Source: Methanobacteriaceae archaeon
GTDB lineage: Archaea > Methanobacteriota > Methanobacteria > Methanobacteriales > Methanobacteriaceae
Length of the DNA stretch: 49,542 nucleotides
Direction: 5' to 3'
Assembly: GCA_029219465.1 (NCBI GenBank)
Contig: JAQXTL010000017.1
Location: forward strand, 1 to 49,542
The notes under the pieces are model-generated. The model was given only the letters and a program-made list of their open reading frames with translations, had not been told where the DNA came from and did not search any database. Of this stretch, positions 1 to 49,542 are shown piece after piece. Position numbers and translations under genes: made by a program. Each line of letters begins with the position of its first letter. Position 1 is the first letter of the stretch.

Positions 1-138
1 GAATATTCAATGGAACCAATAGAAGCAGAAGTCTACAACTATCCAATAAAGAAACAAAACTCAAAAACACAATTTACAACATTTACAGAACAACACAAAT
101 TCAAGAAAAATAAGGATTTCTACAAAGCCTTTTTTTAA
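1..138 (+). CDS. C-terminal end of an unidentified protein (cut by window start)
   Basis: Frame 1 is open from the first base to a TAA at 136-138, giving 45 residues that end in KDFYKAFF. The piece is lysine-, threonine- and aromatic-rich, with no recognisable motif. Open frame and codon use fit a real gene tail, but the start and family lie outside the window. An AT-rich spacer and a hairpin facing the other strand follow. I do not recognise the protein. Confidence 0.5.
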   Translation, partial: EYSMEPIEAEVYNYPIKKQNSKTQFTTFTEQHKFKKNKDFYKAFF

Positions 139-174
139 AAATAAGTGATTTTAACATCAAAAAATAGTTTTAAT

Positions 175-208
175 AAAAAAAAGGAAATAATTTAAAAAAA
201 TTATTTCC
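175..208 (-). terminator. intrinsic terminator of amtB-glnK
   Basis: A perfect 9-bp inverted repeat, GGAAATAAT (183-191) and ATTATTTCC (200-208), is followed on the minus strand by a run of T (A run 175-182 on plus). It lies about 50 bases beyond the glnK stop, where transcription of the ammonium operon should end. It may also help stop the truncated gene coming from the left. Confidence 0.65.
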
Positions 209-254
209 TAAATGAGATAGAATACTTTAGTTCAATTTATTTGGAAGAAAGGCC

Positions 255-593
255 CTACACAGCCTTGTCCCCCTCTTCATGTGTTCTGATTCTAATTACG
301 TTTTCAACCGGTTGGATAAAGATTTTTCCATCTCCAATATTTCCGGTGTATGCCCCTTTAATGATCTTATCAACAATGAAGTCTAACCGGTCATCGTTGA
401 CAACAATTTCAATACGTGTTTTTGGAATCAAGTCAATACAAAAATTTGAACCCCTGTATGATTCTTTAATACCTTTTTGACTTCCTCTTCCTTTTACTTC
501 GTAAACGGTCATTCCTTCGCATCCAGCTTCAATTAACTCTTTTTTTACATCTTCGAATTTTTCTGGTCTTATAATAGCAACAATACGTTTCAT
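255..593 (-). CDS. glnK: PII-family nitrogen regulatory protein GlnK
   Basis: This is a 112-residue PII signal protein, the usual family length. PII trimers sense ATP/ADP and 2-oxoglutarate, and GlnK types block the AmtB channel when nitrogen is sufficient. The start MKRIVAIIRPEKFEDVKKEL, the T-loop (about 36-54), the B-loop GNIGDGKIFI and the C-terminal RIRTHEE are all readable. Tyr46 is kept, but the position of the bacterial uridylylated Tyr51 is Phe51 (ESYRGSNF), so GlnD-type uridylylation is not expected. The ATG is preceded by AGGTGG. The gene lies ten bases downstream of amtB, so the two are almost certainly co-transcribed from the NrpR-type promoter. Confidence 0.96.
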   Translation of the reverse strand: MKRIVAIIRPEKFEDVKKELIEAGCEGMTVYEVKGRGSQKGIKESYRGSNFCIDLIPKTRIEIVVNDDRLDFIVDKIIKGAYTGNIGDGKIFIQPVENVIRIRTHEEGDKAV

Positions 594-603
594 TTAAACC
601 ACC

Positions 604-1815
604 TTAGTTAAAGTTATATGCAGATTCTTGGTGAAGACTGGTATCTAATCCTACTGTTTCTTCACTTTCTTCAACTCTGATACCACCCATTGCTTTATCT
701 AATACTTTAGCAAGGATGTAACTTATTGTGAATGCGTAGACAATAGTTACTACAACACTTATTATTTGAACTACTAATTGGTTTGCATTTCCTGCAATTA
801 AACCAGCTGCTCCGTTTACTGCTGGGACTGCAAATATACCAGTTGCGATTGCACCCCAAACACCAGACATACCGTGAATTCCCCATACATCTAATGCATC
901 ATCATAACCGAGTTTTGGTTTTAAGTAGTATACTGCGAAGTATGATACAACTGAAGCTCCAGCACCAATTACTAATGCTCCAAATACATCAACAAATCCT
1001 GCTGCAGGAGTAATACCTACAAGTCCTGCGATTGCTCCGGAAATTGCTCCTAATACTGTTGGTTTTCCAACAACTTTAGTATCGATTAATGTCCATACAA
1101 TTAATCCTACTGCTGCTGCAACGTTAGATACAATAATTGCGTTTGCTGCAAGTCCATCTGCTGCTAAACCTGATCCTCCGTTGAATCCCATCCATCCAAT
1201 CCAGAGTAATGCTGCACCTAAGACAGCGTATCCTAAGTTGTGAGGGATAGAAATGTTTTTTCTTCTTCCTAATACAAGAGCAACAGCTAATGCGGAAATA
1301 CCTGAGTTAATGTGAACTACTGCACCACCTGCGAAGTCAAGTGCACCCATTTGCATTAACCATCCTCCACCCCATACCCAGTGGGCAATTGGGACGTAAA
1401 CAATACAAACCCATAAAATGGTAAAAGCAATCCAAGCTTTTGTTTTCATTCTTCCAACTAATGCTCCAGATATAATTGCACATGTTAATCCAGCAAATGC
1501 ACACTGGAACATGACAAACAGTAATGTCGGAATAGTTCCACTTAATTCATCAAGCCCAATTCCTTGTAAGAAGAAATTAGATGGTGAACCAATCAGACCA
1601 CTAATGTCGGTTCCAAATGCAAATTGGTAACCGAAAATAACCCATATAACACTAATTATTGAAAAAGCAATAAATGTTAAAAAAATTGTATTTAAAACAT
1701 TTTTCCTTTTACATAGACCTCCATAAAAAAATGCTACTGCTGGAATACTCATTAAAAGTACGAGAATTGTACAAATAAGAACCCACGCAGTATCACCTGC
1801 ACTAAATACATCCAT
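604..1815 (-). CDS. amtB: ammonium transporter AmtB
   Basis: A 403-residue Amt/MEP/Rh channel, normal length, with about eleven hydrophobic segments. It conducts ammonia/ammonium across the cell membrane. Family marks include AHWVWGGGW followed by [16 protein letters not shown] (first pore histidine), [12 protein letters not shown], and [14 protein letters not shown] (second pore histidine). The N-terminus [11 protein letters not shown] fits an uncleaved archaeal form. The cytoplasmic tail ends about thirty residues after the last helix. glnK follows after ten bases, the classic pairing of channel and inhibitor. Upstream lie a TATA box and an exact NrpR operator, so nitrogen repression is expected. 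Confidence 0.97.
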
Positions 1816-1876
1816 AATATCAAACTCTTAATTATTAAATTGTAAATTTTACTAAATTGAATTACACCAATAAATG

Positions 1877-1912
1877 TGTCGGAAATAATGTGTCGGAAGT
1901 AATGTTCCGACA
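1877..1912 (-). promoter_or_regulatory. NrpR operator with an extra upstream half-site
   Basis: Bases 1891-1912 form TGTCGGAA-N6-TTCCGACA, a perfect 8-bp-arm inverted repeat containing GGAA-N6-TTCC, the published operator of the methanogen nitrogen repressor NrpR. A near-identical TGTCGGAAATAATG lies just before it at 1877-1890, adding one half-site exactly 14 bp away. The site lies about 20 bp downstream of the amtB TATA box on the minus strand, so it covers the expected transcription start. Bound NrpR should repress amtB-glnK when 2-oxoglutarate is low. The nrpR gene itself is not in the window. Confidence 0.9.
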
Positions 1913-1930
1913 TACTACTATTAACCTTCA

Positions 1931-1942
1931 TCATATATAAAG
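1931..1942 (-). promoter_or_regulatory. TATA box of the amtB-glnK operon
   Basis: The minus strand reads CTTTATATATGA, preceded by an A-rich stretch that could be a BRE. Spacing places the start near 1910, inside the NrpR operator, leaving a leader of about 95 bases before the amtB ATG. Confidence 0.7.
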
Positions 1943-2023
1943 TTTTTGGGCAAACTAAAAAAACAAAAGATCAAATTTAGAAATAATTTCATCTAAAAAT
2001 TTTTAATAAAATCAAAAATAATG

Positions 2024-2052
2024 AATTAGAATACTACAAATTCGTTCTAATT
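2024..2052. repeat. inverted repeat in the amtB / secreted-protein intergenic region
   Basis: The 329-base gap between amtB and the next gene holds the NrpR site, the amtB TATA box and this second inverted repeat. AATTAGAA (2024-2031) and TTCTAATT (2045-2052) are perfect 8-bp arms around 13 bases. It lies about 100 bp upstream of the rightward operon starting at 2145, so it could be an operator for that operon. In DNA this AT-rich, chance is possible. No small gene was seen in the gap. Confidence 0.35.
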
Positions 2053-2144
2053 AGGTTTAAATTACATATTTAAAAGAAAAATATTAAATATATGCTTTTA
2101 AGAAAAATAATATTAATATAAACAAAAAATAGGAATGTGTTATT

Positions 2145-2444
2145 GTGAGAGGTTCAGTTAAAGCAAATTTAATAGTATTTTCAATTATTGCACTTATTGC
2201 ATTTGCAAGCAGCAGTGCATTTGCTAGTCTAACAATTACATACAATCACGATTCATACAAATTAATTCCTATTAAAAATGATTCATTTGAACCAAACTAC
2301 ATAGATGAAGTTCCAACCATCATTCCAAAGCCAGTTAACAATACAAATACAACAAATACCACAACTAATGGAACAGATTACAACAATACAAGAAATACTA
2401 CTTACGAATTGATTGAAACATATGTAGCGGGGCAGATAAAATGA
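2145..2444 (+). CDS. small secreted Asn/Thr-rich protein
   Basis: A 99-residue protein starting at a GTG, with AGG 11-13 bases upstream. Residues 1-28 form a signal peptide: a short basic start, then a long Ile/Ala/Phe-rich core ending ASSSAFA. The mature part contains a run rich in Asn and Thr (about 66-85) with many N-x-T sequons, suggesting heavy N-glycosylation outside the cell. Its stop overlaps the next start (ATGA), so it is translationally coupled to the HD phosphohydrolase. No family recognised; a small envelope-associated protein is the most that can be said. Confidence 0.7.
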   Translation: MRGSVKANLIVFSIIALIAFASSSAFASLTITYNHDSYKLIPIKNDSFEPNYIDEVPTIIPKPVNNTNTTNTTTNGTDYNNTRNTTYELIETYVAGQIK

Positions 2445-3667
2445 GTGAAAAGAAAAAATTTATCAGAGATAGTGTCTATGGAGATATTAACCTAAATAAA
2501 TTTGAAGTTAGCATTATGGACATGCCACAATTCCAACGTTTAAGAAGAATTAAACAGTTAGGATTAATTAGTTTAATCTATCCTGGTGCAAACCATACTC
2601 GATTTGAGCATTCCATTGGAACAATGAACTTAGGATCAAAACTTGCAGAAGAACTTGAATTAGAAAAAGATGAAATAGAATTAATAAGAACCTCTGCACT
2701 ACTTCACGATATTGGACACGGGCCATTTTCCCACGTATCTGAAGGAGTTTTATCTGTACCTCATGAAAAACTAACAGAATATGTTATTAAAAACACATCA
2801 ATGAAAGATTTGCTTGAAGAAAAATTTGATGTAAATGAAATAGTTGATATCATAAATGGAAGAGGACATCTCGGTCCTATCGTTTCCGGAGAGCTTGATG
2901 TTGATAGAATGGATTATCTTTTAAGAGATTCACATAACACCGGTGTTGCATATGGAGTTATTGATTATGAAAGAATCATATCCAATTTAAAATTAGAAAA
3001 TGGATTAATTTTAGATATTAAAGGAGTTCAAGCAGCTGAAGGAGCTCTTGTTTCCAGATATTTCATGTATCCAAGTGTATATCAGCACCACACCACAAGA
3101 GTTGTTAATTCAATGTTTAGAAGAGCTCTAAAAAGAACCATTGATGAAAAAATAATCGATGAAAATGATATTTACAAATATGATGACAATGACATGATTA
3201 GTATTTTTAGACATTGTGACAATCCATTTGTAAATGACATAATGAATAGACTAGACACTAGACGAATTATGAAAAGAGTCAAAACAATTCGTCTTGATAA
3301 TTTTAAATTCCCTGAAAAGATGTATAAAATCAATCAAGACACATTAAGAAAAGCTGAGGCAGAAATAGCTGAAGATTATGGTCTTGATAAAGATTATGTT
3401 TATATTAATATTGCCGAATATCCTCGTTTTGATGAAATGAAAACACAAGTTAATGTTGATGGAAGATTATACCCTTTAACTAAAATATCAAATATTATTG
3501 GTGCATTAAGTAAAGCAAGATTTAATATCCCAGACATTAGCGTTTATGTGGATAATGATGAAAAATCAAAATTCGAGAAATTTAAATTAGAAAACTATTT
3601 AGAATTACCTGAAATTGACAAAGATAAATTTCATGGAATACATTATGATCAAATTAAATTAATTTAG
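2441..3667 (+). CDS. HD-domain phosphohydrolase, dNTPase (SAMHD1/dGTPase)-like
   Basis: A 408-residue HD-superfamily metal-dependent phosphohydrolase. The set H57 (HTRFEHSIG), H89-D90 (LLHDIGHGPFSH) and D155 (DVDRMDYLLRDSHNTG) matches the H...HD...D site of SAMHD1 and bacterial dGTPases, which remove triphosphate from dNTPs. The opening IRDSVYGDI and PQFQRLRRIKQLG is also typical. The C-terminal half is alpha/beta without a recognised domain. It overlaps the secreted protein by four bases and precedes ubiX by nine. Substrate cannot be fixed from sequence; nucleotide pool control or phage defence are both reasonable. Confidence 0.88.
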   Translation: MSEKKKFIRDSVYGDINLNKFEVSIMDMPQFQRLRRIKQLGLISLIYPGANHTRFEHSIGTMNLGSKLAEELELEKDEIELIRTSALLHDIGHGPFSHVSEGVLSVPHEKLTEYVIKNTSMKDLLEEKFDVNEIVDIINGRGHLGPIVSGELDVDRMDYLLRDSHNTGVAYGVIDYERIISNLKLENGLILDIKGVQAAEGALVSRYFMYPSVYQHHTTRVVNSMFRRALKRTIDEKIIDENDIYKYDDNDMISIFRHCDNPFVNDIMNRLDTRRIMKRVKTIRLDNFKFPEKMYKINQDTLRKAEAEIAEDYGLDKDYVYINIAEYPRFDEMKTQVNVDGRLYPLTKISNIIGALSKARFNIPDISVYVDNDEKSKFEKFKLENYLELPEIDKDKFHGIHYDQIKLI

Positions 3668-3676
3668 GAGAAAAAT

Positions 3677-4225
3677 ATGATAGTTGTTGGAATTACTGGA
3701 GCAAGTGGAGTCATATATGGAATAAGACTTCTTGAAGCTCTTAGAGAATTAAATATTGAAAATGCATTAGTAATGAGTGATTTAGCCAAAGTAGTTATTG
3801 AATCAGAAACAGATTATGATGTGGATGATGTAATTAAAATGGCAGACAACTATTATGAATTCCATGACTTAACTGCTTCAATCAATAGTGGTTCATTTAA
3901 AACCGAAGGAATGGTTATAGTTCCGTGTACTATGAAAACCTTATCCTCAATAGCTAACGGATACGGTTCAAATACAATAACAAGAGTGGCAGATGTTAAT
4001 TTAAAAGAAAAAAGACCACTAGTCATAGTTCCTCGTGAAACTCCACTAAGAATCATTCACATACAAAACATGCTAACATTATCACAAGAAGGAGCAACAA
4101 TTTTACCTGCAATGCCAGGATTTTACTCCAATCCAAAAACAATTGATGACCAGATTAATTTTGTTGTTGGAAAGATATTAGATTCATTAAAAATTGATAA
4201 TGATTTATTTAAAAGGTGGGAATGA
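3677..4225 (+). CDS. ubiX: flavin prenyltransferase UbiX
   Basis: A 182-residue flavoprotein of the UbiX/Pad1 family, normal length. UbiX joins dimethylallyl phosphate to FMN to make the prenyl-FMN used by UbiD-type decarboxylases. Marks are the N-terminal GITGASGVIYGIRLLEAL, VPCTMKTLSSIANGYGSN and the C-terminal RETPLRIIHIQNML followed by PAMPGFY. Archaea of this kind need prenyl-FMN for the UbiD-like step proposed in their modified mevalonate pathway, a plausible use here. GGAG precedes the ATG. The stop overlaps the start region of cbiT. Confidence 0.95.
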   Translation: MIVVGITGASGVIYGIRLLEALRELNIENALVMSDLAKVVIESETDYDVDDVIKMADNYYEFHDLTASINSGSFKTEGMVIVPCTMKTLSSIANGYGSNTITRVADVNLKEKRPLVIVPRETPLRIIHIQNMLTLSQEGATILPAMPGFYSNPKTIDDQINFVVGKILDSLKIDNDLFKRWE

Positions 4226-4227
4226 AT

Positions 4228-4791
4228 ATGTTAGATGACAAAGATTTTATTAAATCATGGGACGTTCCAGGACCTACTAAAGAAGCTATTAGAGCTATAA
4301 TATTATATAAATCTGAAGTTACATCCAATGACAGAGTTGTTGATTGCGGATGTGGAACAGGTGGAATTACATGCGAATTTTCCCAAAGGGCAAAAGAAGT
4401 AATCTCCATTGACACCAATCCAGAAGCAATTGAAGTAACTTCAAAAAATCTTAAAAAATTTGGACTTGGAGATAATGTTACATTAATTAACGATGATGGT
4501 TCACAGGCATTAAAAGATATTTCAGATATTGACATAGCTATTGTTGGGGGCAGTGGCAGGCAACTTGAAAATATCTTAGATGTCGTTGATGAAAAATTAA
4601 ATTCAAAAGGCAGAATTATCATAACCGCAATCTTAGTAGATACAAAGGTTGAAGCAATAAATAAACTTAAAGATTTAGGATATAATCCAAAAATCATGGA
4701 AGTTAATGTTTCAAACGGCAGAGTACTTGATCGCGGGGTTTTAATGATTAGCGAAAACCCGATTGCAATCATTACAGCTAAAAAAAGATAA
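4228..4791 (+). CDS. cbiT: cobalt-precorrin C15-methyltransferase (decarboxylating) CbiT
   Basis: A class I SAM methyltransferase with glycine motif VVDCGCGTGGIT and the acidic ending SIDTNPEAIEVT. It catalyses C15 methylation and decarboxylation in anaerobic cobalamin synthesis. The opening DKDFIKSWDVPGPTKEAIRA is characteristic of CbiT. An ATG at 4228 is preferred because AGGTGG (4214-4219) sits eight bases ahead; GTG 4216 and ATG 4222 are in frame but too close to that site. From 4228 the protein has 187 residues. It follows ubiX without a gap. Cobamide is needed by the methanogen Mtr methyltransferase. Confidence 0.92.
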   Translation: MLDDKDFIKSWDVPGPTKEAIRAIILYKSEVTSNDRVVDCGCGTGGITCEFSQRAKEVISIDTNPEAIEVTSKNLKKFGLGDNVTLINDDGSQALKDISDIDIAIVGGSGRQLENILDVVDEKLNSKGRIIITAILVDTKVEAINKLKDLGYNPKIMEVNVSNGRVLDRGVLMISENPIAIITAKKR

Positions 4792-4810
4792 ATAAAAGGG
4801 AGATTATAAA

Positions 4811-5572
4811 ATGAATGAACATAATAAATGGAAAGTTAAATTTTCAATTTTAATGGTTATTTTAATAATAATCATATATGGTTCAAACTATCTTGTACTT
4901 CAGGATGCACACCATATTATTTCTTATGTTTGGACTCATTTAGGATTTATTCCAGTAGATATTCTAATTGTTGCATTTATACTTGAAGGAATTATTGAAA
5001 AAAAAGAAAAAGAAGCTATGCTTGAAAAATTAGACATGCTTATGAGTACTTTCTTTTCAGAAGTGGGTAATGATTTAATTACTCAGTTAAGTAAAGCTAA
5101 CAAATTCAAAGCAGATACTGCGAATTTAAAATCCATTAAAAACTGGACTGATGAAGATTATGCTAAAAAACTTGAAGAAATTAAAAATTCTCCAGTTGAG
5201 TTTTCAGCAGACATTGCTCCAGAAGACCAAGAAGAATTCTTAGAAAACTTAAGAGAATTACTTGTTGGCAAAAGAGAATTTATTATTAATTTAATAAATA
5301 ATCCAAATTTACTTGAAAAAGAAGAATTTACCAACTTAATTAATGCTATTCTTCATTTAGATGAAGAGTTAGAACACAGAAAAGACTTAGCATTAGTCAA
5401 TGAAACTGACTTTATGCATTTAAACGGAGATATGAGCAGAGTATACAAAATTTTAGTTCACGAATGGGTTTACTACCTCAGATATCTTAATAAGCATTAC
5501 CCATACATGATTGCATTAATGATTCGTACCAATCCATTTGATGAAACTGCAAGTGTATACGTAACTGAATAA
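4811..5572 (+). CDS. uncharacterised two-helix membrane protein
   Basis: A 253-residue protein with two hydrophobic segments near the N-terminus (about 9-29 and 41-59, the second around FIPVDILIVAFILEG). A long charged helical region then starts with IEKKEKEAMLEKLDMLMSTFF. The soluble C-terminal part (60-253) is probably cytoplasmic and ends with aromatic-rich HEWVYYLRYLNKHYPYMIALM. I do not recognise the family. It sits in the same rightward run as cbiT (19-base gap) and mobA (17-base gap), with its own GGGAG ribosome site. Confidence 0.75.
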   Translation: MNEHNKWKVKFSILMVILIIIIYGSNYLVLQDAHHIISYVWTHLGFIPVDILIVAFILEGIIEKKEKEAMLEKLDMLMSTFFSEVGNDLITQLSKANKFKADTANLKSIKNWTDEDYAKKLEEIKNSPVEFSADIAPEDQEEFLENLRELLVGKREFIINLINNPNLLEKEEFTNLINAILHLDEELEHRKDLALVNETDFMHLNGDMSRVYKILVHEWVYYLRYLNKHYPYMIALMIRTNPFDETASVYVTE

Positions 5573-5589
5573 AAAAAAGGAGATTTAAT

Positions 5590-6219
5590 ATGAGTAATGA
5601 AATTAAAAATAGTGAAAATATTAAATCCTGTATAATTTTATGTGGAGGGCAAAGTAGAAGAATGGGTCAAGACAAAGGATCTATGATTATTCAAGATAAA
5701 CCTATGATTAAACACATACTTTCTACTTTAAACCACTATATCGATGAAGCAATAATCGTTTTAAATGATAAATCTAGAGTTGATAGATATAGTGAATTTA
5801 TCAACTCAAATGATTATTCATACCAAATCACTTTTCTAGAAGACAAAATCAAAAATAAAGGACCATTACCTGGAATTATGACTGGACTTGGAAAAATTAA
5901 TAGCAATTATGCATTAGTTCTACCATGTGACAGCCCATATGTCTCAGAAAAATATATTGAAACTATTTTTTCACAAATTGATGTAAATTATCAAGCTATT
6001 GTTCCATATCATGATGAAACAAACAGATTAAAAACATCAGAACCACTTCATTCAATATATAAAAAAGAAATCATTGCTGATATTGAAAAATTAGTAAATG
6101 ACGATATATTGCATATTAAAGGATTAATAGAAAAAATAGATACAAAATTTGTTTTAATTGATAATAAAAAAATAGAAAAAAAAGAATTCAGAAATCTTAA
6201 TCGTCCAGAGGACATTTAA
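5590..6219 (+). CDS. mobA: molybdenum cofactor guanylyltransferase MobA
   Basis: A 209-residue nucleotidyltransferase. MobA attaches GMP to molybdopterin to give the bis-MGD type cofactor; in methanogens this serves formylmethanofuran and formate dehydrogenases. The signature IILCGGQSRRMGQDKG (LxGGxSxRMGxDK) is complete, followed by DKIKNKGPLPGIMTGL and LPCDSPYVS with the metal-binding aspartate. A GGAG site precedes the ATG. Its stop overlaps the stop of the convergent rrp42 gene by a few bases, so no separate terminator fits between them. Confidence 0.93.
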   Translation: MSNEIKNSENIKSCIILCGGQSRRMGQDKGSMIIQDKPMIKHILSTLNHYIDEAIIVLNDKSRVDRYSEFINSNDYSYQITFLEDKIKNKGPLPGIMTGLGKINSNYALVLPCDSPYVSEKYIETIFSQIDVNYQAIVPYHDETNRLKTSEPLHSIYKKEIIADIEKLVNDDILHIKGLIEKIDTKFVLIDNKKIEKKEFRNLNRPEDI

Positions 6220-7001
6220 AGATTTTCAAGTAATTCTTTAACTTTTCCTATTGCAGTATTTACACAATAGAAAATTTCATCTTTAGTTAATGGCTCGTCG
6301 CCACCTTTTTGCATTGAGCAGATGCGACCATCTTTAGTAACACCAACATTTAAACGAGCACTAGCAACTCTTTGTTCATCCAAAGTAGGATCAATTACCA
6401 TTTTATCAGCAATTTTAACAAAGGTACATAAAGCTAATTCGTTGTTGATTGGTAAATCAAAGGTTTCATCTTCACTAAGAACAACTTCATCATCTACAAT
6501 GCTTGCAACAGGCAATTTAGTGGATTTAAGAGCAGCCATAAATGCTAATTCACATGCATCGAAAAGATTTCCGCAGTTGTCGATAATGTGTAAGTCTGCA
6601 AATAACATCCAGACGTGTTTTCCTTCTTCAATACATAATTTATCTAAATCGATTAATTCACTTTCACGAATACCTCTGTCAACTACACGTGCAAGTTCAA
6701 TAGAATCTTCACTAGGTGGTCCTGGTTCAAAAGTAGGATCAGCCATTGGTAACATTTCACAATTAGTCATTAAAACTCCTAAATCAGGAGTGTCTGGGAA
6801 TGGAGAACCAACTTGTGGTTTAATACCAACAATAACTTGAGTTCCTCCGAGTTTTACACGAGCAGAACCTTCTGCTTTAGAGATAACATTGGTTTCAATA
6901 GTAATATCCCTATATTCAGTTAAATCTCTGCCATCTTCCCTTTTATCATTTTTAACAAGATCAGCAATACTTTGTCTTGTAATTTCTGGTACAATATCCA
7001 T
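6216..7001 (-). CDS. rrp42: archaeal exosome subunit Rrp42
   Basis: A 261-residue RNase PH-fold protein. Rrp42 is the catalytically silent partner that alternates with Rrp41 in the hexameric ring of the archaeal exosome. Readable marks are the N-terminal ITRQSIADLVKNDKREDGRDL, EPGPPSEDSIELARVVDRGIRES, and a C-terminal GGDEPLTKDEI region. It begins twelve bases after rrp41 and is the last gene of the leftward block rnp3-rnp2-psmA-sdo1-rrp4-rrp41-rrp42, the classic archaeal superoperon order. Confidence 0.96.
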   Translation of the reverse strand: MDIVPEITRQSIADLVKNDKREDGRDLTEYRDITIETNVISKAEGSARVKLGGTQVIVGIKPQVGSPFPDTPDLGVLMTNCEMLPMADPTFEPGPPSEDSIELARVVDRGIRESELIDLDKLCIEEGKHVWMLFADLHIIDNCGNLFDACELAFMAALKSTKLPVASIVDDEVVLSEDETFDLPINNELALCTFVKIADKMVIDPTLDEQRVASARLNVGVTKDGRICSMQKGGDEPLTKDEIFYCVNTAIGKVKELLENL

Positions 7002-7013
7002 ATTATCCCCTCA

Positions 7014-7706
7014 CTATTCAGTAGAATACTTTTTCATTAAAGCTTCTTTTTGAAGTTCACTAACTTTAAGACAACCTTCCATTGCTAAATCAATAGCTTT
7101 TTGGAATTCTTCTTCAGTTAAATCCCCATCACTTTGTAATAAAGTAATTTCACCAGTTCTTGGCATTATAGCAATTGGGACATCAGCTTGACCTTCTTTA
7201 TCTTCATATTCTGATAAATCAAGTACAATTTCATCATCAACTTTACCTGCAGCACATCCCACAACAATATCTTTCATAGGAATTCCTGCATCAACAAGAG
7301 CAACAGAAGCAGCTGTAATTCCAGCACAACGAGTTCCACCTTCAGCTTCTATTACTTCTATATAAATATCAATCATTGAACGAGGATAATTTTCTAACAT
7401 TAATGCTGGTTTTAATGCTTCAGCAGTAATTTTAGAGATTTCAGATGATCTTCTATCAGGTCCTGGTCTTTTTCTGTCATCTACTGAGAACGGAGCCATG
7501 TTGTATCTGCATCTAATTACTCCAGTATTAGGTTTAAGTAATCTTCTAATATATGATTCTCTAGGACCATAAACAGCCACTAAAATTTTATTTCCACCAA
7601 ATTCTAAGTAAGCTGAACCATCTGCACGTTCAAGTACACCTGCTTCAATTTTAATAGGACGTAATTCATTAGGTTTCCTACCATCCTTTCTAATATATTC
7701 TGACAT
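7014..7706 (-). CDS. rrp41: archaeal exosome catalytic subunit Rrp41
   Basis: A 230-residue RNase PH-like 3'-5' exoribonuclease, the phosphorolytic subunit that can also add A-rich tails. The phosphate-binding arginines lie in [15 protein letters not shown], and the catalytic aspartate in [20 protein letters not shown]. The N-terminus [20 protein letters not shown] is typical. It lies between rrp4 and rrp42, with spacings of 27 and 12 bases, matching stoichiometric expression of the three core subunits. Confidence 0.97.
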
Positions 7707-7733
7707 TATATCAACCTCTCAATCTGCGAAGAA

Positions 7734-8660
7734 TTATTTATTATTCAATATAAAAGAACTGTTTGAGTTATCACCGTATGATAATCCACCATCTTTTTTA
7801 CTTTTATTTTTTCTTTTCAATTCTTCAATAACTTCAGCAATATTAGGTTTGTCGCCTTTTTCTTTCTTTTCTTCTGCTTGTTGTTTAGCAAGTTCTTCTT
7901 GTTCTAATTCTTCTTTGAAGTTTTGAAGTTTAGGTTTTTCCAAAACAAATTCTTGCTCTTCTTCAGCTTCAACTTCTTCAGGAGGTAATTCTCCATCAAT
8001 AGCTAAGTATAATTTGTTTTTAATTTTATTGGTTAAACCAGAAGTATGAGCTTCAGCTTCAATTAACTGAATAATACTTTTGGTAAGTTGTTCCATGTCT
8101 TTGTCCCCTTTTACCCAAACAAGACCATTTTGACCAACGACAATTTTACAATTGGTTTTATCTTTAATCATGTTGATCATAGAACCTTTTTTACCAATTA
8201 ACCTAGGAACTTTGGTTGGAGCAATATCTACGATAATTCCGCCTTTAAATTTGCCCATTCCTCTTCCTTTTAAACCGAGTTTTGCCTTTTTGATTTCATC
8301 AACATCGACAACTCTTAAAAATAGAACATCCCCAATATCGAAAACTTTATTGAGTTCTTTTTTTTCACGACCAAACACTTCAAAAGCAGGTAAAATTCCA
8401 GAATAAGGTGAATTAATGTCAACATTCCACATTGAGAACCTAACATCATCAATTTTACCTATTACAACATCTCCTTTTTTAGGAACATATTTACTTTTAA
8501 GAGGAATAACTCTAAGTTTTTTATTCCTCAAAGAAACAAGTCCCATTAAAGAAGAACAAACTTTACCATTCTCTTTAAAGGTACCTCTTCCAGAATAGTA
8601 TTCATCGTCAGCCAATAACTGACCAGGAATAACTAAATCTTTATTTTCCACATATATCAT
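7734..8660 (-). CDS. rrp4: exosome RNA-binding cap subunit Rrp4
   Basis: A 308-residue protein with an N-terminal domain, an S1 domain (about 60-130, [20 protein letters not shown]) and a KH domain whose GxxG loop is [13 protein letters not shown]. Rrp4 forms part of the cap that feeds RNA into the Rrp41/42 ring. The protein is longer than a usual archaeal Rrp4: after residue 225 comes a charged Glu/Lys/Gln-rich tail, likely coiled coil or disordered, ending in a Ser/Asn-rich stretch. It follows sdo1 by twenty bases. The tail may dock partners; that is inference. Confidence 0.95.
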
Positions 8661-8680
8661 AATAATCCCATGAACATAAG

Positions 8681-9382
8681 TTATTTAATAATTTTGGTTT
8701 CTGCGTCTCCACCTGAAATTTCAGCCATTTTAGCAGAAAACTTATCTTGAAGACCACCGGACATTTCAATAATACCAATCCATGAACCATCTTGCTGCCA
8801 TTCTTCGTTTAAAATTTCACCAAATCCATGAATAACAGAATAAGCACTTCCCGCAGATGCTCCAGGCAATCTAACAGCAATTTTAACTTTTTCAAATTTA
8901 ATTGGAATAAGTGGTTTAATAGCTTTTAGTGCTACTTGTACTTGCTGGTCTACAGAAGTGAAAGGATCAAATTTGACTCTAGCTTCATCACATGCATTTT
9001 CAATTCTTTGAACAGGATGAGGTAAACCATTTTGAGGGTTAACTGCTTCTTTAGCTATTTTATTAATAACCAATTTCCTTTTATCTTCCTGCATTTTCCT
9101 TTTTTGATCAGCAGTTAATTGTACGGTCCCTTTTTCAAGTATAATTTTAGAAACTTCAATAGGGTCAGTAGTTTCAAATATTTTATTCATAGCCTCATCA
9201 GAGGCTTTGTCTCCTTTTTTGGAATCTTTGAAAATTTCTTCAACAGCTAAAAGATCTTCAATAGCAACATCAGGACCATCTGGATTTCTAAAATCAGCTG
9301 CCAAATCAGGGTCAACTAATATTTCAAAGTGTTCACCACAATATTCATATTTAGCAATAATTGCTTCATCAATGTTTACCAT
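8681..9382 (-). CDS. sdo1: SBDS-family ribosome maturation protein SDO1
   Basis: A 233-residue homologue of the Shwachman-Bodian-Diamond protein, which with EF-2 helps release anti-association factor aIF6 from the large ribosomal subunit. It starts [20 protein letters not shown], and the middle contains [18 protein letters not shown], then [30 protein letters not shown] split over the domain boundary. Length and three-domain order match archaeal SBDS. Its place between psmA and rrp4 is the conserved archaeal arrangement. Confidence 0.95.
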
Positions 9383-9416
9383 TAAAGTATCCCCTAACTT
9401 AATTAATTAAAAAGAA

Positions 9417-10199
9417 TTATTCTTCAGCTTCTTCTTCGCAATCAGCTGATTCTTCTTCCTCTTCTTTTTCCTCTTCTTCAACAAGTACTTCATCAATGTA
9501 GTTTTGTACTTCTTCTTGAGAAAGTTTTACGTATTTTTCATCATCAACTTTAATAACTGCAATTTCAACGTTATTTGAAGTGGTTTCGTGATCAGTAGAT
9601 TCATTAATAGCTACTAATGCTAATTCAATAGCTTCATCTAAAGTTAAATCGTCACTATATTTTTCTTCAAAGATTTCCATAGCTGCAGATCTTCCTGAAC
9701 CAATAGCAGTAGCTTTATATTCAATTAATGCTCCACTTGGGTCAGTTTCGAATAATTTGCATTTACCATCATATACTCCACCAATGATTAAAGCAGAACC
9801 AAATGGTCTTACTCCACCGTTTTGAGTGTATAATTGTAACATATCACATAATTTTTTAGATAAGCTAGTTACACGAATAGGTTCACTATAAGTTATTTTA
9901 TTTATTTGTGCTTCAACTCTTGCTCTTTCAATTAAAGCTCTTGCATCAGCAACAAGTCCTGATGTAGCTGCACCAATGTGTTCATCAATTTTGAATATTT
10001 TTTCAATGGATGATGCTTCAACTAATTTAGAAGTAGTCCTTTTATCAACAGCTAAAACAATACCTTCAGAACTTTTTACACCAATAGATGTAGTTCCTCT
10101 TTTAACAGCTTCTCTTGCATATTCTACTTGGAAAAGTCTTCCATCTGGGCTAAATACAGTAATTGCTCTATCATATCCGGCATTTTGTAAAGGTTGCAT
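9417..10199 (-). CDS. psmA: 20S proteasome alpha subunit PsmA
   Basis: A 260-residue proteasome alpha subunit forming the outer gated rings of the 20S particle. The N-terminal gate and H0 helix are clear: [20 protein letters not shown], then [12 protein letters not shown]. The ring-contact region with the ATPase pocket lysine is SIEKIFKID. The C-terminus carries a very acidic tail of about twenty residues, mostly glutamate, which lengthens the protein compared with typical 240-250-residue forms. It is the first gene of the sdo1/exosome part of the operon; a 214-base gap containing possible promoter sequence separates it from rnp2. Confidence 0.97.
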
Positions 10200-10274
10200 T
10201 TTAATACCTCACATTTTAATAAATATTTTATAAATTTTAAGTTCAACTACATAAAAAAATAAAACCAAATCTCC

Positions 10275-10294
10275 ATGAAAAGGCAAATTTTCAT
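10275..10294. repeat. inverted repeat in the psmA leader region
   Basis: ATGAAAA (10275-10281) and TTTTCAT (10288-10294) are perfect 7-bp arms around GGCAAA, in the 214 bases between rnp2 and psmA. It may be the rnp2 terminator or a psmA control element; no strong T run follows on the minus strand. Weak call. Confidence 0.3.
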
Positions 10295-10413
10295 TTTAAA
10301 TTCCCACTTTGTAGAAAATTAAAATATTTTTATTCTTTTTTCCATAAATCCAATTGATATTTATATTAATAAATTATTTATATAGTTTTCTATTTTAAAA
10401 TAACAAAAAGTAA

Positions 10414-10770
10414 CTAAATGTATTTTTCAGACCCTTTGATAGTGCCAGATAATCCAATAGTTGTAATGGCAATCCTATTCCCATTATATTTATTAGTAAG
10501 AGCAAAAGATGACCTTACCTCATCAACATAATCTCTTTGACATCTTATAATTGATTTATATCTATAATAACCATCACATTTTTCAATTTCAAAGAACCTC
10601 ATAACCCATAAATTAAAATTAGATGTATTAAGTTCTCCTTGAAAACGAACACATGCATCCCAAATAATTGTAACCAATTCATCTTTTGTAATCTTTGAAT
10701 TGATTTTAACATCAACTGTAAGATACCTATTATTTTTTCTTAGTGTAGGTGGCAATACTTTAAGCTTCAT
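10414..10770 (-). CDS. rnp2: RNase P protein component 2 (Pop5 family)
   Basis: A Pop5-type subunit of archaeal RNase P, which removes 5' leaders from pre-tRNA and pairs with Rpp30. The start MKLKVLPPTLRKNNRYLTVD and the motif IWDACVRFQGELNTSNFNLWV are family hallmarks. An ATG at 10770 is preferred because AGGAGG sits seven bases upstream, giving 118 residues; an in-frame start six codons earlier lacks this spacing. The gene overlaps the end of rnp3 by 11 bases, so the partner proteins are translationally coupled. Confidence 0.93.
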   Translation of the reverse strand: MKLKVLPPTLRKNNRYLTVDVKINSKITKDELVTIIWDACVRFQGELNTSNFNLWVMRFFEIEKCDGYYRYKSIIRCQRDYVDEVRSSFALTNKYNGNRIAITTIGLSGTIKGSEKYI

Positions 10771-11470
10771 CTCTAACCCTCCTAACACCTTTTAAAATTA
10801 GATCTTCCCTATTTTTATTATATTCTAGGATATTAGATGAAGTTTCAAAAGACTTATTAATTTCTGCATCTGTCAAACCAGTCTGCTTGAAAAAAGCAAC
10901 AAAATCATGAGTGGTTCTGATATCAAATACCGATTCCGCTCTTGAAGACAACACCAAAGGAAAATCAAATTTCCTATATAAAGTATAGATATCTTTAAAA
11001 TTAGAAATAACTTTTGATCTATGTGACAAATAACTTTTCAAAACATCCTTAAAACATAATTCAATAGCTACATTGTTTTTTACAGCTTCTTTTGCAAGTA
11101 CATGATTTAAACCACTATCATATCTCCTAAGATAGGGTCTTGATAAAACATCCACTTTTATATTTTCCAATGTTGACCTGTTGACTTTTAAATCACCACC
11201 AACAACAGAAATGCAGGAAGCTTTCTTCCTGAATTTGTTAACAGACTTCTGAATATCATTAATGTTTGATGATTTTATTTCCAATGTATAATTAAATTCG
11301 ATAATTCCATCCAATGAATTTTCCAAATCATTCTTAAAATCAACAGCATTTAAAAAGTCATTTGTATTATATGAAAAATTAATATGATTCCAACCATAAA
11401 AAGAAGCTTCATTAGCCAATTTAATATTGTTTTCCAGGCTGCTTCCCTTAATATTTAAATCAAAAAACAT
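10760..11470 (-). CDS. rnp3: RNase P protein component 3 (Rpp30 family)
   Basis: A 236-residue Rpp30 homologue with a PHP-like TIM-barrel fold. It starts MFFDLNIKGSSLENNIKLA and has ISVVGGDLKVNRSTLE, VDVLSRPYLRRYDSGLNHVLAKEAVKNN in part, and LVLSSRAESVFDIRTTHD, all typical. It is the promoter-proximal gene of the leftward block. No ribosome site is visible before the ATG, and A/T-rich promoter-like DNA lies close upstream, so a leaderless or short-leader transcript is possible. In relatives this gene usually follows rpl15e and a COG1325 gene; here those lie near 42 kb. Confidence 0.92.
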   Translation of the reverse strand: MFFDLNIKGSSLENNIKLANEASFYGWNHINFSYNTNDFLNAVDFKNDLENSLDGIIEFNYTLEIKSSNINDIQKSVNKFRKKASCISVVGGDLKVNRSTLENIKVDVLSRPYLRRYDSGLNHVLAKEAVKNNVAIELCFKDVLKSYLSHRSKVISNFKDIYTLYRKFDFPLVLSSRAESVFDIRTTHDFVAFFKQTGLTDAEINKSFETSSNILEYNKNREDLILKGVRRVRDEA

Positions 11471-11517
11471 ATTATAATTTATATTTTTATCAATTAAATA
11501 ATTTATTAAAAAAAATA

Positions 11518-11542
11518 AAAAAGTGAAATTAAATCACTTTTT
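11518..11542 (-). terminator. terminator after the membrane zinc-ribbon gene
   Basis: AAAAAGTGA and TCACTTTTT (perfect 9-bp arms, 7-base loop) overlap the stop codon of the gene ending at 11541 and are followed on the minus strand by a long T-rich run. It separates this accessory gene from rnp3. Confidence 0.7.
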
Positions 11543-12152
11543 ATTGATATCTTAAGAATTCAACTTCCCAACTTACAGTTTCATAATAATCAATAGTAAA
11601 TGTCTCAGAGGTATCGGAAGTATAAGTGAATGAATCAGATCTAGTTTCAACAGCACTTTTTGAACCCCAATCCACACCACCAGACTCACCATTAGAACCG
11701 GAAACTGTTAAATGATTGGTTGCATAATTCTTAATAGGATATGCAGAAAGTTTTACTTTAATTTTACCCTCAGGAACAGTAATTGTTTTAGATCCAGACC
11801 CAGACCCCGAATAACTACCTATGGACTCCCATGACTTAGATTCAGTTGTTTGGGAAGATACCTCTTGAGTTTTAGCATCATCATCGCTACTTGAAACCTG
11901 ACTACTTGCAGACCCAATTTCCTGAGATTCAGTGCTTTGCTGCGGAACATCATTACTTTGACTATTAGAATTATTATTTAATGCAAAAAATCCAATAGCA
12001 CAAACTAATAGCACAATAATAACAATTAAAGCAATTATTATACCTTTAGAGTTACCTCCAGATTTAGGAGGTACTTCTTCAAGTGAACTACCGCAACTTG
12101 TACAAAATTTAGCACCTTTTCTATTTTCAAACCCACATTCTTTACATTTCAT
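11541..12152 (-). CDS. membrane-anchored zinc-ribbon protein
   Basis: About 203 residues. The N-terminus is a zinc ribbon, CKECGFENRKGAKFCTSCG (two CxxC pairs), facing the cytoplasm. One transmembrane helix follows (about 40-62, IIIALIVIIVLLVCAIGFFA), then a Ser/Gln/Asn-rich linker and an outside domain of about 90 residues that looks all-beta, ending WEVEFLRYQ. An ATG at 12152 beginning MKCKEC is preferred; an ATG three codons earlier is possible. It is divergent from the winged-helix gene and shares its repeat-containing promoter region. The architecture suggests a sensor or surface protein; no function is assignable. Confidence 0.75.
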   Translation of the reverse strand: MKCKECGFENRKGAKFCTSCGSSLEEVPPKSGGNSKGIIIALIVIIVLLVCAIGFFALNNNSNSQSNDVPQQSTESQEIGSASSQVSSSDDDAKTQEVSSQTTESKSWESIGSYSGSGSGSKTITVPEGKIKVKLSAYPIKNYATNHLTVSGSNGESGGVDWGSKSAVETRSDSFTYTSDTSETFTIDYYETVSWEVEFLRYQ

Positions 12153-12160
12153 ATAAATCA

Positions 12161-12243
12161 TACACTAAAGATAATTTAATATAATATTTTAATATTATAC
12201 ACTAATAAATTGATTGGAACATGTATAATAATTTAATTAGTGT
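12161..12243. promoter_or_regulatory. repeated TACACTAA / TTAGTGT elements between divergent genes
   Basis: The 139-base divergent region contains TACACTAA at 12161-12168 and again at 12198-12205, with the inverted copy ATTAGTGT at 12236-12243. The second and third form an 8-bp-arm inverted repeat (ACACTAAT / ATTAGTGT). A TATA-like TTATAAAAC near 12252 could serve the rightward gene. The adjacent winged-helix protein is the natural candidate to bind here and control both genes. Confidence 0.5.
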
Positions 12244-12291
12244 GTAATATGTTATAAAACATTTTATAGTACTAATCACATAATATTCAAC

Positions 12292-12588
12292 ATGGGGAAT
12301 GAAAATGATGAACTTTTGAAATTAACTTCATACGTTCAAATTTCTAAGTATAGAGAAAAAACATTAAAATCCATTGGCAATGACGTTAAAATACCAACCA
12401 ACATTGCGAAAGATAGCGGAATTAGGACTAATCATATTTCAAAGGTTCTGAGTGAATTAAAAAGTAAAGAAATCGTCGAATGTATAAACGAGGAAGCTCG
12501 TAAGGGAAGATTATACAGATTGACCGATACTGGAAAAGATGTTTTAGAAAGTATTAAAGTGAAAGAGGATAAGGAAAATAAAGATTAA
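12292..12588 (+). CDS. winged-helix DNA-binding protein
   Basis: A 98-residue winged-helix/ArsR-MarR-like regulator. The recognition region reads PTNIAKDSGIRTNHISKVLS, followed by the wing KEIVECINEEARKGRLYRLT, the typical pattern of small archaeal wHTH repressors. No strong ribosome site precedes the ATG, and the TATA-like element is only about 30 bases upstream, so translation may be leaderless. It lies between zinc-ribbon genes on the opposite strand and overlaps the stop of the convergent one. The ligand is unknown; autoregulation through the TACACTAA elements is likely. Confidence 0.82.
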   Translation: MGNENDELLKLTSYVQISKYREKTLKSIGNDVKIPTNIAKDSGIRTNHISKVLSELKSKEIVECINEEARKGRLYRLTDTGKDVLESIKVKEDKENKD

Positions 12589-13571
12589 TTAAAATCAATC
12601 CCCTCTTTAATATTTTTTAACTCTTCAATAACTTCAGGATTTGAAGATTCTTTTAAAACATCATGCAAAATTTTTATTAACAAACTATTTTTAATATTCA
12701 ACGGGAAACAATCAACCGTTTCATTTACAATTGAATCATAATTTGGATTTTTCAAATCCAACTTATATTGTAATTTTATTTCCTGTCTTAAATCATCATC
12801 AATGTACTTTTCAAGATATACTATTAATTCGTTTGCAAATGAATTACCAAATTTTTCCATAGTTCTTATTGAATCGTCATCAAAAGGAGTATTTTCAATT
12901 AATAGCTTAAAAGATCCATAATTCTGATACCCATATGGGATAAATCTACCTTCAACAGTATGTGCACAGTATTCATTCATGATTTTGAATTCGGGAAGTG
13001 TTAAAAAATACCAGATGAAACTTTGTAATGTTGAAGATGTTTTAACATTAAGTATACAGCACAGCAATTCTTCAATAATTGAAAACAAAAGATAATGAGC
13101 TAATTCATGAATTATTGTTGCAATCTGAACAGATTCATCCAACCTATCATCATAGAAAATATAATTACCTAAAAATATGAATCCTCTTTCATAGCATCTT
13201 GCTTTAGTTTTACAAGGAGCAAATATGCTTGCCAGATTTAAAATTTTATCTTTAATAGTACTACCATGAATTTCAGTGAAATCCGCTCTTAAAAATATAT
13301 CTCTTAATAATTCATTATACTCTTCATCAGTTATTTGAGCATTTAATAGTAAATTTTCATTATATTCAGTGAATAACACGTCAAAATCATCAATTTCAAT
13401 TGGATTTATCTGCCTGTTGCAATTAACGCAATAAACTGTATAATTTTCATTAACTGAACCACAATAAGGACAAACATGTTCCAAAATAAATTTATTACCA
13501 CAATGAGTGCAGTAATTATTTTCTTTAAAATTCAAGGTTCCACAAACATCACAATTTTTCAAAATAATCAC
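12585..13571 (-). CDS. zinc-ribbon protein with HExxH metallopeptidase-like motif
   Basis: A 328-residue protein starting at a GTG that overlaps the upstream TAG by one base. It has two N-terminal zinc ribbons (CDVCGTLNFKENNYCTHCG at 7-25 and CPYCGSVNENYTVYCVNCN at 34-52) and a central helix ATIIHELAHYLLFSI with H155-E156-x-x-H159, the zincin motif. No third ligand is certain, though glutamates follow. The C-terminal part is helical. It could be a cytoplasmic metalloprotease or an inactive relative. It is translationally coupled to the seven-ribbon protein upstream. Family unknown to me. Confidence 0.75.
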   Translation of the reverse strand: MIILKNCDVCGTLNFKENNYCTHCGNKFILEHVCPYCGSVNENYTVYCVNCNRQINPIEIDDFDVLFTEYNENLLLNAQITDEEYNELLRDIFLRADFTEIHGSTIKDKILNLASIFAPCKTKARCYERGFIFLGNYIFYDDRLDESVQIATIIHELAHYLLFSIIEELLCCILNVKTSSTLQSFIWYFLTLPEFKIMNEYCAHTVEGRFIPYGYQNYGSFKLLIENTPFDDDSIRTMEKFGNSFANELIVYLEKYIDDDLRQEIKLQYKLDLKNPNYDSIVNETVDCFPLNIKNSLLIKILHDVLKESSNPEVIEELKNIKEGIDFN

Positions 13572-14458
13572 TACCTAAATCTATTTTTAAGGCTTTTTAC
13601 TGTGTTTCTAAGAGAATTTTTCATTAAAAACATCTTTTTGATATTTTTACCACAATTTGGACAAAATTCAGTATCCCAATCATTTACCTCACCACAAGAG
13701 CAAATAATTTTTGAAATGATTAATCTCTTTGGGTTCAATGGTCTTTGGCAATCTTGGCAAAATTTAGCGGAAATGGGATTTTTATGCCCGCAAACACAAA
13801 CAATTTGTGAATTTTCCTTTTTTATGTTTGCTCCACATTCAATACAAAAAGAATCATTAATATCATTTAAAGTAGAACAGACACACAATACTGCCATATC
13901 GGGTAGATTACCATAATTTTTCAAAGGTAAACCACAATTTCTGCAAAATTGAGCATTGCTTTCATTTTCTTCACCACAAAAACAAAAAATAGAATCATTA
14001 AATTCCAAATTAAAATTACTGTAATTGCTATTTTCATATACAATATTTTTGTTCAACTGCTTTCCACACATTTCACAGAATATATTTTCCTTGGAATTGA
14101 TTGCACCGCAGTCGCATAGAACATTCTCCAAATTGAATTTTGGTTTGGATTTGTTCTTTAAAATTTTAGCTAATTTGCCTTGTGCTCTTTTTGTTCCACA
14201 CATATAACAAAATTCGTTGCTTACATCATTTATGTATCCGCAGTGGCAAATTTCATATTTAAAATCATCACGTTTGCTTAAAATATATGGTGAAAAATCA
14301 ATGGAAAAATTAAAAAACCCAATATTATGTATTGGGGGTGTAAAAACATAAGATTCTTCTTTTTCTGTGTTAAATGTTTTACATCCGCATTCCGGACAAT
14401 ACTGATTATTTGGAAGAATCCTATGACCGCATTTTTTACAGTAATTTTCTAAAGTCAT
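13571..14458 (-). CDS. protein with seven tandem zinc ribbons
   Basis: A 295-residue protein almost wholly made of zinc ribbons. Seven Cys clusters can be read: CKKCGHRILPNNQYCPECG, CHCGYINDVSNEFCYMCG, CDCGAINSKENIFCEMCG, CFCGEENESNAQFCRNCG, CVCSTLNDINDSFCIECG, CVCGHKNPISAKFCQDCQ and CSCGEVNDWDTEFCPNCG. The first has a CxxC first knuckle; the other six use CxC, and the sixth ends CQDCQ. Linkers vary from about 14 to 45 residues. Without an enzyme domain it looks like a scaffold or nucleic-acid/protein-binding array. It is coupled by a one-base overlap to the HExxH gene downstream. Confidence 0.8.
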   Translation of the reverse strand: MTLENYCKKCGHRILPNNQYCPECGCKTFNTEKEESYVFTPPIHNIGFFNFSIDFSPYILSKRDDFKYEICHCGYINDVSNEFCYMCGTKRAQGKLAKILKNKSKPKFNLENVLCDCGAINSKENIFCEMCGKQLNKNIVYENSNYSNFNLEFNDSIFCFCGEENESNAQFCRNCGLPLKNYGNLPDMAVLCVCSTLNDINDSFCIECGANIKKENSQIVCVCGHKNPISAKFCQDCQRPLNPKRLIISKIICSCGEVNDWDTEFCPNCGKNIKKMFLMKNSLRNTVKSLKNRFR

Positions 14459-14466
14459 GTTATATC

Positions 14467-16728
14467 TTAGTTTTTAGACAATGATTGAATTTCCTTAACT
14501 ACTTTAGATAATACTTCTTCGCCTAATCCTTCAATGTATTTGATGGATCCAGCGCATTCGTGACCTCCACCATCAATACCTGCTTGAGGCACTAACTCTA
14601 TCATTTTGGATACAATTTCATTTACATTGAAACCATACTGTTCGTTGACTGCATCAGTAGCTCTGAATACTCCGAAATCAGGACCGTGGCCTAAAGTCAC
14701 AATAGGTTTGTCTTCACCTAACTCCTGTTTTACACTATCATGGACAAAACCACATGTTTTACCTGGAGCAGGGAATGTAAATTTATGTGCATATTTTTCA
14801 ACATCAATAAGGTTAAAGTAGATTCCATTTTCAAGTTGGGTTCTTTTGATATTTGGAAGTGCTGCTTTAAGTTGAGTATCAACTCTTTTTTGATATTCTT
14901 TATACAATGCATTAATCATTTTTTCATGCTTATCAATATTGTCAACAGCCAAAATAGTGTCCATTATTCCTCTACCGTTCATGAATCTTAAGAAGTATGC
15001 TTCAAAGTCGACACATTCAGCGATTTTAGCCAAATGTTCCTTTTCAAATCCTTTTTGACTTGCAAGTTCCAAGTACTGGACAACTTCACCACATTCTGCC
15101 TTATCTCCTAATGCTGCAATAGCAGGTAAATGTTTAATTGTTTCAGTTACATTCGGATTAATTAAATGTGCAACTTCTGTTGCAAGGGCACCTGCAGTTA
15201 ATTGTGAATCTCCACCAACTAGATATGGATTTACATGACAGTCAACATATTCATCAACTGCAACAGTAGCTCCATAAATTTCACCATCTCTTTCATCTTT
15301 AGTGAGCAATTCACCTGGAGAGTGGTGGTCTATTACAACAACTTCAATATCATAAATTTTAGCTTGCATCAATGCAACAATATCCTCTTCTGTTGATCCG
15401 TTATCTAAAAGAACAATTAAAGGCAATTTCTGACCATGTCTTTCTTGGTCTTCCAATGCAAAGGACAAATCTTTAACTACATCTTCAAGCTCATAGAAAG
15501 GAGCCTTACTTGGAGATCTCTTGAAATAGTAGTATTGAGCATCATTACTTGGATTTAATTTTTCGATTAAAGGAACAATAGCTTTTTCCATTGCAACACC
15601 AGAACAAATACCATCTGCATCATTATGGTGTCTAAGTAAAATTGTTCTACCATCAAGTATTGCTCTTCTAATTCTTTGAGCTGCTTCAAACATTTTTGGT
15701 TTAAGTCTGTTTAAAACATCACTTTTGACTAAGAAATCAACATCTTCAGGCTTAGCCTTTTCATTTAATGCATCGTCAATTAATTTAAGTAACTTTGCAG
15801 TATTTTCTTCATCAAGTTTTACCATTGAAGATGACTCAATTTGAGTCTTTCCACCGTGTTCGTTGACTTCACCAACAACTTGAACTGCATCACCAAGTTC
15901 GATATCAGGATATGATCTCTCACCAGCCTTATCAAATGCAGCTATTTCAGTAGTTCCACTTTCATCACTTATTATGAAAATAGTTGGACCGGAAGTCAGT
16001 TGGATTTGTTGAACTTCACCATCAATTCTAACAGTTTTTCCTTTTTTCTTCTCAAGCTCACCTATAAGAGTTCTAGGGAAAGTTTTGGTTAATTTTTTAA
16101 GATTATATGATTCAACATGAGCTAAACCTAAATCAATTTTTCTTTCTCTAGCTTTAATGGCTGTGACAAATACAATTACTTCATCACCAACATTGCATCC
16201 GAAGTGATCTCCTCTCATTAATCCCCAAACATTATTGTTTAGAGTAACAAAAGCACCGTATTTTTCAACTCTGGTGACTTTTCCTTTGTATAACTTGTCT
16301 TTGTCCATATCTCTCATTTGACATAAGGAATCTAGAACATATACATCACGGGTTGCACTTCTGCGAGCTTCAAATTTATCATGTTTAGCTTTTTCTAGTT
16401 TTCTTTTCTCTTCACAGCTAGCACATAAATCATGTTGATCACTTATTGATTTACCACAGTCTCTGCAGACATTTATTTGACCGGTTCCATGACAGTGAGG
16501 ACATTCACCAAATACTTCAACTTGTCCTTTTCCATTACATACTTCACATGGAACATCTTCTTGACCACCTAAGTCAAATTTTGCTCTTGCATTACTGTTT
16601 ACGCCTTTAAAATGATTACCAACATCAAAAGCATCATCTTCATAACCTGTTCCACCACAGGCATCACATTCTTTGTAGTCTACAACTACAGAGCCTCTTC
16701 CTTTACATTTTGGACATTTTGTTTTCAA
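14467..16728 (-). CDS. archaeal DHH phosphoesterase with DnaJ-type zinc finger, S1 and OB domains (RecJ-like)
   Basis: A 753-residue multidomain protein. It has a DnaJ-like zinc region with CxxCxGxG repeats (5-12, 21-28, 61-68, 77-84) and a further CxxC pair (88-106). An S1 domain (about 145-203) and an OB-fold (about 232-305, GEVQQIQLTSGPTIFIISDE) follow. Then comes the DHH domain with HHNDADG (367-373), LLDNGS, DHH (467-469) and AALGDKAE, and a DHHA1 end with GGGHECAGS. Such archaeal proteins are RecJ-related nucleases or nanoRNases acting on single-stranded DNA or short RNA. Exact activity is unproven. Confidence 0.88.
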   Translation of the reverse strand: MKTKCPKCKGRGSVVVDYKECDACGGTGYEDDAFDVGNHFKGVNSNARAKFDLGGQEDVPCEVCNGKGQVEVFGECPHCHGTGQINVCRDCGKSISDQHDLCASCEEKRKLEKAKHDKFEARRSATRDVYVLDSLCQMRDMDKDKLYKGKVTRVEKYGAFVTLNNNVWGLMRGDHFGCNVGDEVIVFVTAIKARERKIDLGLAHVESYNLKKLTKTFPRTLIGELEKKKGKTVRIDGEVQQIQLTSGPTIFIISDESGTTEIAAFDKAGERSYPDIELGDAVQVVGEVNEHGGKTQIESSSMVKLDEENTAKLLKLIDDALNEKAKPEDVDFLVKSDVLNRLKPKMFEAAQRIRRAILDGRTILLRHHNDADGICSGVAMEKAIVPLIEKLNPSNDAQYYYFKRSPSKAPFYELEDVVKDLSFALEDQERHGQKLPLIVLLDNGSTEEDIVALMQAKIYDIEVVVIDHHSPGELLTKDERDGEIYGATVAVDEYVDCHVNPYLVGGDSQLTAGALATEVAHLINPNVTETIKHLPAIAALGDKAECGEVVQYLELASQKGFEKEHLAKIAECVDFEAYFLRFMNGRGIMDTILAVDNIDKHEKMINALYKEYQKRVDTQLKAALPNIKRTQLENGIYFNLIDVEKYAHKFTFPAPGKTCGFVHDSVKQELGEDKPIVTLGHGPDFGVFRATDAVNEQYGFNVNEIVSKMIELVPQAGIDGGGHECAGSIKYIEGLGEEVLSKVVKEIQSLSKN

Positions 16729-16743
16729 TTCTAAAACACCACC

Positions 16744-17262
16744 TTATAGCATAAATTTTTGTGGTTTAAATAATTCTGTATTATTATTAACTATTTCATC
16801 ACGTTCATGCTGATACATTGTAGCTTCATACATCAATTCATTAGCCTGTGAAGCATAACTTGTACCAGTACTATTTGAATAAACTTTAAAACATTCAATT
16901 GCATTTATTAAGTTGTCAACTGCATCAATTTTGAGTTCTAATTCCTGGACAACAGTATCAATATACTCCTTTTGGACATCATTTATATCAGAAGAAAATT
17001 TGTCCCGAATATTTTTTAATTTATTTAGACTTTCATTAAAATTATCACCTGCAGATTTAGCCTTATTTAATGATTCATCAAAATATTTGTCGTTAACTAA
17101 TTTAACAGCTTCATTGTAATCATTATCTCCATCAACGATAGAATTACTAATATCTGGCATGGTTTTATTAATATTATCCATAGAACTATCAATAAACAAA
17201 ATAGCTCCAGAAATAGACAACAATACTAAAATAAAAATTATTAATTTTATATAACTAGACAC
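16744..17262 (-). CDS. small membrane-anchored helical protein
   Basis: A 172-residue protein starting at GTG. One hydrophobic segment (about 6-26, LIIFILVLLSISGAILFI) is followed by an Asn/Asp/Lys-rich mostly helical domain with NINKTMPDISNSIVDGDNDY and several heptad-like stretches, predicted outside the membrane. It ends 15 bases before the DHH gene and may be in its transcript. No recognised family; similar tetratrico-like or four-helix surface proteins are common in Methanobrevibacter. Confidence 0.65.
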   Translation of the reverse strand: MSSYIKLIIFILVLLSISGAILFIDSSMDNINKTMPDISNSIVDGDNDYNEAVKLVNDKYFDESLNKAKSAGDNFNESLNKLKNIRDKFSSDINDVQKEYIDTVVQELELKIDAVDNLINAIECFKVYSNSTGTSYASQANELMYEATMYQHERDEIVNNNTELFKPQKFML

Positions 17263-17341
17263 ATTTATTAAATTTATAACAAGACATTATTAAAATTTTC
17301 CTAAGCAATGGAAATTAAATAAATAAAAAAAAGAAAGGTAA

Positions 17342-17362
17342 GTTTAAAATTAAATTTTAAAC
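17342..17362 (-). terminator. terminator of the superoxide reductase-like gene
   Basis: GTTTAAAA-TTAAA-TTTTAAAC (8-bp perfect arms) sits immediately after the stop at 17363 and is followed on the minus strand by CTTTCTTTTTTTT, a clear T run. Confidence 0.65.
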
Positions 17363-17734
17363 CTATTCGCTGGACCAGAGTCCGTGTAAATTACAAAATG
17401 CGTATGCTACAGCAGCATCAGCTTTGTCAGCACCAATAGTGAAAGTTGCTTCAGCAACATCGCCAGGTTCGAAGCATTTTGCGTATAATTCGTTATCAAC
17501 ACTTACAGCAACAAATTGGATGTAGTGGTCGTCATCCATAGGGTGAGCAGCTTCTCCAACTTTTACAGTAATGTTGTCACCGTCGATTTCAACAACAGGT
17601 TTGTGTTTAGGTGCTTTTTCTCCTTCAGTGATTACAGGGATTTTAGTAAGATCTGGGCTGCAAACTTCACCTTCACCTTTAACAAACATTCCTAAGATAC
17701 TTCCACATTTTTCACATTTAATAAAATTTGCCAT
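17363..17734 (-). CDS. desulfoferrodoxin / superoxide reductase-like protein
   Basis: With the ATG at 17734 (GGAGATG eight bases before), the protein has 123 residues. The C-terminal domain keeps the superoxide reductase iron ligands: H44 (PKHKPVVE), H64 and H70 (HPMDDDHYI), and C114 with H117 (CNLHGLW). The usual Glu next to Lys-His, the sixth ligand in resting enzyme, is Pro42. The N-terminal rubredoxin-like centre is incomplete: C7, C10 and C25 are present, but the fourth cysteine is Ser26. It probably detoxifies superoxide in this strict anaerobe. It lies just downstream of nifS-nifU. Confidence 0.88.
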   Translation of the reverse strand: MANFIKCEKCGSILGMFVKGEGEVCSPDLTKIPVITEGEKAPKHKPVVEIDGDNITVKVGEAAHPMDDDHYIQFVAVSVDNELYAKCFEPGDVAEATFTIGADKADAAVAYAFCNLHGLWSSE

Positions 17735-17790
17735 ATTTAACATCTCCATTAAATTATATTAATTAAATATATTTCATATCCCAATATATA

Positions 17791-18162
17791 TTATTGTTGA
17801 TTTTCATAATAATTTTCAATAGCTGCTTTAAGACCGTCAGCTGCTAAATTTGAACAATGCATTTTAACTGGTGGAAGACCATCTAATTCTTCTGCAACAT
17901 CATTTCTTGAAATTTCTAATGCTTCTTCTAATGTTTTACCAACAGCAATTTCTGTAATCATACTACTGGTTGCAATTGCAGCTCCACATCCAAAGGTTTG
18001 GAAAGAAATGTCTTGGATGACATTATCTTCAACTTTAATGTAAATAGTCATTAAATCCCCACAGGTAGGGTTTCCAACTGTTCCAACACCGTTTGCATCT
18101 TCCATTTTTCTACTGTTTCTTGGATTTGCAAAATGGTCCATAACTTTTTCTGAATAATCCAT
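17791..18162 (-). CDS. nifU: NifU/IscU-type Fe-S scaffold
   Basis: A 123-residue scaffold on which Fe-S clusters are built from sulfur delivered by NifS. The three ligand cysteines are in GNPTCGD, TFGCGAA and MHCSNLA, with the conserved Asp following the first. The start MDYSEKVMDHFANPRNSRKM is typical; the ATG at 18162 is chosen because AAGAGGTG lies just upstream, inside the last codons of nifS. The pair is therefore translationally linked. It is an N-terminal-domain-only NifU, like IscU. Confidence 0.96.
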   Translation of the reverse strand: MDYSEKVMDHFANPRNSRKMEDANGVGTVGNPTCGDLMTIYIKVEDNVIQDISFQTFGCGAAIATSSMITEIAVGKTLEEALEISRNDVAEELDGLPPVKMHCSNLAADGLKAAIENYYENQQ

Positions 18163-18164
18163 AA

Positions 18165-19373
18165 TTAACACCTCTTACAACTGTCATTTCCTTTTTTACA
18201 CATTACACCATCATAATCAATTTCTTGGTTCCATAAAGGAGACATTTCTCTTAATCTTGCAACTGCATTTGCAAGTACATCTACAAAGTTATCAATATCA
18301 AATTTGTCACTTTCAGGGGAAAGTGAAATTCTAAGTGAACCGTGAACATCAACAGGATCTAATCCTAATGCAGTTAAAACTGGAGATGCTTCAAGGGAGT
18401 TTGAAGAACATGCTGAACCTGTTGAAGCCTGATAACCTTGTGCATCAAGTAATAAAATTAAGGATTCACCTTCAATAGCACTGAATCTGAAATTAACCAA
18501 GTTAGGTAATCTGTGTTCTTGATCACCATTAACGTAAGCTTTAGGAATAGTAGCTAATACTTTTTCTGCTAATTCATTTCTAATTGAAGCTAATTTTTCT
18601 TTATGTGCTTCAAGTTGAGTACTTGCTAATTCACATGCTTTTCCAAAACCAACGATTCCAGGAATGTTCTCAGTACCACCTCTGATTCCTCTTTCCTGAC
18701 CTCCACCATGGATTAAAGGTTCTACTCTGGTTCCTTTTCTTATGTATAATGCACCAACACCTTTAGGTCCGTTGATTTTGTGAGAAGATAATGCAAGTAA
18801 ATCTACGTTTAATTTTTCAACGTCAACTTCGATTTTACCAAAGGTTTGAACTGCATCAATGTGGAATTTAATTCCTTTTTCACGTGCAATTTTACCAATT
18901 TCCTCTACAGGTTGAATGGTTCCAATTTCATTGTTACCATGCATGATACTGATTAAAATGGTTTCGTCAGTAATTGCATCTTCTACATCTTCAACTTTAA
19001 TAATACCATTTTCATAAACTGGTAAGTAAGTAACTTCAAATCCGAATGATTCTAAAAACTTTAAAGTATTTTTAACAGCAGGATGTTCAATTTCAGTTGT
19101 GATTATATGTTTACCTTTTTTGAATAATTTAGATGCAATACCTTTAATTGCTAAATTATCAGATTCAGATCCTCCGCTTGTAAATATTATTTCTTCAGAT
19201 TTTGCATTAATAGAATCAGCCACTCTTTGACGAGCTAATTCTAATGCTTTTTTAGATTCACGACCAAGTTTATAAAGAGTGGAAGGATTACCATATTCTT
19301 GTATGAAAAATGGTTTCATTTCCTCAAAAACTTCTTGACTAACTTGTGTAGTTGCTGAATTATCCAAGTACAT
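18165..19373 (-). CDS. nifS: cysteine desulfurase NifS/IscS
   Basis: A 402-residue PLP enzyme that takes sulfur from cysteine for Fe-S clusters and thio-modifications. The start MYLDNSATTQVSQEVFEEM, the PLP lysine in LSSHKINGPKGVGALYIRKG and the active-site loop TGSACSS are intact. The C-terminus carries an extra tail with three cysteines, C-x7-C-x2-C (MCKKGNDSCKRC), beyond the usual end. AAGGTAG precedes the ATG. The promoter has a TATA box and one copy of the ATAAC-N4-GTTAT element. NifU follows directly. Confidence 0.96.
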   Translation of the reverse strand: MYLDNSATTQVSQEVFEEMKPFFIQEYGNPSTLYKLGRESKKALELARQRVADSINAKSEEIIFTSGGSESDNLAIKGIASKLFKKGKHIITTEIEHPAVKNTLKFLESFGFEVTYLPVYENGIIKVEDVEDAITDETILISIMHGNNEIGTIQPVEEIGKIAREKGIKFHIDAVQTFGKIEVDVEKLNVDLLALSSHKINGPKGVGALYIRKGTRVEPLIHGGGQERGIRGGTENIPGIVGFGKACELASTQLEAHKEKLASIRNELAEKVLATIPKAYVNGDQEHRLPNLVNFRFSAIEGESLILLLDAQGYQASTGSACSSNSLEASPVLTALGLDPVDVHGSLRISLSPESDKFDIDNFVDVLANAVARLREMSPLWNQEIDYDGVMCKKGNDSCKRC

Positions 19374-19494
19374 AATTTCTACCTTTTAAATTTTATTAAT
19401 TAACAAATATGCGTCCATTTCACATATACATACTCAGTTCGATAAATATGATAATAACAATGATTTTATTAAAATATATCATGTGTTATATTCC

Positions 19495-19511
19495 TATATA
19501 ACAATAGTTAT
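19495..19511 (-). promoter_or_regulatory. shared sulfur-gene palindrome at the nifS promoter
   Basis: The minus strand reads ATAACTATTGTTATATA, with ATAAC/GTTAT arms around four bases, identical over 17 bases to two copies upstream of cysK. A TATA-like CATTTATATATTA ends about ten bases upstream, so the element sits between TATA box and start site, a repressor-like position. About 120 bases of AT-rich leader follow before nifS. Confidence 0.7.
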
Positions 19512-19567
19512 TATTAATATATAAATGTTTTGTAAAAGAAAAATTTTAAAAAAAAAATCAATGAAAA

Positions 19568-19586
19568 AGAGAAAGAAAAATTCTCT
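19568..19586 (-). terminator. probable cysS terminator
   Basis: AGAGAA and TTCTCT arms around seven bases lie just after the cysS stop and are followed on the minus strand by CTTTTTCATTGATTTTTTTTT. The short stem makes this a moderate call. Confidence 0.5.
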
Positions 19587-20932
19587 TAATCGTTAATATC
19601 ATAACCTAATGCTTGTAGGTTATCTCTAATTTTATCAGATAAATCGTATTGTTTGTTAGCTCTTAAATCTGCTCTAACTTCAGAGACTAAATTAAGTAAA
19701 TCATCAGAACCCGCATTTACTTGTTCACTAACAAAACTTACACCGAAAATATGAGCCACATCATCCAAGAATAATTTAATAGCTATTTTATCTTCATCTG
19801 AAAAATCGGACAAATCATTTTTAGTATCATTAATTAATCCAAAAATAGCTGCAATAGCTTTTGGAGTGTTAAAGTCATCATCCATACTATTAAAGAACTC
19901 TTCTTTGTGAGGTGCTAAAACATCACACTCATATTTTTCATCACCAACTTCAACATCTAAAAGCTCATAGTATTTTCTAATTCTGTCTAAGCTTTTTTCA
20001 GACTGGTGAAGTGAGTCTTTAGAAAAGTCAATAGGACTTCTGTAATGAGTTGAAAGTACAAAGAATCTGAAAGTATCAGGTTCATAATCTTCAAGCAATT
20101 CACGGATAGTAATGAAATTGTTTAAAGATTTTGACATTTTTTCTCCGTTAACATTTAAAAATCCGGTGTGTAACCAGAATTTAACCATAGGAGCTTTTCC
20201 TGAAACAGCTTCCATTTGAGTAATCTCTGCTTCATGGTGAGGGAAAATTAAATCTAAACCTCCACCGTGAACATCATACTGAGGTCCAAAGTAATATTCA
20301 GTAATTGCAGTATCTTCAATATGCCATCCAGGTCTTCCGTCACCCCATGGAGATGACCAGGTTGGTTCATCTACACCGATACGTTTTTTCCAGAGCGCAA
20401 AGTCCTGTGGATTTTTCTTGGTGGTTTCTGCAATATCTCTGTGTGATTCTAATTCATCAACATTTCTGTTGGATAATTTACCAAATTCTGGGAATTTATC
20501 AATTTCAAAGTAAACTCCATCTTCGGTTTCATAAGCAAAACCTTTATCGATTAATCTTTGAATTTGGTCTAATATTTCATCAACATGATCAGTTGCTCTT
20601 GCAAATAAATTAACACCAGTGACATTTAATTTATGCATGTCTTCAATGTATCTTTTTTCAAACTTACGAGCTAACTCTTGAGCAGGAATTCCGTTTTCTT
20701 TTGATCTATTAATGATTTTATCATCAATATCAGTAATATTTTGGATGTAAAATACAGCATACCCACTATATTCCAAATATCTTTTAATTGTATCAAAAGA
20801 AATGTATGTTCTTCCATGTCCAATATGAGCATCATCATAAACAGTAGGACCACATACAAATAAGTTAACCCTATTTTTATTAATAGTTACAAAATCCTCT
20901 TTACTACGAGTTAATGTTGAATAGACGTCCAT
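19586..20932 (-). CDS. cysS: cysteinyl-tRNA synthetase
   Basis: A 448-residue class I synthetase with HIGH-type motif HIGH in YDDAHIGHGRTYISFD, first zinc ligand in VCGPTVYD, WHIEDTAI with FPHHEAEITQ, and KMSKS (EKMSKSLNNF). It charges tRNA-Cys directly, so this organism need not rely only on the SepRS/SepCysS indirect route of other methanogens. A tRNA-Cys gene lies 33 bases upstream on the same strand, suggesting a joint transcript of the synthetase and its own substrate. Confidence 0.97.
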   Translation of the reverse strand: MDVYSTLTRSKEDFVTINKNRVNLFVCGPTVYDDAHIGHGRTYISFDTIKRYLEYSGYAVFYIQNITDIDDKIINRSKENGIPAQELARKFEKRYIEDMHKLNVTGVNLFARATDHVDEILDQIQRLIDKGFAYETEDGVYFEIDKFPEFGKLSNRNVDELESHRDIAETTKKNPQDFALWKKRIGVDEPTWSSPWGDGRPGWHIEDTAITEYYFGPQYDVHGGGLDLIFPHHEAEITQMEAVSGKAPMVKFWLHTGFLNVNGEKMSKSLNNFITIRELLEDYEPDTFRFFVLSTHYRSPIDFSKDSLHQSEKSLDRIRKYYELLDVEVGDEKYECDVLAPHKEEFFNSMDDDFNTPKAIAAIFGLINDTKNDLSDFSDEDKIAIKLFLDDVAHIFGVSFVSEQVNAGSDDLLNLVSEVRADLRANKQYDLSDKIRDNLQALGYDIND

Positions 20933-20965
20933 AAAAATAACCTCAAAAAAATAGTATTTAAAAAA

Positions 20966-21036
20966 GGCAAGTGAGGGATTTGAACCCCCGTATTATGGTC
21001 TGCAGCCACACACCTAAGCCACTCGGTAAACTTGCC
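20966..21036 (-). tRNA. tRNA-Cys (GCA)
   Basis: The minus strand folds as a tRNA: acceptor GGCAAGT pairs perfectly with ACTTGCC. The anticodon stem TGTGG/CCATA closes the loop CTGCAGA with anticodon GCA, and the T arm has loop TTCAAAT. It is 71 bases, without an encoded CCA and without an intron. It lies between the regulator gene and cysS, on their strand. Confidence 0.95.
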
Positions 21037-21046
21037 ATTAAAATTA

Positions 21047-21101
21047 AAGGATAATAAAGTATTAGTCATTTACACTATAAATACTTTACTATTTTATCCT
21101 T
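21047..21101 (-). repeat. long interrupted inverted repeat between regulator and tRNA-Cys
   Basis: AAGGATAA-TAAAGTATT (21047-21063) pairs with AATACTTTA (21080-21088) and TTATCCTT (21094-21101); only a five-base bulge interrupts 17 base pairs. It fills nearly all the space between the regulator stop and tRNA-Cys. On the minus strand it would be a hairpin followed by a weak T-rich stretch, so it may be a terminator, a processing site or an operator for the tRNA promoter, whose TATA-like GTATTTATAG lies inside it. Confidence 0.6.
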
Positions 21102-21108
21102 GATTTTC

Positions 21109-21483
21109 CTAATTTACTTTAGAACCTAAACAAGATTGACAATCTTCACCAAGGTGAGATTTATCAATGTTAAGTTGTTCTAGTACATCATCTACTTCAA
21201 CATTGTTGCATATTTTACAGGTTGTTGAAATTAAATCTGCCTTAGTTGCTTCGCCTTCAGATAACTTGCGAGCAAATTCATGAATCATACCTCTAACCCT
21301 TTCATCAAGTTTGATTCCACTACCTCTTTTATCAGTAATATATTGGGATACAGCAGGTTGAGTAATATCCATAAGTTCAGAAACATCTTTTTGTTTCATC
21401 CCCAAATTTAACAATTCTTTTGCTAATTCAGATCTAATAGCAGGTATTACATACCAAACAACAATTTCACAAGGCGGTTTCAT
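21109..21483 (-). CDS. HTH transcriptional regulator with C-terminal cysteine pairs (COG2522-like)
   Basis: A 124-residue regulator from the ATG at 21483. An HTH (about 25-55, MKQKDVSELMDITQPAVSQY) is followed by a C-terminal region with C89-x2-C92 and C115-x2-C118 (CKIC and CQSC), plus C5 near the start. Such cysteines could bind zinc or a Fe-S cluster. The gene overlaps or abuts the cysE stop, so the two are one operon. A regulator in a cysteine operon with potential Fe-S ligands is a good candidate to read sulfur or cluster status and bind the ATAAC-N4-GTTAT elements; that is inference. Confidence 0.85.
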   Translation of the reverse strand: MKPPCEIVVWYVIPAIRSELAKELLNLGMKQKDVSELMDITQPAVSQYITDKRGSGIKLDERVRGMIHEFARKLSEGEATKADLISTTCKICNNVEVDDVLEQLNIDKSHLGEDCQSCLGSKVN

Positions 21484-21488
21484 AAAAA

Positions 21489-22199
21489 TCACTTTTCATT
21501 TTCTAATAACTCATCCAATGAGCCATATTCAGAATTGATATCGTCTAAATCAATACCGTTTTTTTCGTATAAAATTTTAATATATTTATCATTTTCTTGG
21601 AGATGCTTATTAATAGTTTTAATTGCATCTGCAACAGGGTCTGGAAGTTTATTGTGATCTAAATCAACCTTCTTATGAGGTACTCCTCTACGTCTTACAA
21701 TACGACCCGGAACTCCAACACAAGTACATTCTGCAGGAACATCTTTTAAAACAACAGCACCAGTACCAATTTTGGAATACTCACCAATAGTAATATTACC
21801 CATTACTTTAGCACCAGCACCAATAATAACTCCTTTTTCAATAGTAGGGTGTCTTTTGGTTTTTTCAGTTGTGGTTCCTCCAAGAACTACACCTTGGTAA
21901 ATCAAAACATCATCACCAACAATTGCAGTTTCACCTACAACAACACCCATACCATGATCAATGAAAACACGTTTACCAAATGTCGCACCAGGGTGAATTT
22001 CAATACCGGTCAAAAACCTGGATATGTTAGAAACAATACGTGCTAAAAGCTTGAATGAATGATTCCAAAGCCAGTGCCCAAGTTTATGAAACAATAAGGC
22101 ATAAAAACCCGGATAACATAAAAATATTTCTAATGTTGATCTTACTGCCGGATCCTTTTCCTTAATAGCCCTAATTTCTTCCCTTAAATTATCAAACAT
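21489..22199 (-). CDS. cysE: serine O-acetyltransferase CysE
   Basis: A 236-residue left-handed beta-helix acetyltransferase making O-acetylserine from serine and acetyl-CoA. The hexapeptide region includes [19 protein letters not shown] and [20 protein letters not shown], with the catalytic His in DHGMG and the lysine-containing loop [14 protein letters not shown]. Length matches short bacterial SATs. Its partner cysK lies just upstream. This bacterial-type pair is uncommon in methanogens outside some lineages, suggesting acquisition from bacteria. The HTH regulator is coupled downstream. Confidence 0.96.
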
Positions 22200-22223
22200 T
22201 GGTAAACCTCAATATATATTACA

Positions 22224-22256
22224 ATGTTATTACATTTAATAACATGTGATATATAA
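22224..22256 (-). promoter_or_regulatory. palindrome and degenerate sulfur element at the cysE promoter
   Basis: Within the 64-base cysK-cysE gap, ATGTTATT-ACATTT-AATAACAT (22224-22245) is a perfect 8-bp-arm inverted repeat. Overlapping it, ATAACATGTGATATATAA (22239-22256) matches the cysK/nifS element ATAACTATTGTTATATAA at 14 of 18 positions. The TATA box on the minus strand (TTATATATCAC) is inside this stretch, so a bound protein would block initiation. Confidence 0.6.
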
Positions 22257-22263
22257 AGATTAT

Positions 22264-23211
22264 CTATTCGAATAATTCTTCAATAGAAAGATATCTCTCA
22301 CCATTATCTGGTAAGATAGCAATTATTCTTTTACCTTTATTTTCTTCTCTTTTAGCTAATTGTAAAGCAGCCCAAGTAGCAGCTCCGGAAGAAATTCCTG
22401 GGAAAATACCTTCATTTTGAGCAAGAGCAACTAAGGTTTTACGAGCTTCTACAGTAGGTACTGGAATAATTTCATCGATTACATCAGAGTCAAAAATTGA
22501 TGGAACAAAACCTGCACCAATACCTTGGATTCCGTGTGGTCCTTTAACACCTTTTCCTAAAGTTTGGGATTCTTCAGGTTCTACTGCAACGATTTTTACA
22601 TCAGGAAGAACTTCTTTTAATGCTTTACCAATACCAGTGACTGTTCCACCAGTACCGACACCAGCAACAACATAGTCAACATTTCCATCAGTATCTCTTA
22701 AGATTTCCTGACCAGTTGTTTTGTAATGGATTCTAACATTTGCTTCATTATCAAATTGTCCTAAAATAATTGAATCTGGTGTTTGTTCATTTAATTCCTT
22801 AGCTTTTGCAATAGCTCCACCCATCCCTTCACTACCAGGAGTTAATACAATTTCTGCACCAAAAATGGACAATAATTTTCTTCTTTCAACAGACATGGTT
22901 TCAGGCATAGTTAAAATTAACTTGTAACCTTTAGCAGCTGCTGCAAAACCAAGACCAATACCAGTATTTCCACTGGTTGGTTCAATAATTGTTGAGCCTT
23001 CTTTGAGTAATCCTTTTTCTTCAGCATCTTCAATCATTGCAACAGCAATACGGTCTTTAACACTTCCAGTTGGGTTGAATGACTCTACTTTTACATCCAC
23101 TTCTGCTTCTAAGTCTTTAGTTAAATTGTTTAATCTTACAATAGGAGTGTTTCCAATAGCATTAACGATACTATCCAAAACGCCTCTTTTTAATTCTGGA
23201 ATATCTACCAT
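22264..23211 (-). CDS. cysK: cysteine synthase (O-acetylserine sulfhydrylase) CysK
   Basis: A 315-residue PLP enzyme that makes cysteine from O-acetylserine and sulfide. The PLP lysine is in FNPTGSVKDRIA, the substrate loop in EPTSGNTGIGLGFAA, and the phosphate-binding GTGGTVTGIGKAL. EGIFPGISSGAA near the C-terminus is also typical. The C-terminal tail ends IEELFE. AGGTGAT precedes the ATG. Its promoter carries two identical copies of the shared sulfur palindrome. Together with CysE this gives a complete serine-to-cysteine route. Confidence 0.97.
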   Translation of the reverse strand: MVDIPELKRGVLDSIVNAIGNTPIVRLNNLTKDLEAEVDVKVESFNPTGSVKDRIAVAMIEDAEEKGLLKEGSTIIEPTSGNTGIGLGFAAAAKGYKLILTMPETMSVERRKLLSIFGAEIVLTPGSEGMGGAIAKAKELNEQTPDSIILGQFDNEANVRIHYKTTGQEILRDTDGNVDYVVAGVGTGGTVTGIGKALKEVLPDVKIVAVEPEESQTLGKGVKGPHGIQGIGAGFVPSIFDSDVIDEIIPVPTVEARKTLVALAQNEGIFPGISSGAATWAALQLAKREENKGKRIIAILPDNGERYLSIEELFE

Positions 23212-23246
23212 TTTATCACCTAATAATTTTTATAAATATGAATTTA

Positions 23247-23267
23247 ATATAACTATTGTTATATAAT
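23247..23267 (-). promoter_or_regulatory. sulfur-gene palindrome, cysK-proximal copy
   Basis: Contains ATAACTATTGTTATATAA, palindromic as ATAAC-N4-GTTAT, and is identical over 21 bases to the copy 51 bp further upstream. It lies about 35 bases before the cysK ATG, in the leader or over the start. Confidence 0.75.
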
Positions 23268-23297
23268 ATTTATATCAAACTTGATTTAATAAATTTG

Positions 23298-23318
23298 ATA
23301 TAACTATTGTTATATAAT
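23298..23318 (-). promoter_or_regulatory. sulfur-gene palindrome, cysK-distal copy
   Basis: Second identical 21-base copy. A further partial GTTATATAATAT (23322-23333) and a TATA-like CATTTATATTATA on the minus strand lie just upstream, so the element probably covers the transcription start. The two copies, 51 bp (about five helical turns) apart, could allow cooperative or looped binding. Confidence 0.75.
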
Positions 23319-23360
23319 GTTGTTATATAATATAAATGTTTTGGTTAAAAATAAAAAAAA

Positions 23361-23990
23361 TTAGATATTTTCATTAAAATAATCACAAATATCAGTGCAC
23401 GGACAGACTTCACATTGCGGAGAAATCGGTTTACAGATGTTTTGACCAAACTGAACCATCAAATCATTTAATTTAATCCACAAATCCTTCGGAGCTATTT
23501 TAGAAAGCTCAACTTCAGTATCTTCAGGATCTTTTGTATTGACTAGTCCCAATCTATTTGAAATTCTATGAACATGAGTATCAACAGGTATTGCAGGAAG
23601 TTCAAAAGCAAAAACCATTACGCAATTTGCAGTTTTTCTACCAACTCCTGGAAGTTTTAGCATTTCTTCAACAGTATTTGGAACTTCTCCACCATACTGA
23701 TCAATTAAAATCTGTGAAACTTCCTGGATTCTTGCTGCTTTAACATTATAAAATCCTGCAGGCCTGATTAATTCTTTTACATCATCAATAGGTGCTTCTG
23801 CAACCTCATAGATATCTTTATATTTTTCAAATAAATTATCAGTAGCCTGATCAGTATTCTCATCACGAGTTCTTTGAGATAAAATAGTTCTAATTAGTAC
23901 CCTGTATGGATCATGGTCATGAAATACTCTCATATCAAAAGTATCATCCAGATATTCAACCAATTTAATTACACGTTCCTCTTTATCCAT
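23361..23990 (-). CDS. nth: endonuclease III (DNA glycosylase/AP lyase)
   Basis: A 209-residue HhH-GPD glycosylase that removes oxidised pyrimidines. The helix-hairpin-helix [15 protein letters not shown] with catalytic lysine, the catalytic aspartate in [15 protein letters not shown], and the C-terminal [4Fe-4S] loop C-x6-C-x2-C-x4-C-like ([20 protein letters not shown]) are all readable. The ATG overlaps the aroA stop by one base (TAATG), so they are coupled despite unrelated roles. Confidence 0.95.
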
Positions 23991-25306
23991 TATACCAACT
24001 CTAATTCAAAACCAAGCTCTGCCATTGTTTCAATGAAATTCGGAAATGATACATCAAAGACTTCACCGTTTGTAATCTCAATATCATGTTTAAGACCAAC
24101 TAGGGAAAATGCCATTGCAAGTCTGTGATCTCCGTGAGAGTCAACAACTCCAGAAGAGATTCCTCCGGTAATGCTCATTCCATCTTCATGTTCTACAAGT
24201 TTACATCCAAGTTTTTCCAATTCTCTGCAAGTAGTATCAATTCTATCAGTTTCTTTTACTCTTGCATGAGCAACACCAGTAATATTTGTAGTTCCTTCAG
24301 CCATTGCAGCTAAAACAGCAACAGTAATCAATAAATCAGGTGCATTAGAAAGGTTAACATCAATAGCATTTAGGTTTCCGTCAGATGAAATTTCAACATA
24401 ATCTTCACCACGAACGATAGTTGCACCCATTTGCTGAAGAATATCCAAAATGAATTTATCTCCCTGTTTTGATGTTCTAAATAAGTTTTTAATTCTAGCT
24501 TTACCACCATTAATAGCTATTAATGCAAGTAAATAAGATGCAGATGAATAATCACCTTCAACAGTATAATCACATGCAACATATTCCTGTTTAGGCATTT
24601 TAAACTCATCTATTCTGCAACTTTGATGTTCCTGATTACATGAATCATGTTTTAAATAATATGATTTAATTGATTTAAAACCGAATTTTCTCATAATATC
24701 CCATGTCATGTACACATAAGGTTTTGATTTAAATTCCGGTAAAACATATAAAGTAACACCACAATCAGACAAAGGAGCAGATATTAAAATTGATGAAATA
24801 AACTGTGAGCTAACATTACCCATAATATTAGTTTCACCACCAAGATAACCTGGCTTAATCAATATTGGTGCTTTTTCATTATCATTTAATGATTCTGTTT
24901 CTATTCCTAAGGGTTTTAAAGCATCCATCAAAAGACCCATCGGTCTTGTTTGAAGAGATTCATCTCCAGTTAAAATAACTTCATTGTCACTTAGTGCAGA
25001 AATAGAAGTCATTAATCTAAGTGTAGTTCCTGAATTTGCAAGATCAATTGGCTCATCACTGGAATTGTGAAGATTACCATTAGTACCTACAACTTCCAAA
25101 TAATCTTCTGTTCTATTAATTTTAGCACCTAATGCTTCACATACTCTAATAGATGCTAATGTATCCTCAGAGTATAACATATCATAAAGTTTTGAAGTAC
25201 CCTTAGCTAATGAAGCAAGGATAACTGCTCTGTGAGAATAACTTTTAGAAGGTGGTGCTTTAACTTCACCACCAATATTTGAAATATTTTTTACCTTAAG
25301 AATCAT
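23990..25306 (-). CDS. aroA: 3-phosphoshikimate 1-carboxyvinyltransferase (EPSP synthase) AroA
   Basis: A 438-residue EPSP synthase of the shikimate pathway, joining shikimate 3-phosphate and PEP. Marks: [18 protein letters not shown] near the N-terminus, [47 protein letters not shown] and [18 protein letters not shown] short insertion with [11 protein letters not shown] (about 217-227) is cysteine/histidine rich. A palindrome lies over its likely start site. endonuclease III follows directly. Confidence 0.96.
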
Positions 25307-25357
25307 TGATAATATTTTTAAATTAAATTTATTAAATAGTTACCTATACTAAAAGAA

Positions 25358-25374
25358 TTACGAACAATTCGTAA
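25358..25374 (-). promoter_or_regulatory. TTACGAA-CAA-TTCGTAA palindrome at the aroA promoter
   Basis: Perfect 7-bp arms around three bases in the 184-base region between divergent aroA and the histidine kinase. On the minus strand a TATA-like ATTATATTATATAAATC ends about 20 bases upstream, placing this element at the aroA start. GC-containing arms are unusual in such AT-rich spacer, arguing for a real operator. The protein that binds it is unknown. Confidence 0.6.
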
Positions 25375-25490
25375 CCTGACAAATGTCTTAGTTGATTTAT
25401 ATAATATAATAACAAAAATATTAATAAGAAGTATATAATATATCGCTACCACAATTGTAGGGGTATCATTCAAATTTAAGAGATGATTAG

Positions 25491-28103
25491 ATGTCTGTCA
25501 ATTTTGATAAAAATAGCAACAGTTTTTTCTTATATGGAACTGATGCATTTAATTTAAACATAGATGATGAGCCTTACGATATAGAACCATTCAACAACCC
25601 ATTAACTCAAGATGAAAACATCAAACTTGCAATATTATTGCCTAATAAAGACAATAGTGACTTTATTCTCCAATATATAAGTCCTAAATTAGCAGAATTT
25701 TATGATGTTGACTCTAATGTATTATTTGGAAGAAGCATTAGAATGATTTTTAAAATCATAGCTGATGATTTATGCTCTATTTTTAAAAATGTTATTGAAA
25801 CAAAACAAAAAGACATAATGCATATAAATTTTTATGAGGGAAATCGGTTAATGTTTTGCCTTAAGTTTAATATCAACCCTATTGAAGACTATTTATCACT
25901 TACCGCAGAAGACATTACCGGTGAAATTAGAATGAAAGAGTTGAGCAGTTTTAAAAACACATCAGCATACATTCAAAAAACCCAAAAATATGCTATAGGA
26001 ACCAAATTCAAAGATGGTGTTTACAGTTGGAGTAATGGAATATACCCAATCATTGAAAGAGAACCTAGTTCATATGATAAGACCCATAATATCCTCTTTG
26101 GAATTGTTATTCCAGAAGACCGGCCAAAACTTGAGGAATTTAAAAAACATATAAGAGAACAACCAGATAAAGCTTATAAAACCAATCTTAGAATATTAAC
26201 TGCTAAAAATAACCTTAAAACAATAACTTTAGATGGTAAAAGGATATTTGACAAACATTATGAGCTTGAAAAACAGGTTGCAATCATTTATGATATTACT
26301 GATGAAATTAAAACTCAAAAAAGATATCATATCCTTAATGATTTAAACACATCCATAAATACTAATTTCAACATCAGTGGTTTTATTGTCAATTATGAAA
26401 ATGATTATTACCATATTTCTGAAAATGCTGCAAAAAAATTCCATTTAAGTAACAAACATCCTAAATTACTCCTCTATGATATTATAAATAACATTATTAA
26501 CCCGGAATTCAGATTGTTACGTGAAAAACTCCATAATGATGAAATTGATAGGATTGATGGTATTTATGACTATAAATCACCGATTTATGATGAAATTCAA
26601 AAAATACATATCACCTACTTCAAAAAGGAATATGAAGGCGAAACATATTACGTTGGAGGAATACAGGACATCACTAGACAATATGAAAGTGAATTAAAAC
26701 TTTCATCAAAAAGAAAAGAGTTAAGTCTTCTTCAAAATACATTGATTGATGTTGAAAAATCAAATATCGTATCAATTCCTTACCTTGATAAAGAAGGAAA
26801 ATATCACTGGCCTCAAGGTATATATGATTTATTGGAAAAAGAACCTTCTCCAGAAGATGAAAATAATAATATTATCTTAAATGCTACTGATGAAAAAACA
26901 AGAGCACATATTAATGAAAAAATATCCAATATGGATAAAAATGAAATAATAAACAATGAATCAGTGAAAATTACCACTGGAACAGGTAAAACTAAATATC
27001 TGGAGGTTAATGTTAGAAATGTTTATGATGAAGATGGATGTTTTATTCAACAAAGTGCACTTTGTAGAGATATAACTCCATATCATGAGCATGAATCTGA
27101 AATTAAATTTTTAACAGGCGTACTTCAAAAAATCAACACTCATCTTGGTACCGGTGCGTTTATTTGGGACCGTAACAGTGACTTAATGATTGCTACTGAT
27201 TCTGCAAAACAGATTGTTCATATTGAAGATAGAGGAAATACTCCTATTGAACTTCAGGAATTTAGGAATAATATTGTTGATAGTGAAAAATATCTTGAAG
27301 CATTGCATAAACTATATTCCGGTGAAATCGATAAGATAGACAGTATTTGGGATTATAAAGCACCTGGTCATGACCTTCAAAAAATCCGTGTAAACTATCA
27401 ACAACTTATTATTGAAGATAGAGAGTTATGGGTTGCAGGAATTCGTGATGTTACCAGTGAAATTGAAAGAGAAAACAAAATTATAGCTGCAAATAAAAAT
27501 ATGGAAATTTTAATTAACGAATCCAATCACAGAATTAAAAATAATTTGAATTTGCTGCTTAGATTTATTTCACTTGAGAAAAAATTCCACACAAAGCCTG
27601 AACATATCTTAGATAACCTTTTAGGAAGAATTAACTCATTAGTTGTTTTACATGAAAAACTAAGTGATACAGAAAATAAGTATGATGTAAATGCTGTTGA
27701 ATCATTCAGGAAAATGACTGAAGATTTGTACAATATTTATAAAGAACTTTCTTCAGAAATTTCATTTAATTTTGAAGAACATGAGGAATTTAAACTACCT
27801 AATGATAAAATGATGCCTGTTTTATTAATATTAAATGAATTGGTAACAAACACTTTAAAATATGCGCATTCAAATAAAATTACAAGAAGTGAATTCAATT
27901 CATACATCAAAAAAGATGGAAATATCTGTGAATGTTTCTTTAAAGATGATGGGTCAGGTTATCCTGAAGGATTTGATCCATATAAAACAACAGGATTAGG
28001 ATGGGTTGTAATCACATCTCTTGCAAAACAATTAAATGGTGAATTTGAAGCATATAATGACAATGGAGCATGCTTTAAATTAAGATTCCCAATTAAAGAT
28101 TAA
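25491..28103 (+). CDS. soluble multi-PAS histidine kinase (HisKA_2 type)
   Basis: An 870-residue kinase without membrane helices. Several PAS-like domains fill residues 40-660, including a duplicated module: 170-400 and 425-660 both read W-x2-GIY, then EIDxID, then a DIT/DVT end. The kinase core starts with NESNHRIKNNLNLLLRFISL, phosphoacceptor H680, then the N box LNELVTNTLKYAHS (781-794) and G boxes DDGSGYPEGF and TTGLGWVVITSLAKQLNGEF. It belongs to the HisKA_2/HWE-like group common in methanogens. No response regulator lies nearby. A cytoplasmic redox, ligand or light sensor is likely; the signal is unknown. Confidence 0.9.
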   Translation: MSVNFDKNSNSFFLYGTDAFNLNIDDEPYDIEPFNNPLTQDENIKLAILLPNKDNSDFILQYISPKLAEFYDVDSNVLFGRSIRMIFKIIADDLCSIFKNVIETKQKDIMHINFYEGNRLMFCLKFNINPIEDYLSLTAEDITGEIRMKELSSFKNTSAYIQKTQKYAIGTKFKDGVYSWSNGIYPIIEREPSSYDKTHNILFGIVIPEDRPKLEEFKKHIREQPDKAYKTNLRILTAKNNLKTITLDGKRIFDKHYELEKQVAIIYDITDEIKTQKRYHILNDLNTSINTNFNISGFIVNYENDYYHISENAAKKFHLSNKHPKLLLYDIINNIINPEFRLLREKLHNDEIDRIDGIYDYKSPIYDEIQKIHITYFKKEYEGETYYVGGIQDITRQYESELKLSSKRKELSLLQNTLIDVEKSNIVSIPYLDKEGKYHWPQGIYDLLEKEPSPEDENNNIILNATDEKTRAHINEKISNMDKNEIINNESVKITTGTGKTKYLEVNVRNVYDEDGCFIQQSALCRDITPYHEHESEIKFLTGVLQKINTHLGTGAFIWDRNSDLMIATDSAKQIVHIEDRGNTPIELQEFRNNIVDSEKYLEALHKLYSGEIDKIDSIWDYKAPGHDLQKIRVNYQQLIIEDRELWVAGIRDVTSEIERENKIIAANKNMEILINESNHRIKNNLNLLLRFISLEKKFHTKPEHILDNLLGRINSLVVLHEKLSDTENKYDVNAVESFRKMTEDLYNIYKELSSEISFNFEEHEEFKLPNDKMMPVLLILNELVTNTLKYAHSNKITRSEFNSYIKKDGNICECFFKDDGSGYPEGFDPYKTTGLGWVVITSLAKQLNGEFEAYNDNGACFKLRFPIKD

Positions 28104-28141
28104 AATTTAAATTAAAAACCATCACTAAATTTTAATTTTTT
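28100..28141. terminator. bidirectional terminator between kinase and valS
   Basis: TTAAAATTTA (28100-28109) and TAAATTTTAA (28126-28135) are 10-bp arms, with TTTTTT after on plus. They lie between two convergent genes. Confidence 0.55.
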
Positions 28142-28173
28142 AAAAAAAAGAAAAAGAAAATTGAAGAAATAAT

Positions 28174-30885
28174 TTATCTAATTACTTCAACAATCATGTC
28201 TAAGTTTTCAGACTGTAAGATATCTACTTTTTTACCAGATGCTCCAACAATCTCTTTTTTGATATTTAACATATCTTCAGGAACTACAATATCTCCGATA
28301 GTAAGTTCTTGAGATTCTTCTAAAACACTAGCAATTTCTTCAATATCAGTGGATTTTAAATATCCAATAATTTTACCAGCATCTCCTTTGTATTTTGGTC
28401 CAATTTGAGACATGTCTGGTTCAACTTCAATGATTTTTTCATGTACTTCAGGTTTTCCTGAACTGATGTTTAAATCATTGATTTTTAAAGTACCTCTGAT
28501 ATCATCATCAAATAAGTTAAATACATCAACTAAGTCTTCATCAGAAGTGTATACGTTTACTTCACTAAGTTCTGCATTTAATGGGATTTTTGATGCTGAT
28601 TTGAATCTTCTTACTTCGTCAATTAATTCAATTGTAGTTTCACCTTTAACTTCCATTTCTTCACTGATTAACTCTTCGTTTACTTCAGGCCAGGAAGTAG
28701 TATGGATAGATTGATCATCGAAGTATTGGTAAACTTCTTCTACGAAGAATGGTACAATTGGAGAGAGTAATTTCAAGGATGTTTCAATTACGCATCTTAA
28801 AGTGTATTTAGCTGCTTTTCTTGATTCATCTGATACATCACTGTATAATCTGTATTTTACAGCTTCAATATATTCATCACAGAAATCGTGCCAGAAGAAT
28901 TTTTCAATTGATCCGATAGTGTCTGCGAAGTTGTATTGAGCAAAAGCATTATCAACAGTGATATTTAAGTTGTTGAGTTTGGATAAAATCCACATATCGA
29001 GTGGGTCCAAGTTATCTTTGACTTCTTCGTAGGATACTTCTTCATCGAAGATTTGCATACTGATAAATCTGAATGCGTTCCAGAATTTTCTAATAAATCT
29101 GTATCCGTGTTTAATGTCTTTCCAGTCGAATATTACATCAGAACCAGGTACACTGTTTGCAGCCCAAGTTCTGAGTGCATCTGCACCATATTGTTCAATA
29201 ACTTCTTCAGGACCAATTACATTTCCTCTGGATTTACTCATTTTGTATCCGTCTTCACCAAATACCATACCATTAATTACAACATCAGAGAATGGTTTTT
29301 GATCAGTTAAAGCAAGACATCTAAGGGTTGTGTAAAATGTCCATGTACGGATAATATCGTGTCCTTGTGGACGAATATCTGCTGGGAAATGGTTGACATA
29401 GTCTTCATCAGGCCATCCTGCAATAGATAATGGTGAAATAGATGAATCCATCCAGGTATCAAGAACATCTTCTTCTCCAATAAACTCTTCACATCCACAT
29501 TCACATGCGTGTTTTGGTTTATCTTGAGTTGGATCGATTGGTAAGTCTTCAACATCAGGTAAAATAACTTTTCCACAATCTTTACAGTACCATACAGGAA
29601 TTGGAGTTGCAAAAATTCTTTGTCTTGAAATACACCAGTCCCATTCCATGGAATCTGCCCAGTTTACCATACGGGATTTCATGTGTTCTGGCATCCAGTT
29701 CATTTCATCTGCAGCATCTTTAGTTTTTTGGATTAAATCTCTTACAGCTACAAACCATTGTTTTTTAACAAGAATTTCAATAGGAGTTTTACATCTCCAA
29801 CATTGACCTACATTTTGGTCAACTTGTTCTTGTTTTACTAAGTAACCTTCAGCATCCAAATCAGAAATGGTTTGTTTTTTACAACTTTGTAAATCCATTC
29901 CAGCATATCTTCCTGCTGCATCGGTTAATTTACCAGATTCATCAATTGCATCGATGATTTCTAAATCGTATTTATTTACCCAACTTACGTCAGTTTTATC
30001 CCCGAAAGTACAAATCATTACTGCACCTGTACCAAATTCAGGATCTACTTCTTCATCAGCAATTATTTTTACTTTTTGGTGAGATAAAGGAACTTCCACA
30101 TATTTACCTAAAAGATGAGTGTATCTTTCATCTTCAGGGTGAATTACAACTGCTACACAAGCAGACATTAATTCTGGTCTGGTAGTTGCAATTAAAATAC
30201 CTTCAGTTTTAGGGTCAGCCTGTTTACCAGATGCCTGTGAAGAAACAATATCATCATAAGAATCTTCTACAGCAGGTGGGAAGTTAACATAGTTTAAAAA
30301 TGTAGTATTATCACTGTATTCTACTTCTGCAAACGCAATAGCAGTTTCACAACGAGGACACCAGTTTACAGGGTGAATACCTTGGTAAATTAATCCTTCG
30401 TTATACATTTTTAAGAATGAATATTGAGTTCTTCTCATATATTCAGGAGTCATTGTAATGAATTCACGGTTCCAGTCTTGTGAAAAACCCATTGATTTCA
30501 TTTGTGATTTCATACTAGCAATATTTTTAGTAGTTAAATCAACACAATATTCCCTAAATTTAGCTCTAGAAACATCGTTTTTCTTAATTCCATGAGTTTC
30601 TTCAACTTTTACTTCAGTTGGAAGACCGTGACAGTCCCATCCTTGTGGGAACAATACATCATGACCTTTCAATCTTCTGTATCTTGCGTTCATATCAATG
30701 TAAACCCAGTTTAAAACGTGACCTAAGTGAATAAGTCCTGTTGGGTATGGTGGGGGAGTATCAATTATGTATCTAGGACGAGATCCATCTCCAATATATT
30801 TGTAGATGTCTTCATCTTCCCATTTTTTCTCCCAAAATTTTTCTCTTTTAAAATCATAGTCTTTAGGGATTTCTTCGTTTGACAT
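28174..30885 (-). CDS. valS: valyl-tRNA synthetase
   Basis: A 903-residue class I synthetase. HIGH-type motif [32 protein letters not shown], the editing domain with [18 protein letters not shown], zinc-type cysteines (CPRC, CWRC, CKDCGK, CECGCEE) and KMSKSRGNV are all present. Length is normal for archaeal ValRS. GGAGAT precedes the ATG. It is transcribed alone, away from the small membrane gene. Confidence 0.97.
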
Positions 30886-30981
30886 ACATTATCTCCTAAT
30901 AAAAATTATTGGATTATAATATTACTAATTATATTTTTTATTATTTAAAAAACTTTCATAAATGAAGTAAAAATAGCTTTA

Positions 30982-30993
30982 ATAGTTAACTAT
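30982..30993. repeat. 12-bp palindrome between valS and the membrane-protein gene
   Basis: ATAGTTAACTAT is a perfect palindrome in the 163-base divergent region, followed by AT-rich TATATTATATAATA that can serve as TATA box for the rightward gene. Possible operator, weak. Confidence 0.3.
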
Positions 30994-31048
30994 ATTATAT
31001 AATAAAAATAAAATATTAATATTATCAATTAAAAGGACTGTGATTAAA

Positions 31049-31405
31049 ATGCAAATGATATGGTTTTATGTTGCCATTGCTTTAGCTATAAGTGATATAT
31101 TACACACTACACTAATGTGGAAAGTTTTAAATAACTTTTATATCTTATTAGGCGTATTTATTCAGCAATCCACCCATTCTTCATGGCAGACTTGGTTAGT
31201 TCATGAAGCTATGGAAGGGGCATTTCATTTTATAATTGTATCAGTTGTTTTCTTAAATCCAATTATTGGAATTTTAGCAGCCCTAATTCATTTTGCAATA
31301 GATGTATCCCATACCGTATTTATGCCGAAAATGGGTGAAATAGAACATAGAGCTCTTCACTTTGTTGTTGAATCTATATTCTTTATAATAATCTATGGAT
31401 TATAG
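31049..31405 (+). CDS. small His-rich integral membrane protein
   Basis: From the ATG at 31049 (AAGGA upstream; an in-frame GTG at 31040 is too close to it) the protein has 118 residues and about four membrane segments. Polar residues stand out inside hydrophobic stretches: H52-E53, H60, H81-x3-D85-x2-H88 and H100-x3-H104-x3-E108. This looks like an intramembrane metal or haem site. I do not recognise the family. It lies 18 bases before pheT and probably shares its transcript. Confidence 0.72.
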   Translation: MQMIWFYVAIALAISDILHTTLMWKVLNNFYILLGVFIQQSTHSSWQTWLVHEAMEGAFHFIIVSVVFLNPIIGILAALIHFAIDVSHTVFMPKMGEIEHRALHFVVESIFFIIIYGL

Positions 31406-31423
31406 AACTAATGGAGTTATTAA

Positions 31424-33082
31424 ATGCCAGTTATTACATTCAAATATCAAGATTTAAAAGATTTAGGAATATATATGGAAAAAGACGAATTAATCGATAC
31501 TTTACCAATGATGTCTAGTGATATTGAGGACTTTGATGATGAAGAAATTAAAGTAGAATTCTTCCCTAACAGACCTGACAATTTATCTGTTGAAGGAGTA
31601 GCTAGATCATTTAAAGGATTTATCGGACAAGAAGTAGGTTTTCCAGACTATAAAGTTGAAGAATCTGGCGAATATGTTACTGTAGATGAGGAAGTAGCAG
31701 CTATTAGACCTTACATTGGTTTTGCTAAAATAGATAATGTTGATTTTTCAGGAGACAAATTAAAATACATTATGGACTTCCAGGAAAACCTCCACTGGGT
31801 TATTGGAAGAGACAGAAAAAAAGTAGCTATTGGTATTCACAATGCTGACGTTGTAAACGGTCCGTTCAAATACATTGCTACTCCAAAAGATGCTAATGCA
31901 TTTGTTCCACTCGAAAAAGATAGCGAAATGACTCCTGATGAAATCTTAACCGAACATGACAAAGGAAAAGATTACGCTCACTTAATCGAAGATTTTGACA
32001 AATATCCATTAATTCTTGATAAAGACGACAATGTATTATCCATGCCTCCAATTATCAATGGAGAATTAACCAAAATCAAAGAAGATACTCACAATATCAT
32101 TGTTGATGTAACTGGTACTGATGAAAAAGCAGTAAATCAATCATTAAACATTATTTGTTCATCCTTTGCAGAAGTAGGTGGACAAATTAAATCCATGGAA
32201 GTTAAATACGAAGATAAAACCATTGTAACTCCTGATTTAACTCCACAGGAAATGAATGTTCATGTAGATACTGCTAATGAATTAATTGGTGGAATTAATT
32301 TAACTGCTGAAGATATTAAAGAATTATTATTAAAAACACGTTTTGATGCTGAAATTATCAGTGAAAACGAAGTAAAAGCAATAATTCCTTCATACAGAGT
32401 AGATATTTTACATGAAGTAGATATTGTTGAAAATATTGCAGTACAATACCACATTAACGATGTAGTAGCTAAACTTCCAGATATTAATACTGTAGCTTAC
32501 GAAAACAACTGGTTTAAAGCAGAAAGTACAATTCGTGAAGTAATGATTGCAATGGGCTTCCAGGAAGTAATGAGTTTAATGTTAACCAACGAAGAAGCTC
32601 ATTATGAAAAAATGAACCAGGAAGAAAAACCTCATGTTCAAGTTGCAAGACCTATTACAATTGACAGAACTATGATTAGAACCAGTTTAATTAACTCTTT
32701 AATGGAATTCTTAGAAGATAACAAACATGAAGATTTACCTCAAAAAATATTTGAAATCGGAGATGTTTTATACTTAGATGAAACTAAAGAAAACAAAACT
32801 GTTTCTTCTAAAAAATTAGCTGCAGTTGTTTGTCACTCCTCAGCTAACTTTACTGAAATTAAATCAATTGTAAGTAGTGTTTTATCCAACTTAGGATACA
32901 CTATGAAAATTAAAGACAGTGAAAATAAAACATTCATTGAAGGAAGAGCTGCTGACGTAGTTGGTGAGGCTCAAAAAGGTAGAGTTGAAGGATTCTTTGG
33001 TGAAATATCCCCAGAAGTTATTACAAACTTCACTCTCGACTATCCTGTAATCGCATTTGAAATAGAATTTATTAACAAATAA
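31424..33082 (+). CDS. pheT: phenylalanyl-tRNA synthetase beta subunit
   Basis: A 552-residue PheT of the archaeal type (shorter than bacterial). It begins [13 protein letters not shown], has the B1/B3-B4 domains with [27 protein letters not shown], and [22 protein letters not shown] in part. The B5 region [20 protein letters not shown] and the synthetase-like end GDVLYLDE complete it. It partners PheS to charge tRNA-Phe; pheS is not in the window. GGAG precedes the ATG. Confidence 0.96.
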
Positions 33083-33098
33083 ATTCTTACTTCTTTTT

Positions 33099-33239
33099 TT
33101 AATACCGCAATTTTCTCATTTGAATTTCCATTTGTGAGTAATTACTCAAACTTGGAGAAGCATCATAATTATTAAAAACCAATACCAAAATAAACAGAAT
33201 AATTATAATAGCTATTAAAATTATTGTCCATTTTTTCAA
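33099..33239 (-). CDS. 46-residue single-helix membrane protein
   Basis: A short frame starts with TTG directly after the yjbQ stop (TAATTG), with GGTGA five bases upstream inside the yjbQ end, and stops at 33099. It encodes a basic start (KKW), a hydrophobic helix of about 18 residues (TIILIAIIIILFILVLVF) and a short soluble tail ending QMRKLRY. Ribosome site, coupling and a clean membrane helix support it, but TTG start and small size leave doubt. It could anchor a partner in the membrane. Confidence 0.5.
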   Translation of the reverse strand: MKKWTIILIAIIIILFILVLVFNNYDASPSLSNYSQMEIQMRKLRY

Positions 33240-33644
33240 TTATTCACCAACCATTGTCAAAGTTATTGTTCTATTAGTTCTTGGTCCATCTAATTCTATG
33301 AAAAATACTGATTGCCATGTACCTAAATCAAGTTTTCCATTTTTTACAGGTAATGTTTCAGATGATGAAAGCAAAAATGATTTTAAATGAGATCTTGCAT
33401 TATTATCAATCTTATCATGCTCATAGCTGAATTTATCCAAAACCAGATTTTCCAGGCATAATTGCATATCTCTTAATAATCCAGATTCATTTTCATTAAC
33501 AACAATAGCTGATGTGGAATGTTTTGAAAAAATAGAAATAATTCCATTATCAATATCAATTAATTCATTAATCTGAGAAGTAATATCAATGATTTCAAAG
33601 TGTTTGTTTGTATTTATTTTTAAAAAATTAGATTGAATTGTCAT
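33240..33644 (-). CDS. yjbQ: YjbQ / UPF0047 family protein
   Basis: A 134-residue protein from the internal ATG (MTIQSNFLKINT), the family's usual length; the longer frame upstream has no support. The family motif FSKHSTSAIVVNENESG, DNNARSHLKSFLLSSSETLPV and the end LGTWQSVFFIELDGPRTNRTI are all present. Members have weak thiamine phosphate synthase activity in vitro and unclear roles. No ribosome site is visible, so translation may be leaderless. The adjacent 46-residue frame is coupled to it. Confidence 0.9.
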   Translation of the reverse strand: MTIQSNFLKINTNKHFEIIDITSQINELIDIDNGIISIFSKHSTSAIVVNENESGLLRDMQLCLENLVLDKFSYEHDKIDNNARSHLKSFLLSSSETLPVKNGKLDLGTWQSVFFIELDGPRTNRTITLTMVGE

Positions 33645-33702
33645 TAAAAATAGTTTGTTTAAACTTGTTAATAAATAAAAGAAAAGAGATTTGTATAAAT
33701 CT

Positions 33703-33924
33703 CTAGTAGTATTTCTTTTTGCGGTCGTATGCAAAATAGATAATAGCTATTCCAATTATAATCAATACGATTTGAGGAAATATTGCAAATAAAATTGGTG
33801 GAATTATTTTTAATACAGCAAGAAGCCATAATACACCATAAATTATAATTAAAGCCCCAAATACAAAAGCTATTTTATAACCCATTTCTTTTAAATCAAA
33901 TGGTATTGCACCAGGAATTGGCAT
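33703..33924 (-). CDS. small two-helix membrane protein
   Basis: A 73-residue protein with two membrane segments, about 17-36 (IAFVFGALIIIYGVLWLLAV) and 42-63, separated by KIIPP, and a charged tail DRKKKYY. The start has AGGTGA. It follows rpiA by eight bases and is probably the last gene of the egsA-UPF0179-rpiA operon. No family recognised. Confidence 0.72.
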   Translation of the reverse strand: MPIPGAIPFDLKEMGYKIAFVFGALIIIYGVLWLLAVLKIIPPILFAIFPQIVLIIIGIAIIYFAYDRKKKYY

Positions 33925-33932
33925 TATCTCAC

Positions 33933-34619
33933 CTATAATTCCTTAGTACCCTCATCAGTACCGATAATTACTTTATCTACCATTTGTGTGAAGATACCAT
34001 TTTCAACTACACCAGGAATAGAGTTAATATCAATTTCCAAGTGTTTTGGTGAGTCTATTTTTTCAAATTTAGCATCAATAACGAAATTTCCATTATCAGT
34101 GATTACAGGACCATCTTTTCTTTGTGCCATTCTGATGTCACATTTAGCACCCATATCTTCTAATTCTTTAATTACCATACGGGATGCATCAGGTAATACT
34201 TCAACAGGAACTGGGAAATTTCCTAATTCTTCAACGACTTTTGATTCATCTACAATTACAATAAACTGTTTTGCAGCATAATCAACAATTTTTTCTTTGG
34301 TGTGAGCTGCTCCCCCACCTTTAATTAAATTGAATTCACCATCAACTTCATCTGCTCCATCAACAGATAAATCAATGTCATTTTCTTCCAATGCAGTAAT
34401 TGGAATGTTCCATTGTTTTGCAATAAGTAATGATTGGAATGAAGTTGGAATACCTTTTACACTTATTCCTTCCTCTTTGATTCTCATACCCACTTTTTCA
34501 ATGAAAAAATGAGTTGTTGAACCTGTACCTAATCCTAAAACCATTCCGTCTTCCACATATTCAGCAGCTTTGTAACCTGCATTCTTTTTACTAGAACTAT
34601 TACTACTAGCATTTTTCAT
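33933..34619 (-). CDS. rpiA: ribose-5-phosphate isomerase A
   Basis: A 228-residue RpiA converting ribose 5-phosphate and ribulose 5-phosphate. [16 protein letters not shown], the catalytic region [32 protein letters not shown] and [10 protein letters not shown] are clear. The start codon follows the UPF0179 stop directly (TAGATG). The enzyme links the RuMP-based pentose supply of methanogens with nucleotide synthesis. Confidence 0.97.
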
Positions 34620-35057
34620 CTATATCACAAATCCTAAAGTAAGTTTATTGAGTTTAAAACCTTTTTTACATTCACCTTTATGTTTACCATTATTATTCAA
34701 GACTATGCATTTGTCATCGTCCTGCAATCCGTCAGGGAAACATAAATCATGGAATTCACATTTTTCATCACAATCAGGAGCATTGAATGTGAATGTTGAA
34801 CCTTCAAAAATATTTTTAGAAGGAGTTAACAAATCAATTTTAGCCCTATCAATTTCAACAGGAATTACGACTCCTCCAGAATGAATTGGACATTTTTGTT
34901 CGTTTTCTTTAACACCAACAACAACATACTTTCTGTTTACTTCTAAGTTTCCAACACAAGATGATTTAAATCTACAGTTTTCACATTCTTCAGCTGGACC
35001 CAAAAAAACAAATTCCTGACCTTTTTTAGCCAAATCTTTACCTATCAATGTAATCAT
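34620..35057 (-). CDS. UPF0179 family cysteine-rich protein
   Basis: A 145-residue archaeal conserved protein with several cysteine pairs: C23 and C26 (ECENCRFKSSC), CP near the middle, C-x3-C (CDEKCEFHDLC) and a later CKK. The opening MITLIGKDLAKKGQEFVFLGP is the family signature. The cysteines suggest zinc or Fe-S binding. Function unknown. It abuts egsA and rpiA without gaps, so the three are one operon. Confidence 0.88.
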   Translation of the reverse strand: MITLIGKDLAKKGQEFVFLGPAEECENCRFKSSCVGNLEVNRKYVVVGVKENEQKCPIHSGGVVIPVEIDRAKIDLLTPSKNIFEGSTFTFNAPDCDEKCEFHDLCFPDGLQDDDKCIVLNNNGKHKGECKKGFKLNKLTLGFVI

Positions 35058-36101
35058 CTAAATCACCTCAGTTTTATAAGCAAGCTCATATGCTGCTTCA
35101 CGGGAAATTCCATTGTCACCTAAAATGGTATATCTTTCAGGCCTAAGTTTATTTGCCATTACTAAAGCATCAATAATTTCATCTTCGGAGATACCAACTT
35201 CAGCAGCAGTTGTAGGAGCTTGAACTGACTCCAATGCGCTTTTAATGACTTTCCAGTCTCCACCATGCAAATACATCATCATTATTGTACCAATACCACA
35301 TTGTTCTCCATGTAATGCTGGTTTATCAAGAATTTTATCCAATGCATGGGAAAAGAGATGTTCAGATCCACTAGCCGGACGTGATGAACCTGCAATACTG
35401 ATTGCCATTCCACCACTAAAGAGAGATTTCATAACAATACGAGCACTTGGTTCAAGATTAGGTTTGATATTAGATATATTATCAGTAATCAAATGAGCAG
35501 ACATTATTGATAATGCTGCTGCAGATTCACTGAAAGCCTCGTTTTTCAAACGATGAGCCAATTCCCAATCTTTAATAGCTGTAAAGTTTGCAATTAAATC
35601 TGCACAACCTGCTGCAAGTAATCTAAATGGAGATTGTGCAATGATTTCAGAATCTGCAATAACAGCTATTGGAGAATGTGCTGTTGCAGATATTGATGTA
35701 TTTGAATTTTTAATAGAGGCTAAAGGAGATACAATACCATCATGTGAAGCAGTTGTAGGCATAGATACAAAATAAACGCCTTTGTTAAATGAAGACAATT
35801 TAGCTACATCAATAACTTTTCCCCCACCTACTCCTAAAACAGTAGTATTTGGAGTGATTAATTCTTCAACTTCTAAAATAGATTCTTCAGAAGCATTATC
35901 AACCTTAATTACATCATAAGATAAATTATCTTTTTCCAAACTTTCAATAACAGGTTTTGCACCAATATTAAATGTATTAGAACCAGTTACTATTAAAAAA
36001 TCATCCCCTAAATGTAGAGATTTACAAATCTTGGCAGTATCTTTTATGATACCCGGATCAATGTAAACTTCACGAGGCATTTGTATTTTCCTATTAGTCA
36101 T
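35058..36101 (-). CDS. egsA: sn-glycerol-1-phosphate dehydrogenase EgsA
   Basis: A 347-residue NAD(P)-dependent dehydrogenase making glycerol 1-phosphate from DHAP, the step that gives archaeal lipids their stereochemistry. Marks: GVGGGKVIDVAKLSSF, SMPTTASHDGIVSPLASI, and metal ligands including the two histidines in SGSEHLFSHALD and HGEQCGIGTIMM. The ATG at 36101 is chosen because AGGAG lies six bases ahead; an upstream in-frame start lacks this. First gene of the operon. Confidence 0.96.
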   Translation of the reverse strand: MTNRKIQMPREVYIDPGIIKDTAKICKSLHLGDDFLIVTGSNTFNIGAKPVIESLEKDNLSYDVIKVDNASEESILEVEELITPNTTVLGVGGGKVIDVAKLSSFNKGVYFVSMPTTASHDGIVSPLASIKNSNTSISATAHSPIAVIADSEIIAQSPFRLLAAGCADLIANFTAIKDWELAHRLKNEAFSESAAALSIMSAHLITDNISNIKPNLEPSARIVMKSLFSGGMAISIAGSSRPASGSEHLFSHALDKILDKPALHGEQCGIGTIMMMYLHGGDWKVIKSALESVQAPTTAAEVGISEDEIIDALVMANKLRPERYTILGDNGISREAAYELAYKTEVI

Positions 36102-36333
36102 AATATCTCCTAAAAATAAATTATACAATATCATATATTTATAAAATAATTATAAATAAGTTTCTTATTATCCAAAAGTTACACTTGAAATGCACCTCTT
36201 ATCATGAATAATTTCTAACTTATAACTAACTGTTGAAAATACAAAAACTGCAATTTTATAAAAAAAATTAAATAAACTTAATACTTATTAAAAAGAGATA
36301 ATTTAATATTATAAAAAAATTTTAGGTGATACA

Positions 36334-37734
36334 GTGGAAAATTTTGATGAATGGTTTCATGATATTTTAGAAAATGCAAATATTACTGATTCAAGATATC
36401 CTATTAAAGGAATGGCAATTTGGATGCCATACGGTTTTCAAATTAGAAAACACTCAATGAATATTATTAAAAAATTATTGGACAAAGACCATGAAGAAGT
36501 ACTCTTCCCAATGCTTGTTCCCGAAACTGAACTTGCAAAAGAAGGAATTCACGTAAAAGGATTCGAAGACGAAGTTTACTGGGTAACCAAAGGAGGTCAA
36601 AAAGATTTAAACGAACAATTAGCTTTAAGACCTACCAGTGAAACAGCAATCTATCCAATGTATGCTTTATGGATTAGAACCCACATGGATCTTCCAATTA
36701 AATATTACCAAATTGTAAATACATTCAGATACGAAACAAAACATACAAGACCTTTAATTCGTGTTAGAGAAATTACAACATTTAAAGAAGCACATACCGC
36801 TCATGCAACCAAAGAAGAGTCTGATGAACAAATCCAAGACTTCATTGCTATTTATAAAGAATTCTTTGATGACTTAGGAATCCCATACTTAATTTCAAAA
36901 AGACCAGAATGGGACAAATTCCCTGGTGCAGACTACACAATGGCTTTCGATGTAATTATGCCTAACGGTAAAACCTTACAAGTAGGAACTATCCACAATT
37001 TAGGTCAAACCTTTGCAAAAACATTTGATATAACCTTTGAAGACAAAGACGGAGAACACAAACTTGTATACCAAACCTGTGCAGGTGTATCCGACAGAGT
37101 AATCGCTTCTGTAATTGGAATTCATGGAGATGAAACTGGTTTACGCTTACCACCTAAAGTATCACCAAACCAAGTCACAATCATTCCAATTTTATTCAAA
37201 AAAGGAAAAGAAGAAGTTTTAGCAAAATGTGATGAAATAAAAGCACAATTAGAAGCTGCTGGACTTAGAGTAAACATTGATGACAGAGACATAAGACCTG
37301 GTAAAAAATTCAATGACTGGGAGTTAAAAGGAACTCCAGTTAAACTTGAACTTGGACCTAGAGATTTAGAAAACAATATTACTGTTGCAATGAGAAGAGA
37401 CGAAGGTGAAAAAATCGAAATTGCTCTTGATGACTCATTAGCTGACAATGTTATTGATTTATTAAATAAAACCGAAGAAAACTTATCCAAATCAGCATGG
37501 AACTTCCAAGAAGAACATGTTAAATTCACTGAAAGCTTAGATGAAATTCCTGAACTTGTTGAAAGCGGAAATGTCATTAAATTCTACTGGTGTGGAGACG
37601 AAGCTATTGGTAAAGAAATCGAAGAACAAACTGGATATGACATCTTAGGTATCCAAGAAGAAGTATCTGAAGGTAAATGTATTTCCGGAAAAGGAGATGC
37701 AAAATACGTTGCATTAATGGCTAAAACATATTAA
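36334..37734 (+). CDS. proS: prolyl-tRNA synthetase (archaeal/eukaryal type)
   Basis: A 466-residue class II ProRS of the type lacking a bacterial editing insert. [16 protein letters not shown] at the start, [33 protein letters not shown] (motif 2), and a C-terminal domain ending YVALMAKTY (zinc-type region, [16 protein letters not shown]). It starts at GTG with AGGTGA five bases upstream. The 232-base gap before it carries divergent promoters with egsA. Confidence 0.97.
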
Positions 37735-37743
37735 GTGATTAAA

Positions 37744-38415
37744 ATGGATAATATCTACGCAATAATCCCAGTTAGTAAGTTTAAAAATGCTAAAACAAGA
37801 CTTTCCCCATTTTTAACTGAAGAAGAAAGAGAAAAACTCTTAAAAGTAATGCTTCAGGATGTAACTGATACTTTAAAAAAGCATGTAGATAAGATATTCA
37901 TTATCAGTAGGGACGAAGACGTTTTAGAATATGCCAAAAAACTTAACTTAAACACAATATTGGAAGATGAAAATTCCAATTTAAACAAAGCATTAAAACA
38001 GGCAATGAAACAATGTAAAGGAAAAACCAGGAAAGTCATTATTGTTCCTTCAGATGTCCCATTAATTGGAAAAACCAATCTTGCAATGTTAATTGATGCA
38101 TCTAAAAGTCTAGATTTCATTATTGTTCCATCAAAAGGTGGTGGAACAAATATGATTATAATGAAACCTATGGCAATACACACCAGATTTGAAGGGCTAA
38201 GTTATAAAGAGCATGTTAACGCTGCTGAGAGAAAAAAATTAAATCCACAAGTACATGATTCACTATTTATGGCATTAGATGTAAATACTGCTGAAGATTT
38301 AGGAGAAATCATGATTCATGGAGAAAAAACTCACACAAGAAAATACTTAAAAGAACTTAAAGTTAAAGTAGAGCCTTATCGTGGCAGTGAACGCTTAAAA
38401 GTAACAAGAGGATAA
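37744..38415 (+). CDS. cofC: 2-phospho-L-lactate guanylyltransferase CofC
   Basis: About 223 residues from the ATG at 37744 (an in-frame GTG at 37735 is also possible). CofC activates 2-phospho-L-lactate with GTP for coenzyme F420, the hydride carrier of methanogenesis. The start YAIIPVSKFKNAKTRLSP, IVPSDVPLIGKTNLAML and VPSKGGGTNMIIMKP are characteristic. It immediately follows proS and precedes thiD by three bases. Confidence 0.95.
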   Translation: MDNIYAIIPVSKFKNAKTRLSPFLTEEEREKLLKVMLQDVTDTLKKHVDKIFIISRDEDVLEYAKKLNLNTILEDENSNLNKALKQAMKQCKGKTRKVIIVPSDVPLIGKTNLAMLIDASKSLDFIIVPSKGGGTNMIIMKPMAIHTRFEGLSYKEHVNAAERKKLNPQVHDSLFMALDVNTAEDLGEIMIHGEKTHTRKYLKELKVKVEPYRGSERLKVTRG

Positions 38416-38418
38416 AAT

Positions 38419-39153
38419 ATGATAGTAATGTCAATTGCTGGTGTTGATCCATCAGCCGGTGCAGGTATTTATGCTGATTTAAAAACATTTCAGGCTATTG
38501 GAGTTTATGGAACTGGAGTTGTTACAGCACTTACCGCACAAAATCCTTACAAATTCTTCTCATCATCACCAGTTAGTTTAGAATACATTGAAGAGCAAAT
38601 TGACAGTGTATTTGATTCATATGAAGTGGAATTTATTAAAACAGGAATGTTATATTCCCCAGAAATTATTAAACTTGTTTCTAAAAAGATTAAACAATAC
38701 AATCTAAAAGCAGTAGTTGATCCTGTAATGGTTGCTACTTCTGGTGGAGATTTAACAAAAGAGGATATTGCAGATGCATTTAATAAATACCTTCTTCCAA
38801 ATTCCATTTTAACTACACCAAATATTTCTGAAGCTGAAAAATTAACCGGTTTGGAAATAAAAACAAAAGAAGATGCTATTAAAGCTTCCAAAAAGATTGT
38901 TTGTGACAATATAATTACCGGAGGTCATTTAGATGGCATTAATACCATTAGCATTAACGGTAATGTTTCCACAATAAAACAGGAACTTATAAAAACAGAT
39001 AATTTGCACGGAACAGGTTGTAATTTATCTTCAGCTATTGTTGCATTTCTTGCAAAAAACAATGATTTAAACACATCCATCATAAAGGCACTTGATTATG
39101 TCTATGAAGGAATAAAAAACGGAAATCATGGAACATTAATAGCTAAATTATAA
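38419..39153 (+). CDS. thiD: hydroxymethylpyrimidine (phosphate) kinase ThiD
   Basis: A 244-residue ribokinase-fold kinase that phosphorylates HMP and HMP-P for thiamine. The start MSIAGVDPSAGAGIYADLKTF, GVVTALTAQNP, VDPVMVATSGGDL, TTPNISEAEKLTGL and the catalytic anion hole DNLHGTGCNLSSAI are all readable. It is single-domain, without the ThiN fusion some archaea carry. Coupled closely to cofC. The convergent ABC importer may supply pyrimidine precursor. Confidence 0.93.
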   Translation: MIVMSIAGVDPSAGAGIYADLKTFQAIGVYGTGVVTALTAQNPYKFFSSSPVSLEYIEEQIDSVFDSYEVEFIKTGMLYSPEIIKLVSKKIKQYNLKAVVDPVMVATSGGDLTKEDIADAFNKYLLPNSILTTPNISEAEKLTGLEIKTKEDAIKASKKIVCDNIITGGHLDGINTISINGNVSTIKQELIKTDNLHGTGCNLSSAIVAFLAKNNDLNTSIIKALDYVYEGIKNGNHGTLIAKL

Positions 39154-39179
39154 AAAAATAAAAAAATAGGAAATTATAG

Positions 39180-39932
39180 CTATTCTTCCATATTCAATTG
39201 GCTAACAATTGATTCTTGAATAGCAATGAATTCTTGTGATTCTCTTTTTCTTGGTCTTTGTAAGTCCACTTCAATAATATCTGCAATTTTACCCGGATTT
39301 TTATCTAAAATAACAATTTTATCTGCAAGGTAAACTGCTTCATCAACATCGTGAGTTACAAAAACAATTGTATTTTCAAATCTTTTCCAAACTCCTATGA
39401 GCTGTTCTTGAAGACTATGTCTATTTTGCATATCCAATGCAGAAAACGGCTCATCCATTAACAAAATAGGTGAATGGTTAAGCAAAGATCTAATAATTGC
39501 AACCCTTTGTTTCATACCACCTGAAAGTTCATGCGGATAGCTATCTTTAAAGTCAATTAAACCAACATTTTCCAAATATCTTTCAGCAGCAGCAATATTT
39601 TCTTCCTTGGAACCTGCCTTTGTCATCTCCAAACCGAAAGTTACATTCTGAAGTACAGTCATCCAAGGGAAAAGAGAGTATTGTTGGAAAATAACTGCTC
39701 TGTCACCAGATGGTTTTTCAACGACCTCACCATTTGCAACAATCTCACCGGAAGTAGGAGTATCAAGACCTGCAATTAATCTTAAAAGAGTTGTTTTTCC
39801 ACAACCTGAAGGTCCTAAAAGACATACAAATTCACCATCTTCAATATTTAAATTAATATTTTCTAAAACGGACAATTTTTCAGTCTTTTTTGAATCAAAT
39901 GACTTATTAATATTTTTAACTTGAATCGCCAT
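39180..39932 (-). CDS. ABC transporter ATP-binding protein (NitT/TauT family)
   Basis: A 250-residue ATPase from the ATG at 39932 (AGGTG seven bases upstream). Walker A GPSGCGKTT, Q loop FQQYSLFPWMTVLQNV, signature LSGGMKQRVAIIRSLL, Walker B ILLMDEPFSALD and switch histidine VTHDVDEAVYL are complete, so it is an active ATPase. The family imports nitrate, taurine, sulfonates, bicarbonate or HMP. It follows the permease by nine bases; no binding protein lies beside them. Confidence 0.92.
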   Translation of the reverse strand: MAIQVKNINKSFDSKKTEKLSVLENINLNIEDGEFVCLLGPSGCGKTTLLRLIAGLDTPTSGEIVANGEVVEKPSGDRAVIFQQYSLFPWMTVLQNVTFGLEMTKAGSKEENIAAAERYLENVGLIDFKDSYPHELSGGMKQRVAIIRSLLNHSPILLMDEPFSALDMQNRHSLQEQLIGVWKRFENTIVFVTHDVDEAVYLADKIVILDKNPGKIADIIEVDLQRPRKRESQEFIAIQESIVSQLNMEE

Positions 39933-39941
39933 GAAAAACAC

Positions 39942-40691
39942 CTACCAGAATATCCTATTTTGAATTTTGCCAAATACAAAGTCAAATACAAGTCCAATAA
40001 AACCGATTACAATCATACCCACAACTGTAGTACCAGTATCAAAAAGATTTGTTGCTGTTAAAATCATATAACCTAAACCACTACTTGATCCAATCATTTC
40101 TGCAGAAATAGTACACATTAAAGCAATACCAATACCTACTTTTAAACCAGAAACGATATATGGAATAGCTGAAGGCAAAACAACTCTTTTTAAAACATTC
40201 CAGTCATTAGCACCAAGTGTTTGAGCAGATTCAACTAAAACACTGTCAGTTCTTTTAACACCATCAATTGTATATACTAAAATTGGGAATACACAACCCA
40301 TAAAAATAATAAATACCGCAGGTAAAGTACCTATTCCAAACCATAAAATGGAAAATGGAATCCATGCAACAGGCGGAATTGGTCTTAAAATACTTATTAC
40401 AAAAGTACAAATATCTTCAAGAGTTTTATACCATCCAAGTAAAATTCCAAGAGGAATTGCAACAATAGATGCTAAAATTAAACCGAAGAATACCTTAAAC
40501 AATGTATCAATAGTATTTGCAAATAATTTACCGTTTTCAATCACAACCCAAGCAGAATTTACCACATCAAGTGGGCCAGGTAATATATATGATGAAAACA
40601 ATCCAAAACAATTAGTTATAAGATACCAGATGAATATTAAAATCACTGGTAACAATAATGGAACAAATTTATTTTTATAATTATCAAACAT
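39942..40691 (-). CDS. ABC transporter permease (NitT/TauT family)
   Basis: A 249-residue permease with about six membrane segments and the EAA loop GANDWNVLKRVVLPSAIPYI. The opening VPLLLPVILIFIWYLI and ILRPIPPVAWIPFSILWFG are typical of SsuC/TauC/ThiX types. AGTGATG precedes the ATG. Substrate unknown; nearness to thiD raises a pyrimidine (ThiX) possibility, and sulfonate is another. Confidence 0.92.
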   Translation of the reverse strand: MFDNYKNKFVPLLLPVILIFIWYLITNCFGLFSSYILPGPLDVVNSAWVVIENGKLFANTIDTLFKVFFGLILASIVAIPLGILLGWYKTLEDICTFVISILRPIPPVAWIPFSILWFGIGTLPAVFIIFMGCVFPILVYTIDGVKRTDSVLVESAQTLGANDWNVLKRVVLPSAIPYIVSGLKVGIGIALMCTISAEMIGSSSGLGYMILTATNLFDTGTTVVGMIVIGFIGLVFDFVFGKIQNRIFW

Positions 40692-40812
40692 TTAACATCA
40701 CTATAATAATAATTTAATACACTAATAAATATGAACCACCTATTATAAAAACTTTAAAAACTTGAAAGTCTAATCAATAATAAGTATTAGAAAAAATATA
40801 TTGGTGCTAATA

Positions 40813-41736
40813 ATGAATGCGAATAAAAAATTTTTCTCAAAAATAGGATTTAATTATCTAGCTTACTCAATTGCTTCAATATTGTTTCTTATAATATTAT
40901 CAAATATTATAGCAGTTATTCGCCCAGAGATATTGAATAATATCAACATAGCAACCATAATAACTGCAATTTGCAATTATGTTCTCCCACTTCCAATTTT
41001 GTTGTTTTTAATGAGAAAATTGGATTCAACAGAAATTAAAAAGAATAACTTGGGTTTTAAGACATTTTTAAAATATTTATGTATTACATTTACATTGATG
41101 TGGATTGGAAATATTACAGGAACCATAATAACCAATCTGCTTAGTTTTACAATTCAAAATGATATAGCAAACCCTATTCAAAATTTAATTAATTCAACTG
41201 ATTTATGGTTGAATTTAATATTAATAAGTTTAATAGGCCCAATCTTTGAAGAAATAATTTTTAGAAAGATATTAATTGATAGAACAATTAAATATGGACC
41301 ACTAGCTTCAATACTTGTATCTGCAATAATTTTTGGATTAATTCATGGAAACTTAAACCAGTTTTGCTATACTGTATTAGTTGGTGGATTTTTTGCATAT
41401 GTCTACATAAAAACAGGACAAATCAAATATTCAATTGGACTGCATATAATTCTCAATATGCTTGGATCTGTTTTAAGCATGATTGTAAACAACAGTGCAG
41501 TCAATTTATCAAATGCATTTAATACTACTGATTTAGCAATTCTTGTATTTTACTTTATCTTAATTTTAATTGCTTTATTTGTCGGAATTTACACTTTGGT
41601 TGAATATATACAAAAGAAACGTAAACAAAAAAATAGTATAGATTTAAAAATTATAAAACCAGTGTTTTTAAATGCCGGAATGATTTGTTTTATTGTATTT
41701 TATATAATAAGAATGGCACTGCAGATATTAAGTTAA
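40813..41736 (+). CDS. CPBP-family intramembrane metalloprotease
   Basis: About 307 residues from the ATG at 40813 (GGTG six bases ahead), with eight or so membrane helices. The CPBP (Abi) motifs are present: IFEEIIFRKILI (EExxxR), ISAIIFGLIHGNLNQF (FxxxH) and LHIILNMLGS (HxxxN-like). Eukaryal Rce1 relatives cleave prenylated proteins; in prokaryotes roles include peptide processing and bacteriocin immunity. Stands alone. Confidence 0.9.
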   Translation: MNANKKFFSKIGFNYLAYSIASILFLIILSNIIAVIRPEILNNINIATIITAICNYVLPLPILLFLMRKLDSTEIKKNNLGFKTFLKYLCITFTLMWIGNITGTIITNLLSFTIQNDIANPIQNLINSTDLWLNLILISLIGPIFEEIIFRKILIDRTIKYGPLASILVSAIIFGLIHGNLNQFCYTVLVGGFFAYVYIKTGQIKYSIGLHIILNMLGSVLSMIVNNSAVNLSNAFNTTDLAILVFYFILILIALFVGIYTLVEYIQKKRKQKNSIDLKIIKPVFLNAGMICFIVFYIIRMALQILS

Positions 41737-41743
41737 ATGGAAT

Positions 41744-41762
41744 GTAAAATAATTTATTTTAC
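41744..41762. terminator. palindromic terminator between convergent genes
   Basis: GTAAAATAATTTATTTTAC is a perfect 19-base palindrome between the CPBP stop and the COG1325 stop. AT-rich stem with T-rich flanks; probably bidirectional. Confidence 0.5.
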
Positions 41763-41771
41763 TTCCAATAA

Positions 41772-42197
41772 TTAATTTTTAAAAGAATCAATAGCTTCAC
41801 GCACTTTATCAACTGCAATTTGTTTTTTAGCAGGAAATGCGGCAATCTTTACTTTTAAGTGAATTGAATCACCTTTATCTAGAACAGTTAATTTTTCATC
41901 TAAAGCATCGTTTTTATCAAATCTTAAAAACCAGTTTCCTTTTTCATCCATTTTTTGCTCTAAATCATTATTTAACTTTTCTAAATCAGTAGATTGTAAA
42001 AGTTTATTGAAAAAGTCCTTAGTGTATCTTTTTTTAGAAACTACACCAGTTAAAATAAGAATTTTGTCTTCAAGTAATCCTTCAGCTTCTTCTGCTTCGA
42101 TTTCAGCTTCAGGAAGTAAATTTAAAATAGCCTGAGAAATTTCATCAACACTTTCATTTTTATAAACGAAAGCTCTGAATTTAATATTATGAATCAT
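41772..42197 (-). CDS. COG1325-like RNA-binding (exosome-associated) protein
   Basis: A 141-residue protein resembling the conserved archaeal 'exosome subunit' family COG1325, with N-terminal NIKFRAFVYKNESVDEI, ILTGVVSKKRYTKDFFNKL, and LRFDKNDALDEKLTVLDKGD followed by HLKVKIAAFPAKK. In related methanogens this gene usually sits between rpl15e and rnp3. Here it still follows rpl15e, but the rest of the block is 30 kb away. It starts 33 bases after the L15e stop, beyond a hairpin. Confidence 0.85.
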   Translation of the reverse strand: MIHNIKFRAFVYKNESVDEISQAILNLLPEAEIEAEEAEGLLEDKILILTGVVSKKRYTKDFFNKLLQSTDLEKLNNDLEQKMDEKGNWFLRFDKNDALDEKLTVLDKGDSIHLKVKIAAFPAKKQIAVDKVREAIDSFKN

Positions 42198-42220
42198 TTT
42201 ATCAAAAAATAAAAAGGAAA

Positions 42221-42246
42221 GAAGAAAGACTATAAGTCTCTTCTTC
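42221..42246 (-). terminator. hairpin over the rpl15e stop (attenuator/terminator)
   Basis: GAAGAAAGAC and GTCTCTTCTTC pair with one bulge around TATAA; on the minus strand the stem contains the rpl15e stop codon and is followed by TTTCCTTTTTATTTTTTG. Since the COG1325 gene begins just past it, it could reduce expression of that gene relative to L15e. Confidence 0.55.
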
Positions 42247-42787
42247 TAGCTTGTTCTGAGCCTTTTCCTTTAGATTTAATTCCACGTCCTTTGTTTCCAG
42301 CACTAGTTAAACCTCTGAGAGCTCTGTTAGTGTGTTTTTTGGAACAAATCCAATTGATTTTTTTATCGTTAATGATAGAAGGACTTTGTGGATCTACTAA
42401 AATAACTTCGAAATATTTGTATTTTCCGTCAGCCCATACCCAGTAGGAGTTTAATACTTCTAAGTTAGGGTATTTTTTAGCTACACGTTCTTCAGCAATT
42501 CTTTGAATAGATTTTGCTTGGGTAATTTTGTTTACACCCATTCTTTTAGGTTTACGACCGTTGAAACGACGGGTTTTTCTTCTACCCCCACGTCTTACTC
42601 TGGTTCTTACTAAAACGAAACCTTTTTTAGCTCTGTAACCTAAACTTCTAGCTCTGTCGAGTCTAGTAGGTCTATCAATTCTTTGAACAGCACTTTGTCT
42701 TTTCCATTTAGGAGCTCTTTGCCACATGAGTTCACGTACGTAAGACTCATCTGGGTTTTTCCATGCGTCTCTAATATATTTATACAT
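42230..42787 (-). CDS. rpl15e: 50S ribosomal protein L15e
   Basis: A 185-residue basic ribosomal protein from the ATG at 42787 (AGGTG seven bases ahead). [53 protein letters not shown] and a Gly/Arg-rich end ([15 protein letters not shown]) match archaeal and eukaryal L15e. It lies on the 50S subunit. The leader is unusually GC-rich (separate entry). Confidence 0.97.
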
Positions 42788-42845
42788 AAATAACACCTTT
42801 TTGTTCAGCCACTAGGGCCACATCCATGGGAACTTGTCCCTAAAA
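42788..42845 (-). promoter_or_regulatory. GC-rich structured leader of rpl15e
   Basis: The leader on the minus strand contains AGGGACAAGTTCCC, which folds as GGGA-N5-TCCC, then ATGGATGTGGCCCTAGTGGC, where GCC/GGC around CTAGT can form a second stem. Its G+C is far above the surrounding AT-rich DNA. This points to a conserved RNA structure; ribosomal protein autoregulation by mimicry of the rRNA site is a common reason. No known riboswitch is recognised. Confidence 0.45.
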
Positions 42846-42858
42846 AAGTAATTTATTT

Positions 42859-42876
42859 ACTGTTAGAAATAACAGT
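42859..42876 (-). promoter_or_regulatory. ACTGTTA-GAAA-TAACAGT palindrome at the rpl15e promoter
   Basis: A perfect 7-bp-arm inverted repeat lies about 20-40 bases downstream of TATA-like TTTATAAATA (minus strand, near 42900), hence close to the expected start site. It may be an operator or the first hairpin of the transcript. Confidence 0.45.
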
Positions 42877-42929
42877 AATAAAATATTTGTTTTATGTATT
42901 TATAAATGTATCGTAAAAATAAGTAAAAA

Positions 42930-43270
42930 TCATTCTTTTAAAAATATTTTGAATTTAACTACTTTAAATTCATCACCCACATAAACATATTCAATAATCT
43001 GCTCTTGGAACATAACCTATTTTTTTACCATCATATTTGACCAGAATGGCATGTTCATCATATCTATTGTCCTTTTCACGGAACAAATCCAAATGATCTC
43101 CCTCTTTAATAATAGAAAATATTTCATCAATATCATCAATATAAACTAATCCAGCCACATTAACTGTAATTAAATAAATGTCCTCCAAAAAGGGGTTTTA
43201 CTTCAGGAGCATTATGCAGAAATCCAATGAAATCAGACACTTCAGAATCAATTTTTTGAATATTTGCCAT
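42930..43270 (-). pseudogene. HIRAN-domain protein broken by two frameshifts
   Basis: Three successive frames read as one protein: MANIQKIDSEVSDFIGFLHN (from 43270) to VKPLF, then EDIYLITVNVAGLVY (around 43188) through the HIRAN core LFREKDNRYDEHAILVKYDG and KKIGYVPR, then IIEYVYVGDEFKVVKFKIF to a TGA at 42930. Removing one base in CTTTTTGGAGG (near 43190) and one after GYVPR (near 43010) restores a protein of about 112 residues. The HIRAN domain binds DNA 3' ends. The gene overlaps the end of the J-domain gene by 23 bases. Either a decaying gene or sequencing error. Confidence 0.65.
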
Positions 43271-44028
43271 ATAAATCAGAAATTCTATTTTTATAACTTA
43301 AGATATCCTCATCAAATTGAATAATTAGATTTTTAAGCATTAACTTATACCTGTTTATATTGCATTCACCGGAAAGCATATCCTTTTTATTGTATGGATA
43401 TCTCTTCTTAACTTTAGCTATTTCTATTTCATTATACACAATCAATTCATTTAATCTTTCAACTTCAGATTTTAAGTCTAATTCAGGACCAATATTCTTA
43501 TTTGGAATAAAATAGTATAATGATTCAAGTGCATCTAGATTACCCATCTGAAATGCTTCAGTGATTTGTATAAACAGTTTTTTTCTATAATCAGATTGAT
43601 CAGGATGTAAATCAGGATGTAACTTTAAAACACATTCTTTATAAAGTGACTTAAGCCTTTTGGCATTCTTTTTTGAGAGCTTATGGAACTTTTTATCACC
43701 AATCAGTTCATCCAATTCTTCCATTTGAAGTTTGATATTGTGCTCATATTCTAAAAACTCTTCTTTTAACGCTTCATCAATCAAGTCAAGATTGACCTCG
43801 TCCTGACTGTTAATTTGAATATAGAGCAATCCAAGTTTTCTTTTAAGAATAGACAACTCAACATCTCTTTTAGAGATCATGCTCGAGCAATCCGAAGTTT
43901 AAAAGATATTCCCTTTCTATATTAGGACATATATGTAAAGTAAGCTCCTGATATTCAAATATCAAATCAGATAACTTATTTTTTAATTTTTCAAATTCAG
44001 GATGAATGATTAATGACAATTTTATCAC
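43248..44028 (-). pseudogene. J-domain-like protein, N-terminus split by a frameshift
   Basis: The main frame (43880-43248, 210 residues) has long helices and a J-domain core with the HPD motif: LKSLYKECVLKLHPDLHPDQ, then QITEAFQMGNLDALESL. J domains recruit and stimulate Hsp70. Upstream, a GTG-started frame (44028-43870) encodes 52 residues ending NFGLLEHDL, overlapping the ATG of the main frame. Removing one base near 43870 joins them as LLEHDLKRDVELSILKRK. The original protein was probably about 260 residues. A restart at ATG 43880 could still give a working J protein. Confidence 0.6.
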
Positions 44029-44102
44029 ATCATTTCGATAACTATAAAGTTAAATATAGAATTATATAAATATATACCTTTCTTATTATTGAGTGTGACA
44101 TT

Positions 44103-44504
44103 ATGAAAATGCCGGAAACTATAGATTCAAAATTACTTGCCCCATGCGGAATTAATTGTATTAGCTGTGAAAAATATCAAAATCCATGTGGAGGCTGTTT
44201 AATCAGCAATGACGGAAAAAGTAAAGCTAGCTTAAAGTGTAAAATTAAAACCTGCTTTGATTCTAAGAATTTCAGCTATTGCGGACGCTGCAGTGAGTTT
44301 CCATGCCCACTCATGAAAAAGCATTCAAAAAAATATATTAAAAGACATGATTTGAACACCCTTGAAAGTGCCAAAAGAATTAAAACTACCGGAATTGGCC
44401 GTATGATGAGTCAGGACCGTGATAAATGGTTATGTCCAGAATGCGGTGGTGTTATTAAATTCCAAAGCAAAACATGTAGTGAATGCGGATATGAAAGTAA
44501 ATAG
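44103..44504 (+). CDS. DUF3795 cysteine-rich protein with C-terminal zinc ribbon
   Basis: A 133-residue protein with the DUF3795 pattern LAPCGINCISCEKYQNPCGGC, CKIKTC, and CGRCSEFPCPLM, giving about ten cysteines in the first 75 residues. A zinc ribbon (CPECGGVIKFQSKTCSECG) closes the protein. The cysteine layout suggests Fe-S or zinc binding. Function unknown; such genes are common in anaerobes. Divergent from the J-domain gene, convergent with the DUF3021 gene. Confidence 0.85.
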   Translation: MKMPETIDSKLLAPCGINCISCEKYQNPCGGCLISNDGKSKASLKCKIKTCFDSKNFSYCGRCSEFPCPLMKKHSKKYIKRHDLNTLESAKRIKTTGIGRMMSQDRDKWLCPECGGVIKFQSKTCSECGYESK

Positions 44505-44511
44505 AAAAAAA

Positions 44512-44937
44512 CTATTTACTGTTCAATTTATTATTCAAATCACGTGCAACCAAATAATAATATATATAAAAACTAGCCCAGAAAACAGCTGCAAAAATGC
44601 AAGCTATTGCAATCCATGTTATTATTGGACCGATTCCAAGATTAATTGGCATCCATTTTAAGTATACTGCAACTGCAAACAATACTCCCATACCAATAAC
44701 CATCTGAAAGATAACCTGAAGAGGGAATGCAACATTCTCATTTTCATAAATCAAACCACTTAAGGAGAATGCCCAACCAACAACAATTGTTCCGAGAAAT
44801 GCATTTATAATATCAATACCGCTGAATCGAATAGTTTCAGGCCCTACTTGAAGAGATATCATTACCATGACACACATTACAACAAAACATCCGACAAATG
44901 CTCCGAATGCTAATCTTCTAACTAAATCCAGTTTCAT
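44512..44937 (-). CDS. DUF3021 family four-helix membrane protein
   Basis: A 141-residue protein with four membrane helices, beginning MKLDLVRRLAFGAFVGCFVV and with LGTIVVGWAFSLSGLIYENE, which matches DUF3021. In Firmicutes such proteins are encoded next to LytTR regulators and are thought to modulate them at the membrane. Here it is eight bases downstream of a LytTR gene, the same arrangement. Ends in a charged tail DLNNKLNSK. Confidence 0.85.
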   Translation of the reverse strand: MKLDLVRRLAFGAFVGCFVVMCVMVMISLQVGPETIRFSGIDIINAFLGTIVVGWAFSLSGLIYENENVAFPLQVIFQMVIGMGVLFAVAVYLKWMPINLGIGPIITWIAIACIFAAVFWASFYIYYYLVARDLNNKLNSK

Positions 44938-44945
44938 GAAATCAC

Positions 44946-45386
44946 CTATAAATCCAAAGCCCTTTTAAATTCAGGCAAATATTTTCTTGAGATATTATCC
45001 TTCAAGCCGTTTTTAAGTTCTATAAACATCATTCCCTTAAGTGAAGGAGCCACTCTTTTTATCTTTTTTAGATTAACGATAGTGGTTTTTGAAATACGGA
45101 CAAAATCACTTGTTAAAGTTTCTTCAACTTGATACAATGGCTTTTTAATGATATACTCCTGATTTTCTGTATATACATTGACCTGTTTATCCTCAACTCT
45201 AAACATGAAAATCTCACTAAATTCCAATAATGCTATGTCAGATCCCCTTTTAACTGCCAGCATTTCATTTGAATCATCACTTTCAAGAATTAACATTGCT
45301 TTTGTGATATTATCTGTCAATTCATTGGTGTGAATGTCAGCATACGGCTCTTCAATATCTCGTGAAACAAATAAATTTACCTTCAT
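44946..45386 (-). CDS. LytTR-type DNA-binding regulator
   Basis: A 146-residue protein whose C-terminal half is a LytTR domain: EIFMFRVEDKQVNVYTENQ, PLYQVEETLTSDFVRISKTT, IVNLKKIKRV and GLKDNISRKYLPEFKRAL. The N-terminus is a short beta-rich unit without receiver Asp, so it is not phosphorylated by a kinase. LytTR is mainly bacterial and rare in archaea. It lies between two 2TM genes and DUF3021 in one tight operon. Confidence 0.9.
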   Translation of the reverse strand: MKVNLFVSRDIEEPYADIHTNELTDNITKAMLILESDDSNEMLAVKRGSDIALLEFSEIFMFRVEDKQVNVYTENQEYIIKKPLYQVEETLTSDFVRISKTTIVNLKKIKRVAPSLKGMMFIELKNGLKDNISRKYLPEFKRALDL

Positions 45387-45389
45387 ATT

Positions 45390-45665
45390 TTATTTCCTTA
45401 GTTTTTCCATCTCTTCTTGAATTTTTCGTTCCCTGTATTCTTTACTGTCAAATCTGCTGCTGAACACAAATGCCTTTAAGAATTCGACTGCAATTCCAAT
45501 TCCCCAAAAGAATACTGGAAATACAACCCACCAGAATTCCAGAGTGAAAATATAGTTAACAACAGCCAGTGCAGCATTTACAATCAGATATATTGTAAAG
45601 CTTTTATAAAATTCTATTTTTGCATCTGCTCTTCTCTCAGCAATTACCCTTAAACTGTCACTCAT
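45390..45665 (-). CDS. 2TM-domain membrane protein (second copy)
   Basis: A 91-residue protein with the 2TM layout: RRADAKIEFYKSFTIYLIVN, a helix AALAVVNYIF, then FWWVVFPVFFWGIGIAVEFL and a charged tail with RERKIQEEMEKLRK. It resembles the preceding gene (A/VDAKI-x-F). It abuts that gene and the LytTR gene, so it belongs to one operon. 2TM domains often accompany LytTR or kinases in bacteria. Confidence 0.82.
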   Translation of the reverse strand: MSDSLRVIAERRADAKIEFYKSFTIYLIVNAALAVVNYIFTLEFWWVVFPVFFWGIGIAVEFLKAFVFSSRFDSKEYRERKIQEEMEKLRK

Positions 45666-45917
45666 CTAATCACCTCTTTTTGAAAGTTCATTTTCAACAA
45701 TTCTTTCACGATTGTAACTAATTGGATATGCATCAAAAAGATCTTTTAAAAGAGCAATTCCACCAAATAACATTGCAAATTTGAGTAACCAGAAATCTCC
45801 CAAGAATACGAAACAAACAATTGCCAATATAGTATTTGAAACTATAAACTTAAATAAATTTTCTTGAAACCTGATTTTTGCATCCACTCTTTTTTCTGCC
45901 TTTTCTCTTACATGCAT
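45666..45917 (-). CDS. 2TM-domain membrane protein (first copy)
   Basis: An 83-residue protein: charged start REKAEKRVDAKIRFQENLFK, two membrane helices (FIVSNTILAIVCFVF and LLKFAMLFGGIALLKDLF) and a charged end. GGTGAT precedes the ATG, and a TATA-like CATTTATATATTAC lies about 40 bases upstream, so this is the first gene of the four-gene operon. Paralogue of the next gene. Confidence 0.82.
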   Translation of the reverse strand: MHVREKAEKRVDAKIRFQENLFKFIVSNTILAIVCFVFLGDFWLLKFAMLFGGIALLKDLFDAYPISYNRERIVENELSKRGD

Positions 45918-46044
45918 ATTATCACCATTCGATAATAAAAGTTAGTAAAGTAATATATAAATGACTAATTGGCAATATGTCCAAGATGCATAATATTGGA
46001 ACTGAAATGCAAAAAATAGTAATTAAAAATAAGAAATTAAGTAG

Positions 46045-46743
46045 CTATAGAAGAGCTACTAATAAATATAAAATAGAAGTCATTGCAGGAACAGTTAAGT
46101 TATCAATTCCACCATAACTGAATGCTTCACATGCAGTTGTAACTGCTGAAATTGCCAATATATAAACTATATTGAATTCAGGCATTGTACATCCAATTGA
46201 AGCAAAAACCATCCATACAAATACACTCATAACAGATGTGACCACAAACATGGTAAGTGATCCTTCAAGAGATTTGGTTCCACCAAATATTGAGTATTTG
46301 ACTTTACCAAATTTCTGACCAATTAATGCTGCAAATCCATCACCATATACCATAGGCACAATAGCTAATGCTACAATCCAAATGAAGAATTTAGGATTTC
46401 CTGCAGGAGCAATAGATGCAAATATTGCAATTAAAATTGTCCAAATCCCCGCATAGAAGAATAATCCTAATGCATGACCGGATTCAGTAACACTATTTTT
46501 AATTTTAATTGGAGAATATTCAGTTAAGAAGAATAGTGCAATTGTAATTGGCAATGTTAAAAACCAAACCATATTCCACGGATCTGCAAAAAATGGCATT
46601 GCAAATATCATATTACCTACCATAATATGCAAAAATTTACGTGAAACTTCAGGTCTTGTTTTTAAAACCATTTCAGCTACAACAAAAATGACTGCAACAT
46701 AAATATATACTACAATTAATGCAAGAATATCTGTGAATATCAT
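46045..46743 (-). CDS. polyprenol/phytol kinase-like membrane protein (dolichol kinase/VTE5 family)
   Basis: A 232-residue protein with about seven membrane helices and the CTP-dependent lipid kinase motifs RKFLHIMVGN (35-44), VYGDGFAALIGQKFGK (132-147), GGTKSLEGSLTMF (154-166) and EAFSYGGIDNLTVPA (206-220). The family phosphorylates phytol, dolichol or related isoprenoid alcohols, or transfers CMP to phosphatidate. Its ATG overlaps the stop of the tocopherol-cyclase-like gene, so they are coupled. In plants phytol kinase and tocopherol cyclase act in one pathway. Here an isoprenoid alcohol from archaeal lipids is the likely substrate, by inference. Confidence 0.86.
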   Translation of the reverse strand: MIFTDILALIVVYIYVAVIFVVAEMVLKTRPEVSRKFLHIMVGNMIFAMPFFADPWNMVWFLTLPITIALFFLTEYSPIKIKNSVTESGHALGLFFYAGIWTILIAIFASIAPAGNPKFFIWIVALAIVPMVYGDGFAALIGQKFGKVKYSIFGGTKSLEGSLTMFVVTSVMSVFVWMVFASIGCTMPEFNIVYILAISAVTTACEAFSYGGIDNLTVPAMTSILYLLVALL

Positions 46744-47858
46744 TTATCATACTCTCCGTATTCACAGCCAGCATTTTCCATTTTAACATGATCAATGAGA
46801 GTTCCATCTTTTTTATATAATTTGATTTCACCCCAACCGTTTCCACCATTCCATAAACGGTTGTGTAATTTTTTACCATTAGGAGCCTCATAATTGAATA
46901 ACATCATTTCATCACGTTTACAGTAAAGTACGAGTTCCATTTTGGAGTTTTTATTACTTGCATTGATTCTCCATGTATGTACTTCATCACCTTCTTCAAA
47001 ATCAAAATCGATTTTTACAAGGTTCCAGAATCTTGCAAAGTTGTATTCATACATTTTACCTTCATAGTAAAATCCAATTAACAATTTACGAGGAATAGAT
47101 ATTCCAAATGCTTTTGGTTTTCCTCCACCTGCTTCAAATGCGGAATTGTTAAGTTTTTTACCAGTAATAAGACTTGTTAAGTTACATGATGAAATCCAAA
47201 GCCATGGTGAAGTAAAGTCTCCACCCCAGTTTTTATCTGCATAACCATAGGATTTTTCAGGAATTACTTCATATTCTCTGCCGTCAAGCCAGATAGTTCC
47301 ACTATATTGTGTTTTAATTCCTTCAGCATGCCAGAACATTTCAAAAGAGTTTAATTTTCTAAATAGGCTATTTGCACCATAACCTACATTAAAAGTAATT
47401 TGTTTATCGATGTCTAAATCCCACATCATATCTCCAGCATCACTCATATATTCAGGGTGATTTTTAGCATCTTCTTCGCTAACTCTTGCAAACCCTTTCA
47501 TATGAGTTTCTGTAAGACTACAATCCCCAACTTGAACATTTAATTCATCATCAGGGCAGTTGAAATATTTCATTGAATAAAAATTATGAATCTGTTTAGG
47601 ATTTTTACCCCATGTACCTGCTTTAATCATACAGTAAGATGGTTTTTTACCAGCTTTTTGGTTTTCAGGCAATTGGCCAAGAGTAGGTTCTTCTTCAGCC
47701 AATGCAGGGTTACATACAAAGTATTCAATAAAAAATGGTCTTTCTTCACCTGTTTCTTTATCATATGCAGTTAAAGAATGCCACCACCAGTCATAACCTT
47801 TTTTGGCAAGTGGTCCCTTGAGCATATAATAATTTCTTTTCAAATCACTTTTATTCAT
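46740..47858 (-). CDS. tocopherol-cyclase-like protein (VTE1 family)
   Basis: A 372-residue soluble protein resembling plant tocopherol cyclase. The best match is SYGYADKNWGGDFTSPWLWI (203-222), then CNL, similar to the plant YSEKNWGGGFP..W.W..CN. FEAGGGKPKAFG (241-252) and the GFYYEGKMYEY pattern (262-272) parallel the AGGG and HYDGVFYEF stretches. The N-terminus has YDWWWHSLTAYDKETGEERP and FIEYFVCNP. Methanogens make no tocopherol, so the substrate must be another prenylated or long-chain compound. GGAGG precedes the ATG. It is the first gene of the pair with the kinase-like gene. Confidence 0.84.
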   Translation of the reverse strand: MNKSDLKRNYYMLKGPLAKKGYDWWWHSLTAYDKETGEERPFFIEYFVCNPALAEEEPTLGQLPENQKAGKKPSYCMIKAGTWGKNPKQIHNFYSMKYFNCPDDELNVQVGDCSLTETHMKGFARVSEEDAKNHPEYMSDAGDMMWDLDIDKQITFNVGYGANSLFRKLNSFEMFWHAEGIKTQYSGTIWLDGREYEVIPEKSYGYADKNWGGDFTSPWLWISSCNLTSLITGKKLNNSAFEAGGGKPKAFGISIPRKLLIGFYYEGKMYEYNFARFWNLVKIDFDFEEGDEVHTWRINASNKNSKMELVLYCKRDEMMLFNYEAPNGKKLHNRLWNGGNGWGEIKLYKKDGTLIDHVKMENAGCEYGEYDK

Positions 47859-48032
47859 TATTTATCCTCCAATAATACATTATTAGATTTGTTCAATGTC
47901 TTTTAAATAAATTGGCTTTATTAAAACAAGAATAATACAATTATGAACAAACATTGCATTTATTTTGAAATACCAAAATAAATATTAATGAAGCATAATA
48001 AAAATTTAATAAGAATAAATAGGGGTGAAAAA

Positions 48033-48503
48033 ATGAGGCTTAAAAATACATTAATTCTTATAACAGCCCTACTCATTGCAATATCAATGATAAGTGCTGT
48101 TTCAGCAGCTAACGAAAAAGTACATGTTGGCCCAGGAGATAAATTTAATCATTATCCTCATGATAGCATACAGCACAAAACAGGATATACTTTCAATATA
48201 GAATTAAAAAACGGATCAGTTTACTATGTAACAACCAGTAGTGAAAATAACATAGGAAAATTAAATCCACTATTCCATCTAGCAGTAAATCATAAAGTTT
48301 CAAAATACTTTAGTGACAATGTTGCTACCAAATCCAATATTTTAGGACAGAAAATAAGTTCTGAATATGGTGCTGACGACTTTTTCTCCGTGCCTGTTGA
48401 AAACGAGTTTTACATAACTTACATTCAAGGAGAACCAATTGGAGAAAACAGTGACATTAAAAAAGTAGACAAAGTCTTTGATAAAGATGGAAACGAACTA
48501 TAA
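48033..48503 (+). CDS. secreted protein of unknown function
   Basis: About 156 residues from the ATG at 48033 (GGGGTGA ahead; an in-frame ATG 15 codons earlier has no such site). A signal peptide ends in ISAVSA-A near residue 26. The mature part is soluble, with HVGPGDKFNHYPHD, NGSVYYVTTSSEN and no sequence motif I recognise; it is His-rich near its start. A strong terminator follows, so it is transcribed alone. Confidence 0.72.
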   Translation: MRLKNTLILITALLIAISMISAVSAANEKVHVGPGDKFNHYPHDSIQHKTGYTFNIELKNGSVYYVTTSSENNIGKLNPLFHLAVNHKVSKYFSDNVATKSNILGQKISSEYGADDFFSVPVENEFYITYIQGEPIGENSDIKKVDKVFDKDGNEL

Positions 48504-48507
48504 AAAT

Positions 48508-48538
48508 GGATGCATCAGCATCCAAAAACTCTTTTTTT
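48508..48538 (+). terminator. intrinsic terminator of the secreted-protein gene
   Basis: GGATGC-ATCA-GCATCC (6-bp GC-containing stem, tetraloop) four bases after the stop, followed by a T7 run at 48532-48538. It is the clearest bacterial-style hairpin in the window. Confidence 0.75.
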
Positions 48539-48638
48539 ATATATTATTCAAATAAAACCATTATAAAATCACCATCAAATATTCTAAATTTAAATATTTA
48601 GATAAAAATATTATTAAGTGAACAAATTAGTGATTTAT

Positions 48639-49346
48639 ATGGTTTCATTAAAGGAAAAATTTGAATTTATGGATGATGGAATTGACATTCCATTTTATAA
48701 CGGCACACCAAAGCTGTCGACAGTTGAATGGGGACTTGTACTTTCATCTATTCTATTAACAATAGGATATCTAACTGTAATACGCATACCTGGTGAATAT
48801 CTCCCAGTAGCTATTTTTTTAACATCAGTTATACCTGCATTATACATCTGCAAAGGTAATTATAACATATTCTTTAAAAAACCAAAGCTTAGAGATATAA
48901 AAATAATAATTTTATGTTTAATTGGGATTTATATCTACACAATAGCTATAGGATTTATTTTGCAAAATCTTGTTGGAAATATGGCTGCTCATGCAAGTAC
49001 TAATGATCCAGCATCCCTAATGACATTAATAATAATGTGTATTCAATTAATGGGTGAAGAATTCTTTAAAATACTTCTTTTATTGCTCATTATGTTTGTA
49101 TTGTACAAATATACCAATAACCGTAGCATTTCATTATTTGTAGGCCTTATATTATCTATGGCAATATTCGGTTTAGTCCATTATAATGCTTACAGCGGTA
49201 GAATAATACAAATATTATTTATACAGGGTTTTGGTGCGATATTTGAATATTATGCATTTTTAAAAACAAAAAACGTATGGATTTCTTATATAATTCATGT
49301 ATTACGTGATTCCATACTTGAACTCGTAAAAATGATTGGTTATTAA
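48639..49346 (+). CDS. CPBP-like intramembrane protease (second in window)
   Basis: About 235 residues from the ATG at 48639, with seven or so membrane helices. The CPBP motifs are weaker than in the other copy: CIQLMGEEFFKILLLLL has EE but Lys in place of Arg, MAIFGLVHYNAY has the FxxxH, and IIHVLRDSILE has H with Asp where Asn is usual. A variant or degenerate metalloprotease is likely. The start choice is weak: GTG 48618 is also in frame. Confidence 0.78.
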   Translation: MVSLKEKFEFMDDGIDIPFYNGTPKLSTVEWGLVLSSILLTIGYLTVIRIPGEYLPVAIFLTSVIPALYICKGNYNIFFKKPKLRDIKIIILCLIGIYIYTIAIGFILQNLVGNMAAHASTNDPASLMTLIIMCIQLMGEEFFKILLLLLIMFVLYKYTNNRSISLFVGLILSMAIFGLVHYNAYSGRIIQILFIQGFGAIFEYYAFLKTKNVWISYIIHVLRDSILELVKMIGY

Positions 49347-49390
49347 AATAGTAGCTAATGTTACTATTTTTATCTATTTTTATCTATTTT
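49347..49390 (+). terminator. terminator after the CPBP-like gene
   Basis: AATAGTA (49347-49353) and TACTATT (49362-49368) are perfect arms, followed by TTTTATCTATTTTTATCTATTT-type T-rich DNA. It ends the rightward gene and faces the leftward partial gene. Confidence 0.6.
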
Positions 49391-49423
49391 TTTAAAAAAA
49401 AGAGTCTGTAAAATTTTATAGGC

Positions 49424-49542
49424 TTATTTAATTTTTATGTGATTTTGAGTCCAATTTTGCATTTGGAAGTCTAAAAATGTCAGAATTCCTTCTTTAGTTT
49501 TGTATAATTTCTTTATTATTTCTGGATTGGTTTGTCTGTAGT
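49424..49542 (-). CDS. C-terminal end of an unidentified protein (cut by window end)
   Basis: The minus strand is open from the window end to a TAA at 49424-49426, giving a 39-residue tail that reads QTNPEIIKKLYKTKEGILTF then LDFQMQNWTQNHIKIK. It is lysine- and glutamine-rich without a decisive motif. A transposase or restriction-type tail is possible, but nothing here proves it. Confidence 0.5.
   Translation of the reverse strand, partial: YRQTNPEIIKKLYKTKEGILTFLDFQMQNWTQNHIKIK

Follow-up and report, generated by a model that had tools for sequence, protein, structure and literature searches.

In CrtC, protonation of a prenyl double bond and stabilisation of the cation require residues D268, W283 and W285 (PMC12402844). 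Among the kinases acting on isoprenoid alcohols, the malaria enzyme PolK is a shown prenol kinase for which an R-K-x-x-H clamp has been proposed (PMC10849223), and CdsA represents a CTP-using superfamily that has the dolichol kinases as distant relatives (PMC5088576). As for archaea, PMC9385802 cites Ohnuma (1996) for prenol and prenyl-phosphate kinase activities from Sulfolobus, and a 2020 study already labelled a gene of M. ruminantium as tocopherol cyclase by homology (PMC7772410).

The window, i.e., the whole 49,542-nt stretch of methanogen DNA analysed here, carries two adjacent genes, CYC and KIN, arranged as follows:

46740-47858, minus strand: CYC, 372 aa, assigned from its PF14249 match, residue conservation, AlphaFold2 model and Foldseek comparison.
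46045-46743, minus strand: KIN, 232 aa, a multi-helix membrane protein, characterised from its invariant residues, AlphaFold2 model, Foldseek comparison and gene context.
46740-46743, minus strand: overlap of the CYC stop with the KIN start, 4 nt (ATGA), a translational coupling signal.

The two coupled reading frames described in the earlier note are thus both present, and the neighbourhood survey confirms that the pair co-occurs in other genomes, KIN directly following CYC in 33 of the 40 methanogen CYC loci. Of these 33 loci, 27 show a gene overlap of 1 or 4 nt and the other 6 a spacing of 40-119 nt, which argues that the pair is more than the product of chance. To our knowledge, a CYC-KIN pairing has not been described before. 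The reading that we tentatively favour is a horizontally assembled isoprenoid module of gut Methanobacteriales, in which KIN would be a prenol kinase and CYC would protonate a prenyl double bond, both within the same class of compounds.

Downstream of KIN, a cassette at 44512-45917 comprises genes for two 2TM proteins, a LytTR regulator and a DUF3021 protein. Roughly half of the CYC-KIN loci in Methanobrevibacter have kept this cassette, an instance of regulators of bacterial type in an archaeon. Upstream of the operon, on the opposite strand, an Rce1-like membrane protease (PF02517, E 1e-6) is encoded at 48618-49346.

CYC matches the Tocopherol_cycl family (PF14249; E 1.9e-12, 47.4 bits, where the gathering cut-off is 26.6), the match being confined to residues 166-368. 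The AlphaFold2 models of CYC and KIN were built on alignments of the locus proteins; that of CYC (mean pLDDT 91) predicts a two-beta-barrel fold of the AttH/CrtC type, and no transmembrane segment, signal peptide or membrane anchor is evident in the sequence or the model. Foldseek relates this model with a probability of 1.00 to 2ich, 7a0t, 7e5t and 9g4c, and also to 7a0q; the proteins matched are the AttH-like NE1406, the Diels-Alderase Fsa2, kievitone hydratase, other pericyclases and 25-phosphosteroid lyase. The E-values range from 3e-9 to 3e-5, but the TM-scores are only about 0.45-0.5. Across 53 sequences the conserved positions comprise G205-Y206, D208-K209-N210-W211-G212, W219 and W221, the last two being invariant and D208 at least 90% conserved; W26, a possible counterpart of W110 in CrtC, is invariant as well. 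The sequence profile of CYC reaches kievitone hydratase (E 8e-4), whose D and W-x-W align with D208 and W219-x-W221. By analogy with kievitone hydratase and with CrtC, whose D268, W283 and W285 form a pattern of similar appearance, D208 is the putative acid and W219/W221 the putative cation-stabilising pair, so that CYC has both elements of this enzyme type. Other Methanobacteriales (g6, g16) have a further PF14249 subfamily, at L114 4756-5742, L116 5318-6304 and L122 4781-5752, whose members are shorter (323-328 aa), share about 21% identity with CYC and do not adjoin KIN.

In a profile search KIN matches no Pfam or NCBIfam family; the CTP_transf_1 profile (PF01148) is matched by 1 of 24 members of the KIN family (E 0.003), and not by the KIN of the window. 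Searching the PDB with the sequence gave chance matches only. The AlphaFold2 model of KIN (mean pLDDT 88) has a CdsA-like fold, its best four Foldseek matches being CdsA chains (4q2e) with a probability of 0.99 but E-values of 0.03-0.06. Comparison with distant methanogen relatives reveals that R35, H39, G134-D135-G136, K157, G161-S162 and D214-N215 are invariant, that K36 is at least 90% conserved and that the YGDG motif (133-136) is invariant or nearly so; the R-K-x-x-H clamp of the VTE5/PolK/dolichol kinase superfamily is thus present. Since no curated profile matches, the kinase resemblance, which is real, is founded on the motifs, the fold and the genes nearby, and KIN is predicted to be a membrane prenol kinase of the CTP-dependent prenol/dolichol kinase-CdsA superfamily. 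Hence, of the profile matches proposed in the earlier note, that of CYC lies above the cut-off and that of KIN failed, and KIN cannot be counted as a member of a curated Pfam or NCBIfam family. The motifs named there were found in both proteins and are conserved across relatives, and the family assignments stand: CYC belongs to the VTE1-type superfamily by its PF14249 match and KIN to the VTE5/CdsA type by motifs, fold and context.

Within the order, KIN predates CYC, being present in genomes that are Methanothermobacter- or Methanothermus-like (f2, f3; names inferred). Its usual partner is TMKL, a thymidylate-kinase-like protein encoded directly downstream, for which the following copies can be given:

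G000:C15:5441-5995 (L126 1501-2085): TMKL of the window's genome, PF02223-like.
L111 5325-5885: TMKL, PF02223-like.
L119 6070-6693: TMKL, PF02223-like.

The order cofH-KIN-TMKL is found in G005, G022, G057, G114 and G072, and in f2, f3 and g6 the KIN-TMKL pair adjoins a UbiA prenyltransferase gene. A survey of 150 Methanobacteriales genomes finds both KIN and TMKL in 98 and neither in 46, with 3 + 3 discordant cases. The resulting phi is 0.91, or 0.97 outside two Methanobrevibacter-like genera, whereas KIN and CYC reach 0.47 overall and a negative value outside these genera; since such counts share ancestry and linkage, their Fisher p-values do not amount to independent evidence. The genes cofH and TMKL stand side by side, with KIN missing from between them, in the window's genome and in seven relatives. 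The window's genome has KIN behind CYC, not at the cofH-TMKL site, and G031, one of the seven relatives, has KIN elsewhere and no CYC. The old operon of KIN is cofH-KIN-TMKL, and TMKL is its ancestral partner.

In TMKL the DR motif of thymidylate kinases lacks its Asp, and elsewhere the window's genome encodes a thymidylate kinase of conventional appearance (G000:C2:147536). TMKL is therefore unlikely to be the thymidylate kinase of this genome and becomes a candidate prenyl-phosphate kinase. It is not required as the only possible second kinase: each of the 20 genomes tested, whether or not it has KIN, encodes DUF92, which we take to be the VTE6 family. The closer of the KIN homologues in Clostridia adjoin DUF92 (L134, L135, L170, L171, L172) or are fused to it (L128, 1498-2949; L129, L137, L147, L173, L174), and some of these KIN-like/DUF92 loci adjoin squalene/phytoene synthase genes. 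By analogy, this KIN-DUF92 association is the VTE5-VTE6 arrangement that would be expected of a prenol salvage kinase. A separate group is probably formed by more distant KIN homologues, which are about 241 aa long and include one that adjoins a cation-efflux gene (L144).

The closest bacterial relatives of CYC, 54-66% identical, occur in Lachnospiraceae, Clostridium, Paenibacillus, Butyrivibrio and others. In the CYC tree most gut methanogens form one clade (100/99) within a larger, otherwise Firmicutes clade (100/100), and the copies of G128 and G057/G114 fall elsewhere, among gut Bacilli and Butyrivibrio (99/97). This separate placement indicates at least two acquisitions; CYC thus entered methanogens from Firmicutes, and apparently from gut bacteria. 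No CYC copies were found in viral contigs. A role of CYC in hydroxyarchaeol synthesis is not expected, since Firmicutes are without archaeal lipids, and no literature link of tocopherolquinol to the CYC carrier Butyrivibrio was found.

It is possible, if rather unlikely, that CYC is a self-contained hydratase or cyclase that detoxifies prenylated plant phenolics or terpenoids, as kievitone hydratase does in fungi, and has spread among gut and plant-associated microbes; its position before KIN would then mainly provide it with a promoter or be incidental. Kievitone hydratase, a close fold match of CYC, detoxifies a prenylated phytoalexin. In the neighbourhood survey CYC is single and without conserved neighbour in 40 bacterial loci, 28 of 34 Firmicutes carrier genomes have CYC without KIN, and Methanosphaera (g3, name inferred) carries a CYC of the main methanogen clade in the absence of KIN. 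However, an incidental neighbour would not be expected to pair repeatedly with a KIN-type kinase, as seen in the window clade, G128 and Fusibacter, or to be transferred jointly with it between genera. The pairing in G128, in the order CYC-KIN-TMKL, involves an unrelated CYC and lies on one 4.2-kb contig of a fragmented MAG; going by this one short contig, CYC and KIN came together in methanogens on at least one further occasion. In Fusibacter bizertensis (L130 1453-3129) a PF14249 protein belonging to another subfamily is encoded 9 nt behind a KIN homologue, an arrangement present in none of eight other loci examined in its order. Concerning joint transfer, the KIN of g4 genomes has its place in the window clade, apart from G128/G135 (unity of g4 is rejected with AU p 1e-4 to 1e-5), while the TMKL tree holds g4 together (99/99), from which CYC and KIN appear to have moved together.

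Each of the two genes is often found without the other. In G042 CYC is degraded and KIN intact beside it, and none of the 150 genomes has both KIN and CYC unless it belongs to one of the two Methanobrevibacter-like genera. In our reading, the association of CYC and KIN brings an advantage around one substrate class but can be dispensed with, and it is not a fixed two-step pathway.

It is improbable that the two proteins form a kinase-lyase pair, in which KIN would phosphorylate an isoprenoid alcohol and CYC would eliminate the phosphate to give an alkene (e.g., phytol to phytadiene). The CYC model does match 25-phosphosteroid lyase structures (E 1.5e-6 to 3e-5), and an ATP-dependent dehydration of this kind has been described in anaerobic sterol degradation; however, the hydratases and AttH match CYC better than the lyase does, and most CYC carriers are without KIN.

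We likewise give little credence to KIN being a polyprenol (dolichol or undecaprenol) kinase for the lipid carriers of pseudomurein or glycans, unrelated to CYC. Such a function would agree with the dolichol kinase superfamily in which KIN is placed, with the dolichol-kinase label given to a gene of M. ruminantium and with the greater age of KIN in the order. Yet KIN is missing from 49 of the 150 Methanobacteriales genomes, Methanosphaera included, which argues against a core wall enzyme, and in bacteria the closer relatives of KIN have DUF92 and squalene/phytoene synthase genes, not wall genes, as neighbours.

Finally, de novo synthesis of a tocopherol-like chromanol by CYC-KIN, as VTE5 and VTE1 help to achieve in plants, is rejected as extremely improbable despite the family resemblance of both proteins: the window's genome (G000), like most relatives tested, encodes only one UbiA-family prenyltransferase, so that neither an aromatic (homogentisate-type) enzyme nor a source of the prenylated hydroquinone substrate of tocopherol cyclase (EC 5.5.1.24) is evident, and oxygen is required for the homogentisate route. 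The likeness to plants does not go beyond the family level, and the pair is not the relic of a plant pathway. A single obligatory plant-like pathway is not supported: CYC stands alone in bacteria and in Methanosphaera, KIN occurs without CYC in 28 of the 150 genomes, and TMKL, rather than CYC, is the tight genomic partner of KIN. The proposal of the earlier note, an isoprenoid-related route other than tocopherol synthesis, is supported.

In the horizontally assembled module, which remains our tentative preference, KIN would phosphorylate an isoprenoid alcohol for reuse, most likely a C20 compound (geranylgeraniol or phytol) and presumably with CTP as donor, and a second kinase, either of the DUF92/VTE6 type or TMKL, would make the diphosphate. 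CYC would protonate a prenyl double bond with D208 as the acid and W219/W221 stabilising the cation, and could thereby hydrate, cyclise or, in the reverse direction, unmask the prenyl chain of an isoprenoid derived from the gut (plant diet) or recycled from lipids. After its acquisition from Firmicutes, CYC may have come to be co-expressed with KIN once the latter had left the cofH-KIN-TMKL operon. More doubtful is the narrower idea of an undescribed route of gut methanogens, where dietary phytol or geranylgeraniol would be acted on in sequence by an enzyme of the VTE1/CrtC superfamily and a prenol kinase, and KIN-TMKL would be the archaeal prenol and prenyl-phosphate kinases behind the activities reported from Sulfolobus; searching the literature for work on how rumen methanogens metabolise phytol brought up nothing of use.

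Livestock methane originates mainly from rumen methanogens, and little is known about their lipid exchange with the plant-rich gut. If the module works as proposed, it would mean that archaea can draw on isoprenoid alcohols by uptake or recycling and can alter prenyl chains by means of enzymes acquired from gut bacteria. We know of no archaeal gene assigned to the prenol or prenyl-phosphate kinase activities, for which KIN and TMKL are candidates.

Compared with the known systems, CYC has in common with plant and cyanobacterial VTE1 the Pfam family, a KNWG-type motif and the two-barrel superfamily fold; it differs in that only its second half matches and in that no chromanol precursor pathway is evident in the window's genome. 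Its motif starts with D (D208), where the other PF14249 subfamily of methanogens and Fusibacter has E. With CrtC and kievitone hydratase CYC shares the fold and the D...W-x-W pattern, but in the fold alignment it is about 12% identical to kievitone hydratase, and it has no evident signal peptide or membrane anchor. The 25-phosphosteroid lyase of Sterolibacterium has the CYC fold and is preceded in its pathway by a 25-hydroxysteroid kinase; the match of CYC to this lyase is weaker than to the hydratases, and in Sterolibacterium no lyase candidate lies near the 25-hydroxysteroid kinase gene. As for KIN, it resembles VTE5, PolK and dolichol kinase in its CdsA-like multi-helix fold, its R-K-x-x-H clamp and the DUF92 neighbourhood of its bacterial relatives, and departs from them in having no curated profile match and, as ancestral partner in methanogens, TMKL instead of DUF92.
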